From the NCBI GenBank assembly GCA_034370385.1, contig JAXMKZ010000059.1, positions 1 through 64,000 on the forward strand: DNA of 64,000 nt, given 5' to 3'. Shown piece after piece: positions 1-64,000 of this stretch. The position numbers and the translations under genes are program-made. Source of the stretch: Coriobacteriia bacterium (GTDB lineage: Bacteria; Actinomycetota; Coriobacteriia; Anaerosomatales; PHET01). Below the pieces are notes generated by a model, which worked only from the letters and a program-made list of their open reading frames with translations, had not been told where the DNA came from and searched no databases. Numbering within the stretch: the stretch's first letter is position 1; the number at the start of each line of letters is the position of its first letter.

Positions 1-2380
1 CCTTGCCGTTGACCTGCACGACGATCTCGACCTCGTCGGCCGCGGCGAGCGCCGGGTCGAAGGTCGGCCACTCCTCGCGGTGTACCGACCGATCGTGTCC
101 CAGCACTTCGCGCCACAACTCCTCGGCCATGTGTGGCGCGAAGGGGGCGATCAGCAGGGTGAGCGTCTCGGCCACGTCGCGCTCGAGCAGGCTGTCGCGC
201 GCGCCCTCGGCCACCGCGCGCCGGTAGTCACCGGCAGCGTTCAGCAGCTCCATCATTGCCGAGAGCGCGGTGTTGAAGCCGAACCGCTCGATGTCTGAGG
301 TGACCTTGCCCACCACGCGATGCCGTTCGCGGCGCAGGATCGCTGACGCGGGATCGTCGGTTGCGGCATCGGCGCTCCCGGAGGCGTCGCCCACGTCGGT
401 CACATACCTCCAGAACCGACTGAGGAACCGCCACATGCCCTCGAGACCGTCCTGGTTCCAATCCAGGTCCTTGTCGGGCGGCGCCATGAACAGGATGAAC
501 GCGCGCAGCGCGTCGGCGCCATAGCGGGCGACCATGTCCTCGGGAGCCACCACATTGCCCCTCGACTTGGACATCGTCTCGCCGTCCTTCTTCACCATGC
601 CTTGCGTGAGCAGGTTGGTGAAGGGCTCGTCGAAGCCGAGCAACCCCATATCGCGCAGGACCTTGGTGAAGAAGCGCGAGTACAGCAGGTGCAGAATCGC
701 GTGCTCGATGCCGCCGATGTACTGGTCGACCGGCATCCAGTAGTCGGCCTTGTCCCGGTAGAACGGCGACTTACCGTTGCGGGCGTCGCAGTAGCGCAGG
801 TAGTACCAGCTCGAGCACGTGAACGTGTCCATCGTGTCAGTCTCACGCCGCGCGGGATCGCCGCACACCGGACACGTCGTCTCGTAGAACTCCGGATGAT
901 CGGCGAGCGTCTCGCCCTTGGTCACATCGATGTCCATCGGCAGAAGCACCGGCAACTGCTCCTCCGGCACCGGATGCAGCCCGCAGTCCGGGCAGTGAAT
1001 CGCCGGAATCGGGTTGCCCCAGTAGCGCTGCCTGCTGATGAGCCAGTCGCGCAGCCGGAAGTTGATGGCCTCGTGACCGCGTCCGCCCTCGGCGAGCCAG
1101 GCGGTCACCGCGCGCACGCCCTCGCCACCTTTGCCTGTCGGCAGACCCGTGAACTCGCCCGACTGCACCATGATGCCGTCGCCGGCATACGCCTCGGCCC
1201 ACGGAACCTCGTTGAGCACGCGCTCCTTCACGCCCGCGAGCTCCGTCAGCAGCGGATCGTCCTCGGCCACCACCACCGGCGGGATCGGCAGCCCATACTG
1301 GCGCGCGAACTCGAAGTCGCGCTGGTCACCGCAGGGCACGGCCATGACCGCGCCGGTGCCGTACTCCATGAGCACGTAGTCGCTCACCCACACCGGCACC
1401 TTCTCGCCGTTTACGGGGTTGACCACGTAGCGGCCGGTGAAGGCGCCGCTCTTGACGCGCTCGCCCAGCTGGCGCTCGACGGCCGTCTCGCGCGCTGCTG
1501 ATGCGACCACCGCCATGACGGCGTCCTCGTACTCGGTGCCCGCCACGAACTCCTTAACGCGCGGGTGCTCCGGCGCGAGCAGGAAGAACGAGCAGCCAAA
1601 GAGCGTGTCCGGGCGTGTCGTGAAGACGGTCATCTGCTCGCCGCAGGGCTCGCCGTCGGCGTCACACAGCTCGAAGTCCACGTGCGCGCCCTCGCTGCGT
1701 CCTATCCAGTTCGCCTGCATCGTCTTGACGCGCTCGGGCCAGCCCGGCAGCGTGTCGAGGTCGTCGAGCAGCTCTTGGGCGTAGTCGGTGATCTTGAAGT
1801 ACCACTGCTCCAGCTCGCGTTTGGTGACGGCGCTCTTGCAGCGCCAGCACACGCCGTCGCCCAGCACCTGCTCGTTGGCGAGCACGGTCGCGCAGTCGGG
1901 ACACCAGTTGACCGGCGAAGACTTGCGCTCGACCAGGCCCCGTTCCCACATCTTGAGGAAGATCCACTGGCCCCAGCGGTAGTACGCGGGGTCGCACGAC
2001 TTCACGGTGCGGTCCCAGTCATACGAGAAGCCCATGCGCTTGAACGACGCTGCCTGTGTCTCGATGTTGGCGTACGTCCACTTCGCAGGGTGTGAGTTGC
2101 TCTTGATGGCGGCGTTCTCAGCCGGCAGACCGAAGGCGTCCCAACCGATGGGATGCAGCACGCTGAAGCCAGCCATCCGGGCGTGGCGGGCCACCACATC
2201 GCCGATCGTGTAGTTGCGCACGTGGCCCATGTGGATATCGCCCGAGGGGTACGGAAACATCTCCAGCACATACTTCTTCGGCCTGTCGGGGTCCTCGACG
2301 GCACGGTCGGCGCCAGTGGCCTCCCAGGCGGCCTGCCACTTCGGCTCGATAGCGTGTGGATCGTACTTGCGGTCGCTCAC
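1..2380 (-). CDS. leuS: leucyl-tRNA synthetase, C-terminus cut by window edge
   Basis: Class Ia aminoacyl-tRNA synthetase that charges tRNA-Leu. The 793 visible residues begin MSDRKYDPHAIEPKWQ. They include the HIGH-type signature as HMGH in FPYPSGDIHMGHVRNY, a CP1 editing region, two CxxC pairs (CPDC/CWRC near residues 165-185 and CPDC/CPVC near 470-500), and the KMSKS loop as TMSKSRGN. The frame runs off the left edge in VQVNGK, so roughly the last 40-60 residues are missing. The start is GTG at 2378-2380, chosen because GGAAGGG lies about 8 nt upstream and the product then begins like other LeuRS proteins. It is separated from the upstream minus-strand gene by about 90 bp containing a TAGAAT box, so it may be its own unit. 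Assignment is secure. Confidence 0.97.
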   Translation of the reverse strand, partial: MSDRKYDPHAIEPKWQAAWEATGADRAVEDPDRPKKYVLEMFPYPSGDIHMGHVRNYTIGDVVARHARMAGFSVLHPIGWDAFGLPAENAAIKSNSHPAKWTYANIETQAASFKRMGFSYDWDRTVKSCDPAYYRWGQWIFLKMWERGLVERKSSPVNWCPDCATVLANEQVLGDGVCWRCKSAVTKRELEQWYFKITDYAQELLDDLDTLPGWPERVKTMQANWIGRSEGAHVDFELCDADGEPCGEQMTVFTTRPDTLFGCSFFLLAPEHPRVKEFVAGTEYEDAVMAVVASAARETAVERQLGERVKSGAFTGRYVVNPVNGEKVPVWVSDYVLMEYGTGAVMAVPCGDQRDFEFARQYGLPIPPVVVAEDDPLLTELAGVKERVLNEVPWAEAYAGDGIMVQSGEFTGLPTGKGGEGVRAVTAWLAEGGRGHEAINFRLRDWLISRQRYWGNPIPAIHCPDCGLHPVPEEQLPVLLPMDIDVTKGETLADHPEFYETTCPVCGDPARRETDTMDTFTCSSWYYLRYCDARNGKSPFYRDKADYWMPVDQYIGGIEHAILHLLYSRFFTKVLRDMGLLGFDEPFTNLLTQGMVKKDGETMSKSRGNVVAPEDMVARYGADALRAFILFMAPPDKDLDWNQDGLEGMWRFLSRFWRYVTDVGDASGSADAATDDPASAILRRERHRVVGKVTSDIERFGFNTALSAMMELLNAAGDYRRAVAEGARDSLLERDVAETLTLLIAPFAPHMAEELWREVLGHDRSVHREEWPTFDPALAAADEVEIVVQVNGK

Positions 2381-2440
2381 GAACGGCGCCCTTCCGGTCG
2401 GTGTCTCACGTGCCGCCTCGCGGCCCGCGCGGTAGGAGTG

Positions 2441-2446
2441 ATTCTA
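2441..2446 (-). promoter_or_regulatory. possible -10 box for leuS
   Basis: On the minus strand the hexamer TAGAAT lies about 60 nt before the leuS start in the short gap after the YdcF-like gene. No convincing -35 element is seen at 16-18 nt spacing, so this is only a candidate. Confidence 0.3.
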
Positions 2447-2468
2447 GCCGACCACGCGACCGACCGCC

Positions 2469-3473
2469 TCACGCCCTCCGGCTCAGCAGCCCGCGCAGCC
2501 AGTACACCCAGAAGGCAGGTATCTCACGCGCAACGAAGGCGGGGGTACCCGGAATCGGCTGGAGCGCCGGCGCAGGAACGGTGGCGACATCCTCACCCGC
2601 CAACCGAAACGCCATCTTGATGCGCGGCAGATGATAGAACTGGCTGACCGCCATCACCCGCGCGCCCGAGCCGAGCATCTCGATCGTGTTGCGCACGGTG
2701 GCATCGGTGTTCTCGCCTGCATAGTCGATCTCGATGGCCGCCTGAGGCACACCGCGTGCGATGGCGTACTGCGCCATCGCGGCCGCCTCATCCGTTCCGT
2801 TGTCGTCGATGCCGCCCGACATGATGACAAGCGGGGCCAGGCCCTCTTCGTGCAGCCCGACCGCTGCGTCCACGCGATCGCGCAACGAGGACGAGAGCAT
2901 TCCGTTCTCGTGAACACGCGCGCCGAGCACGACGATGGCATCGGCAGTCCGACGGTAGTCGGTCGTGCCGAAGAACGAGACGTGTGCCAGAGGAAAGAGA
3001 AGCGCGAACGCAGCGGTCCACCCCACGACGCCCCAGGTCAGACCCCGGCGTGATTCGACAGGAGGCTCGCCCCACCCGATCAGGAGCGCAAGGGCGATGA
3101 AGGCGCCGGCGAGCACAGCGGAGAACGGCGCTCCGACTGCGGGCTCGATGCGCCCCTCGCTCCAGGCACGATAGAAGGTGCCGCTATTGAAGGCCGCGAG
3201 GGCTGCGAGCACGGTGCAGCACGCAGCAACCACGTACCGGCCGCGGCTTGACCGCGTCGGTGCGGCAGCCCACACGACAAGGACCACGGCGATCGCCGTC
3301 GGCACCAGCGAAGAGAGGGATCCGGGCAGGATCGATGCATCAACCCACCACAGGTTCTCGGTCCCCCGACCGAAAAGCGAGCCCACGGAGTTGGCGAAAC
3401 CGAAGACCCCGACGAACAAGGCGAATCCGCGTGCGGCCGCGTAGGCGCTGCGCACAACTCGCGTTCGGTTCAC
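2469..3473 (-). CDS. YdcF/SanA-like DUF218 membrane protein
   Basis: A 334-residue protein with about five hydrophobic N-terminal segments (residues ~10-160) followed by a DUF218 (YdcF/ElyC/SanA) domain from about residue 178. Visible DUF218 features are ADAIVVLGARV at the first strand, VIMSGGIDDNGTDEAAAM in the middle and the late motif TDATVRNTIEML. Family members are envelope proteins; ElyC and SanA affect wall or lipid-carrier metabolism, but the substrate of this one cannot be told. The start is GTG with GGGGGAG about 10 nt upstream. It stands alone between leuS and tRNA-Ala. The family is clear and the biochemical role is unknown. Confidence 0.8.
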   Translation of the reverse strand: MNRTRVVRSAYAAARGFALFVGVFGFANSVGSLFGRGTENLWWVDASILPGSLSSLVPTAIAVVLVVWAAAPTRSSRGRYVVAACCTVLAALAAFNSGTFYRAWSEGRIEPAVGAPFSAVLAGAFIALALLIGWGEPPVESRRGLTWGVVGWTAAFALLFPLAHVSFFGTTDYRRTADAIVVLGARVHENGMLSSSLRDRVDAAVGLHEEGLAPLVIMSGGIDDNGTDEAAAMAQYAIARGVPQAAIEIDYAGENTDATVRNTIEMLGSGARVMAVSQFYHLPRIKMAFRLAGEDVATVPAPALQPIPGTPAFVAREIPAFWVYWLRGLLSRRA

Positions 3474-3608
3474 TGCCTCGATGCTCCCCCACGTCGGCTC
3501 ACGAACCCGAATCGTAGCCGAAACGCGGTCGAAGCGACTAGCGCAGCACCACGCCTATCGTCACGCCGAACACGATCGCGATCAATCCCCACTCGCCGAC
3601 CTGTCGCA

Positions 3609-3641
3609 GAAAACGAAAACACCCGCCGATTCGGCAGGTGT
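3609..3641 (-). terminator. Rho-independent terminator after tRNA-Ala
   Basis: On the minus strand ACACCTGCCG pairs with CGGCGGGTGT around an AAT loop (one mismatch) and is followed by TTTTCGTTTT. It lies about 16 nt past the tRNA-Ala CCA end, as expected for a monocistronic tRNA unit. Confidence 0.8.
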
Positions 3642-3656
3642 CCCATGGCAGTGGTG

Positions 3657-3732
3657 TGGTGGAGCCTAGGGGGATCGAACCCCTGACCTCTTGGCTGCCA
3701 GCCAAGCGCTCTCCCAGCTGAGCTAAGGCCCC
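3657..3732 (-). tRNA. tRNA-Ala (anticodon GGC)
   Basis: 76 nt with a full cloverleaf. The acceptor GGGGCCT pairs with AGGCTCC and carries the G3:U70 pair that is the alanine identity element. The anticodon stem CTTGG/CCAAG holds the loop CTGGCAG, giving anticodon GGC. The T-loop is GGTTCGATCC. CCA is encoded at 3657-3659. A TTGACC-N17-TAGACT promoter lies upstream and a terminator downstream. Confidence 0.97.
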
Positions 3733-3770
3733 GTTCACCATCAAAGAGCCGCGTCAAAGCGGCAAGCGGT

Positions 3771-3799
3771 AGTCTACAAAGCGCCCCTCTTGGGGTCAA
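3771..3799 (-). promoter_or_regulatory. sigma-70-type promoter of tRNA-Ala
   Basis: On the minus strand TTGACC (3794-3799) is separated by exactly 17 bp from TAGACT (3771-3776), placing the start about 30 nt before the tRNA. The TAG of the -10 box is also the stop codon of the upstream EamA gene, so the promoter sits in the last codons of that gene. Confidence 0.75.
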
Positions 3800-4823
3800 T
3801 AGCGCTCTGGTGCGCAGATGCCTGACCCGAACCGGGCTCGTCGTCAGAGTCGTCGAACAGGCGCGACGGACGGTGCTCGTCCTCGACCACCGGCGCGGCC
3901 ATGCCCTGCACGCCCGCCTCGAACTCGACCATCTCCGATTCGGGAGCGGCGGCTGCCACCACTTCGCTCGTGATCATTCCGCCCAGCATCAATGACGCAC
4001 CCGCGACCTCCATCAGTGGCCACACTCCCGCAGCAGCCCAACCGATGACGCCGCCAAACGCAGGCTCGGTGACCAGGATCAGGGCGACTCGAGCAGGTGG
4101 CATGCGACGTTGGGCCCAGGTCTGGATGGCGAAGGCGAGTGCGCTGGCCAGAATGCCGCATACCGCTATGGCAAACAGCACGCTTGGCTCCGTCGGCAGG
4201 CCTGCATCCTCGGTCAGCAGCGAGATCGAGGCCGTGACCACGGTGACGGTGACGAGCTGCACGAGTGTCAGAGCACCCGTGTCGTGCCGCTCGTCGGTCG
4301 AGCCCAGCACGAGCATGTGTGCAGAGTACGCCACCGCGCAGACCACGATCATCGAGTCCCCGAACACCCAGCCGCCCAGTCCGCTCGCGTCCACGCCCGA
4401 CAACAGCCACAGCCCCGCCAGCGCGAGACCGGCACCCATCAGCGTCGCCGGGCGCGGCATGCGGCGCAAGAACACCGCCTGCGCCAGCGGGACGATCACC
4501 ACGTAGAGCCCGGTGATGAACGCCGCGCGGGCGGGAGTCGTCGCCGTCTCTCCGTCGAGTCCCCAGGTCTGAAAGATGTAGCCGGCGGTCAGGAAGGCGC
4601 CGGCGAAGAGCCCCATTCGCAGGTTCGCGCCATCGAGACGCTTGATACTGCGCGGAAAGATGATTGCGAAGGTCACCGTGGCCAGCGCGAAGCGCCACCC
4701 GAGAAAGGCATACATCGGATAGACCGCGATGGCGTCGGCGACGATGACGAATGTGGCACCCCACACCGCCGCCACACCGATGAGCGCTGCGGCGGCACCC
4801 GACTTGGAGCCTCTCAGGGTCAC
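3774..4823 (-). CDS. EamA/DMT-family transporter
   Basis: A 349-residue drug/metabolite-transporter superfamily protein with two EamA repeats and about ten predicted membrane helices. The first repeat begins LIGVAAVWGATFVIVADAI and ends near LAGLWLLSGVD. The second covers roughly residues 155-285 and contains the typical VALILVTEPAFGGVIGW. The C-terminal ~60 residues are a hydrophilic acidic/serine tail, longer than usual. Substrate cannot be predicted. The GTG start directly abuts the rsfS stop codon, and GGAGACG in the end of rsfS can serve as its ribosome-binding site, so it looks translationally coupled to rsfS. Its stop codon lies inside the tRNA-Ala promoter. Confidence 0.88.
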   Translation of the reverse strand: MTLRGSKSGAAAALIGVAAVWGATFVIVADAIAVYPMYAFLGWRFALATVTFAIIFPRSIKRLDGANLRMGLFAGAFLTAGYIFQTWGLDGETATTPARAAFITGLYVVIVPLAQAVFLRRMPRPATLMGAGLALAGLWLLSGVDASGLGGWVFGDSMIVVCAVAYSAHMLVLGSTDERHDTGALTLVQLVTVTVVTASISLLTEDAGLPTEPSVLFAIAVCGILASALAFAIQTWAQRRMPPARVALILVTEPAFGGVIGWAAAGVWPLMEVAGASLMLGGMITSEVVAAAAPESEMVEFEAGVQGMAAPVVEDEHRPSRLFDDSDDEPGSGQASAHQSAIDPKRGAL

Positions 4824-5210
4824 CTACGCACCCGTCTCCAGCCCGGGCAACTCCACTCGTGGCGCATCGTTCCACAGCTTCTCAAGGCGATAGAACTCCC
4901 GCTCGTCGGGCTGGAAGACGTGAACCACGAAATCCCCGAAGTCGAGGAGCACCCACTTGGCCTCTTCGGTCCCCTCGCGCCCGATGGGCTTGACCCCCGC
5001 TTCGAGGCGGACCCGGTCCTCCACTTCGTCGGCGATAGCCCGCACCTGTATGGCCGTGTTTCCGCTGGCTATCACGAAGAAGTCCGTGACCACGAGGGTC
5101 TCGGCCACGTTCATAACCACGATATCGGTGGCCTTCTTGTCCGCCGCTGCCATTGCAGCCAAGACGGCTCGTTCCTTGATCTGATCCACGCTGCCCCTTT
5201 CGGCGCTCAC
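4824..5210 (-). CDS. rsfS: ribosomal silencing factor RsfS (Iojap/YbeB)
   Basis: RsfS binds ribosomal protein L14 and blocks subunit joining under starvation. The body aligns throughout with the family: AAADKKATDIVVMNV, TDFFVIASGNT, the GREGTEEAKWVLLDFGDFVVHVF region, and REFYRLEKLW at the end. The 128-residue reading uses a GTG that overlaps the preceding stop (GTGA). A second GTG at 5187-5189 (MDQIKERAVL) has AAAGGGG 4 nt upstream and may be the true start, giving 121 residues. It sits in the common nadD-yqeK-LytR_C-rsfS order. Confidence 0.95.
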   Translation of the reverse strand: MSAERGSVDQIKERAVLAAMAAADKKATDIVVMNVAETLVVTDFFVIASGNTAIQVRAIADEVEDRVRLEAGVKPIGREGTEEAKWVLLDFGDFVVHVFQPDEREFYRLEKLWNDAPRVELPGLETGA

Positions 5211-6304
5211 TTTGGCTTGTAATCCTTGCCTATGATCACTATCACGTCGGTCACATCCGCCGTCGACGTATCGACCACCACGGACCCGATTCCGAGCGCT
5301 TTCCTGACCTCTTCACCCCGCGCGAGATCACCACGACGCACCACGATCTCGGTCTTCTTGTAGTTGAAGTCGTCGGCGTTCTTGGTGTCGATCACCCTGA
5401 ATCCCGACCTGATGAGCACCTGAGCAGCCTGACCGGCGATACCGGGCTTACCCGCGCCGTTGTACACGATGACTCGGGGCGCCTGATCCTCGTCCGTGAC
5501 GTCCACGCCCCACCACGTCTTGAGCAGGTCGGCGATCTCATCTCGCTGCGGCTCGAAGTACGTCTGGTCTCCCAGTTTGATCGGCTTGACCGGCAGAGGC
5601 ACCAGCGCGACGCTCTTCTGCGGAATCTTCTCCAGTTCTGAGGTCAGGGAAGCGAGCTCGTCAGCGGACAGGCTACTGCTCACAGCGACGGAAGGCAGCG
5701 CTGACACGCTCTGAGAGGAAACGGCGCTCTGATACGCGTCCGCGGGCACCGCAACGTAGTCGACGAACGGAACGGTGAAGAAGTTCGAGACCGTCGAGAG
5801 CGCGACATCGGCGCCCGCCTCCCATGCCTCGCCCATGCGTTCGAACCCGCGTCCGGGGATATCGACGAACGCGCCGTCGGGTATCGCGATACCGAAGACC
5901 TGACCCGTCGTGCGATCCACACGCACCGCAAGGAAGCCCACTGCCTTGTCACCGTCCACCCCGACGATCAGCACATTCTCTTGGGACAAGCGGTCTCTCT
6001 CCTCTGGCGAGGACGCCTTCTCAGCGATTCGCTGGGAGTTCCATCGTACGAAGGTGTTGACTCCGTTGGCGATGAGCAGCAGCACTATCATCGTCAGGCC
6101 GACGATCGCGAGTGCCTGCACGATGACGAGCAGTACGTTGCGAAAGCCGCGCGCCCCGCGCGTCGCAGCAAGGGCGACATCGTGCTTCTTCTGCGCCCGC
6201 CTGGCGCTCCTGAGGGCCGTCGACCCCCGCCTTGTCTGACGGTAGCCGCTCGGCGTGTCCGGTGCTTCGGGCAGCCGGGAGCGCCTGGGCTTCTCCGCGC
6301 TCAC
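5207..6304 (-). CDS. membrane-anchored degenerate LCP-like protein with LytR_C domain
   Basis: A 365-residue protein with a basic cytoplasmic N-terminus, one transmembrane helix (about residues 56-80) and a large external part. The middle resembles an LCP (LytR-CpsA-Psr) domain: ENVLIVGVDGD, VFGIAIPDGAFVDIPGRG and VPFVDYVAVPADAYQ match LCP positions. The conserved Asp/Arg residues of RSDT and PRDT are absent, PRDT being replaced by PDGA. The last ~90 residues, from PRVIVYNGAGKPGIA, are a LytR_C domain. An active wall-polymer ligase is therefore unlikely and a binding or scaffold role more plausible. The start is GTG at 6302-6304, overlapping the yqeK stop (GTGA), with GAGGAGG 6 nt upstream; a longer reading would overlap yqeK for no benefit. 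Confidence 0.75.
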   Translation of the reverse strand: MSAEKPRRSRLPEAPDTPSGYRQTRRGSTALRSARRAQKKHDVALAATRGARGFRNVLLVIVQALAIVGLTMIVLLLIANGVNTFVRWNSQRIAEKASSPEERDRLSQENVLIVGVDGDKAVGFLAVRVDRTTGQVFGIAIPDGAFVDIPGRGFERMGEAWEAGADVALSTVSNFFTVPFVDYVAVPADAYQSAVSSQSVSALPSVAVSSSLSADELASLTSELEKIPQKSVALVPLPVKPIKLGDQTYFEPQRDEIADLLKTWWGVDVTDEDQAPRVIVYNGAGKPGIAGQAAQVLIRSGFRVIDTKNADDFNYKKTEIVVRRGDLARGEEVRKALGIGSVVVDTSTADVTDVIVIIGKDYKPK

Positions 6305-6879
6305 GGCCGCCTCCTCGCCACGAGCGTGTTCCAAACCTCTACCGTCAGCGGATGGATCGGCTTCCTTGCCTTGATCAGATGCGAGACGGAGTGGCGATAT
6401 GCCTCAGCGAACAGCTCCTCGAGTGAGATCGTGCCCGCGGCTTCGCGCAGATCGTCCACACCCTGGTAGTGGCGGCCCGGCTCGATCATATCGGCGACGT
6501 AGACGACCATGTCGAGCGGGCCCATGCGCGGGTCGCCGAGGGTGTGTCGCTCGATCGCGGTCAGGACCTCTGAGGACAGCCCGGGGACGGCCTCACGCAG
6601 CGCCACCGCGCCGGTACGCGCGTGGAGCAGCCGCGGCGACGCCTCTTCGGCCGCGCTGGTCGGAAGCCCGGCAGCGGCGGCACGTGAGGCGAGCTCGTCG
6701 TGCGAGAGTTCGCGGTCCCAATCGTGCAACAATCCGGCAAGACGCGCCTCTTCCGTGTCGACCCCATAGATCAGCGCAAGCTGACCAGCGGCCTGCGAGA
6801 CCCCGCGACTGTGCGCGAGCGACTTGTCGCCCATGCGCGCCGCGAGTGCCTTGTCCGCCGTTTCATACGAGACGCTCAC
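6301..6879 (-). CDS. yqeK: YqeK-type HD-domain Ap4A hydrolase
   Basis: A 192-residue HD-superfamily protein. The metal-binding residues are visible in order: LAHSRGVSQAA (His), AGLLHDWDRE (HD pair), LLHARTGAVAL (His) and IERHTLGDPRMGPLDMVVYVADMIEPGR, the last being diagnostic for YqeK. Members hydrolyse diadenosine tetraphosphate symmetrically to two ADP. It lies directly after nadD, the standard arrangement (and a fusion in some genomes), and is coupled by GTGA to the LytR_C gene. The GTG start has GGGAGG upstream. Confidence 0.9.
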   Translation of the reverse strand: MSVSYETADKALAARMGDKSLAHSRGVSQAAGQLALIYGVDTEEARLAGLLHDWDRELSHDELASRAAAAGLPTSAAEEASPRLLHARTGAVALREAVPGLSSEVLTAIERHTLGDPRMGPLDMVVYVADMIEPGRHYQGVDDLREAAGTISLEELFAEAYRHSVSHLIKARKPIHPLTVEVWNTLVARRRP

Positions 6880-6882
6880 CGC

Positions 6883-7500
6883 TCAGCCGGCCTCCCGATA
6901 CAAGCCGTTCTTCTCGATATAGGTGACCACCGGATCCGGCGTGAGGTAGCGGATCGGACGCCGTGCGGCCACCCGCCTGCGCAGATCCGTCGATGAGATG
7001 GCCAGAGCCGGAACCTCAAGGTGCTCGATCCGAAAGCCGGTGGCCGCATCCTCGTGCGCGCGAAGCGCTCCGGTGAGGTCGTACCCGGGCCGGGTGGCCG
7101 CGATGAACGTCGCGAGTGCGGCCACGCGCTCAGCATCCTTCCATGCGACGATCTCCCACACGGCATCGGCTCCGGTGATGAAGAACAGGTCGGTCTGGGG
7201 TCCATGCACGTCGCGCAGCGCCTCGAGTGTGTCGACCGTGTACGTGACGCCCGGCCTGTCAACCTCAAGGCGGCTGACATCGAAGTCGTCGTTGGCTGCC
7301 GTCGCCAAGACCGTCATGAGATAGCGGTGCTCGACGGCGCTCACATTCTGGTCCGACTTCATAGCAGGCTGTCCGGTGGGCATGAAGACGACGCGATCGA
7401 GGTTGAACTGAACCAAGGCCTCCTCGGCGGTGACGAGATGCCCGTAGTGGATGGGGTCGAACGTCCCACCCATGATCCCCAGTCGCGCGCCGCTGATCAC
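6883..7500 (-). CDS. nadD: nicotinate-nucleotide adenylyltransferase
   Basis: NadD transfers AMP from ATP to nicotinate mononucleotide, giving deamido-NAD in NAD synthesis. The 205 residues start [22 protein letters not shown], containing the nucleotidyltransferase GGTFDPxHxGH signature. The late ISSTDLRRR motif binds ATP, and [17 protein letters not shown] is typical of the family. The GTG start overlaps the proA stop by 4 bp (GTGA). Length is normal and nothing is missing. Confidence 0.96.
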
Positions 7501-8750
7501 TCGCGGATCTGCCCGTCTCCCATCAGCATGTACTTAGTGGACGTGAGGGCGGCAAGACCCATCGGTCCACGCGCGTGCAGCTTCTGGGTGGAGATGCCGA
7601 TCTCTGCCCCGAGGCCGAACTCGCCTCCGTCGGTGAAGCGCGTAGACGCGTTCACGTAGACTGCCGCCGCATCCACCTCGCGCAGGAAACGCCTCGCGGC
7701 GACGTAGTCCGCGGTGACGATGGCCTCCGAGTGCTTGGTGCCGTAGGTGTTGATATGGCGAATGGCCTCATCAAGACCGGACACGACCTTCACGCTCATC
7801 TTGAGCTCGTGATACTCGGTGCCCCAGTCCTCTTCAGTGGCAGGCTGGATGCGCATGACCGCGCCCAGACCCCGGGTCTTGTCGTCGGCGTAGAGCGTGA
7901 CGCCATTGTCCTCAAGCTCCTTGAGAATAGCGGGGAGCATCTGCTCGTACACGCTTTCATCGACGAGCAGTGACTCGGCGGCGTTGCACACGCTGGGGCG
8001 CTGACACTTGGCGTTCACGACGATGTGCCGCGCCATCTGCGCGTCCGCGCTTTCGTGGATGTAGACGTGGCAGTTGCCGGTGCCCGTCTCGATCACCGGC
8101 ACTTTGGCGTTCTCGACGACGCTTCTGATGAGGTTGGCCCCGCCGCGCGGAATCAGCACGTCGATGTAGCCGTGGAGCCCCATCATCTCCTCAGCCGCGG
8201 CGTGCTCGGTCGACTCGATGGCCTGAATGCACCCATCAGCGATGCCAGCCCCAACCGCTGCCTCAGACAAGACGCGCGCAAGCGTGAGGTTGCTCTGGTG
8301 AGCCATTGAGCCGCCTCGGAGAATGACGGCGTTTCCGGTCTTGATGCACAGTCCCGCTGCGTCAGCGGTGACGTTGGGGCGCGCCTCGTAGATCATGCCG
8401 ACCACGCCAAGCGGTACTCGCACCTTGGTCAGCTCGATGCCGTTCGGCATGATGTTGCCCTCGATGACCTCGCCTATCGGATCCGGCAGGAGCGAGAGAG
8501 CCTTGAGCGCTTCGGACATGCTCTTGAGACGCGCCGGATTAAGCTCCAGCCGATCGATGAGCCCCTCCGGTGTGCCCTTCGCACGCGCAGCAGCGATATC
8601 TGCCTCGTTCGCCGCCAGAATCTGGTCCTGCTTGGAGGTGAGGGCGTGCGCCATCACGAGCAGGGCGCGGTTCCGGGCGCCCGCAGACGTGATTCCCAGC
8701 GTCCGTGCAGCCTCTCGAGCGCGCAGTGCGAGGTTCATGACCTCCGACAT
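7497..8750 (-). CDS. proA: gamma-glutamyl phosphate reductase
   Basis: Second enzyme of proline synthesis: NADPH-dependent reduction of gamma-glutamyl phosphate to glutamate semialdehyde. The 417 residues show the aldehyde-dehydrogenase-like fold with the catalytic cysteine in [17 protein letters not shown] and the conserved [17 protein letters not shown]. The end, [22 protein letters not shown], is characteristic. The start is taken as ATG at 8748-8750 ([10 protein letters not shown]) because GAGAGGAG lies about 8 nt upstream; a longer GTG reading is possible. It follows proB with a 53-bp gap and overlaps nadD, so proB-proA-nadD-yqeK appear cotranscribed. Confidence 0.96.
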
Positions 8751-8803
8751 CGAACCGCTCCTCTCAAACACACCCTGGCGAGCACCCCTGCGGCGTACCC
8801 GCC

Positions 8804-11316
<2,513 letters not shown>

Positions 11317-11325
11317 TCATACTAT

Positions 11326-11371
11326 GAAAACGAGCCCCCCGCTTTGCTTCGACAGCCAAGGCGGAGGGCTC
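11326..11371 (-). terminator. terminator or attenuator between rpmA and obg
   Basis: On the minus strand GAGCCCTCCGC pairs over 11 bp with GCGGGGGGCTC (one G:T pair) around an 18-nt loop, followed by GTTTTC. The T-run is short, so partial read-through into obg is plausible. Confidence 0.6.
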
Positions 11372-11411
11372 GATATCGTGCGTGAGCGCAAAGCTCGGTC
11401 GGGCGTATCCG

Positions 11412-11666
11412 CTAGCCCTCGAGCGGTCGAACGTGAACGCGCCGCTTGAGGCCGCGTGTGAACTCGACAATACCGTCACGCAGAGCGAACAGCGTGTCGT
11501 CGCCGCCGCGTCCCACACCGTCGCCGGGGTGGAAATGCGTTCCGCGCTGGCGCACGATGATCGTGCCCGTACCGACGGTCTCACCAGCGTACCGCTTGAC
11601 CCCGAGGCGCTTCGCCCGGGAATCGCGGCCGTTCTTGGTGGAGCCGAGACCCTTCTTATGAGCCAT
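11412..11666 (-). CDS. rpmA: 50S ribosomal protein L27
   Basis: 84-residue L27 starting [16 protein letters not shown], whose flexible N-terminus reaches the peptidyl transferase centre. The internal [38 protein letters not shown] is typical. There is no cleavable N-terminal extension of the Firmicutes type. The ATG has AGGGATCAGG upstream. It lies 19 bp after rplU, as in most bacteria. Confidence 0.98.
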
Positions 11667-11685
11667 TCCTGATCCCTACCCTCGA

Positions 11686-12090
11686 CTACTCGGCGGTCTC
11701 GGGGGCCTCGGTCGCAACGGCGACCGGCTCCTCGACCTTCGCGGCGGCCTTCTTCTTGGGAGCGGCCTTCTTCTTGGCCTCACCCGCGGCGACGTCCGTG
11801 ATACGAACGCGCGTCAGATTCTGACGATGACCCTTGAGGCGCTTGTAGCCCTTGCGCTTCTTGAACTTGAAGATGACGGCCTTCTCGCCCTTGTAGTGCT
11901 CGACGACCTCACCCGTGACGGTGGATGCGGCCAAGGCGTCGACGTCAACCGTGATCTCACCCTCGTTCGCGAGAAAGATGACATCAAACTTCACGCTATC
12001 ACCGACCGCGGCGTCGAGCTTCTCGACACTCACGACATCGCCGGCTGCGACTTTGAGCTGCTTACCACCGGTGGCAACGACTGCGTACAT
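11686..12090 (-). CDS. rplU: 50S ribosomal protein L21 with Lys/Ala/Pro tail
   Basis: L21 binds 23S rRNA near domain II. The 134 residues start MYAVVATGGKQLKVAAGD and include FKFKKRKGYKRLKGHRQNLT, the RNA-binding segment. The last ~32 residues are a lysine-alanine-proline run ending in an acidic stretch, an extension seen in some actinobacterial L21 proteins. The ATG at 12088-12090 is chosen because L21 proteins begin here and AAAGGTCC lies upstream. A strong promoter sits 42 bp before it, making rplU the first gene of a ribosomal/GTPase/proline unit. Confidence 0.97.
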   Translation of the reverse strand: MYAVVATGGKQLKVAAGDVVSVEKLDAAVGDSVKFDVIFLANEGEITVDVDALAASTVTGEVVEHYKGEKAVIFKFKKRKGYKRLKGHRQNLTRVRITDVAAGEAKKKAAPKKKAAAKVEEPVAVATEAPETAE

Positions 12091-12131
12091 CAAAGGACCT
12101 TTCGTTCGCACTTGTAGACACGCGAGGAGCA

Positions 12132-12160
12132 ATCTTATCAGCCGCTACCAGGACCGTCAA
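12132..12160 (-). promoter_or_regulatory. sigma-70-type promoter of rplU-rpmA-obg
   Basis: On the minus strand TTGACG (12155-12160), a 17-bp spacer and TAAGAT (12132-12137) form a near-consensus promoter. The predicted start lies about 35 nt before rplU. Confidence 0.8.
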
Positions 12161-12207
12161 CGAATTCCCCTACTGCAACGGCCCCGGGCGTGTCTATGTG
12201 TCGGCGC

Positions 12208-13707
12208 TCACCTGCGGCCAAGCGCTCCCGCACGCCCCTCGATCAGGATGCGCACCTCGGTGGGGGCCGCCTCTTCATCCGGAACGATCGTCACGCGGCA
12301 CCCGGTCTCGGCGCGCAATGCGGCAACCACGTTGAGGCCCGGCCCCGTCACCAGTCGGAACGTCTCAGGCTCAAGCCCGAACAGATAGGCGTCGGCCCGA
12401 CCCGACCTCAAGACGTCGCGCATGCGTCGCTCCACCGTGATGCGGCGGGTTGTATGGGAGACGATGCGCCCGTCTCCACCGCACGTCGGACACGGTTCGG
12501 TCAGAATCCCGTAGAGACCTTCGGTCACGTTCTTCCGCGTGATCTCGACGAGGTTCAGGCGCGACATCTCGCCCAGACGGGTCTTCGTGCGGTCACGACC
12601 CAGGGCCGTCGACAGCCGTCCCATGACCAGCTGCCTCGATGCGGCAAGTTCCATGTCGATGAAGTCGATGATGATGATGCCACCGATATCTCGCAGACGC
12701 AGCTGTCGAACGGCCTCTTCGGCCGCCTCGAGGTTCGTCTTGAGGATCGTGTCTTCAAGGTTGCGCTTACCGACGAACTTGCCGGTGTTGACGTCGATGG
12801 CTGTGAGCGCCTCGGTCTTGTCTATGGTGAGATGGCCGCCGCTCGGGAGATGAACGACCCGCTGTAGGGCGGCGTCGATCGTGCCCTGCACACCGAACGC
12901 GTCGAACAGTGATTCGCGATCCCTGTGAAGCACCAACCGCTTCACGAGTGCCGGCGACGTCTTCTTGAGAAACGACGCGACCTTGTCGTAGGTCGGCTTG
13001 TCGTCGATCGTGAGGCGCTTGAACTCATCTGAGAAGACGTCGCGTATGAAACGCAGCGCCAGGTCCATCTCGGTGTAGATGATCTCCGGGGCGAGCGACT
13101 CGGCCGCGAGGTGGCTCACGCGCTTCCACAGACGCAGCAGGAACTCGAGGTCGGTCTCCAGGTCGCGGCCGGAGACACCCTGGGCGACGGTGCGCACGAT
13201 GATACCCGTGCCCTGCGGTACCTTAGGCGCCACGATGTCATGCAGCCGTTCGCGCTCTTCATCGGCGATCTTCTTGGAGACGCCGACGAAGTTCGAGAAC
13301 GGCATGAGGACGAGGAAGCGTCCCGGCAGGGTGACCTCGGTCGTCACGCGGGCACCCTTGGTCCCCATGGGGTCCTTGACCACCTGCACGATGATCGTCT
13401 GGCCGACCCTGAGAAGCTGGGCGATCGGCCGACGTGGCACGCCCTCGACGCCCTCGGGGTCGACGACCTCGTCGACGTAGAGGAACGCGTTCTTCTCAAG
13501 CCCGATGTCCACGAACGCCGCCTGCATACCGGGCAGAACGTCGGTCACCTTGCCGAGGTAGACGTTGCCCGCCACGCTGCGGCGCGGACGTTCGATATAC
13601 AGTTCGACAAGCTCACGATCCTCGAGTAGCGCTACTCGGGTCTCGTTGTTGTCATGCGAGATGAGCATCTCGCGGGCCACATCGGCCACTGGTCCCACTC
13701 CCGTCAC
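12208..13707 (-). CDS. rng: ribonuclease E/G family protein
   Basis: Endoribonuclease of the RNase E/G family acting in rRNA maturation and mRNA decay. In its 499 residues, EMLISHDNNETRVALLEDRELVELYIER opens the fold. An S1 domain follows (NVYLGKVTDVLPGMQAAFVDIG), and the catalytic DNase-I-like part carries the metal-binding ALTAIDVNTGKF and GGIIIIDFIDM. The zinc-link is CPTCGG. There is no long C-terminal scaffold, so RNase G is the better name. The reading shown starts at a GTG overlapping the upstream stop, but weak initiation signals leave room for a start up to 13 codons later. Confidence 0.93.
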   Translation of the reverse strand: MTGVGPVADVAREMLISHDNNETRVALLEDRELVELYIERPRRSVAGNVYLGKVTDVLPGMQAAFVDIGLEKNAFLYVDEVVDPEGVEGVPRRPIAQLLRVGQTIIVQVVKDPMGTKGARVTTEVTLPGRFLVLMPFSNFVGVSKKIADEERERLHDIVAPKVPQGTGIIVRTVAQGVSGRDLETDLEFLLRLWKRVSHLAAESLAPEIIYTEMDLALRFIRDVFSDEFKRLTIDDKPTYDKVASFLKKTSPALVKRLVLHRDRESLFDAFGVQGTIDAALQRVVHLPSGGHLTIDKTEALTAIDVNTGKFVGKRNLEDTILKTNLEAAEEAVRQLRLRDIGGIIIIDFIDMELAASRQLVMGRLSTALGRDRTKTRLGEMSRLNLVEITRKNVTEGLYGILTEPCPTCGGDGRIVSHTTRRITVERRMRDVLRSGRADAYLFGLEPETFRLVTGPGLNVVAALRAETGCRVTIVPDEEAAPTEVRILIEGRAGALGRR

Positions 13708-14396
13708 ATAGGACGCGACCAGACCGCCTCATCACTCTCGACGAGCGTATCGGTGCGCGTCGTGCGCAAAGCGGTCGGCTCGATGCCGACACGGGAGAGA
13801 GCGAACCTCACGAGCGCCTCAGGGCGAAGGGCCCCGTCAGGGCCCATGCGGATGGCGAGGTCGATATCGACTCCGCCCTCCCGACCAACGGTACGCGGTT
13901 CCTTCGGGATACTGCGCACCAGGTCGTAAACCTTCGTTTTGCCCTTGCGTTCGATTGAGAACTCGCGCTCCTCCATGACCTGCGAGAGCGCCGCCTGCAC
14001 CTGGCTGTCCTCGATGCCTTTCCCATCGATCTCGACGCGATACATCCCTATAGTCAACGCCGCGGTCAGCGATGCCAGGTCGTTGCCGACGAAGCGAGCC
14101 TCACGAGGCGCAAGATCCTCAGGTGACGAGCGCACGAGCGTGTCGAGCACATCATCAGCGCTAGTGTAGCGCGTCAACCACACATCGAGGTACTCATTCT
14201 GACCAGCGGTTCCCACCGGTAGTGCGGGCCCAAACGCCACTTTCATGTGGGGGTTGAAGCCCTGGGTGACCGCGTAGGGAAGGTTCGCACGGCGCAGCGA
14301 GCGCTCCAGCGCATGGACAACCTCAAGGTGCGAGAGGTGGCGCAACCGACCGGTCTTGCCGTAGCGGACGCGGAGTCGATACTCGCCGGGCGTCAC
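13704..14396 (-). CDS. TIGR03936/DUF2344 family protein
   Basis: A 230-residue protein opening RLRVRYGKTGRLRHLSHLEVVHALERSLRRANLPYA and continuing with TQGFNPHMKVAFGPALPVG, both diagnostic of the DUF2344 family. This family lies next to, or fused to, the radical SAM protein encoded immediately upstream, here with a 4-bp overlap. It is also coupled by GTGA to rng. Its function is not established. The fixed association with the radical SAM partner and with rng/rplU suggests a role in RNA or ribosome modification, which is inference. Confidence 0.85.
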   Translation of the reverse strand: MTPGEYRLRVRYGKTGRLRHLSHLEVVHALERSLRRANLPYAVTQGFNPHMKVAFGPALPVGTAGQNEYLDVWLTRYTSADDVLDTLVRSSPEDLAPREARFVGNDLASLTAALTIGMYRVEIDGKGIEDSQVQAALSQVMEEREFSIERKGKTKVYDLVRSIPKEPRTVGREGGVDIDLAIRMGPDGALRPEALVRFALSRVGIEPTALRTTRTDTLVESDEAVWSRPM

Positions 14397-16258
14397 GAGC
14401 GCACTCCCCCGACGACGATATCGACTCCCAGGTCACCGCAGACGTCGCAACCCGTACAGCTGGTGAAGCTGCAGTCCGGCGTGGTCTGCTCGCAGAAGGC
14501 GAGGTTCCGCTCGCTCTCTAGGTACGCACGAGAAACGCCCGCAGAGATATGCTCCCAGGGAAGCGGCTCATCGAGGGAACGCTCGCGATTCGCGATTGCG
14601 GCGGGGTCGACCCCTACCTCTTCGAACGCCCCGAGCCAGCGGCCCAGGTCGAATCGCTCCGTCCACGCGTCGAACACCGCGCCGCCACGCCAGGCTGTCT
14701 CGACCGCGTCAGCGACCTTTCTGCCGCCACGTGCCATCACGCCCTCAAGAAAGGAGACGTCGGCATCATGCCAATGCAGGTCGACTCCCTTTCTTGGCAT
14801 AGCCTCCCTCACGATCTGCTGGCGACGCCGAACTTCCTCGAGGCTGACCTGCGCCTCCCATTGGAACGGTGTCTGCACCTTGGGCACGAACGTGGACACG
14901 CTCACCGCTATGCGAATCGATCCCCGTTGGGCCGGTGGAGTCGCCGCCCTGGCAGCATCGAGAACGCGCCAGACCAGACTACCGATGGCGCGGACATCCT
15001 CGTCGGTCTCGGTGGGCAGCCCAATCATGAAGTAGAGCTTCACGCGCCGCCAGCCCGCCTCGAACGCGCGGGTGACCGTGCCGAGGAGATCCTCGTCGGT
15101 CACGTTCTTGTTGATGACATCGCGCAACCGTTGCGTCCCGGCCTCCGGCGCGAACGTGAGCCCGCTCTTGCGTCCGGTGCCGGCGATGAGCCGCGCCATA
15201 TCCACGCTGAACGCGTCCACCCGAAGCGACGGAAGTGACACCGAGGTTCCGCTTCCCGCAAGGCGGCGAGAGAGACGTCGCAGCACCTCCTCCAGCTGAC
15301 TGTGGTCGGCGGTGGACAGCGACGTGAGCGAGACTTCGTCGTGGCCCGTGCACGCCAAGCCAGCCAGCGCATCCCTGACGATGGTATCGGGCGAACGTTC
15401 CCGCACGGGGCGGTAGACCATGCCGGCCTGACAGAACCGGCACCCGCGCGTACAGCCCCGGAGCACCTCAAGCGCGTACCTGTCGTGCACGACGTCGACG
15501 AACGGGACGATGGGGCAGGTGGGCGAGCGTTGAGCATCGAGGTCTGCGACGACACGCTTGACCACGGGAAACGGCGCGCCGTCGGCGACATCGACACCGG
15601 AGAAGGACCCATCAGCGCAGTACTGCGGCACGTACAGCGAGGGAACGTACACGCCTTGCACGGTCGCCAGCGCACGAAGAACCTCCTCGCGCGTCGACCC
15701 CGCGGCCCGGGCGCTGCGGTGTACCGCCACCATCTCCGCGAGCGCCTCTTCACCTTCGCCGATCAGGATAGCGTCGAAGAACGGCGCAAACGGCTCGGGG
15801 TTATAGACGCACGGCCCGCCGCCAACCACCAAGGGGTGCTTGTCATCTCGGTCGGCCGAGCGTACGGGCAGACCGGCAAGGTCGAGTGCTTCGAGAATAT
15901 TGGTCCACGTCAGCTCGTAGGGCACCGTGATGCCGAACAGGTCGAACGAAGCCACCGGGGCACACGATTCGAGCGAGAAGAGCGGCAGCTTCTCCTCGCG
16001 CATCAGCGCGATCAGATCGGCTGCAGGAAGGTAGGCGCGCTCAGCGGCCACATCGTCAAGGGCGTTGAGCTTCTCGTACAGGATTCCGAGCGCTTGGTTC
16101 GCCTGCCCGATCTCATAGGTGTCCGGGTAGAGCAGTACCGCACGGTATTCGGCTTGAGGGTGGTGGGAAGCCCCCCATTCGCGGTTGACGTAGCGTGCAG
16201 GGCGTTCGATGCGCGACAGCAGTGGTTCGACGCGGGGCCACAGATCGACGTGCGTCAC
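14393..16258 (-). CDS. TIGR03960-type B12-binding-domain radical SAM protein
   Basis: 621-residue radical SAM protein. The N-terminal ~200 residues are a B12-binding-like domain (YRAVLLYPDTYEIGQANQAL, then VVGGGPCVYNPEPFAPFFDAILIGEGEEA). The radical SAM core has the cluster motif CTRGCRFC in LEVLRGCTRGCRFCQAGM, followed by LTFAPEAGTQRLRDVINKN and VKLYFMIGLPTET. The C-terminus is cysteine-rich (CSFTSCTGCDVCGDLG) and may carry a second cluster. The start is GTG at 16256-16258, sharing one base with the upstream TAG; family members begin near this HVDLWPRVEPLL. The substrate is unknown. Confidence 0.88.
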   Translation of the reverse strand: MTHVDLWPRVEPLLSRIERPARYVNREWGASHHPQAEYRAVLLYPDTYEIGQANQALGILYEKLNALDDVAAERAYLPAADLIALMREEKLPLFSLESCAPVASFDLFGITVPYELTWTNILEALDLAGLPVRSADRDDKHPLVVGGGPCVYNPEPFAPFFDAILIGEGEEALAEMVAVHRSARAAGSTREEVLRALATVQGVYVPSLYVPQYCADGSFSGVDVADGAPFPVVKRVVADLDAQRSPTCPIVPFVDVVHDRYALEVLRGCTRGCRFCQAGMVYRPVRERSPDTIVRDALAGLACTGHDEVSLTSLSTADHSQLEEVLRRLSRRLAGSGTSVSLPSLRVDAFSVDMARLIAGTGRKSGLTFAPEAGTQRLRDVINKNVTDEDLLGTVTRAFEAGWRRVKLYFMIGLPTETDEDVRAIGSLVWRVLDAARAATPPAQRGSIRIAVSVSTFVPKVQTPFQWEAQVSLEEVRRRQQIVREAMPRKGVDLHWHDADVSFLEGVMARGGRKVADAVETAWRGGAVFDAWTERFDLGRWLGAFEEVGVDPAAIANRERSLDEPLPWEHISAGVSRAYLESERNLAFCEQTTPDCSFTSCTGCDVCGDLGVDIVVGGVRS

Positions 16259-17253
16259 TACTCCCCCGCCTCGGAGACGGGCTCCGGCAGCGCTACCGGG
16301 GACGCGGCCGAAGAGGTCGATGAGCCGGGCGCATCGGCGACCCACGCATGTGCGGGAATCGGTTCTCCGCGCCGACGCCTTCGTGCCAATTCGATCGCAC
16401 GGTCACGCGCGTCGCGCACACGCGCCCCGAGGCCGCTCACGTCGCCGCCGTGCTCGAAGTAGTCGATAGCCGCGTACCCCATGGCGATCGTTCCGCTGTA
16501 TCCGATACCGGCCTTGAGGGCCCAACCGAAGCCGGGAATGAGCGTGGCGGCTTGGCGCGCGACGGTCCGCATCACGAAGGCCCCACCCACCACCGCCACG
16601 AGCTCCTTGGCCCGTTCGGCGCCGAGCGGTTGACCGTACGCCGCCGCGATCTGAAGGAGCATCTTCGCCTGATTCGCGGTCATAAGCGGCATATCTGCGC
16701 CCGGGATGATGGCGACCCCGCCGATGATCCCGTTCTGGAGCGCGGTGGCCTTCACCGACTCGGCCGCCACGGCCGTGCGAACGAACGCGAAGTTGGCAGC
16801 CAGGGCAAGACGCTTCGTCCCCAAGCGATCGGCCAGCCACTCAGCGAGCTCCTTGACAAGGCCATCCACGTCATCGCCTGCGATCGTATCGAGCAGCGGG
16901 TGACCGAGCCGACGGGCGGCCGCATCGCGCTCCTCGCCAAGAACGAGGAGCGCTGTGGGCACGAATCCATCACGTGAGCGCGCCAGTGAGGGCGTGAGCG
17001 TGCCGCCGGGTCCCGCTATCGCGATGACCGCGTCCGCGGCATCGTCGACGACCAGGACGTCACCAGGCATGACGGGCTCCACATGAAGTCGAGCGGTACT
17101 CATCTGAGGGTGCAGGACCGACTTCAGGGTCGACACGAGCGCCTCGGGCGCCTCGGTGTCGACGAAGACGGCGACGCGCACCGGCTTCTCGCGCTCCTCG
17201 CGAACGCGCACGCCGAATCCGAGCAGGTCACGCGCGTCCAGCAGCATTCCCAT
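16258..17253 (-). CDS. DUF697-like membrane protein
   Basis: A 331-residue protein whose central part (about residues 165-280) resembles DUF697 (YcjF-like): ALQNGIIGGVAIIPGADMPLMTANQAKMLLQIAAAYG, then two hydrophobic segments AFVMRTVARQAATLIPGFGWALKAGIGYSGTIAMGYAAIDYF. The N-terminal ~130 residues form a soluble domain with hydrophobic strands (VRVAVFVDTEAPEALVSTLK; DVLVVDDAADAVIAIAG) lacking a P-loop, unlike GTPase-linked relatives. The ATG has AGGGAG about 7 nt upstream. It lies between rodA and the radical SAM gene with tight spacing, so is probably cotranscribed. Function unknown. Confidence 0.7.
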   Translation of the reverse strand: MGMLLDARDLLGFGVRVREEREKPVRVAVFVDTEAPEALVSTLKSVLHPQMSTARLHVEPVMPGDVLVVDDAADAVIAIAGPGGTLTPSLARSRDGFVPTALLVLGEERDAAARRLGHPLLDTIAGDDVDGLVKELAEWLADRLGTKRLALAANFAFVRTAVAAESVKATALQNGIIGGVAIIPGADMPLMTANQAKMLLQIAAAYGQPLGAERAKELVAVVGGAFVMRTVARQAATLIPGFGWALKAGIGYSGTIAMGYAAIDYFEHGGDVSGLGARVRDARDRAIELARRRRRGEPIPAHAWVADAPGSSTSSAASPVALPEPVSEAGE

Positions 17254-17265
17254 GTCGTATCTCCC

Positions 17266-18369
17266 TTAGCCCGCCCGTCGCGACCACACCGACAGGAGCA
17301 TACCCGTGGCGGCGAGGTTGGTGACCATGAACGATGAACCGAAGCTCATGAAGGGTAGCGGAATCCCCGTGATCGGCATGAGCCCGATCGTCATTCCCAC
17401 GTTCTCGAATATCTGAAACGTCCACATGCTCATCACGCCCACCACGATGAGTGAACCGAACAGGTCCCTCGACGAAGCGGCGATCTCGAGCGAAGTGAGC
17501 AACAGTGCGAGATAGACGGCCAGAAGCATCATCGCTCCCGCGAACCCGAACTCCTCGCCCAGAACGCTGAAGATGAAGTCGGTATGGCGTTCGGGGAGGA
17601 AGTTGAGGTTGCCCTGAGTGCTCTTGCCGAGCCCTTTGCCGGTGACTTCGCCCGATCCGATGGCGATCTTGCTCTGCTCCAGGTTGTATCCCGCGCCCGT
17701 CGGATCAAGCTTCGGATCCACGAATACGAGCAGCCTGTTGACCTGATACTCCTCGAGAACCCCCGCCCTCAGCACGACACCCGTGAGCACGACACCGACG
17801 AGTGCGAACAGCAAGAACCAGCGCGGCTTCAGACCTCCGACCAACAGCATCCCCATCGTGATGGCGATGAACACGAGACCCGTTCCGAGGTCCGGCTGCA
17901 GAAGTATCAGACCAAGCGGTACCGCGAGAATGCCCATGATCTTGGCGACGTCGCGGGCCTTGCTGATGGAGCCGTCGTAGCGCGCGATGACTGCCGCCAT
18001 GATGATGATGGTGACGAGTTTCGCGGGCTCTGAGGGCTGGAACAGCCGGAAACCCGCAATCTGCAGCCAGGACGTCGCGCCGCCCGCTTCGTCGCCGAGA
18101 CCGGGAATCCGCGGGGACAGGATGAGAAACGCATTGAGAAGCATCAGGGGGCCGATCCACCCTTGGAACTTCCGGTAGTCGATCACCCACGCCACGACGA
18201 GCGGGACGAGCCCGACCGCGAGCCCGAGGAGGTGGCGGCGGAACAATGCGTCGCCCGCGTCCATCCCGGACACCGCAGAGCGCACGATGACGCTACCGTA
18301 GACCGCCAGCAGTAGGACGCACGCGATCAGCGCGGGATTGACGTTCTTGGTGAGGGATCGCTCCTTCAC
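17266..18369 (-). CDS. rodA: rod-shape SEDS glycosyltransferase RodA
   Basis: SEDS peptidoglycan polymerase of the elongasome. The 367-residue protein has about ten membrane helices and the family motifs WLQIAGFRLFQPSEPAKL, LLQPDLGTGLVF, NFLPERHTDFIFSVLGEEFGF and NVGMTIGLMPITGIPLPFMSFGSS. It is RodA rather than FtsW by its context with mrdA and mreBCD. The GTG start lies 4 bp after the mrdA stop, so polymerase and transpeptidase are co-translated, matching their function as a complex. Confidence 0.96.
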   Translation of the reverse strand: MKERSLTKNVNPALIACVLLLAVYGSVIVRSAVSGMDAGDALFRRHLLGLAVGLVPLVVAWVIDYRKFQGWIGPLMLLNAFLILSPRIPGLGDEAGGATSWLQIAGFRLFQPSEPAKLVTIIIMAAVIARYDGSISKARDVAKIMGILAVPLGLILLQPDLGTGLVFIAITMGMLLVGGLKPRWFLLFALVGVVLTGVVLRAGVLEEYQVNRLLVFVDPKLDPTGAGYNLEQSKIAIGSGEVTGKGLGKSTQGNLNFLPERHTDFIFSVLGEEFGFAGAMMLLAVYLALLLTSLEIAASSRDLFGSLIVVGVMSMWTFQIFENVGMTIGLMPITGIPLPFMSFGSSFMVTNLAATGMLLSVWSRRAG

Positions 18370-18373
18370 GCGA

Positions 18374-20230
18374 TCACCGGGAGGGGTCCGTCGCAGTCAC
18401 GCGCTCGATCTTCTCACCCAGCAGGGCCGCCAGCACCTGCCGCGCTGCCGGGGCGGCCACAGCACCGCCACCGCCACCCTGTTCCACGACGACGGCGACG
18501 ACGTAACGCGGCTTCGCTGCGGGACCGTACCCGACGAACCAGGCGTAGTCGTCCTTGTTCGCGACCTCCGCGGTACCGGTCTTGCCTGCGATCGGCACCC
18601 TGAAGCCGTTGAAGGCGCTCCTGCCGGTGCCCGTACGCGTGACACTCAGAAGTGCCTGCTCCATGATGTCCAGGTTCGACCGGGAGACTTTGGGCGCGAA
18701 CTCCACTTCTGGTTTCACGGTCAGCACGGGCTTGCCGTCAGTGCCCAGTATCTGGCGCAGCACATGCGGCCGCATCACTTTGCCGTTGTTCGCTATGCCG
18801 CCAAAGGTGGTAGCGACCTGGAGCGGCGTGGCCAGCACGTCACCCTGCCCGATCGCCATGTTGACAGTGTCGCCCGGATTCCAGCCCTGATACTCGGGGT
18901 AGTCCTCGTTCCAGGCCTTCTTCCAGGCCTTGTCCGGGACACGACCATCCACCTCACCGGGCAAGTCGATGCCGGTCATGCTGCCGTAGCCGAACGAGCG
19001 AATGAACGACTGCAGCTTCTCGTCGCCGCCCTTGTAGAAGCTGTGACCGATCTCGTAGAAGACGGTGTCGCACGATTCCTCGATCCCGTCCATGAACGAA
19101 ACCATGCCGTGACCCGTACGGTTCCAGCACCTCTTCTTCCACTGCGTGCCCATTCCGGTCCAGGTGCCCTCGCAGTCATGCATGGTCCACTGTCCTGTCA
19201 CGCCATAGGTCAGGCCCGCGAGGCCGGTGAACGCCTTGAATGTCGATGCCGGCGGGTACTGCGCCATCATGGCGCGGTTGGTGAGCGGGTACTCTGAGCT
19301 CGTCGAAGTGAGCGAGCGCCACTGCTGCTCTGAGATGCCACCGAGAAACACCGACGGATCGTAGGTGGGCAGGCTGGCCATGGCGAGGACCTCACCGCTC
19401 TTGACGTCGAGGGCCACGATCGCGCCGGCCTTTGCGCGATAGAACTTCTCACGCTTCGCATCCTGCATCGCGTCCTTGAGCGCCTTCTCTGCAACCCTTT
19501 GCACACGCGAGTCGATAGTCAGACGAATGTCGCGCCCCGGCACCGGATCGACTTCGCTGATGATCCGCTGCGAACGGCCCATCGCGTCCACTTCCATCAC
19601 GCGCCGTCCGCGATCCCCCTGCAGCGCATTCTCGAAGGAGCGTTCAGCGCCCGCCTTTCCGACGATATCGTTCGGGTCATAGCCCGCGAAATCCGGCTTT
19701 GCCAACTCCTCCCGGGAGATCTCACCCGTGTAGCCGAGCACGTGGGAGGCGAGCGTCTTGTTGGGATACTCGCGAATGGCACGGGTGTCGACCTCAACGC
19801 CGGGGAACTCAGAAGCGTGTTCGGAGAGGTAGGCCACCGTCTGGAGGGGAACGTCCACGGCTATCACGCGCAGTGACAGCGCGGCCTCTTTGCGGCTGAG
19901 CAGCCTCTCGCGGATCTCGGGAACCGACACCTTGAGCAGGTTCGACAGCCGACCCATCATCTCTTCGTCTTCGGCAACCTGAGACGGTGCCAGCACGACA
20001 TGCGTCGGACGGTTCGTGACGAGTTCGCGGCCATTTCTATCCAAGATGCGACCGCGCGCAGCGACGGTGGTGACCTCACGAACTCGGTTCTGATCGGCCT
20101 GCGCGGCGTAGACAGGTCCGGAAAGCACCTGCATGGACCACAGTCGCAGGGCCAAGACGAGCAGAAGCAGCAGAAGAACGCCGCCGAAGACGGCGAAGCG
20201 TGGCTTGAGCCTGTGACGAAAGGTGGGCAC
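18374..20230 (-). CDS. mrdA: penicillin-binding protein 2 (elongation transpeptidase)
   Basis: Class B PBP cross-linking peptidoglycan in side-wall growth. 618 residues: a membrane anchor at about 13-33, a dimerisation domain with GRILDRNGRELVTNRPTHVV, and a transpeptidase domain with the three active-site motifs. These are STFK in YPPASTFKAFTGL, SCD in ESCDTVFYEIG and KTG in VPIAGKTGTAEV. Late in the domain AIGQGDVLATPLQVA is typical of PBP2. The last ~25 residues include a poly-Gly/Ala stretch. It sits between mreD and rodA, the canonical order. Confidence 0.96.
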   Translation of the reverse strand: MPTFRHRLKPRFAVFGGVLLLLLLVLALRLWSMQVLSGPVYAAQADQNRVREVTTVAARGRILDRNGRELVTNRPTHVVLAPSQVAEDEEMMGRLSNLLKVSVPEIRERLLSRKEAALSLRVIAVDVPLQTVAYLSEHASEFPGVEVDTRAIREYPNKTLASHVLGYTGEISREELAKPDFAGYDPNDIVGKAGAERSFENALQGDRGRRVMEVDAMGRSQRIISEVDPVPGRDIRLTIDSRVQRVAEKALKDAMQDAKREKFYRAKAGAIVALDVKSGEVLAMASLPTYDPSVFLGGISEQQWRSLTSTSSEYPLTNRAMMAQYPPASTFKAFTGLAGLTYGVTGQWTMHDCEGTWTGMGTQWKKRCWNRTGHGMVSFMDGIEESCDTVFYEIGHSFYKGGDEKLQSFIRSFGYGSMTGIDLPGEVDGRVPDKAWKKAWNEDYPEYQGWNPGDTVNMAIGQGDVLATPLQVATTFGGIANNGKVMRPHVLRQILGTDGKPVLTVKPEVEFAPKVSRSNLDIMEQALLSVTRTGTGRSAFNGFRVPIAGKTGTAEVANKDDYAWFVGYGPAAKPRYVVAVVVEQGGGGGAVAAPAARQVLAALLGEKIERVTATDPSR

Positions 20231-20287
20231 CGGGAATCCGCCTCACGGAGTGTTGCGCCGGGTTCAGTCAAAGCGACGCGATTGACG

Positions 20288-20800
20288 TCACGCCAGCCGG
20301 CGAAATGTCTTGATCAGGCGCTCTTGGCGCAAGAAGCGGGCCAGCCACGGATAGACGAGCAGGGCTAGTGCCGTATTGTACACCGCCGCAGGCACGGCCT
20401 TCGTCAACAAGGCACTCCAGAACGGAATCTCCACACCCAGCAGCGATAACAGCAACATGTAGGCGATCTCGCACACCAGTGCGGTGATGGCGAAGACGGT
20501 GAGCGGCTGCAACCACCCTTCAGCGAACATCGCCTCGTGCAAAAGCCCCGCGACGAACCCGGCAAGCGCCAGTACGAGCGCCATCGGGCCCACCGGTCCG
20601 GAACCGATGAGGTCGAACATGAGACCGGCGGTGAATCCTACAGCAGCGCCTTCGCCTGAGCCGGTGGTCAGAGCGAGGGTGACCACGACGAGCAGCAGGA
20701 AGTTAGGAACCACACCGCCGATGGCCAGATACGGGGCAAGGCCGACCTGAAGGATCGCCGCAACGAACAGCGCGACTGCGGCTGGCACGAACCGAGACAT
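20288..20800 (-). CDS. mreD: rod-shape-determining protein MreD
   Basis: 170-residue polytopic membrane protein with about five helices and the family pattern VPNFLLLVVVTLALTTGSGEGAAVGFTAGLMFDL. The ATG at 20798-20800 is chosen over an adjacent GTG because GGGGGG lies 6 nt upstream. It overlaps the mreC stop (TGATG). MreD links MreC and MreB to the membrane synthases. The assignment rests on the weakly conserved sequence plus its invariant place in the cluster. Confidence 0.9.
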   Translation of the reverse strand: MSRFVPAAVALFVAAILQVGLAPYLAIGGVVPNFLLLVVVTLALTTGSGEGAAVGFTAGLMFDLIGSGPVGPMALVLALAGFVAGLLHEAMFAEGWLQPLTVFAITALVCEIAYMLLLSLLGVEIPFWSALLTKAVPAAVYNTALALLVYPWLARFLRQERLIKTFRRLA

Positions 20801-21657
20801 CACTCGCCCCCCGTCGGATCGGACGCCGGCGGATCGCCGATAAGCACCAGCACTTCTTCCAGCCCCGAGGGATCGCCGCCCGGGGTGACCCGGATCAGCT
20901 GCTGCAGCGCGCCCGGGTTGCGCTCGACCTCAAGCACCTCCCCGATGACGACACCTTTGGGAAACACCCCGCCCAGCCCGGATGTCATCACGACATCGCC
21001 CGGGGTCACCGTTGTGTCGACGCTGACGAAATCGAAGGTGAGCCGCCCATCCAGCGACCCCTTCACCACACCCTCGACGCGGCTGCGCTGAATCATTCCG
21101 GCCACACCCGAACGCTGGTCGGTGATGAGTCTCACCTTCGCGGAGGTCTTCGCGACCTCGACCGTCTGACCCAGCAGACCGAACGCGCCCACCACCGGCA
21201 TTCCCGGCGTGATTCCGTCGTCGGCACCGCGGTCGATGGTGATGATCCCGTCCCATGAGTTGGCCGGACGACCGATCACGTGCGCACCCATCGCCTCGAC
21301 ATCACCCGCGCGCGCGACCTTCACGAGTCCGCGCAATCGCTCGTTCTCGAGTCGCGCCTCTTCGAGCTCAGCCACGGTCACCCTGAGCCGCTGGTTCTGG
21401 AGGCGCAACTCCTCGAGCTGGCTTCGGGAGACCCCCAGATCGGATCCCCAGGCGATGAGACCCCTGATCGGACGCGTGACCCACTCCCCGGTCGCGGAGA
21501 CGGGAGCGGTGCCCGCTTGAACCACACTTCTCAACCGATGCAGCGGACCGGTATCACCTTCACGGAACCACACGGTCATGATCACGATGGCGAGCGCGAC
21601 GTAGAGCACAACCCAGCGAATGCGCGGTCCTCGTGTCTCGGTTCGCTGGACTCTCAT
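20800..21657 (-). CDS. mreC: rod-shape-determining protein MreC
   Basis: 285-residue bitopic protein: a helix at about residues 15-31, a coiled coil (SRSQLEELRLQNQRLRVTVAELEEARLENERLRGL, about 77-111), then a beta-barrel domain with VIGRPANSWDGIITIDRGADDGITPGMPVV and GDVVMTSGLGGVFPKGVVIGEV, both strongly conserved in MreC. It scaffolds the elongasome by binding PBP2. It is coupled to mreD and lies 12 bp after mreB. Confidence 0.94.
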   Translation of the reverse strand: MRVQRTETRGPRIRWVVLYVALAIVIMTVWFREGDTGPLHRLRSVVQAGTAPVSATGEWVTRPIRGLIAWGSDLGVSRSQLEELRLQNQRLRVTVAELEEARLENERLRGLVKVARAGDVEAMGAHVIGRPANSWDGIITIDRGADDGITPGMPVVGAFGLLGQTVEVAKTSAKVRLITDQRSGVAGMIQRSRVEGVVKGSLDGRLTFDFVSVDTTVTPGDVVMTSGLGGVFPKGVVIGEVLEVERNPGALQQLIRVTPGGDPSGLEEVLVLIGDPPASDPTGGE

Positions 21658-21669
21658 AGCCGCCGGCGG

Positions 21670-22710
21670 CTAGCGACCGCCTTGGAGCACCTTCTTCAGG
21701 GCGTCGATCTCCTCAAGCGCTTGGGCCGACCCATAGACCACGTTCGTCAGAGCACTCTCAGACACATGGACCGGCATGCCCGTCTCATGGCGCAGACGAT
21801 CGTCCATGCCCTTGAGCAGCGCACCTCCGCCTGTCAGCACTATCCCGTACTCCATGAGGTCGCTCGCGAGCTCAGGAGGCGTCTGCTCGAGGGTGCCCTT
21901 GACCGCGGAGATGATCGCGACGATGGGCTCTTCGATTGCTTCGCGAATCTCCTCGGACTCCATGGTGATCGTGCGGGGCAGACCGGTGAGCAGGTCACGA
22001 CCGCGAACCTCGACGTCGACCTCTTCGAGCAGGGGCCACGCGCTTCCGATCTCGAACTTGATCTCCTCGGCCGTGCGCTCACCGATGAGAACGTTGTACT
22101 GCCTCTTGACGTACGCGATGATCGCCTCATCAAACTCGTCGCCGGCGATCCTGATCGACTGCGCGGTCACGATACCGCCGAGGGAGATGACCGCGACCTC
22201 GGTCGTGCCGCCGCCGATGTCGACCACCATGGAACCCGTAGGCTCCTGAATGGGAAGACCTGCCCCGATCGCAGCCGCCATCGGCTCCTCGATAAGGTAG
22301 GCGTGACGCGCACCGGCCTGCATGGTCGCCTCGAAGACGGCCCGCTTCTCCACCTCGGTGACGCCCGAGGGAACGCAGACGACGACTCGGGGCTTCGGCT
22401 GCCACGGGAAGCGCTTCACCCGCGTCTTGTTGATGAAGTACCGCAGCATGGCCTCGGTCACTTCGAAGTCGGCGATGACTCCGTCCTTGAGGGGACGGAT
22501 CGCAACGATGCTGGCCGGTGTGCGGCCCAGCATGCGCTTGGCGTCAAGGCCGACCGCAAGCACACGCTTGGTGTCCCGCTCGACAGCCACCACCGATGGC
22601 TCCAGCAGCACGATGCCTCGTCCTCGGACCGACACGAGCGTGTTCGCGGTACCCAAGTCGACGGCCATATCGCCGCCCCACGAGTTGAAAAACATATCCA
22701 CAAGCGACAC
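21670..22710 (-). CDS. mreB: actin-like cell-shape protein MreB
   Basis: Filament-forming actin homologue positioning side-wall synthesis. The 346 residues include phosphate-1 [12 protein letters not shown], phosphate-2 [19 protein letters not shown], adenosine motif [16 protein letters not shown] and [15 protein letters not shown]. The N-terminal [14 protein letters not shown] is a short amphipathic stretch. The GTG start has GAAGGGAG about 12 nt upstream. It is the first gene of mreBCD-mrdA-rodA, following a 165-bp gap after radC, so the shape operon probably starts here; TAGACT at 22825-22830 is a possible -10 box. Confidence 0.97.
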
Positions 22711-22875
22711 GGTCGCTCAGTCTCCCTTCGAGTCCGGAGCACGTTACGGGTGCACCGGGCGAAACGCACAGCAAGACGGCCCGCTGCTTCTGTGAAGAAG
22801 CGCGACGCTCGTCAATCCGCGTGAAGTCTACCATAGGGCAGGCGAGAAGCCGCTGGCAGCAGCGATGACAAGGGG

Positions 22876-23541
22876 TTACATGAGGCCCAAGTCGCGTAGG
22901 CTCGCGTGCTCTCCGCTATCCCCGATCACGACATGATCGAGCACCTCCACCCCCAGTACATCCCCCGCTTTGACCAGCCGCCGCGTGAGCTGGATATCGG
23001 CCCCGCTCGGCGTCGGATCGCCGCTGGGATGATTGTGCACAAGCACCACCGACGCTGCTGACGCCTTCAAGGCGTCCTTGAACAACTCCCGAGGATGCAC
23101 GATGGATGCAGACAGTGAGCCGACCGAAACCTCGATGATCCTCAGAAGCCGGTTCTTCGTGTTGAGCGCAAGGGTCCAGAAGTGTTCGCGGTCTGCACCC
23201 CGAAGCTGTGGTCCGCACAGCGAGACCACATCCTCCGGCGTCGCGATCAGCGGGCGTTCATCGAGCACCGATCGGCCGGCCCGCCGACTCATCTCCACGC
23301 ATGCGAGCAACCGGGCGGCTGCAGCCGGTCCGACGCCACCCGGGCCGACCAGATCGTCGCCCGAGAGGCGCCATAGACACTGAGGCAGGGGGCCTCCGGT
23401 CAGCACACCGTTGAGCCGCTTAGCCCCGGCCTCGCCCACCAGCACCGCCAGCAGGCCCTCGTCTGTGACGGACTCGCCGCTACCTGAGAGCAGGATGCTG
23501 CGCGGGTCGGTCTGATGCTGGATCGGCTGTCGTGGTGCCAT
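22876..23541 (-). CDS. radC: RadC/YeeS-family JAMM domain protein
   Basis: 221 residues with an N-terminal helix-hairpin-helix region (GPGGVGPAAAARLLACVEMSRR) and a C-terminal JAMM/MPN+ metal-binding site VHNHPSGDPTPSGAD. The family is named RadC but its role is not settled; a DNA-repair role in E. coli was withdrawn. All metal ligands (HxH...D) are present. The ATG has AAGGAG about 9 nt upstream. It lies between ndk and mreB, a common actinobacterial/clostridial location. Confidence 0.92.
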   Translation of the reverse strand: MAPRQPIQHQTDPRSILLSGSGESVTDEGLLAVLVGEAGAKRLNGVLTGGPLPQCLWRLSGDDLVGPGGVGPAAAARLLACVEMSRRAGRSVLDERPLIATPEDVVSLCGPQLRGADREHFWTLALNTKNRLLRIIEVSVGSLSASIVHPRELFKDALKASAASVVLVHNHPSGDPTPSGADIQLTRRLVKAGDVLGVEVLDHVVIGDSGEHASLRDLGLM

Positions 23542-23596
23542 GGGCTGTACTCCTTAGCGTCGAGCACAACGTGACACGTTGGTCCAACCGGTTTCC

Positions 23597-23636
23597 AAAC
23601 GAAACGACACCGCCCCGCGCGAGCGGAGCGGTGTCG
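23597..23636 (-). terminator. Rho-independent terminator of ndk
   Basis: On the minus strand CGACACCGC pairs perfectly with GCGGTGTCG around a 14-nt loop and is followed by TTTCGTTT, about 55 nt past the ndk stop. It separates ndk from radC. Confidence 0.75.
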
Positions 23637-23689
23637 GGCACCAGCGCAAAACAAGACGAACCAAACACGAGCCGGCCTCGCCATGAAAG

Positions 23690-24094
23690 CTACGAACCGA
23701 AGAAGATGCCGATCTCACGCTCGGCCGACTCGGGCGAGTCCGAGCCATGGATGACGTTCTCATCCATGACAAGCCCAAAGTCGCCGCGGATCGTTCCCGG
23801 TGCCGCGTCGGCAGGGTTGGTCACGCCCATGAGCTTGCGACATACCGCAACGGCGTTCGGACCGGCCAGCACCATCTTCACCACCGGTCCTGAGGTGATG
23901 TAGGAGACAAGCCCCTCGTAGAATGGCTTGCCCTCATGCTCGACGTAGTTGGCCCCCGCCTGCTCGCGCGTGAGCGTGCCGTACTCCATGCGCTCGATGG
24001 TCAGTCCGGCATCCTCGAAGCGGGCGACGATCCTCCCGACGAATCCGCGCCGAACAGCATCCGGCTTGATCATCACGTAGGTCCTCTGATTCAC
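23690..24094 (-). CDS. ndk: nucleoside diphosphate kinase
   Basis: Transfers the gamma phosphate between nucleoside tri- and diphosphates through a phosphohistidine. The 134 residues start MNQRTYVMIKPDAVRRGFVG. The active-site histidine is in NVIHGSDSPESAEREI, and FGLVMDENVIHG and GTIRGDFG are typical. GTG at 24092-24094 is preferred because AAGGAT lies about 9 nt upstream and this gives the usual length. It has its own terminator. Confidence 0.97.
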   Translation of the reverse strand: MNQRTYVMIKPDAVRRGFVGRIVARFEDAGLTIERMEYGTLTREQAGANYVEHEGKPFYEGLVSYITSGPVVKMVLAGPNAVAVCRKLMGVTNPADAAPGTIRGDFGLVMDENVIHGSDSPESAEREIGIFFGS

Positions 24095-24144
24095 GTGCAC
24101 ATCCTTCCCGTACCTGCTTATCGGACTCAACTCCCGGCGCAACC

Positions 24145-25533
24145 CTAGCCGCCGCCGGTGGAACGCCAGTCATTGTCGATCCCGTCGACGCGCCACCCTA
24201 CGCCCTCTCGACTCAGGGTGATTCGATAGTGGAGCGGTGCGCCCTTGTCAGGGGTGATGCTGACGAAGGCGACCGATGTCTCGGCAGCGCGCTTCATCGA
24301 GTCGATCGTGAACGACTTGACCTGAGGAGGGACCTTGGCCATCTCCTTGTCGACGTCCTTGTCGGTGACAGCCACCCAGTAGACGGACACGTCACCACCC
24401 TGACGGTAGGTATCGAGCATGCCTCCGACCGTCGACTCCTGCGTTGGCCAGCCAAACCCGAGCCAGTACGCGCCACCAAGCGCGCCAACCAACAACACGA
24501 TGGCGACGCCGATCCATGCGTAGCGTCGAAACATCCCCGCTGCGCCACCCTCGGAGCGTCGTGCGCGGCGCTCTTCGCGGTCACGCACCTTCATCTCGGC
24601 CTCTGTCATTCGGAAGAAGTCCTGGACTGACTCCTCGTCGCCGAATCCGGCGTCACCGTCCATCGGGGCCGCACCAGCGGCGGCCGGCTCGAGCTCAGCG
24701 GGTGCGAACGTGCCCGCTCCACTCTGCAGGTCCGAACCAAGAGCATCGAGCTCACCCGTCGCCCAGCCGGACGGAGCCATCGGTGCACCGGTCACAACAA
24801 GATCACCGGTTTCCCAACCCTCCACCTTGGCACTGGCGGGACGGACCATGGAAAGCGCAGCATCGTAGGCCTGCTGAGCCGGCGCCGACAGTTTGTGTGA
24901 GTGGAGCTGCGACGCGCGCTCGAAGGCACGTACCGCCTCGTCGTACTCCCCCATCTGGGTGTAGGCGATTCCTAGGTTCGCGAGCGCCTTGCCGCGACCT
25001 GGGTAGTTCTCGAATCCCAGTGCCGCCTTGTAGGCCTCGGCAGCATCAGCCGGGCGCGCAAGAGCCATGAAGCAAAGGCCGAGGTTCACGAGCGCCTTCG
25101 CTGGTTCAGGATTCTCAGAGTCGATGGCCGCCTTGCGATACGCAGACGCGGCATCCTCGACGCGTCCGCGCTCCAGAAGGGCCGAAGCCACCCCTTGCCA
25201 TGCCTTCCAGGGTGTCCGGTAGTCAGGCTCCTCCAGTGCGGCACGATAGGCACGCTCGGACTCCGCGTACTCGCCCTGGCACGCCCATGCCTGACCGAGA
25301 TTGCCGTGAACAACGCCGCGCCGATCGTACATATCATCGCGAAGTGCGTGACCGTATACCGTCACCGCGTCTTGGTAGCGACGCAGCCGCATGAGCGCGT
25401 TGCCGGCCATGTGATAGGCCGATCCGCTGCCCGCCGGGGTCTTGCCCGCGGCGGCCAAGAAACCCTTGGCTGCGGTGCGATAGTCACCGGTGTCGTAGGC
25501 GCTCTGCGCTTCCTGGAATCTGGACTGATCCAC
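24145..25533 (-). CDS. TPR-repeat single-pass membrane protein
   Basis: 462 residues. About six tetratricopeptide repeats fill residues 1-215 (for example GKALANLGIAYTQMGEYDEAVRAFERA). A Pro/Ala/Gly-rich linker, a charged segment, a membrane helix near 341-361 (AWIGVAIVLLVGALGGAYWLGF) and a C-terminal ~100-residue extracytoplasmic domain follow. TPRs bind partner proteins, here on the cytoplasmic side. The outer domain is not recognised. The GTG start lacks a clear Shine-Dalgarno sequence. It lies 15 bp after the cyclophilin gene and is probably cotranscribed with it. Confidence 0.7.
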   Translation of the reverse strand: MDQSRFQEAQSAYDTGDYRTAAKGFLAAAGKTPAGSGSAYHMAGNALMRLRRYQDAVTVYGHALRDDMYDRRGVVHGNLGQAWACQGEYAESERAYRAALEEPDYRTPWKAWQGVASALLERGRVEDAASAYRKAAIDSENPEPAKALVNLGLCFMALARPADAAEAYKAALGFENYPGRGKALANLGIAYTQMGEYDEAVRAFERASQLHSHKLSAPAQQAYDAALSMVRPASAKVEGWETGDLVVTGAPMAPSGWATGELDALGSDLQSGAGTFAPAELEPAAAGAAPMDGDAGFGDEESVQDFFRMTEAEMKVRDREERRARRSEGGAAGMFRRYAWIGVAIVLLVGALGGAYWLGFGWPTQESTVGGMLDTYRQGGDVSVYWVAVTDKDVDKEMAKVPPQVKSFTIDSMKRAAETSVAFVSITPDKGAPLHYRITLSREGVGWRVDGIDNDWRSTGGG

Positions 25534-25548
25534 AGTGGTTGTGATCGC

Positions 25549-26238
25549 TTACTTGGTCGCGCCGACGATCACGATCTTGTCGACAGTGTCGCCGACCCGA
25601 AGCTGCTGCATCACGTCAAGCCCCTTGATGACCTGACCGAATACGGTGTAGTTACCGTCGAGGAACGGGGACTCGCTCAGCGTGAAGTAGAACTGCGAAC
25701 CGGCAGAGTCGGGACTCTGCGAGCGAGCCATACCCAGCGCGCCCTCCGTGTGCTTGTTCGGGTTCGTGGCCGGGTCGAACTCGCCCTTGATCATGTGGCC
25801 GGGGCCACCGGTGCCCAGCACGGTCGCCTGTGACGCTACCTCCGCAATCACCTCTTCAGAGGTCATCTCCTTGGACTGAGGGTCTCCACCCTGGACCACG
25901 AAACCCTCCTCGAACCGATGGAACTTCGTGTCAGCGTAGAAGCCACTCTCGGCCAGCTCGACGAAGTTGCCTACGTGAATCGGTGCATCGGTGCCGAAGA
26001 GCTCGACCTCGATCTCGCCCTTGGATGTGGTGAAGATCGCGGTCTCTTTGCCGTTGGGCTTGTACGCGGGGATCTTCAACTGGCCCTCCTCGGGGACGCT
26101 GGTGGCCGTGGTCTCGGCGGGCGGTGCCTGCTCCTCCGGTACGGGGGCGGGCGCCTGTGCGCAACCGGCCACAACGAGTGCTGACATCATCAGTACGGCG
26201 AGAACCGCCGAAAGCAGCGCGCGATTTCGAGTGATCAC
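25549..26238 (-). CDS. cyclophilin-type peptidyl-prolyl isomerase lipoprotein
   Basis: 229-residue exported PPIase. The signal peptide ends in the lipobox VVAGC, so the mature protein is a lipoprotein. A Pro/Glu linker precedes the cyclophilin domain (from about residue 60): GNFVELAESGFYADTKFHRFEEGFVVQGGDPQ, GALGMARSQSPDSAGSQFYFTLSESPFLDGNYTVFG and GLDVMQQL. The catalytic arginine (FHRF) and QFYF are present. It presumably assists folding outside the membrane. GTG at 26236-26238 is chosen because AGGAGG lies 9 nt upstream. Confidence 0.92.
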   Translation of the reverse strand: MITRNRALLSAVLAVLMMSALVVAGCAQAPAPVPEEQAPPAETTATSVPEEGQLKIPAYKPNGKETAIFTTSKGEIEVELFGTDAPIHVGNFVELAESGFYADTKFHRFEEGFVVQGGDPQSKEMTSEEVIAEVASQATVLGTGGPGHMIKGEFDPATNPNKHTEGALGMARSQSPDSAGSQFYFTLSESPFLDGNYTVFGQVIKGLDVMQQLRVGDTVDKIVIVGATK

Positions 26239-26302
26239 AAGCAAGAACCTCCTAGAGAAGGGGCGCGACGGGCATCCGCGAGCGGGCGCGGTGCACGTGG
26301 GG

Positions 26303-26331
26303 ATTCTACCAGCACCCGCGCCTGCTGATAA
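26303..26331 (-). promoter_or_regulatory. promoter of the cyclophilin-TPR unit
   Basis: On the minus strand TTATCA (26326-26331), a 17-bp spacer and TAGAAT (26303-26308) lie about 65 bp before the gene start. Confidence 0.6.
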
Positions 26332-26463
26332 GGACTGGCAACACCCCGGGGCTTTCGGGGTAAACTGGAGCTCTTAAGACCTTTCGCGGAAGCGAGCATG
26401 GGGTCGCTCTCCGCGCAGCACAGGACGCCACAACGCCGTGGCGCCCGTTTCGGCCAGGAGGCG

Positions 26464-28533
26464 ATGTACTTGGGAGCACCCAGCACTGACAAAGTCCGCA
26501 ACGTCGTGCTTGTCGGGCACGGCGGCGCGGGAAAGACCTCGCTTGCTGAGGCCATGCTGTTCCTGTCGGGCGCGACGAACCGATTGGGATCCGTCGACAA
26601 CGGCCAGAGCACGCTTGACCACGAAGCGGAGGAGATCAAGCGCAAGTTCACCGTGAACCTGTCGCTTGCCCCCGTGGTTCACGACGGTGTGAAGATCAAC
26701 GTGATCGACACGCCCGGCTACGCGGACTTCATCGGGGACGCCATCGCAGGCATGGAGGCCGCCGAGATGGCGCTCTTCGTAGTCGACGCGGTCTCGGGAC
26801 CTCAGGTCCAGACGGAACGCCTCTGGAAGATCGCCGGCGAGATGGGTATCGCCCGGGCGGTCTTCATCAACCGGCTCGACAAGGAGCATGCGGACTTCGA
26901 TGCGGTGATGGCCGCGCTGGCCTCCAAGTTCGGTGACCGTGTTGTGGCGGTCCAGCTGCCGATGGGCCGCGAAGCCGACTTCAGCGGCGTGGTCGACATC
27001 ATCCGCATGAAGGCCTATCACCACGAGGGCGATCACGAAGACATCATGGACATCCCAGCGGAGCTTCTGCCCGCCGCCGAGGCGGCACGTGAGGCTCTCG
27101 CGGACAAGACCGCCGAGGCCGACGACGAACTCATGATGAAGTACCTCGAGGGCGATCCCCTCACCCAGCAAGACCTCGAGAAACTGCTCGGGCTCGCCAT
27201 CTCCCAGAGCAAAGTGATTCCCGTCTTCGTCGGCTCCGCGATGAAGCTCCAGGGCATCGAAGACCTCATGGACGAGATAGTCACCTTCTTCCCCGAGCCC
27301 ACGGCTCACGGACCGATGCACACCACCGACGGCCAGGAGATAGCCTTCTCAGTCGACGGCGACGTCACCTCGCATGTGTTCAAGACGATGAGCGACCCGT
27401 ACGTGGGGCGCTTCAATCTGGTCAAGGTCGTCTCGGGAGTGCTCAAGCCAGGCATCGAGCTCATCAACTCGAGAACAGGCAAGAAGGAGCGTGTCGCTCA
27501 CGTGTTCAAGATGACGGGCAAGGAGACTTCCCCCGTCGACGCGGCTCCCGCTGGCGACATAGCCGTGTTGACCAAGCTGGGTGATGTGCTCACCAACGAC
27601 ACCCTGTCAGCCAAGGGCGGGATCGCGTTCGACGATCTCCCGCTTCCTGAGCCGCTCTACCCCGTCGCGATCGTCGCCAAGACCAAGGCCGATGAAGACA
27701 AGCTCGGGACCGCGCTCAAGAGTATCGTCGACGAGGATCCGTCCTTGATCCTCAGGCGTGACGAGGAGACACACCAGACCGTGCTGTCGACGATGGGTGA
27801 TACCGCTGTCGACGTGGTGATCTCACGACTCCACGATCGTTTCCACGTCGAGGCCGAGACGATCGACCTGCGTATCCCCTATCGCGAGACGATTCGCAAG
27901 GTCTCGCAGGCACAGGGTCGCCACAAGAAGCAGACCGGCGGTTCGGGCCAGTTCGCCGACTGCTGGCTTCGGCTGGAGCCCAACCCGGGCGGCGGCTACG
28001 AGTTCGAGGACAAGATCGTGGGCGGCAAGATCTCCAAGCCCTATATCGTCGCCATCGACCGCGGAGTTCAGGACACCATGACATCGGGAGCCATCGCCGG
28101 CTATCCGGTGCAGGACGTGCGCGTGGCGGTATATGACGGATCGATGCACGCGGTCGACTCCAACGAGATGGCCTTCAAGACCGCGGCACGCATCGGGTTC
28201 CGGGCAGCCGCGGAGAAGGCGGAGCCGGTCATCCTCGAGCCGATCGCCACGCTCGAGATACTCGTACCGGACGCCTACGCGGGCGCCGTCATGGGCGATA
28301 TCAGCTCCATGCGCGGCCGCGTTCTGGGGATGGAGTCACCTGAAGCAGGAACCCAGATGATCAAGGCACACGTGCCCTACGCCGAAGTCGTGCACTACTC
28401 GCCGCATCTGCGTGCACTCTCCAGCGGTACGGGCACCTACGCGATCTCGATCGATAGCTACGAGCAGATCCCGGGAGACATTCAGAAGAAGCTCGTGGAG
28501 GAGTACCAGAAGGAGCGCGCCGAAGGCCACTAA
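26464..28533 (+). CDS. elongation factor G-like GTPase (EF-G paralogue)
   Basis: 689-residue translational GTPase with full EF-G layout: G domain with G1 GHGGAGKTSL, G3 DTPGYAD and G4 NRLDKEHADF; domain II from about residue 295; domain IV with GRHKKQTGGSGQFAD; domain V with GDISSMRGRVLGMESPE. The differences from canonical EF-G (GHVDHGKTT, DTPGHVD, NKMD) mark it as the divergent EF-G2 type whose role beside the main fusA is unclear. An upstream-extended reading exists, but AGGAGG at 26457-26462 is only 2 nt before this ATG and 8 nt before a TTG at 26470 (MGAPSTDKVRN), so the true start may be that TTG. Confidence 0.9.
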   Translation: MYLGAPSTDKVRNVVLVGHGGAGKTSLAEAMLFLSGATNRLGSVDNGQSTLDHEAEEIKRKFTVNLSLAPVVHDGVKINVIDTPGYADFIGDAIAGMEAAEMALFVVDAVSGPQVQTERLWKIAGEMGIARAVFINRLDKEHADFDAVMAALASKFGDRVVAVQLPMGREADFSGVVDIIRMKAYHHEGDHEDIMDIPAELLPAAEAAREALADKTAEADDELMMKYLEGDPLTQQDLEKLLGLAISQSKVIPVFVGSAMKLQGIEDLMDEIVTFFPEPTAHGPMHTTDGQEIAFSVDGDVTSHVFKTMSDPYVGRFNLVKVVSGVLKPGIELINSRTGKKERVAHVFKMTGKETSPVDAAPAGDIAVLTKLGDVLTNDTLSAKGGIAFDDLPLPEPLYPVAIVAKTKADEDKLGTALKSIVDEDPSLILRRDEETHQTVLSTMGDTAVDVVISRLHDRFHVEAETIDLRIPYRETIRKVSQAQGRHKKQTGGSGQFADCWLRLEPNPGGGYEFEDKIVGGKISKPYIVAIDRGVQDTMTSGAIAGYPVQDVRVAVYDGSMHAVDSNEMAFKTAARIGFRAAAEKAEPVILEPIATLEILVPDAYAGAVMGDISSMRGRVLGMESPEAGTQMIKAHVPYAEVVHYSPHLRALSSGTGTYAISIDSYEQIPGDIQKKLVEEYQKERAEGH

Positions 28534-28559
28534 TCGGTCGCGCGTGAGCGAACGCAGAA

Positions 28560-28599
28560 GGACCCGGCCCCCCACGGGAGCCGGGTCCTTTCGATTCTT
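28560..28599 (+). terminator. Rho-independent terminator of the EF-G-like gene
   Basis: GGACCCGGC pairs with GCCGGGTCC around an 11-nt loop and is followed by TTTCGATTCTT. It ends 4 bp before the CCA end of the convergent tRNA-Arg. Confidence 0.8.
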
Positions 28600-28602
28600 C
28601 AG

Positions 28603-28678
28603 TGGTGCCCCCTGCAGGATTCGAACCTGCGGCCTTCTGCTCCGGAGGCAGACGCTCTATCCACTGAGCTAAGAGGGC
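28603..28678 (-). tRNA. tRNA-Arg (anticodon CCG)
   Basis: 76 nt. The acceptor GCCCTCT pairs with AGGGGGC (one G:T pair); the anticodon stem TCTGC/GCAGA holds loop CTCCGGA, giving CCG, which reads CGG. The T-arm is GCAGGTTCGAATCCTGC. CCA is encoded at 28603-28605. Confidence 0.97.
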
Positions 28679-28698
28679 GAGGCTTGGTGCGGGAACGC

Positions 28699-28727
28699 AC
28701 TTTATCACACCCTCGAAGCGCGACCAA
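28699..28727 (-). promoter_or_regulatory. promoter of tRNA-Arg
   Basis: On the minus strand TTGGTC (28722-28727), a 17-bp spacer and TAAAGT (28699-28704) lie about 20 bp before the tRNA. Confidence 0.55.
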
Positions 28728-28791
28728 CACGTCTGCGGAGCTGCAGGTTATGCTAGACGGCGATGAGCCACGGGAGGCGGGTGAGGCGAGC

Positions 28792-29688
28792 ATGTCCGAC
28801 ACAAGAGCGCTGCTGATCATCAACCCGACCGCACGCCACGGAGAGACCGAGAAGCTCGTTCCCGTCATCAGCAGACTCCTCGGCACCTTCGTCCACGAGA
28901 CCGCAGTGACCACGCGAGTCGGCGAGGCCACCGAGCTTGCCGCCGGCTCAGGCCAGTATGATCTGGTGGTGGCCGTCGGAGGAGACGGCACCGTGCATGA
29001 GGTGCTGAACGGGCTCATGACGATTCCCGAGGGTTCGCGCCCCGCTCTGGGCATCCTGCCCACCGGGTCAGGTAACGACACGCGTCGGACGCTCGGCATT
29101 CCGGATGACCTGACCGCCGCCGCCCTGACGCTGGCGAGCGGCCGTCGCCGTCGCTTCGACGTCGGCGTCTGCAACGGAATCTACTTCAACAACTCGTTCG
29201 CCGCCGGACTCGATGCCAAGGTGACCGCGAAGAGCGTCGAGTACAAGGTCACGAAGTCGCGTGATGGCCTATGGCTGTACCTCACCGCCCTGCTCCACGT
29301 GCTCTTCAACGAGCTCGCTCCGTTCAGCCTGGTCATCTCCTTCGATGGCGCCGCACCCGAACGCCACGAGACTCTCATCGTTGCCGCAACCATCGGCCCC
29401 ACCTACGGTGGCGGGTTCAGGATCACACCCGACGCTATTCCGGACGACGGCCTGTTCGACGTGTGCATGATCGATCCGCTCTCGCTACCCGAGGCCCTGC
29501 TTCGCCTTCCCTTCGTCATCTTCGGCAAGCACACGCGTATGCGCCCTGTGCACATGCGTCGTCACCGCTCGCTTGTCATCGAAAGCGCCCACGCGCTACC
29601 GGCCCAGATCGATGGGGAGATCCTGCTTGCCAACAGATACGAGGTCTCCGTCATGCCGAATGCGATCGAGTGCGTGGTACCGAGATGA
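28792..29688 (+). CDS. diacylglycerol/lipid kinase family protein
   Basis: 298-residue kinase of the DagK/YegS family, which phosphorylates diacylglycerol or related lipids. The nucleotide-binding motif VVAVGGDGTVHEVLNGL and the following GILPTGSGNDTRRTLG are intact, and the C-terminal domain has GGGFRITPDAIPDDGLFDVCMI, as in DgkB. The ATG at 28792-28794 has GAGG 5 nt upstream; an in-frame ATG 14 codons earlier is possible. Its stop overlaps the plsY start (ATGA), so the two genes form a phospholipid-synthesis pair. Confidence 0.92.
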   Translation: MSDTRALLIINPTARHGETEKLVPVISRLLGTFVHETAVTTRVGEATELAAGSGQYDLVVAVGGDGTVHEVLNGLMTIPEGSRPALGILPTGSGNDTRRTLGIPDDLTAAALTLASGRRRRFDVGVCNGIYFNNSFAAGLDAKVTAKSVEYKVTKSRDGLWLYLTALLHVLFNELAPFSLVISFDGAAPERHETLIVAATIGPTYGGGFRITPDAIPDDGLFDVCMIDPLSLPEALLRLPFVIFGKHTRMRPVHMRRHRSLVIESAHALPAQIDGEILLANRYEVSVMPNAIECVVPR

Positions 29689-30422
29689 TGAGTATCGACG
29701 CGGTCGGGCACCAGTGGACCTGGGTGGCGGTGGCACTTGGCGCCGCGTATCTGATCGGTTCGATCCCGTTCGCCTACCTCATCGTCTTGGCAGTCACGGG
29801 CCAAGACGTGACCACGCACGGAACCGGCAACGTCGGAGCGATGAACGTTCGGCGCTCGACGGGTTCGTGGAGCTGGTTTGCCCTGGCGATGGTCGCCGAC
29901 GCCGCGAAGGGTTTCGCGCCTGCGCTCGCAGCCAAGATGCTCGTCGTCGGCTACGGGTTCGCTGAGGCGATCAGGACCCCTTGGGGCGTGACGCTCAGTT
30001 CGGTGAGTATCGAGTGGACGTCGGTGCCCGCCTTCTCTGTGCCGATGGCCGCCGTCGCAGGTGCGGTGCTCGGTCACAACTACTCGGTGTGGATGGCACT
30101 CATCAAGCGGCAGTTCCACCGCACCGGCAAGGGGCTGGCTACCGGCGGTGGAGCGCTGCTCGCCTATGACTGGCGCTACTTCGTCGCCGTCGTAGTGGTG
30201 GGTTTGACCGTCATTGCCATCACCCGCTACATGATGGCGGGACAGGTCGCTGCGGCGCTGACGCTTCCGGTGACAGCCATCCTGCTTGACTCGCCCGACT
30301 GGCCCTTCGCGCTCGTTATGGGGGCGGTGGTCTACGCGGCACACCACCGCAGGTTCGTGGGAATGCTGCGGGGCAAAGAACCCCGGCTCTACGTCAATGA
30401 CCGCATGGGCCCCCGCGGATGA
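29685..30422 (+). CDS. plsY: glycerol-3-phosphate acyltransferase PlsY
   Basis: Membrane acyltransferase using acyl-phosphate to acylate glycerol-3-phosphate. 245 residues with about six helices. The catalytic loops are visible as GSIPFAYLI, GTGNVGAMNVRR (canonical GSGNxGATNxxR, with Thr for Ser and Met for Thr) and GHNYSVWM...GKGLATGGG. The first of two adjacent ATGs overlaps the upstream kinase stop. There is an insertion between the second and third loops (residues ~75-120), somewhat longer than in short PlsY proteins. Assignment is firm. Confidence 0.93.
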   Translation: MMSIDAVGHQWTWVAVALGAAYLIGSIPFAYLIVLAVTGQDVTTHGTGNVGAMNVRRSTGSWSWFALAMVADAAKGFAPALAAKMLVVGYGFAEAIRTPWGVTLSSVSIEWTSVPAFSVPMAAVAGAVLGHNYSVWMALIKRQFHRTGKGLATGGGALLAYDWRYFVAVVVVGLTVIAITRYMMAGQVAAALTLPVTAILLDSPDWPFALVMGAVVYAAHHRRFVGMLRGKEPRLYVNDRMGPRG

Positions 30423-30473
30423 CCGCCGCCTTGGTCCGCACCGACCCGACTGAAGGCCTGGCACCCCGACACG

Positions 30474-30503
30474 AAAGGGGCCAGACGCTCAGCGTCCGAC
30501 CCC
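30474..30503 (-). terminator. terminator-like hairpin after the ferredoxin gene
   Basis: On the minus strand GGGGTCGGACGC pairs over 12 bp with GCGTCTGGCCCC (two G:T pairs) around TGA and is followed only by TTT. It lies about 30 bp past the ferredoxin stop and between convergent genes. Confidence 0.5.
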
Positions 30504-30531
30504 TCCCCGATCGATCCGATTCGTGCAGGAA

Positions 30532-30708
30532 CTAGTCCATCGTGATTGCGCCGTTGGGGCAGGCATCGACGCAGATGCCGCACTCGGTGCAGTCGTCCGG
30601 ACGATTGAGGCGCGCGACGTCCTCGAGGTCGTAGCAGCTGCTCGGGCACTCATCGATGCAGATGCCACAAGCGGTGCACAAGCCATCGTTCACGACGGGA
30701 AGAGACAT
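30532..30708 (-). CDS. small 2[4Fe-4S] ferredoxin
   Basis: A 58-residue bacterial-type ferredoxin, small electron carrier for anaerobic redox enzymes. Two complete CxxCxxCxxxCP motifs are present: CTACGICIDECP and CTECGICVDACP, separated by about 29 residues, each binding one cubane cluster. The ATG at 30706-30708 has AAAGGAA 6 nt upstream, and the frame ends ITMD-TAG. A near-consensus promoter precedes it and a hairpin follows, so it is monocistronic. The partner enzyme is not identifiable from context. Confidence 0.95.
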   Translation of the reverse strand: MSLPVVNDGLCTACGICIDECPSSCYDLEDVARLNRPDDCTECGICVDACPNGAITMD

Positions 30709-30754
30709 GGTGGATTCCTTTCGCCTGACAACGAGACCCCTCTAAGGTCTGCGA

Positions 30755-30783
30755 ATCATACCGCGAGGCGGCTCACCCGACAA
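30755..30783 (-). promoter_or_regulatory. promoter of the ferredoxin gene
   Basis: On the minus strand TTGTCG (30778-30783), a 17-bp spacer and TATGAT (30755-30760) lie about 47 bp before the ferredoxin ATG. Confidence 0.75.
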
Positions 30784-30794
30784 CGACCGGCTGC

Positions 30795-32378
30795 CTACCG
30801 CACCTTGTCGGCGACCTCCTCCGGATCCCAGAAGCAGAACGGGTACGTGCGATCGGTGAGGATGTCGGCAGCCGCACGCTGCGCCTTCAGGCGTTCCAGG
30901 TCGTCCAGCAACTCGGCCTTGAGCGGCGCGAGGACACCGGCCAGCTCTGCGTTCACTTCGCGGATGCGCATCCCGAGACGCTTCTTGTCGGCGTCCGGAG
31001 CCGCGATATCGGCGACGAGGCGCGCCTTCTCCTTCACGAGCGCCGCTGCTTGCGCTTGTTCGTCGGGGTCATCAAAATCCACCGACGCAAGCAGCGCATC
31101 CGGGTTGTGCTCGAAGCGGTTCACGCGCTCGGTGGCCTGGGCGATCTCGGCATCCGAGACCAGATGGGCGCCAAGCGGCAGGTAGAGCGTGATCGACGCA
31201 ACCGCGTAGGCGGGCGGTTCGACACCGAAGTAGCGCCTGATCACGCTGTCCGTCACTCGGTCGTAGCGCCCCCCGCCCACGCCGTGTACGAAAAGATCGC
31301 AGCACAGCATCCGCACGAACGCGGTGAGCGTGAGAGCCTTCGGCGCCACGAGCATCCCGGCACGGCCCGCCTCGGACAGCACCGCCGTCGCCACGTGCAC
31401 ATCTGCCGGCAGCTCCAGTACCGGCCCGTCGTCTGTCACAAGCGCTACTCCGCCCGGTACCTCTCGGACATACAGCCGCTTGCGCGTGCCTCCCGCAAGC
31501 CACCAGAACGGCACCTCGACCCGCTCCTTGCCGATCTCCAGATCGGGGAACGGCTGTGCAGCAGAACGCGTCTGAGTCGCCGCCCGATAGGCGGCAAGCT
31601 CGGCGTTGTGGTCGCCCGCGAACCGTCGTGAATCATGCAGCAGGTGCACCACGAACCTCGCGTACGCCTCCCCGGCGGCGAGCTGCGTCACCGGCACCTC
31701 GAGGTAGTCGGTCTGCGCCGCGGCCTCGTAGCGGCGCCGCGCAAACGTCACGAGCTCCGCCAGGTTCTCGGCATCGTGCGCTGCGCTCTCAATACAGTCG
31801 GCGAAGCGCTCGAAGTGGCGAGGCACCGACGGCGCCGGCAGCGACTCAAGCGCAGACGATGTCGCACGCCGGAAGTCAGCGAGCGCGCTGGCGCACGGCA
31901 CAGGGGTCGACGCGTAGCAGGCGCCGGGGGTGGCCAGCGCGAGGTACTGGCGGCACCGCGCCAGACCGGGATCCATGCAGGGCGACGTCACCCTGATGGC
32001 ATCGAACCCGTCCGTGTCGACCACGACATCGACCGCAGTGGCGCCGGTCTCGTCGGCGAAGCGCTGCACGAGGAAGTCCTTCGCCCAGACCCCGGGGTGA
32101 TAGAGCTCGGGCTGGTGCCCGGTCGCGATGATCGGCGCATCCGAAAGTCCGGCGGGTCGCACGGGCACACCGAGGCGCGCGGAGAACTGCGCGGCGCTAC
32201 TGAGCATGTCGCACCGCGCGGCGGCACGCAGTTCGCGTGCGTCCACCCCGCCGATCTCGAAGTCCCACGACTCCGCGGCTGAACGGTTCGCGGCTACAAG
32301 GGCGGCCCACTCATCGTAGACCGGCGTCGTCAGCAGCTCGCCATGTCCTGCCGGCAGTGTCGGCCGCTGGCGTATCAC
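30795..32378 (-). CDS. divergent BshC-like protein (uncharacterised)
   Basis: A 527-residue protein without a secure family assignment. Landmarks occur in the same order as in bacillithiol cysteine ligase BshC. IIATGHQPELYHPGVWAKDFL corresponds to the TGQQ..L.TGP motif. VVVDTDGFD stands where BshC has SEDHD. LTLTAFVRMLCCDLFVHGVGGGRYDRVTD parallels LRPL.QD....VGGP.E, followed by PAYAVASITLYLP and a late coiled coil (about 430-500). Full-length homology is my inference from motif order. The preceding gene encodes a BshB1-like deacetylase, which supports a role in a cysteine-sugar thiol pathway. The GTG at 32376-32378 lies 5 bp after that gene; the Shine-Dalgarno is weak. Confidence 0.5.
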   Translation of the reverse strand: MIRQRPTLPAGHGELLTTPVYDEWAALVAANRSAAESWDFEIGGVDARELRAAARCDMLSSAAQFSARLGVPVRPAGLSDAPIIATGHQPELYHPGVWAKDFLVQRFADETGATAVDVVVDTDGFDAIRVTSPCMDPGLARCRQYLALATPGACYASTPVPCASALADFRRATSSALESLPAPSVPRHFERFADCIESAAHDAENLAELVTFARRRYEAAAQTDYLEVPVTQLAAGEAYARFVVHLLHDSRRFAGDHNAELAAYRAATQTRSAAQPFPDLEIGKERVEVPFWWLAGGTRKRLYVREVPGGVALVTDDGPVLELPADVHVATAVLSEAGRAGMLVAPKALTLTAFVRMLCCDLFVHGVGGGRYDRVTDSVIRRYFGVEPPAYAVASITLYLPLGAHLVSDAEIAQATERVNRFEHNPDALLASVDFDDPDEQAQAAALVKEKARLVADIAAPDADKKRLGMRIREVNAELAGVLAPLKAELLDDLERLKAQRAAADILTDRTYPFCFWDPEEVADKVR

Positions 32379-32383
32379 GATAC

Positions 32384-33082
32384 CTACAACACCACGTCGA
32401 GGCTGCCGAGGGCCACGGGCTCGAGGGCGAAGAACGGTTCGCCGAAGGGTACTCGGGCGAGCGCTCCCCACATCGCTGCAGCCGCCTCCATCGATTCGAC
32501 GATGCCCGCATTGGCCGGATTCGCCGCAAACTGGGATTCGTAGGCGCGAAGCGCCTCGAGCTTCACGGGAAGCTCCGCCGTCACGTCGATCACGAAAGAC
32601 GGCTCGGCGATGATGCGCTGATGAACGGCCATGTAGCGAAAGACCCGCGGCGGATAGAACGGCTCGCCCGGCATGTCGGTCTTGGTGAACTTCGCATAGA
32701 AGCGGGCGCCCAAACAGATCGAAGCGGCTGCCACATGGTCCGGATGAGCGTCGACCGGATAGGGCACGAACAGCATCCGTGGCCTCAACTCCCGCAGCAC
32801 GGTCGCGAGTTCGGTCCTGGCCTCGACGCTGTCAAACAGGTAGCGGTTGGCCTGAGTCAGCGTGCGCCGCTCAGCGCCGAGGATCTCAGCGGCCTTCGCC
32901 GACTCACCCGCCCGGATCTCGGGCGAGCCATACGGTGTCGGCTCGCCGTCGGTCAGATCGACGATGGCGACCTGCGCGCCCGCCGCCGTGAGCTTGGCGA
33001 TGGTAGCGCCCATGCCGATCTCGACATCATCGGGGTGGGCGCCCACGCACACCGCCTCGTAGTACCAGTCGCTGCCGTTCAT
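32384..33082 (-). CDS. PIG-L/BshB1-like N-acetylglucosamine deacetylase
   Basis: 232-residue zinc deacetylase of the LmbE/PIG-L family. Motifs: VCVGAHPDDVEIGMGATIAKL (catalytic AHPDD), DLTDGEPTPYGSPEIRAGE, YPVDAHPDHVAAA (second metal site) and EPFYPPRVFRYM. The C-terminal PSFVIDVTAELPVKLEALRAYESQF is particularly BshB1-like; BshB1 removes the acetyl group of GlcNAc-malate in bacillithiol synthesis. The ATG overlaps the GT2 stop (ATGA) with TTGGAGGC upstream. No BshA-type glycosyltransferase is in the window, so the exact substrate is open. Confidence 0.8.
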   Translation of the reverse strand: MNGSDWYYEAVCVGAHPDDVEIGMGATIAKLTAAGAQVAIVDLTDGEPTPYGSPEIRAGESAKAAEILGAERRTLTQANRYLFDSVEARTELATVLRELRPRMLFVPYPVDAHPDHVAAASICLGARFYAKFTKTDMPGEPFYPPRVFRYMAVHQRIIAEPSFVIDVTAELPVKLEALRAYESQFAANPANAGIVESMEAAAAMWGALARVPFGEPFFALEPVALGSLDVVL

Positions 33083-33774
33083 AGCGCCTCCAAGGCCCCG
33101 TTCCACACGCCGAGATAGTACTCGAGCCGACGTTCCGGGTCGTCCAGATCCTCGCCGAAGGTGCGGTCGCGATCGCAGTAGATGCGCTCGACCGGAAGCT
33201 CCCCTACCGATAGCCCGGCCCTCCAGCTGCGCGCCCACAACTGAAGCGGCATCGCATAGCCCGGCTCGGTGAGCGACAGCTCCTGCAGGCGTAGCACGCG
33301 GTACGCCTTGAAGCCGCAGAAGGCATCGGTGAGCCCCCAGCCCGTCACGCGGTTGATCTCGCTCGTGATCACGGCGTTGACGCGTCGACGGTCCTCAGGT
33401 ACGACGATCCCGTGCGCCGCGCTGGCTGGCAGGTAGCGGCTTCCCGACACGATGTCGTGGTACTCGAGCGCAGCGAGAAACTGAGGGATGTGCGCAGGCT
33501 CGTGCTGTCCGTCGCAGTCCATGGTCACCACACGCTCGTGGCCCAGTTCGCGCGCGACGTCGAACCCGATGCGCAGCGCGCACCCGTATCCGCAGTTGCG
33601 ATCGAGGCGCACGACACCCACATCACCGCGGCGTGCAAGCCGCAGCGGGGTCTCGTCCGTCGAGCCGTCGTCGATCACGAGAATCTCGCCGTCGAAGTAC
33701 CTACGGACGCTATCCAGCACTCCGTCCACGCTCGCGGCCTCGTTGTGGACGGGCATGACGACGGCATCGCCCAC
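33079..33774 (-). CDS. family 2 glycosyltransferase
   Basis: 231-residue GT-A glycosyltransferase of the DPM1/DPG-synthase-like type. VVMPVHNEAASVDGVLDSV opens the fold, LVIDDGSTDETPLRLA binds the nucleotide, the DxD motif is MDCDGQHEP, and INRVTGWGLTDAFCGFKAYR is typical of polyprenyl-phosphate glycosyltransferases. No transmembrane helices. The start is taken as GTG at 33772-33774 (MGDAVVMPVHNE), because a longer reading would run into the OsmC gene. It overlaps the PIG-L gene by 4 bp. Donor and acceptor are unknown. Confidence 0.82.
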   Translation of the reverse strand: MGDAVVMPVHNEAASVDGVLDSVRRYFDGEILVIDDGSTDETPLRLARRGDVGVVRLDRNCGYGCALRIGFDVARELGHERVVTMDCDGQHEPAHIPQFLAALEYHDIVSGSRYLPASAAHGIVVPEDRRRVNAVITSEINRVTGWGLTDAFCGFKAYRVLRLQELSLTEPGYAMPLQLWARSWRAGLSVGELPVERIYCDRDRTFGEDLDDPERRLEYYLGVWNGALEAL

Positions 33775-33787
33775 GTTCGACGTCGCT

Positions 33788-34255
33788 CTACTCGTCGATC
33801 TCGTCGCCGGAGAGCAGGGAGGTGCCCGCAGCCCGAGCGTCAATCACGCGGTAACTCGTGGTCACGTGCACCTGCGGACCGAGCATGCCCTTCACGGAGC
33901 AGTACTTCTCCTCAGACAGCTCGATGGCTCGGGCCACCGCAGCGGGGTTGATTCCATAGCCGGTGACCACGTACTCGACAGCGATGTCGGTGTAGATCTT
34001 GGGATACTCATCGGTCCTGGGTGTTCCGGTGACGTTGATCTCAAGCCCGCGCACATCCTGACGCTTCTTCTCAAGGATCGAGATGACGTCCATGCCCGTG
34101 CAACCCGCAAGCCCGTGAAGAACGAGCTCCACGGGACGAAACCCGGAACCCTCCCCCTTGTAGGCGGCCGATGCATCCATGACCACACTGTGTCCCGCCT
34201 CGTCAGTGCCCACGAGCTGGCGCTTCGTGGTCCACCGCACGCGTGCGCTATCCAT
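33788..34255 (-). CDS. OsmC/YhfA-family protein
   Basis: 155-residue OsmC-superfamily protein. The two redox cysteines are in LAGCTGMDVISIL and EEKYCSVKGML, as in OsmC/Ohr peroxidases; the sequence is nearer the YhfA-like OsmC group than Ohr. Such proteins reduce organic hydroperoxides with thiols or act on related electrophiles. The ATG at 34253-34255 has GGAGGCGGGG upstream. It is first in a tight minus-strand group with the GT2, PIG-L and BshC-like genes, compatible with a thiol-linked role (inference). Confidence 0.87.
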   Translation of the reverse strand: MDSARVRWTTKRQLVGTDEAGHSVVMDASAAYKGEGSGFRPVELVLHGLAGCTGMDVISILEKKRQDVRGLEINVTGTPRTDEYPKIYTDIAVEYVVTGYGINPAAVARAIELSEEKYCSVKGMLGPQVHVTTSYRVIDARAAGTSLLSGDEIDE

Positions 34256-34308
34256 GTCCCCGCCTCCTGATGCCGACCGCGGCGAAGCGGCCACCCGTAT
34301 CGTGTCGC

Positions 34309-36198
34309 TTAAATCTTGCGTCCGACCATGTCGGCCAGCTCGCGAGGGCTCTTCGCCTTGCTGATGGCCTCCTCGAAGCTGATCTTGCCCTGCGTCAGCA
34401 GAATCTTGAGGTGCTGATCGAGGGTCTGCATCCCCAACTGAGCGCCACCCTGGATGATCGTGTCCATCTGGTGGGTCTTGCCTTCGCGGATGAGGTTCGA
34501 GATGGCGGGTACGCCGAGCATGATCTCCATGGCGAGCATACGGTTGCGCCCGTCAGTGGAGCGGAGCAGCACCTGCGACAGAACACCCTCGAGCGTGTTG
34601 GACAGCTGCATCCTGACCTGTTGCTGCTGGTGGGGCGGGAACACGTCGATGATGCGGTCGACGGTCTCCGGGCCACCGGTGGTGTGAAGCGTTGCGAGGA
34701 CCAGGTGCCCCGTCTCGGCCGCCGTGATCGCCGCCGAGATCGTCTCGAGGTCGCGCATCTCGCCGACGAGGATCACATCGGGGTCCTGACGCAACACGCG
34801 CTTGAGCGCTGACGCGAAGCTGTGCGTGTCTTCGCCCACCTCGCGCTGGTTCACGAAACTCTTCTTGTTGCGGTGCATGAACTCGATGGGGTCTTCCATC
34901 GTGATGATGTGCAGCGACTTGGTCTCGTTGATGTGATTGATCATCGCAGCCAGCGTGGTCGACTTACCCGAGCCGGTCGGCCCGGTGACGAGCACGAGTC
35001 CCCGCGGTCGATCGGCGAGGAAGCGGCAGACCTTCGGGAGAGCCAGCTCGTCCATCGTCGGGATCTTGATGGGGATGACGCGGAAGACCGCACCCATCGA
35101 ATTGCGCTGCTGGAAGACGTTGGCGCGGAAGCGCGAGACCCCGGGAATGGAGTAGGCGAAGTCGAGCTCGAGCTCTGTCTCGAACCGCCGACGCTGCTCC
35201 TCGGAGAGCAGCGACAGGATCATCTCCATCGTGTCACGCGGGGTGAGTGGCTTCATCTCCTCAACCGCGACCAGTTCGCCCCGCTGGCGGATGCCGGGGG
35301 GACTGCCCACCGTTATGTGCAGGTCGGAACCACCGCGCTCGAGCATGAGTCGCAGAAGGTCGTCGATGTGGGGGATGTCGCTTCCCGGCATCTTGATGTC
35401 CGAAGCCGCCGAGACGCTGCCGCTGACCGGCTGCGGAACCCCGCTGCCCATGCCTCCCGAATCAGGTGCCTTCGGCGGGGTCACGGGCTGCGGTGTGCCA
35501 TACGATGCAGCACTGCCCTCAGTGGCAGCTTCAACGGACCTGGCCGGAGACGCCCCACCAAGGCCACCTATCGGCCCCGGTGTCGTCTGCTCCGGCGCGG
35601 CCACCACTCCGGCAGCAGGTTCCACGCTCGGCACCGCCGAGGAGGGGGCGGCCATCTGCTCGGGGGCCCCCATCGGCTCGCGAATGGCATCGACGCTCAT
35701 CGGCGAGACAGGCATGGGAGGCGGCCCTGCGGGCATCGGCGCCGGGGCGGAGGGCACCACCGGCATCGGCATCGGCGCAGGCATGTCGCTGACCGGTGCC
35801 GGAGCCGCTGCCGCTGGTGCGGGCGCCGACCCGGCAAGCGTGAGCACCTTGCCGGCAATACCCTCGATCGCACCAGCTGCCGAGAGGTGCGCTGAGGCAC
35901 CCGCCTGGCGCGCACGCAGGGCGGATGCCTCGTTGGGCATCGCGGTGACTATCACAACCGGGACGTCCTTGGTCTGCGGATCGGCCTTGAGCTGCTGGGT
36001 GAACGCGTAGCCGTCGACGCCGATCAGCTCGGCCTCGACGACAAACACGTCGGGCATCTGCTGTGCGACCATTCCCAGAGCCCGCGGAGCTGATAGCGCG
36101 GTATCAACCAGCGTGTCTGCAGCTGCGGCGACAAGCGCTGCGCTCAGCTGGGCAACGAACGCCTCGTCATCATGGACGATCAGAACCTGCTTCGACAC
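34309..36198 (-). CDS. pilT: PilT-type twitching ATPase fused to an N-terminal pseudo-receiver domain
   Basis: 629 residues. Residues ~1-122 form a response-regulator-like domain: the acidic pair HDDE and VTA are kept, but the phosphoacceptor aspartate is Glu55 (VVEAEL) and the late lysine is missing (HLSAAG). A Pro/Ala/Met-rich linker fills about 123-270. The C-terminal ~350 residues are a complete PilT hexameric ATPase: IDDLLRLMLERGGSDLHITVG, Walker A GPTGSGKSTT, Asp box VNQREVGEDT, Walker B VILVGEMRDLET and His box LATLHTT. PilT retracts type IV pili. GTG at 36196-36198 has AGGAGG 8 nt upstream. No other pilus genes are in the window. Confidence 0.92.
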   Translation of the reverse strand: MSKQVLIVHDDEAFVAQLSAALVAAAADTLVDTALSAPRALGMVAQQMPDVFVVEAELIGVDGYAFTQQLKADPQTKDVPVVIVTAMPNEASALRARQAGASAHLSAAGAIEGIAGKVLTLAGSAPAPAAAAPAPVSDMPAPMPMPVVPSAPAPMPAGPPPMPVSPMSVDAIREPMGAPEQMAAPSSAVPSVEPAAGVVAAPEQTTPGPIGGLGGASPARSVEAATEGSAASYGTPQPVTPPKAPDSGGMGSGVPQPVSGSVSAASDIKMPGSDIPHIDDLLRLMLERGGSDLHITVGSPPGIRQRGELVAVEEMKPLTPRDTMEMILSLLSEEQRRRFETELELDFAYSIPGVSRFRANVFQQRNSMGAVFRVIPIKIPTMDELALPKVCRFLADRPRGLVLVTGPTGSGKSTTLAAMINHINETKSLHIITMEDPIEFMHRNKKSFVNQREVGEDTHSFASALKRVLRQDPDVILVGEMRDLETISAAITAAETGHLVLATLHTTGGPETVDRIIDVFPPHQQQQVRMQLSNTLEGVLSQVLLRSTDGRNRMLAMEIMLGVPAISNLIREGKTHQMDTIIQGGAQLGMQTLDQHLKILLTQGKISFEEAISKAKSPRELADMVGRKI

Positions 36199-36341
36199 AA
36201 CAGGACCTCCTCGCAAGCGAACCCGGCCTCAAGCGCAGACATGAACGCGGCCCCACTCTCGCACACCGGCATCCCCGCGGCCCCGATGCGTACGTCGGTT
36301 AGGATGTGCCGGTACCAATCCCTACGCGAGGAGCGAGTCGC

Positions 36342-37658
36342 GTGCTCGAACTCAACATCGAAAGACTAGCATACGGCGGCGATGCCATCGCCCACCTCGA
36401 CGATGGCAGAACCGTCTTCGTCAAGGGCGCCTGTCCCGGCGACCGGGTCGCCGCCGAGATCACCGATGACCGGGATCGCTTCGCGCGCGCCCGTGTGATC
36501 GACGTGATTTCGCCCTCAGCGTCACGCGTGAAGCCCGGCTGCCCCTACTTCGGGTCGTGCGGGGGTTGTGCGTGGCAGCATGTCAGCATCGATGCCCAGC
36601 TGTCCGCCAAACGCGACATCGTCGTGGATGCGCTCGTGCGAATTGGGCGGCTGCCCCACGTTGAACCGCTCGTCCGACCCACCGTCGCCCCTAGCCAGCC
36701 GTATGGTTACCGCAACAAGATCGAGCTCGTCTGCGACCCCGCGTCCCGGCGTCTGGACCTCGGTTTCCACCGTCAAGGAAGCGACGAGGTCGTTCCGATC
36801 GACGCCTGTCCGCTCCTGCCCAAGCGAGCCGAGAAGGCGCCCAAGGCGCTCACCGGCGCACTGCGCTACCTTGCCGGCCAGTCGGACCTAGGCCTGCGCC
36901 GCGTGTCGGTGCGTGTCGCGTCTGCAACCCGGGACCTCGAGATCGCGCTGTGGACTGAGCCCGGTCCGTTCCAGCGGGCAGCTGCGGCGAAGTTGCTGTC
37001 AGCGGCGGTCCCCGCAACCAGCATCGTGCGCGTGCTGGCGAAAGGCCCGCAGAAGGAGCGTCGCGTGGCGGGCGTCGAAGTCCTGAGCGGCAAAGGTGCC
37101 TGGCGCGAGCAGCTCAACGGCATGTCGTTCGCCATCTCAGCCCCCTCGTTCTTCCAGGTCAACACCCCTGGGGCAGAGGCGTTGATCGGGCTCGTGCTCG
37201 ACTCGCTCGCACTCGACGGCACCGACCGGGTGGTCGACCTGTTCGCCGGCGCCGGCACGTTCACGCTGCCGCTCGCTCAGGTGGCCGGCGATGTGGTCGC
37301 CGTCGAGTCTGCGAGCAGCGCTGTGCGCGACTTGCGCCGGAATCTCGAGCACGCCGGCGTGTGGGCTGACGTCGTCGGCGGAGATGCGGCGCGCGAGATA
37401 GTCGGCCTCGGGCGTTTTGACGCGCTCGTGGTCGACCCGCCGAGAGCAGGACTCGACGCTGCCGTGATCGCGGCGCTTGGCTCGGCGAAACCGCGGGTTG
37501 TGACGTACGTCTCATGTGACCCGGCCACCCTCGCACGCGATGCCGCCCGGCTCGTCGAGGTGGGCTACTCGCTGACCGACGCGACTCCGGTCGACCTGTT
37601 CCCCCAGACGTACCATGTGGAGACGGTCGCGCGCTTCGAGCGCGGACCGGGGGCGTAG
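36342..37658 (+). CDS. RlmCD/RumA-type 23S rRNA (uracil-C5) methyltransferase
   Basis: 438-residue SAM-dependent RNA m5U methyltransferase. An N-terminal TRAM domain (LNIERLAYGGDAIAHLDDGRTVFVKGACPGDRV) is followed by cysteines of a [4Fe-4S] cluster (CPYFGSCGGCAWQH and the later DACP). PSFFQVNTPGAEAL leads into the SAM motif VVDLFAGAGTFTLPLA, then DPPRAGL and the catalytic cysteine in TYVSCDPATLARD. The target uridine (U747, U1939 or a tRNA site) cannot be read from the sequence. GTG at 36342-36344 is chosen because GAGGAG lies about 9 nt upstream. It is the only plus-strand gene between the pilT and pst regions. Confidence 0.93.
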   Translation: MLELNIERLAYGGDAIAHLDDGRTVFVKGACPGDRVAAEITDDRDRFARARVIDVISPSASRVKPGCPYFGSCGGCAWQHVSIDAQLSAKRDIVVDALVRIGRLPHVEPLVRPTVAPSQPYGYRNKIELVCDPASRRLDLGFHRQGSDEVVPIDACPLLPKRAEKAPKALTGALRYLAGQSDLGLRRVSVRVASATRDLEIALWTEPGPFQRAAAAKLLSAAVPATSIVRVLAKGPQKERRVAGVEVLSGKGAWREQLNGMSFAISAPSFFQVNTPGAEALIGLVLDSLALDGTDRVVDLFAGAGTFTLPLAQVAGDVVAVESASSAVRDLRRNLEHAGVWADVVGGDAAREIVGLGRFDALVVDPPRAGLDAAVIAALGSAKPRVVTYVSCDPATLARDAARLVEVGYSLTDATPVDLFPQTYHVETVARFERGPGA

Positions 37659-37704
37659 CCCGGGACCGGTGGCAGGGCCGCAAAGCCTGCAGGCTCCCCG
37701 AATC

Positions 37705-38565
37705 CTACCCGTACGCCCCGCGGACATACTCGGCGGTCTCTCGGCGCATCGGGTCCTCGAACACACGCCTGACCTCGCCGAACTCAAGCAGGCGGCCCAT
37801 GAGGAAGAAGGCGACGTCATCTGAGATCCGGCGGGCCTGCGCCAGGTTGTGTGTGACGATGATGATCGTGTAGTCGGCAACGAGCTCAAGCAGCAACTCC
37901 TCGATACGCGCCGTCGAGATGGGGTCGAGTGAGGCGCAGGGCTCATCGAGCATGATGACCGTGGGCTTCACCGCGAGCGCGCGAGCGATACACAGTCGCT
38001 GCTGCTGGCCGCCTGACAGCGCCAGCGCCGACTGTTTCAGGTCACCCTTGACCTCATCCCATAGGTTCGCGTGCGTGAGCGCGGACTCGACTACGTGGTC
38101 CACCTCATCCTTGCTCACGCGTCCCCGGTGCTCCTTGACTGCGAGCGCGATGTTCTCGTGAATCGACATCGGGAAGGGGTTCGGGTGCTGGAACACCATG
38201 CCGATCTGTCGCCTCAGTTCAGTCACGTCGACCTTCGGCTCACGGATGTCCTGTCCGCCGTACAGGATTCGGCCGCTCATGGAGAAGCTCCGAATCTCAT
38301 CGTTCATGCGGTTGAAGCAGCGCAGCGCGGTGGACTTGCCACATCCCGAAGGCCCGATGAACGCGGTGATCTGATTCTGAGGAATATCCATGGTGACGTC
38401 GGTGAGCACCGTCTTTGCCCCGTAGCGCACCTCGAGGCCATCGACCTTGAGCATCGTGTTTCGCTCCAGCGCGCGCTCGGCACGCACCATCTGGCGGTCG
38501 AGATCCGCCAAAAGCAGGGCGGCCTCATCGATTTCGGGTACGGCTTGCTTGGTCGGCTCACCCAT
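37705..38565 (-). CDS. pstB: phosphate ABC transporter ATP-binding protein
   Basis: 286-residue ABC ATPase driving phosphate import. Walker A GPSGCGKSTALRCFNRMND, the PstB-specific QHPNPFPMSIHENIA, signature LSGGQQQRLCIARALA, Walker B VIMLDEPCASLDP and H-loop VTHNLAQA are present. An N-terminal ~37-residue hydrophilic extension precedes the usual start (TMLKVDGLEVRYG); AAGGGACG supports the ATG at 38563-38565. It is last in the pst operon; no phoU follows, unlike many pst operons. Confidence 0.97.
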   Translation of the reverse strand: MGEPTKQAVPEIDEAALLLADLDRQMVRAERALERNTMLKVDGLEVRYGAKTVLTDVTMDIPQNQITAFIGPSGCGKSTALRCFNRMNDEIRSFSMSGRILYGGQDIREPKVDVTELRRQIGMVFQHPNPFPMSIHENIALAVKEHRGRVSKDEVDHVVESALTHANLWDEVKGDLKQSALALSGGQQQRLCIARALAVKPTVIMLDEPCASLDPISTARIEELLLELVADYTIIIVTHNLAQARRISDDVAFFLMGRLLEFGEVRRVFEDPMRRETAEYVRGAYG

Positions 38566-38594
38566 TTACTCGTCCCTTCCTTGGTGCACGGTGG

Positions 38595-39539
38595 TCATCG
38601 TGTCTTCTTTGCAAAGCGGCCGATCAGCGTGGCGGCCGCATTGAGCGTCACCACGAGCAGCATCAAGACCATCGCCGCACCGTAGGCGAGGCCCGGCGCA
38701 TTCCCCTCGCCGGCGGGCGACGAGAAGTAGGTGAAGGTCGTGAGTGTGGATCCCGTCCCGCGTATGACCGTGAGAATGTGTTCGGGCGCCCACCAGTTGT
38801 CGACGGCCATGCTCATGGTTCCGCCAAGCGTGAGCCAGACGATGGCGGTGTCTCCCGCTGCAAGGCCCATCCCCAGAATGACGGCGGTCATCAGTCCGGG
38901 TGACGCCGCAGGCAGGATGACGCGCCTGATCGCCCGCCACTTCGTGACGCCGAGAGCCGCGGCGCCGTGCCTGTAACTCGCAGGCACCGACCGTACCGCC
39001 TCCTCCATGACCTTGATCACGAACGGAAGCACGTGGATCGCCATGACCGTCGCGGCCACGAAGAACGAGCGGCCGAACGCAGCGTCGGCGCCCTCGGCGC
39101 CCGCAGAAGACATGAACGTGAATGCCGCATGCGAGAACATGGCTACACCGAACATGCCGAATACGACGGAAGGAACGCCCGCAAGGACCTCCAGTCCCAG
39201 ACGAATACTCTTGGTGAGAGGTTTGCGCTCGTCCATATACTCCGCGAGGTAGACCGCCGCGCCCAACGCTATGGGCACGGTCAGCAACGTCGAGAGCAAG
39301 ACCAGCACCGTCGTACCCACGATGGGAATCCGTATGCCGCCTCCTGCTTCCTCGACCAGACTAGGCTCGGGGTCGGTAGTCAGGAAGGTCCAATCGACAT
39401 ACTGGATCCCCTCATAGATCAAGTAGCCCACGATGAAGAAGCAGACTGCGGCGACGATCCCTGCGGCAAGCCACGCTGCGGCGGGACCAATCCTCGTAGA
39501 CAGCCGCCTCGGTCGTGTGATGTGGTGATCGCTTCTCAT
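38595..39539 (-). CDS. pstA: phosphate ABC transporter permease PstA
   Basis: 314-residue inner-membrane permease with about six helices. The N-terminal hydrophobic segment is followed by GIRIPIVGTTVLVLLSTLLTVPIALGAAVYLAEY, VLAGVPSVVFGMFGVAMF and the EAA loop MEEAVRSVPASYRHGAAALGVTKWRAIRRVILPAASPGLM, the docking site for PstB. ATG at 39537-39539 with GGGGA 6 nt upstream is chosen; a GTG overlapping the pstC stop is also possible. It forms the channel with PstC. Confidence 0.95.
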   Translation of the reverse strand: MRSDHHITRPRRLSTRIGPAAAWLAAGIVAAVCFFIVGYLIYEGIQYVDWTFLTTDPEPSLVEEAGGGIRIPIVGTTVLVLLSTLLTVPIALGAAVYLAEYMDERKPLTKSIRLGLEVLAGVPSVVFGMFGVAMFSHAAFTFMSSAGAEGADAAFGRSFFVAATVMAIHVLPFVIKVMEEAVRSVPASYRHGAAALGVTKWRAIRRVILPAASPGLMTAVILGMGLAAGDTAIVWLTLGGTMSMAVDNWWAPEHILTVIRGTGSTLTTFTYFSSPAGEGNAPGLAYGAAMVLMLLVVTLNAAATLIGRFAKKTR

Positions 39540-39550
39540 GGTGTCCCCGT

Positions 39551-40597
39551 TCACAACGAGCGCCCGGTGTCGAGCGAAAGCCGTCGTCGATACCAGTCCA
39601 CGATCCAGCGGGCGAACAGGCTCAACGACAGACTCGCCACGAGTAGAAGCGCGGCAAGTCCGAACAAGGCCGCCTCGATGTCGGGGATGCTCATAGCCTC
39701 CCCGCCGGTCTCCACGATCGCAGAGGCCATCGTGCGAATCGGCATGAACGGGAAGTACTGCACCCCCCACTCCATGCTCGGTATGAAGGCGATGGACCCG
39801 GCGACCATCGAAAGCGCGATTGCTTCACCGATCGCGCGCGCCGCCGCAAGAACGGCCCCCGCAAGCAGCCCGGGGGCGGCCGCAGGCACCTGGATACGGG
39901 TGATCGCCCGCCAGCGGTGCATCCCAAGGGCGAGTCCACCCTCGAAGAAGCCCCGCGGTACGGCCCTCAGCGAATCCACCGCGACGGTCACGAAGAACGG
40001 CAGGATCATGAAGGAGAGCACCAGAACACCCGCAAGAAGCGACGCTCCTTCGAGCGGAACGTCCGGGACTACGTCCATGGCGTCGGCGGGAACCAGTTTC
40101 GTCAGGACCGGCACTACTACGGCCAGCCCGACCAAACCGAACACCACAGACGGGATGCCTGCCATCAGCTGCACCACCGACTCAAGCGGCGTACGCAGCC
40201 AATCCGGCGCAAGCTCAGCGATGAAGATCGCGCATCCCAGTCCCAAGACGACGGAAACCGCCAGCGCACCCAAGGTGGTGAGCGTGGTTCCGATGATGAG
40301 CGGCAACGCCCCGAACACGACGGCCGACTCGGACCATGCTATGTCGATAGCGGTGTCCCAGTCGCCCGTGGTGACAAACGCAAGGCCTTGCGTGGCGAAC
40401 AGGGGTGCGGCGTAGCGGAACACGTACGCGATCACGAGCGTGACCAGTGCACCCGAGAAGATCGCGCACGCCGCCAAGACCGGTGCCGCGACGTGCTCGC
40501 CCACCCGCTTGACCCGCGAAGAGAGGTCCACCGTCGGTGTCTTCGTCGAAGCTCCGATAGAGGGCACCGCTGTCGCTGACATCTCGTCCCCGGTCAT
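39551..40597 (-). CDS. pstC: phosphate ABC transporter permease PstC
   Basis: 348-residue permease. Hallmarks: VFGALPLIIGTTLTTLGALAVSVVLGLGCAIFIAELAP, LMAGIPSVVFGLVGLAVVVP, EAA loop SLRAVPRGFFEGGLALGMHRWRAITRIQVPAAAPGLLAG and AARAIGEAIALSMVAGS. ATG at 40595-40597 has GGAG 5 nt upstream. It is followed by pstA after 11 bp. Together PstC and PstA form the membrane pore of high-affinity phosphate uptake. Confidence 0.95.
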   Translation of the reverse strand: MTGDEMSATAVPSIGASTKTPTVDLSSRVKRVGEHVAAPVLAACAIFSGALVTLVIAYVFRYAAPLFATQGLAFVTTGDWDTAIDIAWSESAVVFGALPLIIGTTLTTLGALAVSVVLGLGCAIFIAELAPDWLRTPLESVVQLMAGIPSVVFGLVGLAVVVPVLTKLVPADAMDVVPDVPLEGASLLAGVLVLSFMILPFFVTVAVDSLRAVPRGFFEGGLALGMHRWRAITRIQVPAAAPGLLAGAVLAAARAIGEAIALSMVAGSIAFIPSMEWGVQYFPFMPIRTMASAIVETGGEAMSIPDIEAALFGLAALLLVASLSLSLFARWIVDWYRRRLSLDTGRSL

Positions 40598-40698
40598 CAA
40601 TTCTCCTCACTCCACACGTCTCTCACGTCTCTCAGAACACACGCGCGCCGGGCCCGAAGCGCACAATCACTCCGGACCCGGCGGCGTACGGTGCGGTA

Positions 40699-41517
40699 CT
40701 AGCGAATCGGCAGGAACTCCTTGCCGGCCACCTTCTGGCCAGCAGAGCTCTTGCACCAGTCGAGGAACTTCTTGGTGTTGCCGGACGGCGCGCCCTTGGT
40801 GATGAAGTAGAGGGGGCGGACGTACTTGTACTTCCCGGACAGTGCGTTGGCACGAGTCGGTGCAACGCCGCCCATGGTCACGCCGCGCACCGAGCTGTTC
40901 ACAAACGCCATACCCACGTAGCCGATAGCGTTCTTGTTGCGCGCGACACCCGAACGAACCATGCCGTTGGAGGCGTAGCCCTTGGTGCGCGAAGACTGGC
41001 GCTTGTTGGCAAGGAATGCTTCCTTGAAGTACTCGTACGTGCCGGATGCGCCGGTGCGTCCGCACAGGACGATCGAGGCGTTGGCGCCACCGACCTGCCG
41101 CCAGTTCGTGATCTTGCCGTGATAGATGTCCCGAACCTGCGCTTCGGTCAGCTTGCGGACCTTGTTGCTCGGGTGGACGATGACGGCGAGCGAGTCACGC
41201 GCTACAACGTGATACTCGAGCCCTGCCGGGTCGCTGCTCTTGGGGTCGCGCGAGGACATTCCGATGTCGACGCGGCCTGCAGCAGCATCCTTGAATCCGA
41301 CGCTCGAACCGCCGCCGGCGACGGTGATCGTCCAGCCCTTGCCCGTGCTCGTCTTCTTGAACGCGGTCGCGAACTCCTGTGCAAGCGGCTGTACGGTGGT
41401 CGAGCCGGAGAGCTTGAGCGAAGTGGCTGCGAAGGCGGCCTGCGGCGCCATAAGCGCGGCGACGACTGTGACGGCAAGGGCGAGCGATGCGAAACGCTTG
41501 ATGGGGTTTCGGAGCAT
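40699..41517 (-). CDS. pstS: phosphate-binding protein PstS
   Basis: 272-residue phosphate receptor. A type I signal peptide ends near PQAAFA; no lipobox cysteine is seen, which is unusual for a monoderm and leaves its anchoring unclear. Mature features: LKLSGSTTVQPLAQEFATAF, VAGGGSSVGFKDAAAGRVDIGMSSRD, GRTGASGTYEYFKEAFL and NAIGYVGMAFV, which contribute the phosphate site. GGAAGG lies about 9 nt before the ATG. It lies second in the operon after an exported protein of unknown function. Confidence 0.94.
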   Translation of the reverse strand: MLRNPIKRFASLALAVTVVAALMAPQAAFAATSLKLSGSTTVQPLAQEFATAFKKTSTGKGWTITVAGGGSSVGFKDAAAGRVDIGMSSRDPKSSDPAGLEYHVVARDSLAVIVHPSNKVRKLTEAQVRDIYHGKITNWRQVGGANASIVLCGRTGASGTYEYFKEAFLANKRQSSRTKGYASNGMVRSGVARNKNAIGYVGMAFVNSSVRGVTMGGVAPTRANALSGKYKYVRPLYFITKGAPSGNTKKFLDWCKSSAGQKVAGKEFLPIR

Positions 41518-41561
41518 GTCAGTGACCTTCCTCTCTGAACTAATGTCTGGGGTGGCGAAAG

Positions 41562-42272
41562 CTAACGGACGGTGATGGTCCTGGACTTCATCGGCGACGC
41601 GACACCGAAGGTATTGCCGAGGAACTTCGCGCTGATCGTGTAGCGTCCGGCCCGGGGAAGCTTCAGCGTCGTCGCGGCGTTGCCGAGGTCATCGGTGGTC
41701 AGCGTCATCGACTTGCTGTACGAGCCGGAGGCGCTCTTCACCTTGACGGCGACCTTGCCCACCCCGCTGATCGGCGCGACCATGAACGTCGTGCTGAACG
41801 ACTTGTTCTTTCGGATGGCCGACGGCGTAGAGATGCTGACGGCTGTGCGGGTGTTTCGCGACATCCGAAGGCTGAATATCTCGCTCGTTGCCGAAGCGTT
41901 GGGCGAGGATGCCACCGGGATGTAGACGGCACGCATGACGGCGGGATACGTGAGTGATTCGTCGATGCCGAGGTAGAGGGGCTCGATCTCAGGAGCAGCG
42001 CCGGTGGTCTCGTGAGACTCGACGACCTGGCCCTCTCCGTACTTCACCCACGCGTCTGAGGCGTCGAGGACGAACAGGTCGATCCTGTCGCCGACCGAGA
42101 CGGTGTTGTCGATACTCGGGCGTACGACGACCTCGGTGCCGTACGTGCCCCTCTTGGGAGTCACATCCACAGACAGGCGCACCTGAGTGGCGGCGACCGC
42201 GGTCCCGACTACCGCGAGCATGCATACAAGCGCAGCCCCCGTCAGCCAAGCGGCCTTCATCCTTCCTCGCAT
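41562..42272 (-). CDS. exported Ig-like-fold protein of unknown function leading the pst operon
   Basis: 236 residues beginning MRGRMKAAWLTG, with a signal peptide of about 29 residues ending near AVAATQV and otherwise beta-rich sequence. RLSVDVTPKRGTYGTEVVVRPSIDNTVSVGDRIDLFVLD and, near the end, TTLKLPRAGRYTISAKFLGNTFGVASP resemble bacterial Ig-like/Big repeats. I do not recognise a specific family. The ATG has GAAGGAGG 5 nt upstream. It is transcribed toward pstS with a 44-bp gap, so may be phosphate-regulated; it could be a surface partner of the receptor (inference). Confidence 0.6.
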   Translation of the reverse strand: MRGRMKAAWLTGAALVCMLAVVGTAVAATQVRLSVDVTPKRGTYGTEVVVRPSIDNTVSVGDRIDLFVLDASDAWVKYGEGQVVESHETTGAAPEIEPLYLGIDESLTYPAVMRAVYIPVASSPNASATSEIFSLRMSRNTRTAVSISTPSAIRKNKSFSTTFMVAPISGVGKVAVKVKSASGSYSKSMTLTTDDLGNAATTLKLPRAGRYTISAKFLGNTFGVASPMKSRTITVR

Positions 42273-42309
42273 GGGTCCTCCTTCGTTTCGGTGATGCGAG
42301 AACATCAAT

Positions 42310-42337
42310 GGCGGCCGGAGCGTCGGCTCCGACCGCC
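42310..42337 (-). promoter_or_regulatory. strong hairpin in the pst operon leader
   Basis: On the minus strand GGCGGTCGGAGC pairs with GCTCCGGCCGCC (12 bp, one G:T) around CGAC, 38 bp before the first gene. No T-run follows, so it is more likely a leader structure than a terminator. Confidence 0.4.
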
Positions 42338-42390
42338 ACGACGATAGGCGAACCCTGCGAGGGGTTGGTTGCACGCTTGGCAGTATTCAG

Positions 42391-42451
42391 TTACATCATC
42401 GGCGTGTTGTTGTTGCCGAAGTCTTACACGAGCGCTCCTCGTCCGTTACAC
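42391..42451. promoter_or_regulatory. phased TTACAY repeats, possible Pho-box array
   Basis: On the plus strand TTACAT (42391-42396), TTACAC (42424-42429) and TTACAC (42446-42451) are spaced 33 and 22 bp, both multiples of 11. PhoP/PhoB boxes are direct repeats of about this size on one helix face. They lie 120-180 bp before the pst operon. Confidence 0.35.
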
Positions 42452-42478
42452 GGCCGAAAGAACCTCACGGGCACCGCG

Positions 42479-42706
42479 TCAGACGAGCTTCCCCACCTGA
42501 GGAAAGTCGGTCACGTACACATCGTGCGGAGCCTCGTCGTGGTCGGTAGTGAGGTCCGCCCCGGCCTGATGCATCCCCTCGTGATCGCCGTCTCCCCACA
42601 TGCCACTCTCGGTGACGTCGTAGACGGCGCCGTCATAGGCGACGTAGGCGGGTCGGCCTTCACGGCCGTCGAATTCAGCAAGCTCCTCGAGCGTGAAATC
42701 CTTCAT
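42479..42706 (-). CDS. cytochrome b5-like haem/steroid-binding domain protein
   Basis: 75-residue stand-alone cytochrome b5-like domain. FTLEELAEFDGREGRPAYVAYDGAVYDVTESGMW is the characteristic opening, and HEGMHQAGADLTTDHDEAPHDVYVT supplies the histidine region equivalent to HPGG. Bacterial members of this short predicted haem/steroid-binding family are common in anaerobes and poorly characterised. It has no signal peptide. AGGAGG lies 6 nt before the ATG, and TATACT (42750-42755, minus strand) is a possible -10 box. Confidence 0.85.
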   Translation of the reverse strand: MKDFTLEELAEFDGREGRPAYVAYDGAVYDVTESGMWGDGDHEGMHQAGADLTTDHDEAPHDVYVTDFPQVGKLV

Positions 42707-42836
42707 GGGAATCCTCCTCGCGAACGGTCATGTCGGTGACGTGAGGCAGAGTATACCCACGACATGAGCGGCTGACTCGTGGCAAGTGAAGGGCGGCAGG
42801 AGGGGCGGGTGCACAGCTGTGCCCCACGCGAGCCGA

Positions 42837-43535
42837 CTACTCCTGCTCGAGCCTCGTGACGAGAAGATCGAGGTCCACAATGATGCGCCGGCCCTTCGTC
42901 GTGACGATGCCGTCGCGCGCCAGCGAAGAGATGACGCGGCTGGCGGTCTCACGCGAGGTGCCCGCCAATGTCGCGATGTCGTAGTGCGTCATCCCCTGGA
43001 TCACGGGCGCACCCCGTGTCTCAAGTCCGGCTGTGGCCACGTTGAGCACCACCCGCATGACCCGGTGGGTCGCATCGCTGAACGCCATGTCCTCAAGCCG
43101 AGCGATTGTGTGTCTGAGACGTCTCGAGAGCGTCGCGATGAGCGAGAGCGCCAGTCGAGGCTGTAGCTGAATGGCGGCCGAGAGGTCCCTGGCCTCGAGC
43201 GCGAGCAGCTCGACATCGGTGACCGCGATGACATCTGAGGATCGCGGCTGTCCGTCAACGAGAGCCATCTCGCCGAAGTGAGCGGGGGCCTCAAGGTAGC
43301 TCAGCACCAGTTCCCTGCCGTCCGGGTTGGCAAGCGCCACCTTCACGCGCCCTGCGACCAGCAGGAACATGGCCGTGCCGACCTCGTTCTGGCCCACGAT
43401 GAAGGCGCCCTTCGGGTACCGGCGCAGTTGCACCATCTCCGCCAGCGCCTCGACGCTGTCCGGCGCGAGATCGGCGAACATGGGAATCCCGGCGAGCCGG
43501 GACATGACCTGGTCTTTCGAGGCTGTAGTGTTCAT
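42837..43535 (-). CDS. Crp/Fnr-family transcriptional regulator
   Basis: 232-residue regulator with an N-terminal cyclic-nucleotide-binding-like domain (GAFIVGQNEVGTAMFLLVAGRVKVALANPDGRELVLSYLEAPAHFGEMALVDGQPRSS) and a C-terminal winged helix with the recognition helix THYDIATLAGTSRETASRVISSL. The pocket keeps GEMALVDGQPRSS, the segment that contacts cAMP in CRP. There is no N-terminal cysteine cluster as in FNR, so it is CRP-like. The start is ATG at 43533-43535; the Shine-Dalgarno is poor. A CRP-type palindrome lies 24 bp upstream. Confidence 0.92.
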   Translation of the reverse strand: MNTTASKDQVMSRLAGIPMFADLAPDSVEALAEMVQLRRYPKGAFIVGQNEVGTAMFLLVAGRVKVALANPDGRELVLSYLEAPAHFGEMALVDGQPRSSDVIAVTDVELLALEARDLSAAIQLQPRLALSLIATLSRRLRHTIARLEDMAFSDATHRVMRVVLNVATAGLETRGAPVIQGMTHYDIATLAGTSRETASRVISSLARDGIVTTKGRRIIVDLDLLVTRLEQE

Positions 43536-43559
43536 GGTTCTGTCATCGGCAAACGCGCG

Positions 43560-43575
43560 TGTGACTTTAGACACA
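43560..43575. promoter_or_regulatory. CRP-type operator
   Basis: TGTGA-CTTTAG-ACACA, nearly the E. coli CRP consensus TGTGA-N6-TCACA with one mismatch, centred about 32 bp before the regulator's start codon. On the minus strand it includes TAAAGT, a possible -10 box, suggesting autorepression. Confidence 0.6.
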
Positions 43576-43597
43576 CTTTTCCAGTGACCGCGCACAC

Positions 43598-43629
43598 GAA
43601 AGAGGCGGGACCCGTTTGAGCCCCGCCTC
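43598..43629 (-). terminator. terminator of the FAD/Fe-S dehydrogenase gene
   Basis: On the minus strand GAGGCGGG pairs with CCCGCCTC around a 12-nt loop, followed by TTTCGT, about 28 bp past the stop codon of the dehydrogenase gene. Confidence 0.65.
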
Positions 43630-43657
43630 GTGGCGATCTCCTACCGTGCGCTCGTGC

Positions 43658-46600
43658 CTAGGCGGTTGCCGCAGAACGCGCCGCGCCCTCATCACGAAGG
43701 AACTCGATCCAGAACGGAACCAGATGCGGAATGAGCTCGGGCAAGTACGTCGGCATGAGCGAGTCCATCGTCTTGGGGAGCAGATCGGGCATCAACTCGG
43801 CCATGTCAGGCGGCATCTCGCCGATGTAGTCTTCAACTTCGCTCACCATGTCGGGCATGACCTTGCCGAGAATCCCTGGCGCCATCGCCGGGAACATGAG
43901 CGGCATCATCTTCTCCATCATCGCCAGTCCGCCCGGCACGTGTTTCATAGAGCGCATCATCGGGGCCATGCCTGCGGGCATCGCGTCCATCATCTGAGGG
44001 AAGATGCGGGTCATGAACTTGGCCATGTTCTCGGGCTGCAGCAAGATGATGAACTTCTCGAAGTAGCTCCACATATACATGGAGTACTCGGTGGTTTCGG
44101 GAATGTCGTAGCCGGCCGCCTGCGCCACGACGCGCGACAGATCGTCGATCTTCAAGGGTAGGTCGTTCTTGATGACCGAGTCGCGCAGCTGCACCTGGCA
44201 GCACGGGCACAGCGCCACGACCGTATCGGCGCCGATGTCGACGGCCTCCTGCAGCCGATGCTTGCCCAGAACCGGCGCGATCGGCATCTCACCGACCAGC
44301 GTCAGCACGGATCCGCAGCACATGCCTTCTTCGCGGTTGTGCTCCATCTCGGCGTACTCGACTCCGGGAATCGCCTTGAGCATGTCGCGGGGCGGCTCGT
44401 AGTTGCCCTGCGCTCGACCCATGTGACATGAATCGTGGAAAGTGATCTTCTTGCCTTCGAACGGGTCGCTCTTCAGGGCCAATGTCCCGTCCGCCAACGC
44501 AGGTGCGATGAGTTCCGAGTAGTGCTTGACCTCGAAGTCGAAGTCTTCGCCGCGTTCGGCTGCAAGCTTCGCGTAGAGCTCCTTCCACACCAGTCCGCAC
44601 GCGGGACACGAGGTGACGATGGTCTTGGCCCCGCGCTTCTTCGCCTCAGTGACGTTGTGCTCGTAGATCTCCTCGAATAGGTCCCACTTGCCAGCAACCT
44701 TCATCGGAATGCCACAGCAGGCCTCGTCCTTGCCCATATACGCCACCGAGTGACCGGCGTCCTGGAGGAGGCGAATCGACGCCTCGGCGATGTCGGTCTC
44801 CACGAAGCTCGCTGTGCAGCCGGCGAAGTAGAGGATGTCGGCCTTCTCGGGGATCTTGGCGGCGACATCGTCCGGTACCCAGTTGTCGCGGTTCTCCGCT
44901 TTTCCGGCCCAGATGTCTCTCTCGCCCCGAAGGGACGCGGCCATCATCTCGAACGGCGGGAACGTGCCGCGCTTCTCCTCGTTGATGAGCTTGCCGCGCA
45001 TGTCCATCCAGTTGTGCTCGATGGGAAGCTGCAGCTGGCAGCGCGTGTTGCACACTTCGCAGGTCGTGCAGACGAGGAACGTGTCGATGGCCGCTCGGTT
45101 CCACTCCTCGCGACCGGCCATGACCTCTCGCAGGTAAGCGTATTTCCCGCGCGGCGAATGGCTCTCCCAGCCGCGACCGGTGTACTGCTCGCACGTCGGA
45201 ACGCAGTACCCGCACCGCGAGCACGCGTAGGCCATGAAGGCCACATCGCCCGGAATCCCGTTCACGTCTTTGGACAGGTCGCCTGGGCCCTTGGGGGGCT
45301 TGGCCGCGTTGGCGATCGGACGCACGATCGGCTCGAACACCGCCGCCGTACCCATCAAGAGGTCGAGCATTCCACCGGCCCCGTAGACCTTGCCCGGGTT
45401 GAGGATGCCGTGCGGGTCGACGCGGGACTTGTAGGCCTTGAGAGCAGCAAGGCGCTTGTCTCCCAACACACTCGGCGCCTCGCGGCGGAAGTACAGGCCG
45501 GTTGAGTACGCCGCGCCACCGTGTGCTTTGGCGATCTTGATGACTGACAGCGAAAGCGCGAAGGCCAGGTTAAACGTGAACGCGCGCTCGTCGTGCGGGA
45601 TGAAGCCGAGGAGTACGACGTTGTCGCCCTTGCCGACCATGCCCTCGAGGATGAATGGCTGATCGATCTTGGCGTCGATCTCCCCGAGGACCGCAGGCAT
45701 CTGCGCCAGAGGCACGATGACCTCGGTCGGCACGATCGACGGGCCTATGCGCTTCAGGCGCATGGGCGCGAAGCGCTGCTCCCACTCGTGCTCAGCCGCC
45801 TCGGCGTCCAGTTCGCGACCACCATGGGTCTCGATGGCGTCGGCCAGGCCCGCATCGATGGCGTCGCGGCGCGAGGCCGGGTACGCGATAACCGCCAAGT
45901 ACGCCTCGGGGATCGTTGGCTCGTAGTGAGCGTGAGCCTCCTCCCACGGGTGACCGTGACGGTGAGGAAGCTGCTTCTTCAGACGGGTTGATTCCGGGTT
46001 GAGGAACGTGATCGACCAGAGAGGAAGCCCCTGTGCCGAGACGGCCGCCAGCGCCGCGCCGAGCTTGCCGGCGGTGTCGAAGGCCACGAGGCGGTGAACC
46101 TCCTGCTCAAGGGGCCGGACTCGGAACTCGACCTCAGTAATGAAACCGGTGATGCCTTCGGCATCGGCCACATAGGTGAGCAGCTCCTCGCCGGTGAACT
46201 CCTTGACCTCGCCCGTCGGCAACACGACCCGGGCCGCGACCACATTCTCCTTGAACTGCCCGTACTCGTAACTGCCGAAGCCGCTGCCCCCCTGCGCCAG
46301 CCACCCGGCGACCGACGAACTCGGGTACGACGACGGATACATGCGCAGCGTCACGCCCTGCTTCTGAATGTCACGGTCGACCTGCTCCCACACCGCACCG
46401 GCCTGCGTTCTGACCGTGAGCGCCTCGGTGTCCACGGACAGCACCTTCTGCCATCCGGATAGATCCACCACGATCGCTCCCTCGCGCGGCAAGACCCCAC
46501 CGTAGCCGCTGGTAGCCCAGCCACGGGGCACAAGGGCGGTGCCCTTATCCTGAGCGAGCACAACGAGCTTCTTCAGCTGCTCCTCGCTCGTCGGGCGCAC

Positions 46601-46762
46601 GACCGCTCCGGCTGTTCCTGCGGGGACGAAGGGCTTCACCAGACCGGGCATGGCCCCGATGTCGAAGGAGTACATCTTGCGCTCGACCCGGGTGGTCCGA
46701 ACACGGTCGTCGCCGCATATCTCACGCAGCGACTGCTCGACGCCGTCTTTCACTGCTCCCAT
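43658..46762 (-). CDS. FAD-linked oxidase fused to HdrD/GlcF-like Fe-S domains, with Met-rich tail
   Basis: 1034-residue fused dehydrogenase. Residues ~40-220 are a PCMH FAD-binding domain (RPTSEEQLKKLVVLAQDKGTALVPRG; GGSGFGSYEYGQFKENVVAARVVLPTG) and ~220-455 an FAD-oxidase C-terminal domain ending DPHGILNPGKVYG. Two [4Fe-4S] motifs follow (C514/517/520/524 and C565/568/571/575), then two CCG domains (C649, C682/683, C719/722 and C779, C815/816, C852/854/855). This is the layout of D-lactate dehydrogenases/glycolate oxidases (GlcD-GlcF type) that pass electrons to quinone. Residues 911-1010 hold 22 methionines in MPxxM-like patterns, absent from standard relatives. Substrate unknown; D-lactate or a related 2-hydroxyacid is the best guess. 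Confidence 0.88.
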   Translation of the reverse strand: MGAVKDGVEQSLREICGDDRVRTTRVERKMYSFDIGAMPGLVKPFVPAGTAGAVVRPTSEEQLKKLVVLAQDKGTALVPRGWATSGYGGVLPREGAIVVDLSGWQKVLSVDTEALTVRTQAGAVWEQVDRDIQKQGVTLRMYPSSYPSSSVAGWLAQGGSGFGSYEYGQFKENVVAARVVLPTGEVKEFTGEELLTYVADAEGITGFITEVEFRVRPLEQEVHRLVAFDTAGKLGAALAAVSAQGLPLWSITFLNPESTRLKKQLPHRHGHPWEEAHAHYEPTIPEAYLAVIAYPASRRDAIDAGLADAIETHGGRELDAEAAEHEWEQRFAPMRLKRIGPSIVPTEVIVPLAQMPAVLGEIDAKIDQPFILEGMVGKGDNVVLLGFIPHDERAFTFNLAFALSLSVIKIAKAHGGAAYSTGLYFRREAPSVLGDKRLAALKAYKSRVDPHGILNPGKVYGAGGMLDLLMGTAAVFEPIVRPIANAAKPPKGPGDLSKDVNGIPGDVAFMAYACSRCGYCVPTCEQYTGRGWESHSPRGKYAYLREVMAGREEWNRAAIDTFLVCTTCEVCNTRCQLQLPIEHNWMDMRGKLINEEKRGTFPPFEMMAASLRGERDIWAGKAENRDNWVPDDVAAKIPEKADILYFAGCTASFVETDIAEASIRLLQDAGHSVAYMGKDEACCGIPMKVAGKWDLFEEIYEHNVTEAKKRGAKTIVTSCPACGLVWKELYAKLAAERGEDFDFEVKHYSELIAPALADGTLALKSDPFEGKKITFHDSCHMGRAQGNYEPPRDMLKAIPGVEYAEMEHNREEGMCCGSVLTLVGEMPIAPVLGKHRLQEAVDIGADTVVALCPCCQVQLRDSVIKNDLPLKIDDLSRVVAQAAGYDIPETTEYSMYMWSYFEKFIILLQPENMAKFMTRIFPQMMDAMPAGMAPMMRSMKHVPGGLAMMEKMMPLMFPAMAPGILGKVMPDMVSEVEDYIGEMPPDMAELMPDLLPKTMDSLMPTYLPELIPHLVPFWIEFLRDEGAARSAATA

Positions 46763-46817
46763 GGGATGTGATCGCTTCCTTCCGTGTGCTCAAAACGTTG
46801 AATGGTCCTCGGGCTAA

Positions 46818-46857
46818 ATGCCCCGTAGGGTATACCGCATGATACCCCACAGGGTAT
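46818..46857. promoter_or_regulatory. twin palindromic operator, CsoR/CstR-like
   Basis: ATGCCC-CGTA-GGGTAT (46818-46833) and ATACCC-CACA-GGGTAT (46842-46857), two 6-4-6 inverted repeats with centres 24 bp apart, the second perfect. They lie in the divergent gap between the FAD/Fe-S dehydrogenase and the HAD gene. G-tract palindromes of this kind are typical of CsoR/RcnR/CstR-family repressors. Confidence 0.55.
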
Positions 46858-46957
46858 GCCTCGTGTCAACACTCGTTCAGGAAGTCGAGCACCCCCGCTC
46901 CGTGTCCGCGCAAGGCGTGCTACCATGCGCCCGCGCACCTCAAACCGGGAGGCTTTC

Positions 46958-47656
46958 GTGATACACGCAGTGCTCTTCGACCTGGACGGAACCCTCCTCG
47001 ACATCGATCTGCAGGGGTTCCTTCGCGAGTACTTCGCACTACTGGGACCGGAGCTTGCGCGGCTCGTCCACACCGACGAGAAGACCGCTCTGGAGGCCGT
47101 TATGCAGGCAACGGCCGCTATGTGCGAACCTCACGTCGGCCGCACGAACCGCTCGGTCTTCGAGGAGCACTTCTTGAAACTGACCGGCGCCGATCTTGCC
47201 GACCCCGTCACCCGATCCACGCTGGCGACGTTCTATGAGAGCTCTTTCCCCTCTCTCAAGGCTGGTAACGGGCCTCGCGACGGCGCGGCTTCTGCGGTCG
47301 CGGCCACCCGGGGGCACGGACTCAAGTGCGCCCTGGCCACCAACCCGATCTTTCCGTACGCGGCAGTAGCGGAGCGGGTGCGCTGGGCAGGCTTCAGCCC
47401 GGACCAGTTCGATTTGGTGACCTCCTACGAGAACTCCGAGGCGTGCAAGCCCCTCCCCCACTACTTCCGCCAGATCGCCGAGCTTCTCGGCGTCGCACCC
47501 GATGCATGCCTCATGGTCGGGGATGACCCGATGCTGGATATGGCTGCAGCGGACGTGGGGATGCGGACGTTCTACGTCGGAGGATTGCCCGGGGTCACGT
47601 CCACCTGGAGCGGGTCGATCGCCGATCTGGACGACCTACTCACCCGAGTGCTATGA
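46958..47656 (+). CDS. HAD-superfamily hydrolase
   Basis: 232-residue haloacid-dehalogenase-type phosphatase. Motif I is VLFDLDGTLLDID (nucleophile Asp), motif II is in CALATNPIF (Thr), motif III lysine is SEACKPLPHYFRQIAELLG and motif IV VGDDPMLDMAAA. The cap is a C1 insertion between motifs I and II. The substrate cannot be predicted. GTG at 46958-46960 has GGGAGG 5 nt upstream. It is divergent from the dehydrogenase gene across the twin palindromes and converges with the DUF2249 gene, sharing 6 bp at the 3' ends. Confidence 0.88.
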   Translation: MIHAVLFDLDGTLLDIDLQGFLREYFALLGPELARLVHTDEKTALEAVMQATAAMCEPHVGRTNRSVFEEHFLKLTGADLADPVTRSTLATFYESSFPSLKAGNGPRDGAASAVAATRGHGLKCALATNPIFPYAAVAERVRWAGFSPDQFDLVTSYENSEACKPLPHYFRQIAELLGVAPDACLMVGDDPMLDMAAADVGMRTFYVGGLPGVTSTWSGSIADLDDLLTRVL

Positions 47657-47923
47657 CGCCATCTTGCCCTTCTTGGGTCTCACAAAAGCGACCCATGCAC
47701 CGTCGGAACGCCGGTCATACGTGAACTCGAAGCGACCGCGCGACTCTCGCCGAAGATCGATCTGATAACCGAGCCCTGCGGGCTCATGGTCGCACACCAG
47801 CACGATCTGGTTGCTTGACGCCAGCTCGAGCATCTTGTCGACGACAGCGAACACGACGGCGCGGCGCAGTGCCGGATCGAGCTTGCGGATGTCAACGACG
47901 AGTTCGCCGCTGTGCTTGGACAC
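47651..47923 (-). CDS. DUF2249 domain protein
   Basis: 90-residue protein with the DUF2249 pattern: VVDIRKLDPALRRAVVFAVVDKML at the start, IVLVCDHEPAGLGYQIDLRRESRGRFEFTYDRRSDGAWVAFV in the rest (the DHxP-L-Y block is diagnostic). Members are small proteins often linked to nitric oxide, nitrate or anaerobic redox genes; their function is unknown. GTG at 47921-47923 is chosen because GGGG lies 8 nt upstream; an in-frame GTG 3 codons earlier is also possible. Confidence 0.75.
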   Translation of the reverse strand: MSKHSGELVVDIRKLDPALRRAVVFAVVDKMLELASSNQIVLVCDHEPAGLGYQIDLRRESRGRFEFTYDRRSDGAWVAFVRPKKGKMAS

Positions 47924-47932
47924 GAACCTCAC

Positions 47933-48498
47933 CCCTGTACGAGACAGTCAACCTGTGCTGCAAGGACTATTCGCCGGAGTCCTGCGCAACACCTTCTGGT
48001 TGAGGAACCCAGCATAGCGCATACCCGGCTCGCAGGACCCCAAGACGAGGAAACCCGAGTCTATGGGAAGAATAGTCCTACGAGCGCTGTCGTTTTGCGC
48101 CGTACGTGGGTGTTAGAATAGGGGCTGGCCAGAGAGGGACCGCCTGAAAGACAGGGCGCGTACTGGTTCAGGAGACCGGGCAGCCGACCAACGAGGGGGT
48201 CGCAGGGTCTTGGCATTCGTGCATCGAACCGTTTGACGCCGACCCTTGACGGGCCGTGCGCCCCTCTCCGCTCTTACCTCTCTCGCCACCCACCATTCTC
48301 AGGCAATCCCCGGCTATCCGCCGTTTTGCGGTGGGGATCCGGTGTGCGCGCGATGCATCGTTTCGTCTCTGAGTCTCAGTGAGGGGGGGTCTGCTCGTTC
48401 CTGATACGAGCCACGGTAGGGCCGCCGGGGCCCGCGCAGTCCGTGGCGCACGGCATCTGTCCCAACGTCTAGAACCGAATCACAAGGAGGTGTATGGC
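47933..48498. other. 566-bp gene-free region upstream of the hydrogenase genes
   Basis: No credible coding frame. The first ~180 bp, next to the DUF2249 gene, show nothing clear. A TAGAAT box at 48114-48119 precedes a run of compatible RNA stems (48120-48263, listed separately). A further hairpin at 48306-48338 has ATCCCC/GGGGAT outside CCGC/GCGG. The last 150 bp end in AAGGAGG, 8 nt before the small-subunit ATG. If transcription begins near 48125, the hydrogenase mRNA carries an untranslated leader of about 370 nt. Confidence 0.6.
48120..48263 (+). ncRNA. candidate structured leader RNA of the hydrogenase operon
   Basis: Possible nested stems. Domain 1: GGCTG (48123-48127) with CAGCC (48181-48185), GGACC (48137-48141) with GGTTC (48165-48169), and CCTG (48143-48146) with CAGG (48152-48155) around AAAGA. 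Domain 2: AGGGTC (48204-48209) with GACCCT (48241-48246), enclosing GGC/GCC and TTCG/CGAA. Then GGGC/GCCC at 48251-48263. It matches no riboswitch or housekeeping RNA I recognise. This is inspection, not a folding calculation. Confidence 0.35.
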
Positions 48499-49683
48499 AT
48501 GGCGCATGAGGATCGAGCGTTCTACGACCAGCTTGCAGAGCGCGGCGTGACCCGCCGCAGTTTCTTGAAGTACTGCGGCTCGGTCGCGGCGATGCTCGGA
48601 CTCGCCGAGACGATGGCTCCAACCATCGCAGGCGCAGTCGAGGCAGCCGCAGGCTCGAAACTCTACCCCGCCGTCTGGGTGAACGGCGGCGCGTGCACGG
48701 GCTGTACTGAGTCTGCTGCTCAGGCCACGTATCCCGACATCGCGCAGATCGTGCTCGACATCCTGTCCCTGAACTACATCGAGACGATCATGATGGCCAC
48801 CGGTCACGAAGCCGATGTGGCGCTCTTTGACACCGCGGAGGCGAACGAGGGCAACTTCATCATGATCTACGAGGGCACCGTCATGACGGGACTCGAAGGC
48901 AACACCCTTCGAATCGCCGGCAAGACGGGGCTGGAATACATCGACGAGATCGCGCCCAAGGCTGCCGCAGTCATCGCGGTCGGCTCCTGTGCGGTCGATG
49001 GTGGCTGGGTAAAGGCGGCGCCGAACCCTGCAGGCGGCACCGGCATCTCGATGTACCTGAAAGAGAAGGGCATCGCGACACCCGTCATCAACCTGCCCAC
49101 ATGCCCGGTCAATCCGGAATGGATCGTCGCGATCATCATCGACGCACTGCTGCTCGGTCAGCTGGCTGACGGCAGCATCCTCGACAAGCTCGACGAGTAC
49201 GGCCGGCCGAAGTTCATATTCGGCCAGACCATCCACGACAACTGTCCGCGTCGTGGTCACTTCGAGAATGGCGAGTTCGTCTACCAGTTCGGTTCGGCCG
49301 AAGAGGCCAAGGGCTACTGCCTGTATCCCGTCGGATGCAAGGGCCCCCAGACCCAGACCAACTGCCCGATCGTACGCTGGAACAACTCGGTAAGCTGGTG
49401 CGTCGAGTCCGGCTCCCCCTGCATCGGCTGCGCGAACTACAACTGGGTCGACAACGGCGCGCCGTTCCTCGGTCGCATGCCGCAGGTCGCCATCGGCTCC
49501 GGCCCACAGGGCGGCGGGTTCAACCCCGGCGTAGTGGGAGCAGTAGCCGGCGGTGTGGTCGTCGGCGCACTCGCTGTGCACGGAATCGGCATGAAGGCTG
49601 CCGGCCGTATCGGCGAAGGTCCTGCTACCGAGCCCATGAAAGACTATGACGCCAAGCGCGGCGCGAAGGGGGGCGAAAAGTAG
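48499..49683 (+). CDS. [NiFe(Se)] uptake hydrogenase small subunit, Tat-exported
   Basis: 394-residue electron-transfer subunit of a group 1 hydrogenase. The Tat signal is TRRSFLK (18-24) followed by a hydrophobic stretch. Proximal-cluster ligands start with C66 and C69 in GGACTGCTESAA, then GSCAVDGG and LPTCPVNPEW. The C-terminal cluster domain holds IHDNCPRRGHF, YCLYPVGCKGPQTQTNCP and WCVESGSPCIGC. A membrane helix near residues 343-363 (GVVGAVAGGVVVGALAVHGIGM) anchors it beside the cytochrome b. The ATG is 8 nt after AAGGAGG. It carries electrons from the active site to the membrane and overlaps the large-subunit gene by one base (TAGTG). Confidence 0.96.
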   Translation: MAHEDRAFYDQLAERGVTRRSFLKYCGSVAAMLGLAETMAPTIAGAVEAAAGSKLYPAVWVNGGACTGCTESAAQATYPDIAQIVLDILSLNYIETIMMATGHEADVALFDTAEANEGNFIMIYEGTVMTGLEGNTLRIAGKTGLEYIDEIAPKAAAVIAVGSCAVDGGWVKAAPNPAGGTGISMYLKEKGIATPVINLPTCPVNPEWIVAIIIDALLLGQLADGSILDKLDEYGRPKFIFGQTIHDNCPRRGHFENGEFVYQFGSAEEAKGYCLYPVGCKGPQTQTNCPIVRWNNSVSWCVESGSPCIGCANYNWVDNGAPFLGRMPQVAIGSGPQGGGFNPGVVGAVAGGVVVGALAVHGIGMKAAGRIGEGPATEPMKDYDAKRGAKGGEK

Positions 49684-51410
49684 TGGCTTCCAAGGCAACT
49701 ACGTCCACTGCAACACCCACCACCACGTCGGCTACACCGGTGCCTATATCGGCCGCCAGCGGGACTGCGGTCATCGACCCGCTGACCCGGATTGAGGGTC
49801 ACCTGCGTGTCGAGTGCTCGGTCGAAGGTGGCGTGATCACCGACGCCTGGGTCTCAGGTGGTCTGTACCGTGGCATGGAGACGGTCCTGAAGGGCCGCCA
49901 GCCTGCTGACGCATTCTATGTGTCGCAGCGAATCTGCGGTGTGTGCCCGGTCTCCCACGGCCACGGCGCTACGATGGCCGCTGAGTCGGCCTTGGGGGTC
50001 ACCATCCCCAACGGCGCGCGCATCGTCCGCAACCTCATCGAGGCCGCGGAGTTCCTGCACAGCCACGTGCTGTGGTTCTACACGCTGGCGGCACTCGACT
50101 ACGTCGACCCTTCAAAGGCGCTCGAGGCCGACATCGCCGATACGTACGCGCTCGCACAAGCTGCCGGCACGTCGACGGCGGACTTCGGTGCCGTGCAGTC
50201 CAAGCTCAAGACCCTCGTTGAAGGCGGCCAGCTGTCCATCTTCACCAACGGGTGGTTCGGTCACCCCGCCTACGCGCAGGACATGCCCGCCGAGCTTCAC
50301 CTCATCGCGGTGGCCCACTATCTGGAGGCGCTCGAGATCCAGGCGGAGGCCGCTCGCATCATCGCGATCATGGGCGGCAAGTTCCCGCACTTCATGACTT
50401 CGATTCCCGGCGGGACCTCATGGGTGCCCACCGAGGAGAAGATCGACGACGTGCTCTTCCGCTTCATGCGTGTGCGTGACTGGGTCTACAACACGATGAT
50501 CCCCGACACGCTCGCAATCGCGCCGTTCTACGCTGACGCCCTCAGCTACGGCGCCGGAACCGGCAACTTCCTGGCGTGGGGCGTCTTCAACGACCCGTCG
50601 ATGGAGATGACGAAGCGCTACCTTCCCAACGGTGCGATCTTCACCGCCCAGGGACTCAAGGTCGAGGACGCGAGCCCCGACAAGGTGCTCGAGTACGTCG
50701 AGCACTCGTGGTTCAAGTCCGAAAGCGGACTGAATCCGCAGGACGGCAAGACGGAGGCCGTGGATACGTTCCCCGGCTATGACATCAACGACAAGTATTC
50801 GTGGGCCAAGGCCCCCCGCTACGACGGCAAGTCGATGGAAGTCGGACCGCTCGCACGTATGCTCGTCGCATACCTGCGTGGCGTGGCTCCCGTGAAGTCC
50901 ATCGTCGATACCGCCCTCACAGCGCTCGGTGCCGCAGGCAAGCCCGAGGTTCTCGTCTCACTGCTCGGCCGTGTCGCGGCCCGCAACCTCGAGACCGCGG
51001 TTGTCGCCGACTGGTCTGTCGAGTGGGTCAACGAGCTCATCGGCGCCATCAAGGAAGGCGGCATCGCCTTCTATGAGCCGATCGAGAAGGACGCCGGCAA
51101 GGGCGCAGGTATGTGGGAGGCGCCGCGTGGCGCGCTAGGCCACTTCATGAACGTCGAAGGTGGACTCATCTCCAACTACCAGGTCGTCACTCCGTCGACG
51201 TGGGACATCAGCCCTCGCGATGCCGAGGGCGTTCGCGGCCCGATGGAAGAGGCGCTCATCGGCGCCCCGGTCCTGGACGTCGAGAAGCCCATGGAGGCAG
51301 CTCGTATCGCCCGCAGCTTCGATCCTTGAATCGGGTGCGGCGTTCACGTGACTGAACGCAAGACCGGCAAGACCGGAACCGTGTATACGCGTCAGTGGGG
51401 GGTGAGGTAG
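49683..51410 (+). CDS. [NiFeSe] hydrogenase large subunit with in-frame TGA read as selenocysteine
   Basis: Catalytic subunit oxidising H2. N-terminal ligands are C85 and C88 in RICGVCPVSHG; IDPLTRIEGH (31-40) is the L0 motif. The ordinary frame ends RSFDP-TGA at 51327-51329, without the required C-terminal ligand pair. Continuing in frame gives IGCGVH, so the L2 motif DPCxxCxxH becomes DPUIGCGVH with U549 and C552. It then runs 20 residues to TAG at 51408-51410, directly before the cytochrome b ATG. That tail matches the peptide cut after His by a maturation protease. A 7-bp stem-loop follows the TGA. A stop mutation is the alternative. The first ~27 residues (Thr/Ala/Pro-rich) are unusual. 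Total 575 residues; GTG start overlaps the small-subunit stop. Confidence 0.88.
51327..51359 (+). promoter_or_regulatory. candidate bacterial SECIS element with recoded UGA
   Basis: UGA at 51327-51329, 10 nt, then GCGTTCA (51340-51346) pairing perfectly with TGAACGC (51353-51359) around loop CGTGAC. The loop begins 17 nt after the UGA and has G at its second position, in keeping with bacterial SECIS rules as I know them (guanosine in the first two loop positions, short fixed distance). Confidence 0.75.
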
Positions 51411-52067
51411 ATGGCTCACAAACTCTATCGTGAAGCTCATCCGATGCCCTTCGTGCTGACGCACTGGATCAACGTGCTAGCCATGTTCTTCCTGACGCTT
51501 TCGGGCTTCTACATCCACTTCCCGATCTTCCCGGGTCTGATGGGTGTGGCTCGTGGGACGCACTTCTTCTGGATGTTTGTGCTCATCATCAACCTCGCGC
51601 TGCGCATCTTCTTGGCGTTCTTCGTCAAGACGGCGAACATGCCCGATACGCGCGAGGTCGACACCGACATCAAGAACTGGCTACCGCAGCAGGCCAACCG
51701 TCACCAGATGTGGCCGTGGGTGAAGTACTACCTGTTCATGAAGAAGGATCACCCGATCTCGGCGAAGTATGGTGTCCTGCAGAAGATCGCCTATCTCGCC
51801 ACGATCCCCCTGACGCTGCTGGCCGCCTACACGGGCTTCGCCCTGTGGGGACCGACATCGGACTGGCCCTTCTTCCTTGCGGGTTCGATCTGGGTTGCCG
51901 ACATGTTCGGTATCGGCGGCGCAAGCCTCATGCCGATGCGCATCATCCACTACTGGACCATGTGGCTCATCCTGATCTTCACCGCTGCACACGTGTATCT
52001 GGCGAACATCTACAACTTCGCTCCGTCGAAGATGATCTTCGCTTGGAAGGAGTCGGCGGACCACTAG
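51411..52067 (+). CDS. hydrogenase cytochrome b subunit (HyaC/HupC-like)
   Basis: 218-residue di-haem cytochrome b that passes electrons from the hydrogenase to the quinone pool. Four main membrane helices: VLTHWINVLAMFFLTLSGFYIHF, FFWMFVLIINLALRIFLAFFV, IAYLATIPLTLLAAYTGFALW and IIHYWTMWLILIFTAAHVYLA. Candidate haem histidines are H18, H51, H180 and H194. A ~55-residue loop between helices two and three (DTREVDTDIKNW...) is longer than in typical HyaC. The ATG directly follows the extended large-subunit stop (TAG-ATG), which supports the read-through reading of that gene. Confidence 0.93.
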   Translation: MAHKLYREAHPMPFVLTHWINVLAMFFLTLSGFYIHFPIFPGLMGVARGTHFFWMFVLIINLALRIFLAFFVKTANMPDTREVDTDIKNWLPQQANRHQMWPWVKYYLFMKKDHPISAKYGVLQKIAYLATIPLTLLAAYTGFALWGPTSDWPFFLAGSIWVADMFGIGGASLMPMRIIHYWTMWLILIFTAAHVYLANIYNFAPSKMIFAWKESADH

Positions 52068-52102
52068 GTCCGGCCGCACTTCGCGTCGACTGCTGGATCA
52101 AG

Positions 52103-52140
52103 AAGAGCCCCGGCGCACTGCCGGGGCTCTTCAGTCTGGT
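52103..52140 (+). terminator. terminator after the hydrogenase structural genes
   Basis: AAGAGCCCCGGC pairs perfectly over 12 bp with GCCGGGGCTCTT around GCACT, followed by CAGTCTGGT. The stem is very stable but the T-run is poor, so some read-through to the downstream radical SAM and protease genes is likely. Confidence 0.6.
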
Positions 52141-52245
52141 AATCCGCGCAGACAGGCAGGACAACCGCCCGCCTGGGCAGAATGCAGAACTCAAGACGAG
52201 AAGGAGCTGGTCGTCCTGTTCGCTGAACGCGTTGTCACACGCGCC

Positions 52246-53547
52246 TTGGGGGTGCTCAACCGCCGCTACTTGGCGACGTACCCCACCGATGAGACGATGC
52301 TGCCCGGGCCAGCACCCGGTCGCGGCTACCTCCTGTACGCACACGTCCCCTTCTGCGAGCGGCTGTGCACCTACTGCTCGTTCAACCGCTTCCTCTACCA
52401 AGAAGATCGTGCGCGGGCCTACTTCGCCGACCTACGCGCCGAGATGCGCATGACCGCCGAACTGGGCTACGATTTCCACTCGCTCTACGTCGGTGGAGGT
52501 ACTCCGACGATTCTTCTCGACGAGCTCGCTGAGACGATCGATCTGGCCCGCTCGCTGTTCCCCTCGATCAGCGAGGTATCCTCCGAGACGAGTCCCAACC
52601 ATCTGGAACCTGAACTCGTCAGCATCCTCGACGGCCGCGTTCAGCGGCTTTCGGTCGGCATCCAAAGCTTCGACGACCGTCTGCTGATGCAGATGGACCG
52701 ATTGGGCAAGTACGGTAGCGGCCAGGAGGTCTACGAGCGTGTCGCATCGGTCGCGACGGCTTTCCCCTCGTTCAACGTCGACATGATATTCAACTTCCCC
52801 AGTCAGACCGAGGAGATCCTCGCGCGCGACATCGAGCTTGTGAGAGAGCTTGGCGTCAGTCAGACGACGTTTTACCCACTCATGGCATCACCGCTGCGCA
52901 GACGTGAGCTCGCCGAGACAGTAGGAGACCTGGACTACGCTCGGGAGGCCCGCTACTACGAGCAGATCTCCGAGTCGCTCGCGCCCGAGTTCGAGCCCGC
53001 CAGCGCATGGACTTTCTCGCGCGACCGCTCTGCGATGATCGACGAGTACATCGTCGACTTCCCCGAGTACGTCGGCATAGGCTCCGGCGCGCTGTCGTTC
53101 CTCTCGGACACGTCCTACGCAAACACCTTCTCGCTCCGCGAGTACCACGAGCGCATATCGAGCGGGCAGATGGCAGTGGTCAAGCGCGGGACGCGCTACC
53201 GATTGTTGGCGCGCATGCGCTACCGGTTCGTGACTGATCTGTTCGGATTGAGACTCGACAAGCGGCGATTCAAGCGTGACTTCGGACTGCCGGTGGAGAT
53301 CGGGTTGTTCGCCGAGATCGCCTTCATGACCGCGGTCGGAGGCATCGCGACCAACACGGCTGACGAGATGACTCTCACGGACAAAGGTCGCTACCTGCTT
53401 CTGGTCATGATGCGCGAGACGCTCGCGCTCTCAAACGACGCTCGCGACAGGGCCCGTGCCGAACTCCCCCTTGACGAGCGCCTCCTTCTGCTTGAAGGTG
53501 ACACCTCGGCACTGCCTTCGACAGAACCCAGCCTCGCCGCGTGTTAG
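52246..53547 (+). CDS. HemN/HutW-like radical SAM protein
   Basis: 433-residue (or longer) radical SAM protein of the coproporphyrinogen III oxidase-like family. The cluster motif is CERLCTYC in YAHVPFCERLCTYCSFN; SLYVGGGTPTILLDEL, QRLSVGIQSFDDRLL and NVDMIFNFPSQTEE are HemN-like, and MMRETLA near the end belongs to the C-terminal domain. Such paralogues (HemW, HutW/ChuW) act as haem chaperones or haem-degrading methyltransferases rather than classical HemN. Start uncertain: AAGGAG at 52201-52206 is well placed only for a CTG at 52216; TTG 52246 or GTG 52252 have no Shine-Dalgarno. It lies between the hydrogenase genes and their protease gene. Confidence 0.85.
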   Translation: MGVLNRRYLATYPTDETMLPGPAPGRGYLLYAHVPFCERLCTYCSFNRFLYQEDRARAYFADLRAEMRMTAELGYDFHSLYVGGGTPTILLDELAETIDLARSLFPSISEVSSETSPNHLEPELVSILDGRVQRLSVGIQSFDDRLLMQMDRLGKYGSGQEVYERVASVATAFPSFNVDMIFNFPSQTEEILARDIELVRELGVSQTTFYPLMASPLRRRELAETVGDLDYAREARYYEQISESLAPEFEPASAWTFSRDRSAMIDEYIVDFPEYVGIGSGALSFLSDTSYANTFSLREYHERISSGQMAVVKRGTRYRLLARMRYRFVTDLFGLRLDKRRFKRDFGLPVEIGLFAEIAFMTAVGGIATNTADEMTLTDKGRYLLLVMMRETLALSNDARDRARAELPLDERLLLLEGDTSALPSTEPSLAAC

Positions 53548-53573
53548 GCGAGACGAACAGGTAAGGAACCTCG

Positions 53574-54167
53574 ATGACCGACGCGCCCCAGCGCATCCTG
53601 GTGATGGGCGTTGGCAACCCCTTGATGCGCGACGAGGGCATCGGCCCGCGCGTCGCCGAGCTGCTGATGACCACCTACGACTTCCCCGAGCACGTCGAGA
53701 TCGCCGACGCAGGCACCATGGGCTACTCGATCCTCAACATGTTCACCGGCTTCGACCACCTGATCATCGTCGATGCCATGCGCGACTCCGGACATCCCGC
53801 AGGGACCGTCCTCGTCCTGACGCCCGAGGCTCTTGCAAACGGGCAGGTCATGCACTCACTGCACGATACGCGCCTCGTCGATGTGCTGGGTGCGGCAGCT
53901 CTTATCGACCGCGCCCCGGAAACCATCTGCGTGGTCATGCAGATCGAGGAGATCGTCGAGTGGGTCCTTGAGCTGTCGGCCCCCTGCGAAGGGGCGTTGC
54001 CTCTGGCTGCAGGTGCTGTGCTGGATCGCCTGCGCGAGCTCGGGGTCAGCCCAAAGGTGCGCGCGGACGCTGCAGGATTCCACGCGCGCGTCATAGAGGC
54101 ACTGCGCTCGTACGCACCCATGCCGGAGGCGCCTATCGCCTCGCAGCCCGAGGCTCAGGACGACTGA
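53574..54167 (+). CDS. hydrogenase maturation protease (HyaD/HybD family)
   Basis: 197-residue endopeptidase that removes the C-terminal peptide of the hydrogenase large subunit once nickel is inserted. ILVMGVGNPLMRDEGIG supplies the first metal ligand (Glu of RDEG), FDHLIIVDAM the aspartate and MHSLHDTRLVDVLG the histidine of the nickel-sensing site. The C-terminal ~30 residues are a Pro/Ala tail. AAGGAA lies 6 nt before the ATG. Its presence fits the 20-residue tail deduced after the UGA of the large-subunit gene. Confidence 0.93.
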   Translation: MTDAPQRILVMGVGNPLMRDEGIGPRVAELLMTTYDFPEHVEIADAGTMGYSILNMFTGFDHLIIVDAMRDSGHPAGTVLVLTPEALANGQVMHSLHDTRLVDVLGAAALIDRAPETICVVMQIEEIVEWVLELSAPCEGALPLAAGAVLDRLRELGVSPKVRADAAGFHARVIEALRSYAPMPEAPIASQPEAQDD

Positions 54168-54192
54168 CTCGCCGGCTGACTCGAGCCGAGCC

Positions 54193-56121
54193 CTACTCGC
54201 TCATCATGAGGGCGCGCCGTACGGACGCCGCTATCCCCGCTGCGTCCAGACCTGCGCGCTTGAACAGGTCGCTTGCGGGTCCCGACGGCTGGAAGCCCTG
54301 CACCCCGAGCCGCGTGAACGACACACCGACTCCACTGTCTGCAAGCCACTGCGCGACCGACGCGCCGAGACCGGTGCTCACATTGTGGTCCTCGACGGTC
54401 AGCACCGCGGGCATCGACGCGACACGGTCCATCATGCGGTCGTCCAGATGCAACGGGCAGGCGACGATTCCCACCGCGGCGCCGATCGCTTCCTCGCGCA
54501 GCAGATCCGATGCGGCCACAGCCGCCCCGGCTACCGTCCCCATCGCCAGAATGCAGGCGTCAGATCCGTCGCGCGCCCACACGATGTCGCCGTAGTTGAA
54601 CTCGTACTCACCGTCGAACAGGGCCGCTCCCTCGCGGTCACAGATCACGGGCAGCTTGCTGCGTCCCATCGCGATCGCCACGCAGCCCTGCAGGGCGGCG
54701 GCCTCACGCACGGCGCGGTCGGCCTGGTTGGCGTCAGCAGGAACGATCACCTTCCAACCGAAGAAATCGCGAAACGCGCCCACATAGTCGAGGCACTGGT
54801 GGGTCTTGCCGTCCTCGCCCACGTCCAGACCGCAGTGCGTGACCGCCAACTTCAACGCAGCCCCGTTCAAATCGTTGAGCCGCTGTTGGTTGTAGGCCTC
54901 ATCAACCCCGAAGACCCCGAAGTCCGACCAGAACGTCACTACGCCGGGAACCGTGGAGCATGCCCCTGCTGCGGTAGCTGCGTTGTGCTCTCCCACGCCG
55001 CACTGAACAAAGCCGGACGGGTGCGCTGCGAGGAATCCATCCGTCTTGACCGACACGGCCAAGTCACAGTCGAACACCGCGATCGCAGTGTCGGGATTCG
55101 CGTCAGCAAGGTCTACGAGCGCCGCGCCCCAGGCCGAACGGCAGTCTGCCTGCGTACCGGGTTCGTACGAGCGCGCGCTGCCACGCTCGATCGCAATGGC
55201 TGGCGTCTGGTGATCGAGGTGACTGACTTGGCACGGGGCCGTCCGGCGAACCACCGCAGCGCCCAGCGCGTCGGGGCCTGCGCCCAGCTCATCTGTCGCT
55301 TTGACGTACTCGTCGCGAGTCAGGCTCCGCCCGTGGAACTCGGGCAACCCTTCCATGAACGAGACGCCCTTGCCGATGATGGTCCGCGCCAGAACCACAC
55401 TGGGCACCCCGTCGTCGACCGCAGCGGCGATCGCCTCGTGCAACGCCTTGAGGTCGTGCCCGTCGCACTCGTAGACCCGCCACCCGTCCGCGGCCCACGT
55501 TGCCGGCAGATCCACGGGCATGACATCGCGCGTCCTACCCGAGATCTGTATGCCGTTCCAGTCGACGACCGCCGTGACCGTCCCCAGCGCCTCCCTCGCG
55601 CCTAGCCTGCGAGCCTCACCGACCTGTCCCTTCATCTGCTCCCCGTCGGACATGGCGACGAAGGTATGCCAGTCTGCACCTGTCATCCTCGCACCCAAGG
55701 CGAGCCCCACGCCCGCCGACAGCCCTTGACCCAGGTTGCCGGTCGACCACTCGATTCCGGGGACCGAGCGCTCTACATGTCCCTCGAAGACACTCCCCGC
55801 CCTGCGGAAGTGCGCCTCGACTTCGCCTGCCGGGAAGAATCCCGCATGCGCGAGCGCGGCGTACGCGCCGGGAGACGTATGCCCGTGCGACATGACGATC
55901 CGGTCGCGACCCTCCCAGCGAGGCTCCAGTGGGCGAAGCCGGGCCGTTCCCACCAGAAGCGTATAGATCTCCAGGGACGAGAAGGATCCTCCCGGATGCC
56001 CCGATGCTGCGACACTCGTGGCCGTGAGGACCGTGCGACGCGACGCCAGCGCGCGCGACGCCAGCTCCCGGTAGTCGTCATCGGCGAGCGGCGCGTGGGC
56101 TCCGGCGTTCAACATGCGCAT
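54193..56121 (-). CDS. transketolase family protein
   Basis: 642-residue thiamine-diphosphate enzyme with all three transketolase domains in one chain. The ThDP site reads AMSDGEQMKG...VVDWNG, with SDG in place of the usual GDG. The pyrimidine-domain glutamate is in CGVGEHNAAT. VIMSHGH-type HGHTSPGAYAAL and TGNLGQGLSAGVGLALG are clear. It may catalyse sugar C2 transfer, but the divergence from housekeeping transketolase and the isolated location leave a specialised role possible. Two ATGs are close; the second (56113-56115) has the better-spaced GAGG. It converges with the protease gene. Confidence 0.85.
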   Translation of the reverse strand: MRMLNAGAHAPLADDDYRELASRALASRRTVLTATSVAASGHPGGSFSSLEIYTLLVGTARLRPLEPRWEGRDRIVMSHGHTSPGAYAALAHAGFFPAGEVEAHFRRAGSVFEGHVERSVPGIEWSTGNLGQGLSAGVGLALGARMTGADWHTFVAMSDGEQMKGQVGEARRLGAREALGTVTAVVDWNGIQISGRTRDVMPVDLPATWAADGWRVYECDGHDLKALHEAIAAAVDDGVPSVVLARTIIGKGVSFMEGLPEFHGRSLTRDEYVKATDELGAGPDALGAAVVRRTAPCQVSHLDHQTPAIAIERGSARSYEPGTQADCRSAWGAALVDLADANPDTAIAVFDCDLAVSVKTDGFLAAHPSGFVQCGVGEHNAATAAGACSTVPGVVTFWSDFGVFGVDEAYNQQRLNDLNGAALKLAVTHCGLDVGEDGKTHQCLDYVGAFRDFFGWKVIVPADANQADRAVREAAALQGCVAIAMGRSKLPVICDREGAALFDGEYEFNYGDIVWARDGSDACILAMGTVAGAAVAASDLLREEAIGAAVGIVACPLHLDDRMMDRVASMPAVLTVEDHNVSTGLGASVAQWLADSGVGVSFTRLGVQGFQPSGPASDLFKRAGLDAAGIAASVRRALMMSE

Positions 56122-56221
56122 GGCCTCTTCTCATGTCGATGGATACGCCCCACACGACCACGTCGCCAGGGCGCTACACTTGAGTGGTCGAATCAGTGTA
56201 TTCCCGAGGAAGGACCCCTGC

Positions 56222-57046
56222 GTGCGAACTCCGCTTGAGATTGCGCAGCTGGCCGCCCTGGCCGGCGGTGCCGCCCTAGAGGGCAGGGCGGGCGATACCG
56301 GCGCAGTACGGTCGAAGGGGTCACCGACCGACTTCGTCACCGAGGCCGATATCGCATCCGGCCTCGCCGTTGTACGCACCATTCTGGCCCACGACCCACG
56401 GGCGCGCATCGTGGTAGAGGAACCCGAGGTGTGCCACGATCTCGGCGTAGAGCCGGGCACCCTCGATGACGCTCGGGTGTGGGTCGTCGACCCCCTCGAC
56501 GGCACTACCTCGTTCCTCCATGGCTTCCCCTGCTACTCGGTCTCGGTCGCGCTGGTTTGTGAGGGCCGCTCGGTTGCAGGCGCTGTGTACAACGCGGCCA
56601 CCGCGAAGCTGTTCTCTGCAGCAGTGGGCGAAGGAGCTACGTGCGAGGGCGAGGTGCTTCGTTGTGCATCCGCGTCAACCGTCCAAGAAGCGCTGCTCGT
56701 GACCGGATTCCCCTACGATCGCGGCCTTCCGCTGGACCGGCAGCTCGCGGTGCTGGCCGCGTTTCTTCGAGCCCCTGTCCACGGAATCCGCCGTGACGGC
56801 TCGGCCGCGATAGACTGCTGCCACGTTGCGTCGGGTCAGGCAGACGGTTTCTGGGAGTACGCCCTCAAGCCCTGGGATATGGCGGCGGGAGCGCTCATCT
56901 GCGCCGAGGCGGGAGCTCGGGTCACCGACCTGGACGGTGTCGGCTGGACGAGCGCCAGCCGTAGCATCTGTGTGGCGAATCCCGTGCTGCATGACCAGAT
57001 GCTCGACGTGATCGCCTCTGCTGAGGCTGCAACGCCAAGGAGCTAG
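56222..57046 (+). CDS. inositol monophosphatase family protein
   Basis: 274-residue Mg2+-dependent phosphatase of the IMPase/FBPase/CysQ superfamily. Metal-binding motifs: IVVEEPE (first Glu), VWVVDPLDGTTSFLHGFPCYSVSVAL (DPLDGT) and EYALKPWDMAAGALICAEAGA (WD). These allow inositol phosphate, histidinol phosphate or PAP as substrates; the sequence does not decide. GTG at 56222-56224 is chosen because GGAAGG lies about 9 nt upstream. It is divergent from the transketolase gene and converges with the hemY gene with a 4-bp overlap of the 3' ends. Confidence 0.9.
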   Translation: MRTPLEIAQLAALAGGAALEGRAGDTGAVRSKGSPTDFVTEADIASGLAVVRTILAHDPRARIVVEEPEVCHDLGVEPGTLDDARVWVVDPLDGTTSFLHGFPCYSVSVALVCEGRSVAGAVYNAATAKLFSAAVGEGATCEGEVLRCASASTVQEALLVTGFPYDRGLPLDRQLAVLAAFLRAPVHGIRRDGSAAIDCCHVASGQADGFWEYALKPWDMAAGALICAEAGARVTDLDGVGWTSASRSICVANPVLHDQMLDVIASAEAATPRS

Positions 57047-58557
57047 TAGACCCGCTTCTCCTCAGCGGAGTCTTCCTCAAGCGTGATACCCCATTCGCCG
57101 AGGACCTTCGATACTGCGCGCTCGCCGCTCTCGATGCAGTTCGGCAGCCCGACCCCCCGGTACGATCCGCCCGCAAGCGCCAGGCCCGGGATGTCGGCAC
57201 ACCGCTCTTCGATCTGCTCGACACGGTCCAGGTGCCCGAGCGTGTACTGCGGCATGCCCCCTTCCCAGCGAAAGACGCGCGAGAAGAGCGGCTGAGCGTC
57301 GGCACTCACGCCGATGATCGAGCGCAACTCCGAGAGCACAAGCTCGATGAGTCCGTCGTCGTCCCGGTGAAGCATCTCCTGGTTGTGCGGGCCTCCGACG
57401 AATCCACGGAAGAGCACCTTGCCCTCGGGCGCACGTCCCGGCCACTTCGTCGACGAGTAGGTGGCCGCGAGGAGAGCCCGGTTCTCCACCATCGGACACA
57501 GGACTCCGAAGGCGTCCATGTCGACGCCGACCTCATCGGCACGAAACGCCATCGAGACCGTCGCAGACGAACTCGTCGGGATGTGAGAGAGATTCAGCGC
57601 GATCTCTTCATCGAGACCGCGCGCAAGCTCCTCGGCCGCCCAGGACTCAGTGGCGACGATAAGCGCATCGCCCGCGACGGTTGAACCATCCGACAGTTTG
57701 ACGGAGTACCGTCCTTCGTCAGAACGCGTGACGCCCACGGCGGCGACGCCGGTTCTGATGCTCTCCCGACCAGCGCCGTCTGCCATGGCCTCGGGAAGCT
57801 CGGCCATCCCGCGCGTGAGCGACGTGAAAAACGTCCGCGGCTTGTCGCCGGGCTTGGGCGGGTACTTCTTGCGCATCTCCTCGACCTTCTTGCGCGCGGC
57901 GAGGAATCCGCGCATCAGTGAGCCGTACTTCTGTTCCATCTCAAGCAAGCGGGGAAAGGTCGCGGCAAGCGACATCAGAGCGGGGTCCGAGGCATGCACA
58001 CCGCCGACGAGCGGCTCCGCGAGCCGGTCGAGGCACTCACTGCCCATGCGACGAGTCACGAAGCTCTCGAGGGTCTCGTCGTTGAACTCGCCTTCTGCCA
58101 GCACTTTCTTAGGGATGAGGAGATCCATGCCCATCCGGATCTTGCCGGCCCAAGAGAAGAGCCCTGTGGTGGCGAACGGCACGAACTTGGTCGGAGCGAA
58201 CATCATCACGCCATCGGGCATCTCGAACAGTCGACCACGCGACAAGATCAATGTCTTCTTGCGCGCGTCATCTGTCGGCAGTTCGTGGTCGAAGAAGCCG
58301 AGCAGCTTGGCGATACGGTGAACGGCGGGCTTCTCGGTGAGGAAGCAGTCGGGGCCGCCATCGACCACGAAGGACGCGTCTTCGCCGACCGGGTCCCACT
58401 CGTCGGCCACGATCTCGGTCGCGATCTTGCCGCCGACCCTGTCGTTCTTCTCAACCACCACGAACTCGACGTCGTGACCCTCGTCAGCTGCACGCTTGAC
58501 CTTATAGGCCGCGCCAAGCCCCGCCACGCCTGCGCCGATGATGATGACCCGCTTCAC
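57043..58557 (-). CDS. hemY: protoporphyrinogen/coproporphyrinogen III oxidase HemY (copy 1)
   Basis: 504-residue FAD enzyme. The dinucleotide-binding motif is RVIIIGAGVAGLGAAYKVKRA, followed by EKNDRVGGKIATE, FVVDGGPDCFL and, in the middle, RRMGSECLDRLAEPLVGGVHASDP. The end GLALAGGSYRGVGLPNCIESGERAV is the FAD-binding C-terminal motif. In monoderm bacteria the enzyme (CgoX) oxidises coproporphyrinogen III to coproporphyrin III. GTG at 58555-58557 has GGGG 8 nt upstream. It is the last gene of hemE-hemH-hemY-hemY and a close paralogue of the upstream copy. Confidence 0.92.
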   Translation of the reverse strand: MKRVIIIGAGVAGLGAAYKVKRAADEGHDVEFVVVEKNDRVGGKIATEIVADEWDPVGEDASFVVDGGPDCFLTEKPAVHRIAKLLGFFDHELPTDDARKKTLILSRGRLFEMPDGVMMFAPTKFVPFATTGLFSWAGKIRMGMDLLIPKKVLAEGEFNDETLESFVTRRMGSECLDRLAEPLVGGVHASDPALMSLAATFPRLLEMEQKYGSLMRGFLAARKKVEEMRKKYPPKPGDKPRTFFTSLTRGMAELPEAMADGAGRESIRTGVAAVGVTRSDEGRYSVKLSDGSTVAGDALIVATESWAAEELARGLDEEIALNLSHIPTSSSATVSMAFRADEVGVDMDAFGVLCPMVENRALLAATYSSTKWPGRAPEGKVLFRGFVGGPHNQEMLHRDDDGLIELVLSELRSIIGVSADAQPLFSRVFRWEGGMPQYTLGHLDRVEQIEERCADIPGLALAGGSYRGVGLPNCIESGERAVSKVLGEWGITLEEDSAEEKRVY

Positions 58558-58601
58558 TAGTCCGCCCCTCACTGGCGCAGCGACCGCGCCGATCACCCGA
58601 C

Positions 58602-60116
58602 CTACCAGACCCGCTTCTCTTCAACGGCGTCTTCTTCGAGCGTGATTCCCCAATCGCCCAGAACCTTGCTCACGGCACTCTCCCCGCCCTCAAGGCAGTT
58701 GGGAACACCGACGCCGCGATAGCTACCGCCTGCAAGCCCCAGCCCGGGGATGCCGGCCGTGATGGCCTCCAGCTGATCCATCCGGTCGAGATGGCCCATC
58801 GTGTACTGAGGCATCCCCATAGTCCAACGGAACACGCGCGCAAACAGCGGCTTCGCGTCGGCCTTCAGGCCAAGCATCTCGACAAGCTGCTGGCGAACGA
58901 TGTCGATCAGCTCGTCGTCCGACTTCTCCATGATCGCCTGATTGCGCGGGCCGCCAACAAAGCCTCGCAGCAGCACCCGGCCCTCAGGTGCCCGATCGGG
59001 CCACTTCGAAGACGACATCGTCACGGCCATCACGGGGCGATTCTCAACGAGCGGCACGAGAATGCCGAAGAACTTCGTATCGAACGGGCAGTCCTCGGCG
59101 CGAAACGCCATGGGGACCGTGGCAGACGACGAGAACGGGATGCTGTCGAGAAGTGCCTTCATGTCGCTGTCGGCGTCAACCAGCATCTGGCTGGCCGCCC
59201 ACGACGGGGTCGCGATGATGACCGCGTCGCCCTTCAAGGTCGCTCCAGAATCCAGAACGACGCTCCATGAACCGTCTCCGGCGCTCGCCACGCTCTTGAC
59301 GCCGATACCGGTGCGGATGGAGTCGCGCCCGGCTGCGTCAGCAAGCTTCTCGACGAAGAACTGCATACCGTCATGGAAGCTCGAGAAGAATGTGAACCGC
59401 TTCGCGCCGGGCTTGGGCGGGTGCTTGCGCTTCTGCTCTTCGACGAGTCGGCGCTGATCCAGGAAACCGCGTATGAGTGAGCCGTGCTTCTGCTCCATCT
59501 CCAGCAGATTCGGGAACGTCGCGGCGAGCGACATCTTGCCGGGATCCGATGCGTGGACTCCGCCTACCAGCGGTTCAGCGAGCCGATCGAGCGACTCCCG
59601 CCCCATTCGGCGAACGACGAAGCTCTCGAGCGTCTCATCGTGCTGCTGGGCGGTGTCGCCCGCAGGCCAGCGCTCTTTGCGTGGAATCAGCAGGTCAAGC
59701 GCCATGCGGAGCTTGGCAGCCCACGAGTAGAGCGACGTCGTCGCGAGGGGAACCAGCTTCGTCGGGGCGAACATCATGATCCCGTCGGGAAGCTCGACGA
59801 GGCGTCCGCCCTTCGCAATGAGAGTCTTCTTGTTCTCATCGCACGTGCGCACTTCGTCATCGAATATTCCGAGCAGCTTCGCGACTCGATGCACGCCGGG
59901 CTTGGAGGTGATGAACGCGTCAGAGCCGCCGTCGACGATGTAGGGTTGCCCGGTCTCGGGATCGTTGATGTACTCCGTCGAGAGCGACCCGCCCAGACGA
60001 TCGTCCTTCTCGACGAGCGTGAAGGACACCTCGTGCCCCGCCTCAGCGGCCCGGGACACCTTGTAGGCGGCGCCAAGTCCGGCAACCCCACCGCCGATGA
60101 TGATGACATGCTTCAT
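58602..60116 (-). CDS. hemY: protoporphyrinogen/coproporphyrinogen III oxidase HemY (copy 2)
   Basis: 504-residue paralogue of the adjacent hemY, exactly the same length. HVIIIGGGVAGLGAAYKVSRA, EKDDRLGGSLSTEY and YIVDGGSDAFITSKPGVHRVAKLLG are in the same order, RRMGRESLDRLAEPLVGGVHASDP is nearly identical, and the end is GLGLAGGSYRGVGVPNCLEGGESAV. A short insert (near RKERWPAGDTAQQHDE) distinguishes it. ATG at 60114-60116 has AGGAG about 10 nt upstream. Two intact HemY copies side by side are unusual; both keep the glycine-rich FAD site, so neither is an obvious pseudogene. Confidence 0.92.
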   Translation of the reverse strand: MKHVIIIGGGVAGLGAAYKVSRAAEAGHEVSFTLVEKDDRLGGSLSTEYINDPETGQPYIVDGGSDAFITSKPGVHRVAKLLGIFDDEVRTCDENKKTLIAKGGRLVELPDGIMMFAPTKLVPLATTSLYSWAAKLRMALDLLIPRKERWPAGDTAQQHDETLESFVVRRMGRESLDRLAEPLVGGVHASDPGKMSLAATFPNLLEMEQKHGSLIRGFLDQRRLVEEQKRKHPPKPGAKRFTFFSSFHDGMQFFVEKLADAAGRDSIRTGIGVKSVASAGDGSWSVVLDSGATLKGDAVIIATPSWAASQMLVDADSDMKALLDSIPFSSSATVPMAFRAEDCPFDTKFFGILVPLVENRPVMAVTMSSSKWPDRAPEGRVLLRGFVGGPRNQAIMEKSDDELIDIVRQQLVEMLGLKADAKPLFARVFRWTMGMPQYTMGHLDRMDQLEAITAGIPGLGLAGGSYRGVGVPNCLEGGESAVSKVLGDWGITLEEDAVEEKRVW

Positions 60117-60188
60117 GCGTATCGAGCTCCTGTATTCGCGTCGTTGGGGTCGCACGCGTGCCGGCGCGGGCGGACTCGGCCACTATCT

Positions 60189-61163
60189 TCAGAGCAGGGA
60201 GAGTACCGAGGCGGTGACTGCGTCGATGACGGAATCCTCGTCATTGGGCGCAGGGGCACGCACGAATTCCAGCCCTGAATCGTACGCCCTGCCCGCCGCG
60301 ACGATGTCGAGATCGTAGAGCGTCTCCATGTGGTCGGTGAGAAAACCGATGGGTACGACGACGAGCCCGTGAGCACCCGAGGCGGCGACGGCATCGATCA
60401 ACTCATCGATGTCGGGCCCCAGCCACCCGCCGGGGCGGTTGCCTTTCGACTGGTAGACGAGAAACCACGGACGGGGGGCCTTCGCCGCCCCATACGCTTG
60501 GAAGCTCTCGAATATCGGCGCACCTGCGTCTTCGACGCCCGGCTCCAGCCCCAGCTGCTCGACCACCGCGTCGGCGACCGCGCGCAGACCGCCTACATAG
60601 GGATCGTCTTGCACCAGATCGCCCTCGGGCAGCGAGTGCGCGGTGAATGCGAGCACCAGTCCCTCGTTGTTCTCGACCTCAACCAACGTGGCAGCGGTCG
60701 ACATCGCGTAGAAACTTGCGAACGCGTCGAGGGTCGACACCAAAGGAGCCTCGATCACCGTCATGCCGCCAAGAGATGCGACGGCCTCGTCGACGGCCTC
60801 ACGGTAGGCACCGTGGGCGACCTTGCTCTCGAAGGGCGAGAGTGAAACGGTGATGACGCGCTCGCATCCCCGCTCCCTGAGCCCTGCAAGCGCATCGCCG
60901 ATGTAGGGATCCCAGTAGCGCATGCCCACGGCGACGGGTACATCATGACCGCCCGCCTGAAGAGAGCTCTCCATCTTGCGCGCGATACCCTTCGCGATCT
61001 CATTCAGAGGCGACGAGCCACCGATTGCCAGGTACCTTGCGCAGACCCTGGTGACGAGCTCCTCGGAAGGCTCTTGCCCCATCAGGTTGCACATGAACGG
61101 CGCCACGGCCTCGATCGAGTTCGGTCCGCCGAAGCCGGTTATGAGGACTCCCGTCTTGACCAT
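60189..61163 (-). CDS. hemH: ferrochelatase (coproporphyrin type likely)
   Basis: 324 residues. Inserts Fe2+ into a porphyrin. GVLITGFGGPNSIEAVAPFMCNLMG opens the protein. AVGMRYWDPYIGDAL and LAFTAHSLPEGD provide the catalytic histidine, and VVVPIGFLTDHMETLYDLDI the conserved glutamate region. In Actinobacteria and Firmicutes the substrate is coproporphyrin III (CpfC), converted later by ChdC; which applies here is inferred from the lineage. ATG at 61161-61163 is 4 bp after the hemE stop, with GGAG about 10 nt upstream. Confidence 0.95.
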   Translation of the reverse strand: MVKTGVLITGFGGPNSIEAVAPFMCNLMGQEPSEELVTRVCARYLAIGGSSPLNEIAKGIARKMESSLQAGGHDVPVAVGMRYWDPYIGDALAGLRERGCERVITVSLSPFESKVAHGAYREAVDEAVASLGGMTVIEAPLVSTLDAFASFYAMSTAATLVEVENNEGLVLAFTAHSLPEGDLVQDDPYVGGLRAVADAVVEQLGLEPGVEDAGAPIFESFQAYGAAKAPRPWFLVYQSKGNRPGGWLGPDIDELIDAVAASGAHGLVVVPIGFLTDHMETLYDLDIVAAGRAYDSGLEFVRAPAPNDEDSVIDAVTASVLSLL

Positions 61164-61167
61164 CGGA

Positions 61168-62238
61168 CTACACTCCGCCCCTGATACGATCCGAGTGCTC
61201 GTGAACCAGGCGAATGAGGGTCTTCGCCTTCTCCGGATCACTCGTCTTGTGGATCCCGTGTCCTAGATTGAAGATGTGCCCCGGGCGTGTTCCTACCGCC
61301 TCCAAGATGTGCACCACCTGACGCTCGATCTCAGCGTCCGGGCCAAAGAGCGCCACCGGATCGATATTGCCTTGGATGCCGAACTTCGGGTCGATGAGCT
61401 CGACGGCGCGTGCCATATCCAGGCGCCAGTCGACGCCGACGACATCGCCGCCCGCCTGCTGTACCAAATCGATCATCGACGTGGCACCGTTGGCGAAATG
61501 AATCACCGGCACGCCGCCCTCGACGACCCTGTCGCCGTGGGCTTTCACAGCAGCCAGCACCCTCTTGGAGTACGGCAGGATGAATCGCTCGTAGTCCCAG
61601 GGGGCCACGTAGCCGACCCAGCTATCGAACATCTGAACGGTCTGCGCGCCGGCATCGATCTGGGCACAGAGGTACGCCGTCACGGTGTCGGCGAACTTGT
61701 TCATCAACAGGTCCCACGCCTCGGGCTCGCTCCACATGAGAGCCTTGCAGTTCTCGTAGTCGCGCGTGCCCCGGCCCTCGATCGCATAGCTCGCAAGGGT
61801 GAACGGCGCGCCGGCAAAACCGATGAGCGGCACCTTGTTCTCAAGTTCGCGACGGAGGATCTTGATGGCGTCCATGACGTAGCCGGTGTTCTCGATCGGA
61901 TCCGAGATACCCAGGTTCTGCACGTCAGCGACCGAACGGACGGGGTTGTTGATTATCGGACCGACACCGCTCTTGAACTCCAGATCGAGTCCCATTCCGG
62001 GGAACACCACGAGAATGTCGGAGAACAGAATCGCCGCGTCGACACCGATCAGGTCCACCGGCTGCAGCGTCACCTCGACTGCGAGCTCAGGGTTGTAGCA
62101 CATTTCGAGAAAGCCGCGCTTCTCGCGGATGGCCCGATACTCGGGCATGTACCGGCCGGCCTGTCGCATCATCCACACAGGAGTGCGCTCGGTCGCCTCG
62201 AGGCGCGCGGCGCGCAAGAAGAGGTCGTTCATCGCCAT
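61168..62238 (-). CDS. hemE: uroporphyrinogen decarboxylase
   Basis: 356 residues. Converts uroporphyrinogen III to coproporphyrinogen III. Signature MMRQAGRYMPEYRAIR, catalytic aspartate in DAAILFSDIL, GFAGAPFTLASYAIEG and the end FNLGHGIHKTSDPEKAKTLI are intact. AAGGAT lies about 8 nt before the ATG. An extended -10 promoter and a stable hairpin lie upstream. hemE is first in the haem gene group; earlier pathway genes (hemA, hemL, hemB, hemC) are not in the window. Confidence 0.97.
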   Translation of the reverse strand: MAMNDLFLRAARLEATERTPVWMMRQAGRYMPEYRAIREKRGFLEMCYNPELAVEVTLQPVDLIGVDAAILFSDILVVFPGMGLDLEFKSGVGPIINNPVRSVADVQNLGISDPIENTGYVMDAIKILRRELENKVPLIGFAGAPFTLASYAIEGRGTRDYENCKALMWSEPEAWDLLMNKFADTVTAYLCAQIDAGAQTVQMFDSWVGYVAPWDYERFILPYSKRVLAAVKAHGDRVVEGGVPVIHFANGATSMIDLVQQAGGDVVGVDWRLDMARAVELIDPKFGIQGNIDPVALFGPDAEIERQVVHILEAVGTRPGHIFNLGHGIHKTSDPEKAKTLIRLVHEHSDRIRGGV

Positions 62239-62297
62239 CGGTTTGGATCCTTTCGTGGGGCATGCATGAGGAGGGCGCCCATGGGCGCCGAGCGTTC

Positions 62298-62306
62298 ATC
62301 ATACCA
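62298..62306 (-). promoter_or_regulatory. candidate extended -10 promoter of hemE
   Basis: On the minus strand TGG-TATGAT (extended -10, TGnTATGAT) lies about 60 bp before hemE. No -35 match is seen, as allowed for extended -10 promoters. Confidence 0.4.
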
Positions 62307-62310
62307 CGCA

Positions 62311-62348
62311 CGAAGGCCCCACTTCCCTCGCAGAGAGTGGGGCCTTCG
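62311..62348 (-). terminator. terminator of acs
   Basis: CGAAGGCCCCACT pairs perfectly over 13 bp with AGTGGGGCCTTCG around a 12-nt loop, 24 bp past the acs stop. No T-run follows on either strand, so efficiency is uncertain. Confidence 0.55.
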
Positions 62349-62371
62349 AGTCGGAACGACGATGTGCGGAC

Positions 62372-64000
62372 CTAGTGATCCGGGGCGGTATCCACGATCG
62401 TCTGGACGATCGACGGATCCGCCAGAGTGGAGATGTCACCGAACGCATCCAAGTCCCGCTCACCCGCGGCTACCTTGCGCAGAATACGGCGCATGATCTT
62501 GCCGGAGCGGGTCTTGGGCAGCTCGGGGACGAAGTGCAACCGATCGGGGCTGGCAATCGGTCCGATTTCGTTGCGCACGTGACCGACGAGCATCTTCCTC
62601 AACTCATCGTTGGGTTCTTCGCCGGTCTTGAGGATGACGTAGGCGTAGATGCCCTCGCCCTTGATGTCGTGCGGGAAACCGACGACGGCCGCCTCGGCCA
62701 CCCGCGGGTTGCTGACGAGCGCGGATTCAACCTCTGCCGTGCCCATACGATGCCCTGAGACATTGATGACGTCGTCCACGCGGCCAAGCAGCCAGTAGTT
62801 GCCGTCCTCGTCCTGGCGGCACCCGTCACCGGTGAAATACTTACCGGGGAAGGTCGTGAAGTAGACCTCCTTGACGCGAGCGTTGTCAGGGTCACCCCAC
62901 GTGCCGCGCAGCATGCCCGGCCACGGGTACTTGATGCACAGGCGTCCGCCTGATCCGCACGGGGTCTCAGACTGGTCCTCGTTGAGAATGATTGGCTGGA
63001 TTCCGAAGAACGGTCTCGTCGCAGAGCCAGGACGCATGGGTGTGCAACCCGGCAGGTTCGTGATCATATGGCCACCGGTCTCGGTCTGCCACCACGTGTC
63101 GACGATCGGAATCTCCGAGCGACCGATGTTGCGCCAGTACCACAGCCACGCCTCGGGGTTGATTGGCTCGCCGACGGTGCCCAGAACGCGAAGGCTCGTC
63201 AGGTCGTACTTGGCAGGCCACTCCTCACCAGACTTCATGAGGGCACGAATGGCGGTAGGCGCGGTGTAGAACTGGTTCACGCCGTGCTTCTCGACGATGT
63301 TCCAGAAGCGGCCCGCGTCCGGATACGTGGGCACCCCTTCGAACATGAGGGAGGTGCCACCGAGGCTCAGGGGACCGTAGACCACGTAGGTGTGGCCCGT
63401 GACCCAGCCGATGTCAGCCGTGCAGAAGAAGACGTCCTCGTCGTGATAGTCGAACGTGTACTTGAACGTCATGGTCGCGTAGAGCAGGTATCCGCCGGTG
63501 GTGTGAAGGACGCCCTTCGGCTTTCCGGTCGAGCCGGAGGTGTAGAGGATGAAGAGCGGGTCTTCAGCATCCATCCACTCGATGTCGCAGTGCTTGGCGA
63601 TATCAGGGCTGCGAATCTCCTCGTGGTACCAGAAATCGCGACCGGGCTCCATGTCGACGCGGTTCTGGGTGCGCGAGACAACGATGACGCTCTCGACGCA
63701 GGGGCATTCGTGCAAAGCCTCATCGGCCATCGCCTTGAGGGGGACGAGGCGTCCACCACGAACGCCTTCATCAGCGGTGATGAGCATCTTGCACGACGAA
63801 TCCTGGATGCGATCACGCAGCGCCTGAGACGAGAAGCCCCCGAAGACGATCGAGTGAATCGCGCCGATGCGTGCACAGGCGAGCATAGCGATGGGGAGCT
63901 CAGGGATCATCGGCATGTAGATGGCGACGCGGTCGCCCTTCTTGATGCCGTGCTTCTTCAGCACATTGGCGAAGCGGCACACCTTGTAGTAGAGCGACTG
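62372..64000 (-). CDS. acs: acetyl-CoA synthetase, N-terminus beyond the window
   Basis: The 542 visible residues of AMP-forming acetyl-CoA synthetase run from [18 protein letters not shown] at the right edge, so about 100 N-terminal residues are missing. Motifs: [19 protein letters not shown] (P-loop), [10 protein letters not shown] (adenine binding), [38 protein letters not shown] (hinge) and [15 protein letters not shown], whose lysine is the acetylation site in other Acs proteins. It activates acetate, or works with acetate-producing pathways. A strong hairpin separates it from hemE. Assignment is secure. Confidence 0.97.

Follow-up and report, generated by a model that had tools for sequence, protein, structure and literature searches.

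The window, a stretch of 64,000 nucleotides from a bacterium of the order Anaerosomatales (Coriobacteriia), carries on its minus strand four genes encoding an OsmC-family protein, a GT2 glycosyltransferase of GT-A fold, a PIG-L deacetylase and a BshC-like protein, here also called BshC2 (Table 1). The original prediction described them as tightly packed, and this is borne out: OsmC and GT2 are 13 bases apart, the GT2 and deacetylase genes share a 4-base ATGA overlap, and 5 bases connect the deacetylase to the BshC-like gene. The OsmC, GT2 and PIG-L products exceed their Pfam cut-offs. The BshC-like protein is encoded in 65 of 69 genomes of Anaerosomatales, the window genome included. Gene context was retrieved for 56 of these 65 genomes and for one outside the order, and the order OsmC - GT2 - deacetylase - BshC-like gene is conserved in nearly all of the 56. 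The four-gene operon is real, is more than a chance arrangement and is kept across Anaerosomatales.

Table 1. Genes and sequence features of the operon in the window
Feature	Coordinates	Strand	Evidence
OsmC-family protein	33788..34255	minus	PF02566, 62.3 bits
GT2 (GT-A fold) glycosyltransferase, 231 aa	33079..33774	minus	PF00535, 75.8 bits
PIG-L deacetylase, GEPTP/NR subfamily	32384..33082	minus	PF02585, 88.1 bits; TIGR04001, 178.8 bits
GEPTP loop in place of GE(M/L)GT of canonical BshB1	32933..32947	minus	45/45 alternative vs 0/18 canonical
N-R pair in place of D-G (or D-A) of canonical BshB1	32843..32848	minus	45/45 vs 0/18
BshC-like protein (BshC2), 527 aa	30795..32378	minus	predicted fold and hhalign
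TGHQP motif, residues 86-90	32109..32123	minus	hhalign pairs with TGQQPGL of BshC
DTD motif, residues 121-123	32010..32018	minus	aligned near D-D-H-D region of BshC
HGVGGGRYD motif, residues 365-373	31260..31286	minus	conservation in 56 sequences

Both cysteines of OsmC are conserved in 54 of 54 sequences. Among the loci examined, OsmC adjoins the other three genes only in Anaerosomatales and is therefore regarded as accessory; its candidacy as a core component was rejected. Of the four-gene thiol cluster first proposed, the core of GT2, deacetylase and BshC-like protein stands, and OsmC drops out of it.

The 527-residue protein finds no convincing sequence match in Pfam, NCBIfam or the PDB, either as a single sequence or as a family profile, and the best matches of the family profile resemble chance matches of coiled coils. 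PF10079 (BshC, cut-off 27 bits) does not match the window protein and is absent from the best 25 of 32 families for 36 BshC-like members. The predicted structure (pLDDT 94.7, pTM 0.88) combines a Rossmann-type core with C-terminal helices. Foldseek places BshC of B. subtilis (4WBD, 8e-13) first and class I LysRS second (5e-5). In the structural comparison (VIA), the model aligns with 4WBD over 450 residues (Z 27.3, rmsd 6.0) at 9% identity over the structural match, and with class I LysRS over 273 residues (Z 20.0, rmsd 3.3). Class I LysRS thus also scores highly, with a lower rmsd over fewer residues, an observation that counts against the pathway proposed below. As the true family of the protein it was ranked below BshC on both structure searches.

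Profile-profile comparison by hhalign of the BshC-like alignment A2 with the BshC alignment A3 gives a score of 61.9 (probability 91, E 1.1e-6) over 164 columns, confined to the N-terminal part with a confident range of columns 49-225. The reversed BshC profile scores 23.3 and five column shuffles 14.6-18.5, with E values of 0.083-0.62 for the six controls. Alignment A1 comprises 36 of the 57 fetched loci. A2 has 56 rows, 14 of them taken from the 56 Anaerosomatales loci and 42 from 44 loci elsewhere, with L135 and L145 left out because contig ends cut them. A3, for real BshC, comprises 26 of 30 loci without L226 and L252 (wrong frame piece), L241 (cut) and L247 (a near copy). The direct HMM search against BshC, proposed as a check on the protein, is negative, which taken alone would speak in part against a BshC assignment; it is contradicted by the predicted fold and the profile comparison, both of which give BshC. 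The BshC-like nature claimed for the terminal protein is upheld to this extent, and its assignment to a second, very distant BshC family is supported by the agreement of predicted fold and profile.

The motif series predicted for this protein (TGHQ...PG, DTD, GVGGGRY) is present as TGHQPELYHPG, DTD and HGVGGGRYD, and the core residues of all three motifs are invariant or nearly so in the alignments of 36 and 56 relatives. Among the 56 sequences, G87 is invariant and H88 and P90 are conserved in at least 90%, D121 is invariant and D123 conserved in at least 90%, and H365, G366, G368, G369 and Y372 are invariant. HGVGGGRYD was matched by eye to the GP-EIAY segment of BshC, a pairing that lies outside the confident hhalign range.

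The deacetylase falls just below the cut-off of the NCBI BshB1 model TIGR04001 (178.8 against 182.5 bits). Of 34 other genomes that carry a BshC-like locus, 28 possess a protein above this equivalog cut-off. In the tree, cassette-linked deacetylases form a clade of their own (support 100/97), sister to canonical BshB1, and the window deacetylase lies outside the canonical clade, all 18 canonical rows of which come from one phylum sample. These rows represent 18 of 79 deacetylase-bearing BshC genomes. The others come from fetched regions of 20 of the 34 genomes just mentioned, from 15 cassette loci, from 10 of the 56 Anaerosomatales loci and from the planctomycetote genome G586. Seven long-branch rows, including G586, G473 and G468, are of unsure place. 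Tree and loop signatures divide by pathway type. As the BshB1 model passes many deacetylases of the GEPTP type, a genome may be labelled a bacillithiol producer on no other basis than this gene.

The predicted structure of the GT2 (pLDDT 95.2) has dolichyl-phosphate mannose synthase and ArnC as its closest solved relatives (structure comparison, Foldseek), with Z 25.0 against 5MLZ (rmsd 2.5, 217 residues aligned), and Z 21.0 against glucosyl-3-phosphoglycerate synthase (GpgS). It shares the GT-A fold with these three families and differs from their models, lying far below the NCBIfam cut-offs listed: the PpgS model matches all 48 GT2 members of the alignment (A4, 48 chosen rows), but the window GT2 reaches 82.6 bits against a cut-off of 370. 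The usual hydropathy mark for a membrane helix is exceeded by only two of the 48 sequences, and no membrane helix is consistently present. Some rows of A2 and A4 were drawn from the Planctomycetota sample described below.

A search of the 69 genomes of the order, the window genome included, detected no BshC (PF10079), and neither BshA (TIGR03999; best match 147.6 against 273.7 bits) nor MshC (best match 313.3 against 485.1 bits, presumably a cysteinyl-tRNA synthetase) over its cut-off. The mycothiol pathway of other Actinobacteria (MshA/MshB/MshC/MshD) resembles the operon in forming GlcNAc-X, deacetylating it and adding cysteine; it was rejected on the absence of MshC over cut-off, and differs further in that the MshB model yields only 52.5 bits for the window deacetylase and the predicted BshC-like structure only Z 10.3 against MshC.

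GT2 - deacetylase - BshC-like cassettes are also found in records of Armatimonadota, Nitrospinota, Bacillota and ANGP1. Both GT2 and deacetylase accompany the gene in 52 of 80 named loci, 34 from the order and 18 from elsewhere, 17 of the latter titled outside Coriobacteriia. Among 149 genomes of Planctomycetota, 25 encode the BshC-like protein and 81 BshC, with no genome encoding both; BshA is present in 78, none of them overlapping with the BshC-like set. All 101 genomes with a BshB1-family deacetylase (E <= 1e-40) possess one or the other, 79 BshC and 22 the BshC-like protein, four of these 22 assignments resting on divergent matches. The BshC-like protein and BshA/BshC are thus mutually exclusive alongside a common deacetylase family. 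The GT2 family occurs in 24 of the genomes, 23 times with the BshC-like protein and never with BshA, and in 10 of the 23 it is not adjacent to the BshC-like gene, yet co-occurs with it. The 24th genome, G586, combines GT2 and a GEPTP deacetylase with BshC and lacks BshA; its BshC looks divergent, since a BshC model built without it gives it 335.9 bits and a row included in the model gets 574.3, although the comparison is uneven. Three of the 25 genomes lack a deacetylase at 1e-40 (G534, G547, G585) and two lack GT2 (G547, G606), the BshC-like match of G547 reaching only 19 bits. Beyond the Planctomycetota sample, G493 (locus L127) possesses GT2 and the BshC-like gene with a best BshB1 match of 63.7 bits, and G470 has no BshB1 match at 1e-15. 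Fisher values for these co-occurrences overstate independence because the sampled genomes are related. From the gene-content patterns in Planctomycetota, we infer that GT2 and the BshC-like protein replace BshA and BshC, in support of the original suggestion that a GT2 stands in for BshA.

The combination of GT2, deacetylase and BshC-like protein probably constitutes a three-step pathway parallel to BshA/BshB1/BshC, with a Cys-GlcN-X thiol as its product. We infer its reactions, sugar and order of steps as follows: GT2 would attach an N-acetyl-aminosugar to an anionic acceptor X, the sugar being probably GlcNAc donated by UDP-GlcNAc; the PIG-L deacetylase of the GEPTP type would then take off the acetyl group, and the BshC-like protein would couple cysteine to the freed amine, forming a low-molecular-weight thiol that may act as a thiol buffer. 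In Anaerosomatales only, OsmC would serve as a thiol-using peroxidase. It counts against the proposal that, as of a 2015 review (PMC4360819), no in vitro activity had been demonstrated even for BshC. X is possibly malate, but another acceptor or another linkage is at least as likely, because the deacetylase loop is changed and the transferase is unrelated. A new thiol, made by the GT2, the GEPTP deacetylase and BshC2 and with an aglycone or anomeric linkage unlike those of bacillithiol, mycothiol and N-methyl-bacillithiol, is put forward tentatively, at slightly under an even chance, as the principal thiol in Anaerosomatales, in Planctomycetes of the anammox and Bythopirellula-like groups, in Nitrospinota and ANGP1, and in part of the Armatimonadota and Bacillota.

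Should the operon make bacillithiol itself, GT2 would be a non-homologous GlcNAc-malate transferase and the other two proteins would act as BshB1 and BshC. The 28 genomes passing the BshB1 equivalog cut-off fit this, as does G586, in which GT2 is paired with a BshC of PF10079, an enzyme that normally acts on GlcN-malate; however, G586 is a single genome with an apparently divergent BshC, the deacetylase belongs to a separate clade with invariant GEPTP and NR changes from canonical BshB1, and the first and last enzymes are changed together. A GT2 is moreover expected to invert and would yield the other anomer. On balance we consider bacillithiol itself unlikely.

Less probable still is a GT2 acting on polyprenyl or another lipid phosphate, with the cassette making a lipid-linked glucosamine bearing cysteine for envelope modification and no soluble thiol. 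A lipid product would be allowed, since the nearest solved GT2 relatives, dolichyl-phosphate mannose synthase and ArnC, act on lipid phosphates; the PpgS model matches every GT2 member, though the window's falls far under its cut-off, and membrane glycolipids are also substrates of PIG-L enzymes. Against it stand the scarcity of predicted membrane helices and the closeness of glucosyl-3-phosphoglycerate synthase, which uses a soluble acceptor, and the alternation with the genes for bacillithiol, a soluble thiol, fits a thiol better. Quite improbable, finally, is a BshC-like protein that works as a class I aminoacyl-tRNA-synthetase-like enzyme and adds another amino acid, giving an aminoacyl sugar without a thiol. 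The identity of the added amino acid is not readable from sequence and class I LysRS comes second among the structural matches, but BshC comes ahead in both structure searches, with 450 residues covered, and alternates with the BshC-like protein in Planctomycetota.

The preferred pathway to a Cys-GlcN-X thiol shares with the bacillithiol set BshA/BshB1/BshC (Bacillus, Thermus, Chlorobi and others) the three-step logic, the deacetylase family and the predicted fold of the terminal protein; one set replaces the other in the Planctomycetota sample. It differs in a first enzyme that is a GT2 of GT-A fold instead of the GT4 BshA, in a deacetylase of the sister clade with GEPTP and NR where canonical BshB1 has GE(M/L)GT and DG, and in a terminal protein below the BshC model. 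N-methyl-bacillithiol (BshABC and NmbA) is likewise a variant thiol on a bacillithiol backbone, but requires BshA-C, of which BshA and BshC do not pass their cut-offs in any genome of Anaerosomatales. Searches of open-licence PMC papers brought up neither a bacillithiol route based on a GT2 nor a description of the BshC-like family.

GT2, deacetylase and BshC-like protein, encoded side by side, thus look like an additional and hitherto unrecognised route to a protective thiol of the bacillithiol kind, on which several groups of bacteria seem to rely in place of the established genes. The mechanism of BshC was still not known according to the 2015 review (PMC4360819), and a second, very distant BshC family can help to locate its catalytic residues. 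Isolates described from Anaerosomatales are Anaerosoma tenue M08DHB and Parvivirga hydrogeniphila Es71-Z0120 (PMC9686372). The gene set predicts a thiol for some Planctomycetes, among them anammox genera, as well as for Nitrospinota and for this actinobacterial order, some of whose members are in culture, and three candidate genes for such a thiol are now named.

The four genes that the original prediction had described as tightly packed are indeed so arranged, with intergenic gaps of 13, -4 and 5 bases (OsmC/GT2, GT2/deacetylase and deacetylase/BshC-like, respectively). OsmC keeps both cysteines in 54 of 54 sequences and could be a user of the proposed thiol in the order Anaerosomatales (class Coriobacteriia). 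Directly upstream of the operon lies a gene for a PilT-type ATPase (PF00437, 151.9 bits) that is joined by a long Pro-rich linker to a response-regulator receiver (PF00072, 50.5 bits); a PilT-like neighbour occupies the same position in those Anaerosomatales loci that reach that far.

Features of the operon and its upstream neighbour in the window
Feature	Position	Strand	Basis
Receiver/PilT-type ATPase fusion	34309-36216	-	Pfam
OsmC	33788-34255	-	Pfam
GT2	33079-33774	-	Pfam
PIG-L deacetylase	32384-33082	-	Pfam
527-residue BshC-like protein	30795-32378	-	predicted fold and profile comparison

The 527-residue protein has no convincing match in Pfam, NCBIfam or the PDB sequences, nor do 36 scanned members of its family in Pfam or NCBIfam (one scan covering the best 25 of 32 families), nor the family profile in the PDB. 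Its AlphaFold2 model (mean pLDDT 94.7, pTM 0.88) retrieves Bacillus subtilis BshC (4WBD) as top Foldseek hit (8e-13), followed by class I LysRS (5e-5). VIA gives Z 27.3 with 4WBD (rmsd 6.0, 450 residues), Z 20.0 with LysRS (rmsd 3.3, 273 residues) and 10.3 with MshC. For comparison, 26 genuine BshC sequences were taken from Planctomycetota loci identified by PF10079. In hhalign, 56 BshC-like sequences align with these at E 1.1e-6 (probability 91); the alignment spans 164 columns in the N-terminal part and places TGHQP on TGQQPGL. One reversed and five shuffled controls yield E 0.083 to 0.62. By predicted fold and profile comparison, the protein is a distant BshC. The predicted BshC likeness is upheld on these two counts, whereas the direct HMM search is negative. 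At loci L275, L277, L278 and L279 the GT2 is adjoined by BshC-like proteins that score 123-141 bits against the family model; these divergent forms possibly make up a third branch of the BshC superfamily.

BshA had been predicted to be absent or replaced by the GT2, and a genome search for BshA and mycothiol genes had been proposed. In agreement, BshA (TIGR03999; weak matches in 69, best 147.6, cut-off 273.7) and MshC (TIGR03447; 1e-30 matches in 66, best 313.3, cut-off 485.1) exceed their cut-offs in none of the 69 Anaerosomatales genomes, and BshC (PF10079) is likewise found in 0 of 69. Bacillus subtilis, Thermus and Deinobacterium served as positive controls for BshC and, at 1e-55, for BshA.

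The BshC-like protein is encoded in 65 of the 69 Anaerosomatales genomes and in five of 396 genomes sampled evenly from the window's phylum, four of them Anaerosomatales including the window's own, as counted with a single-protein query that distant relatives may escape. Gene context was taken for 57 loci, 56 of them from Anaerosomatales (65 matching genomes). There the row EF-G, YegS, PlsY, BshC-like, PIG-L, GT2, OsmC, PilT, TrmA is conserved to the contig ends, except that YegS and PlsY are missing from between in L039, one genome (L086) has its PIG-L gene broken into two overlapping frames, by assembly error or decay, and TrmA is matched weakly, at 31-34% identity, in L087-L089. The locus outside Anaerosomatales (L090) has the GT2 and BshC-like gene only. 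A scan of named genomes confirmed at least 559 relatives, of which 80 loci were kept: 52 with GT2 and deacetylase, 10 with GT2 alone, one with deacetylase alone and 17 with neither, a class that also takes in short contigs. Among the matches listed, the 52 full cassettes comprise 34 from Anaerosomatales and 18 from outside (one of these, L112, titled Coriobacteriia), with records of ANGP1, Armatimonadota, Nitrospinota, Nitrospirae, Bacillota and Limnochordaceae. Nine of the ten loci with only GT2 and BshC-like gene are, among the matches listed, Planctomycetes-type, the other (L127) lying on the same contig as L090. The BshC-like gene stands alone, again among the matches listed, in the anammox records Scalindua, Brocadia and Anammoxibacter, some other Planctomycetota and one Nitrospinia record (L142).

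The window deacetylase scores 178.8 against the NCBI BshB1 model (cut-off 182.5). A BshB1-family match at 1e-15 exists in 33 of the 34 genomes that carry a BshC-like locus (all except G470; G493, the genome of L127, reaches 63.7 bits only). The name of the BshB1 equivalog model (NCBIfam TIGR04001) may be too specific, since proteins of 28 of the 34 exceed its cut-off. The neighbourhoods of 20 deacetylases from genomes without a linked one contain no GT2 or BshC-like gene in the stretch examined. A deacetylase tree was built from 18 sequences of BshC genomes, 45 of BshC-like genomes and that of the Planctomycetota genome G586. The 45, picked by score or position and never by motif, are these 20 copies (18 from records titled Planctomycetes or anammox, one from Nitrospinia and one other), 15 cassette members belonging to other phyla and 10 from Anaerosomatales. 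They share with G586 one side of a 100/97 branch, single long-branch rows being unsure in place, and all 45 and G586 carry GEPTP and N131-R132 (numbered by P0002, the long window frame). Canonical deacetylases have D131 in 18/18, G101 and T102 in 16/18 each, and T101 or P102 in 0/18. The HPDD and HPDH positions, the metal and catalytic sites, are conserved in both groups, except H165 in one row. Beside the BshC-like gene, GEPTP is present in 55 of 56 Anaerosomatales loci (the exception being the split gene of L086) and in 18 of 18 elsewhere.

The GT2 model (pLDDT 95.2) finds ArnC first in Foldseek; VIA gives Z 25.0 with dolichyl-phosphate mannose synthase, 22.9 with ArnC and 21.0 with glucosyl-3-phosphoglycerate synthase. 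The top NCBIfam model for the window GT2 is PpgS, at 82.6 bits versus a cut-off of 370. Two of 48 GT2 sequences exceed the membrane-helix hydropathy mark, and two arginines, R113 (GSRY motif) and R129, do not vary among the 48. The corresponding arginines of dolichyl-phosphate mannose synthase hold the acceptor phosphate, a role that would suggest an anionic acceptor for the GT2.

Five profile searches covered 149 genomes of Planctomycetota, the phylum of G473 (genome of L156, titled Planctomycetaceae). BshC occurs in 81 and the BshC-like protein in 25, of which 19 score above 300 bits; the remaining six matches are divergent members, a fragment (G534) and G547 (19 bits, probably noise). The BshB1 family is found in 101 at 1e-40 (90 exceeding the NCBI cut-off), BshA in 78 at 1e-55 (76 exceeding the cut-off) and the GT2 family in 24, each scoring at least 250 bits against 155 for the best match below them. 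The BshC-like protein overlaps in no genome with BshA or with BshC (Fisher value for the latter 1.6e-10, a guide only, as it ignores kinship). All 78 BshA genomes possess BshC; BshC genomes without BshA are G515, G529 and G586, those without BshB1 G515 and G571. The 101 BshB1-family genomes consist of 79 with BshC and 22 with BshC-like (the divergent form in G496, G527, G587 and G603), none having neither, and G534, G547 and G585 are the BshC-like genomes without deacetylase at 1e-40. The BshC-like gene is present in 23 of the 24 GT2 genomes; G547 and G606 have it without GT2. The BshC-like and GT2 alignments behind the search profiles include rows from some of the 149 genomes, which therefore match by construction; the unlinked GT2 copies are not among the rows of the GT2 alignment. 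The two genes are adjacent in 13 of the 23 and apart in 10 (including G534, where the fragment at a contig end allows either), so that the association is more than linkage. The 24th genome, G586, has a PF10079 BshC, a GEPTP-type deacetylase and no BshA, as expected if the GT2 stands in for BshA. The loci L315, L316 and L243 together cover this mixed pathway, whose three genes lie on three contigs. In G505, G514 and G528, canonical bshC, bshB1 and bshA are neighbours on one contig.

Bacillithiol synthesis is the closest known system: two of the three cassette genes have relatives among its families, and an unrelated enzyme takes the place of the third. By analogy with BshA, BshB and BshC, the cassette probably acts in three steps, in which the GT2 would form GlcNAc-X from UDP-GlcNAc and an aglycone X, perhaps malate, the PIG-L deacetylase would convert this to GlcN-X, and the BshC-like protein would yield Cys-GlcN-X. 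That the product is bacillithiol itself seems unlikely; a thiol different from bacillithiol has close to an even chance. Were the aglycone different, changes would be needed in the first enzyme and in the part of the deacetylase that meets the substrate, and the differences observed follow this pattern.

No description of the alternative route was found among the open-licence papers listed by the literature search. A 2025 survey tallied species with BshA, BshB and BshC together (PMC12719100), and such a requirement would overlook the alternative route. Hiras et al. 2018 count Planctomycetes among the lineages for which no thiol had been documented or predicted (PMC6282198); in the Planctomycetota sample here, by comparison, about half of the genomes possess bshA and bshC, and another sixth has the alternative genes.
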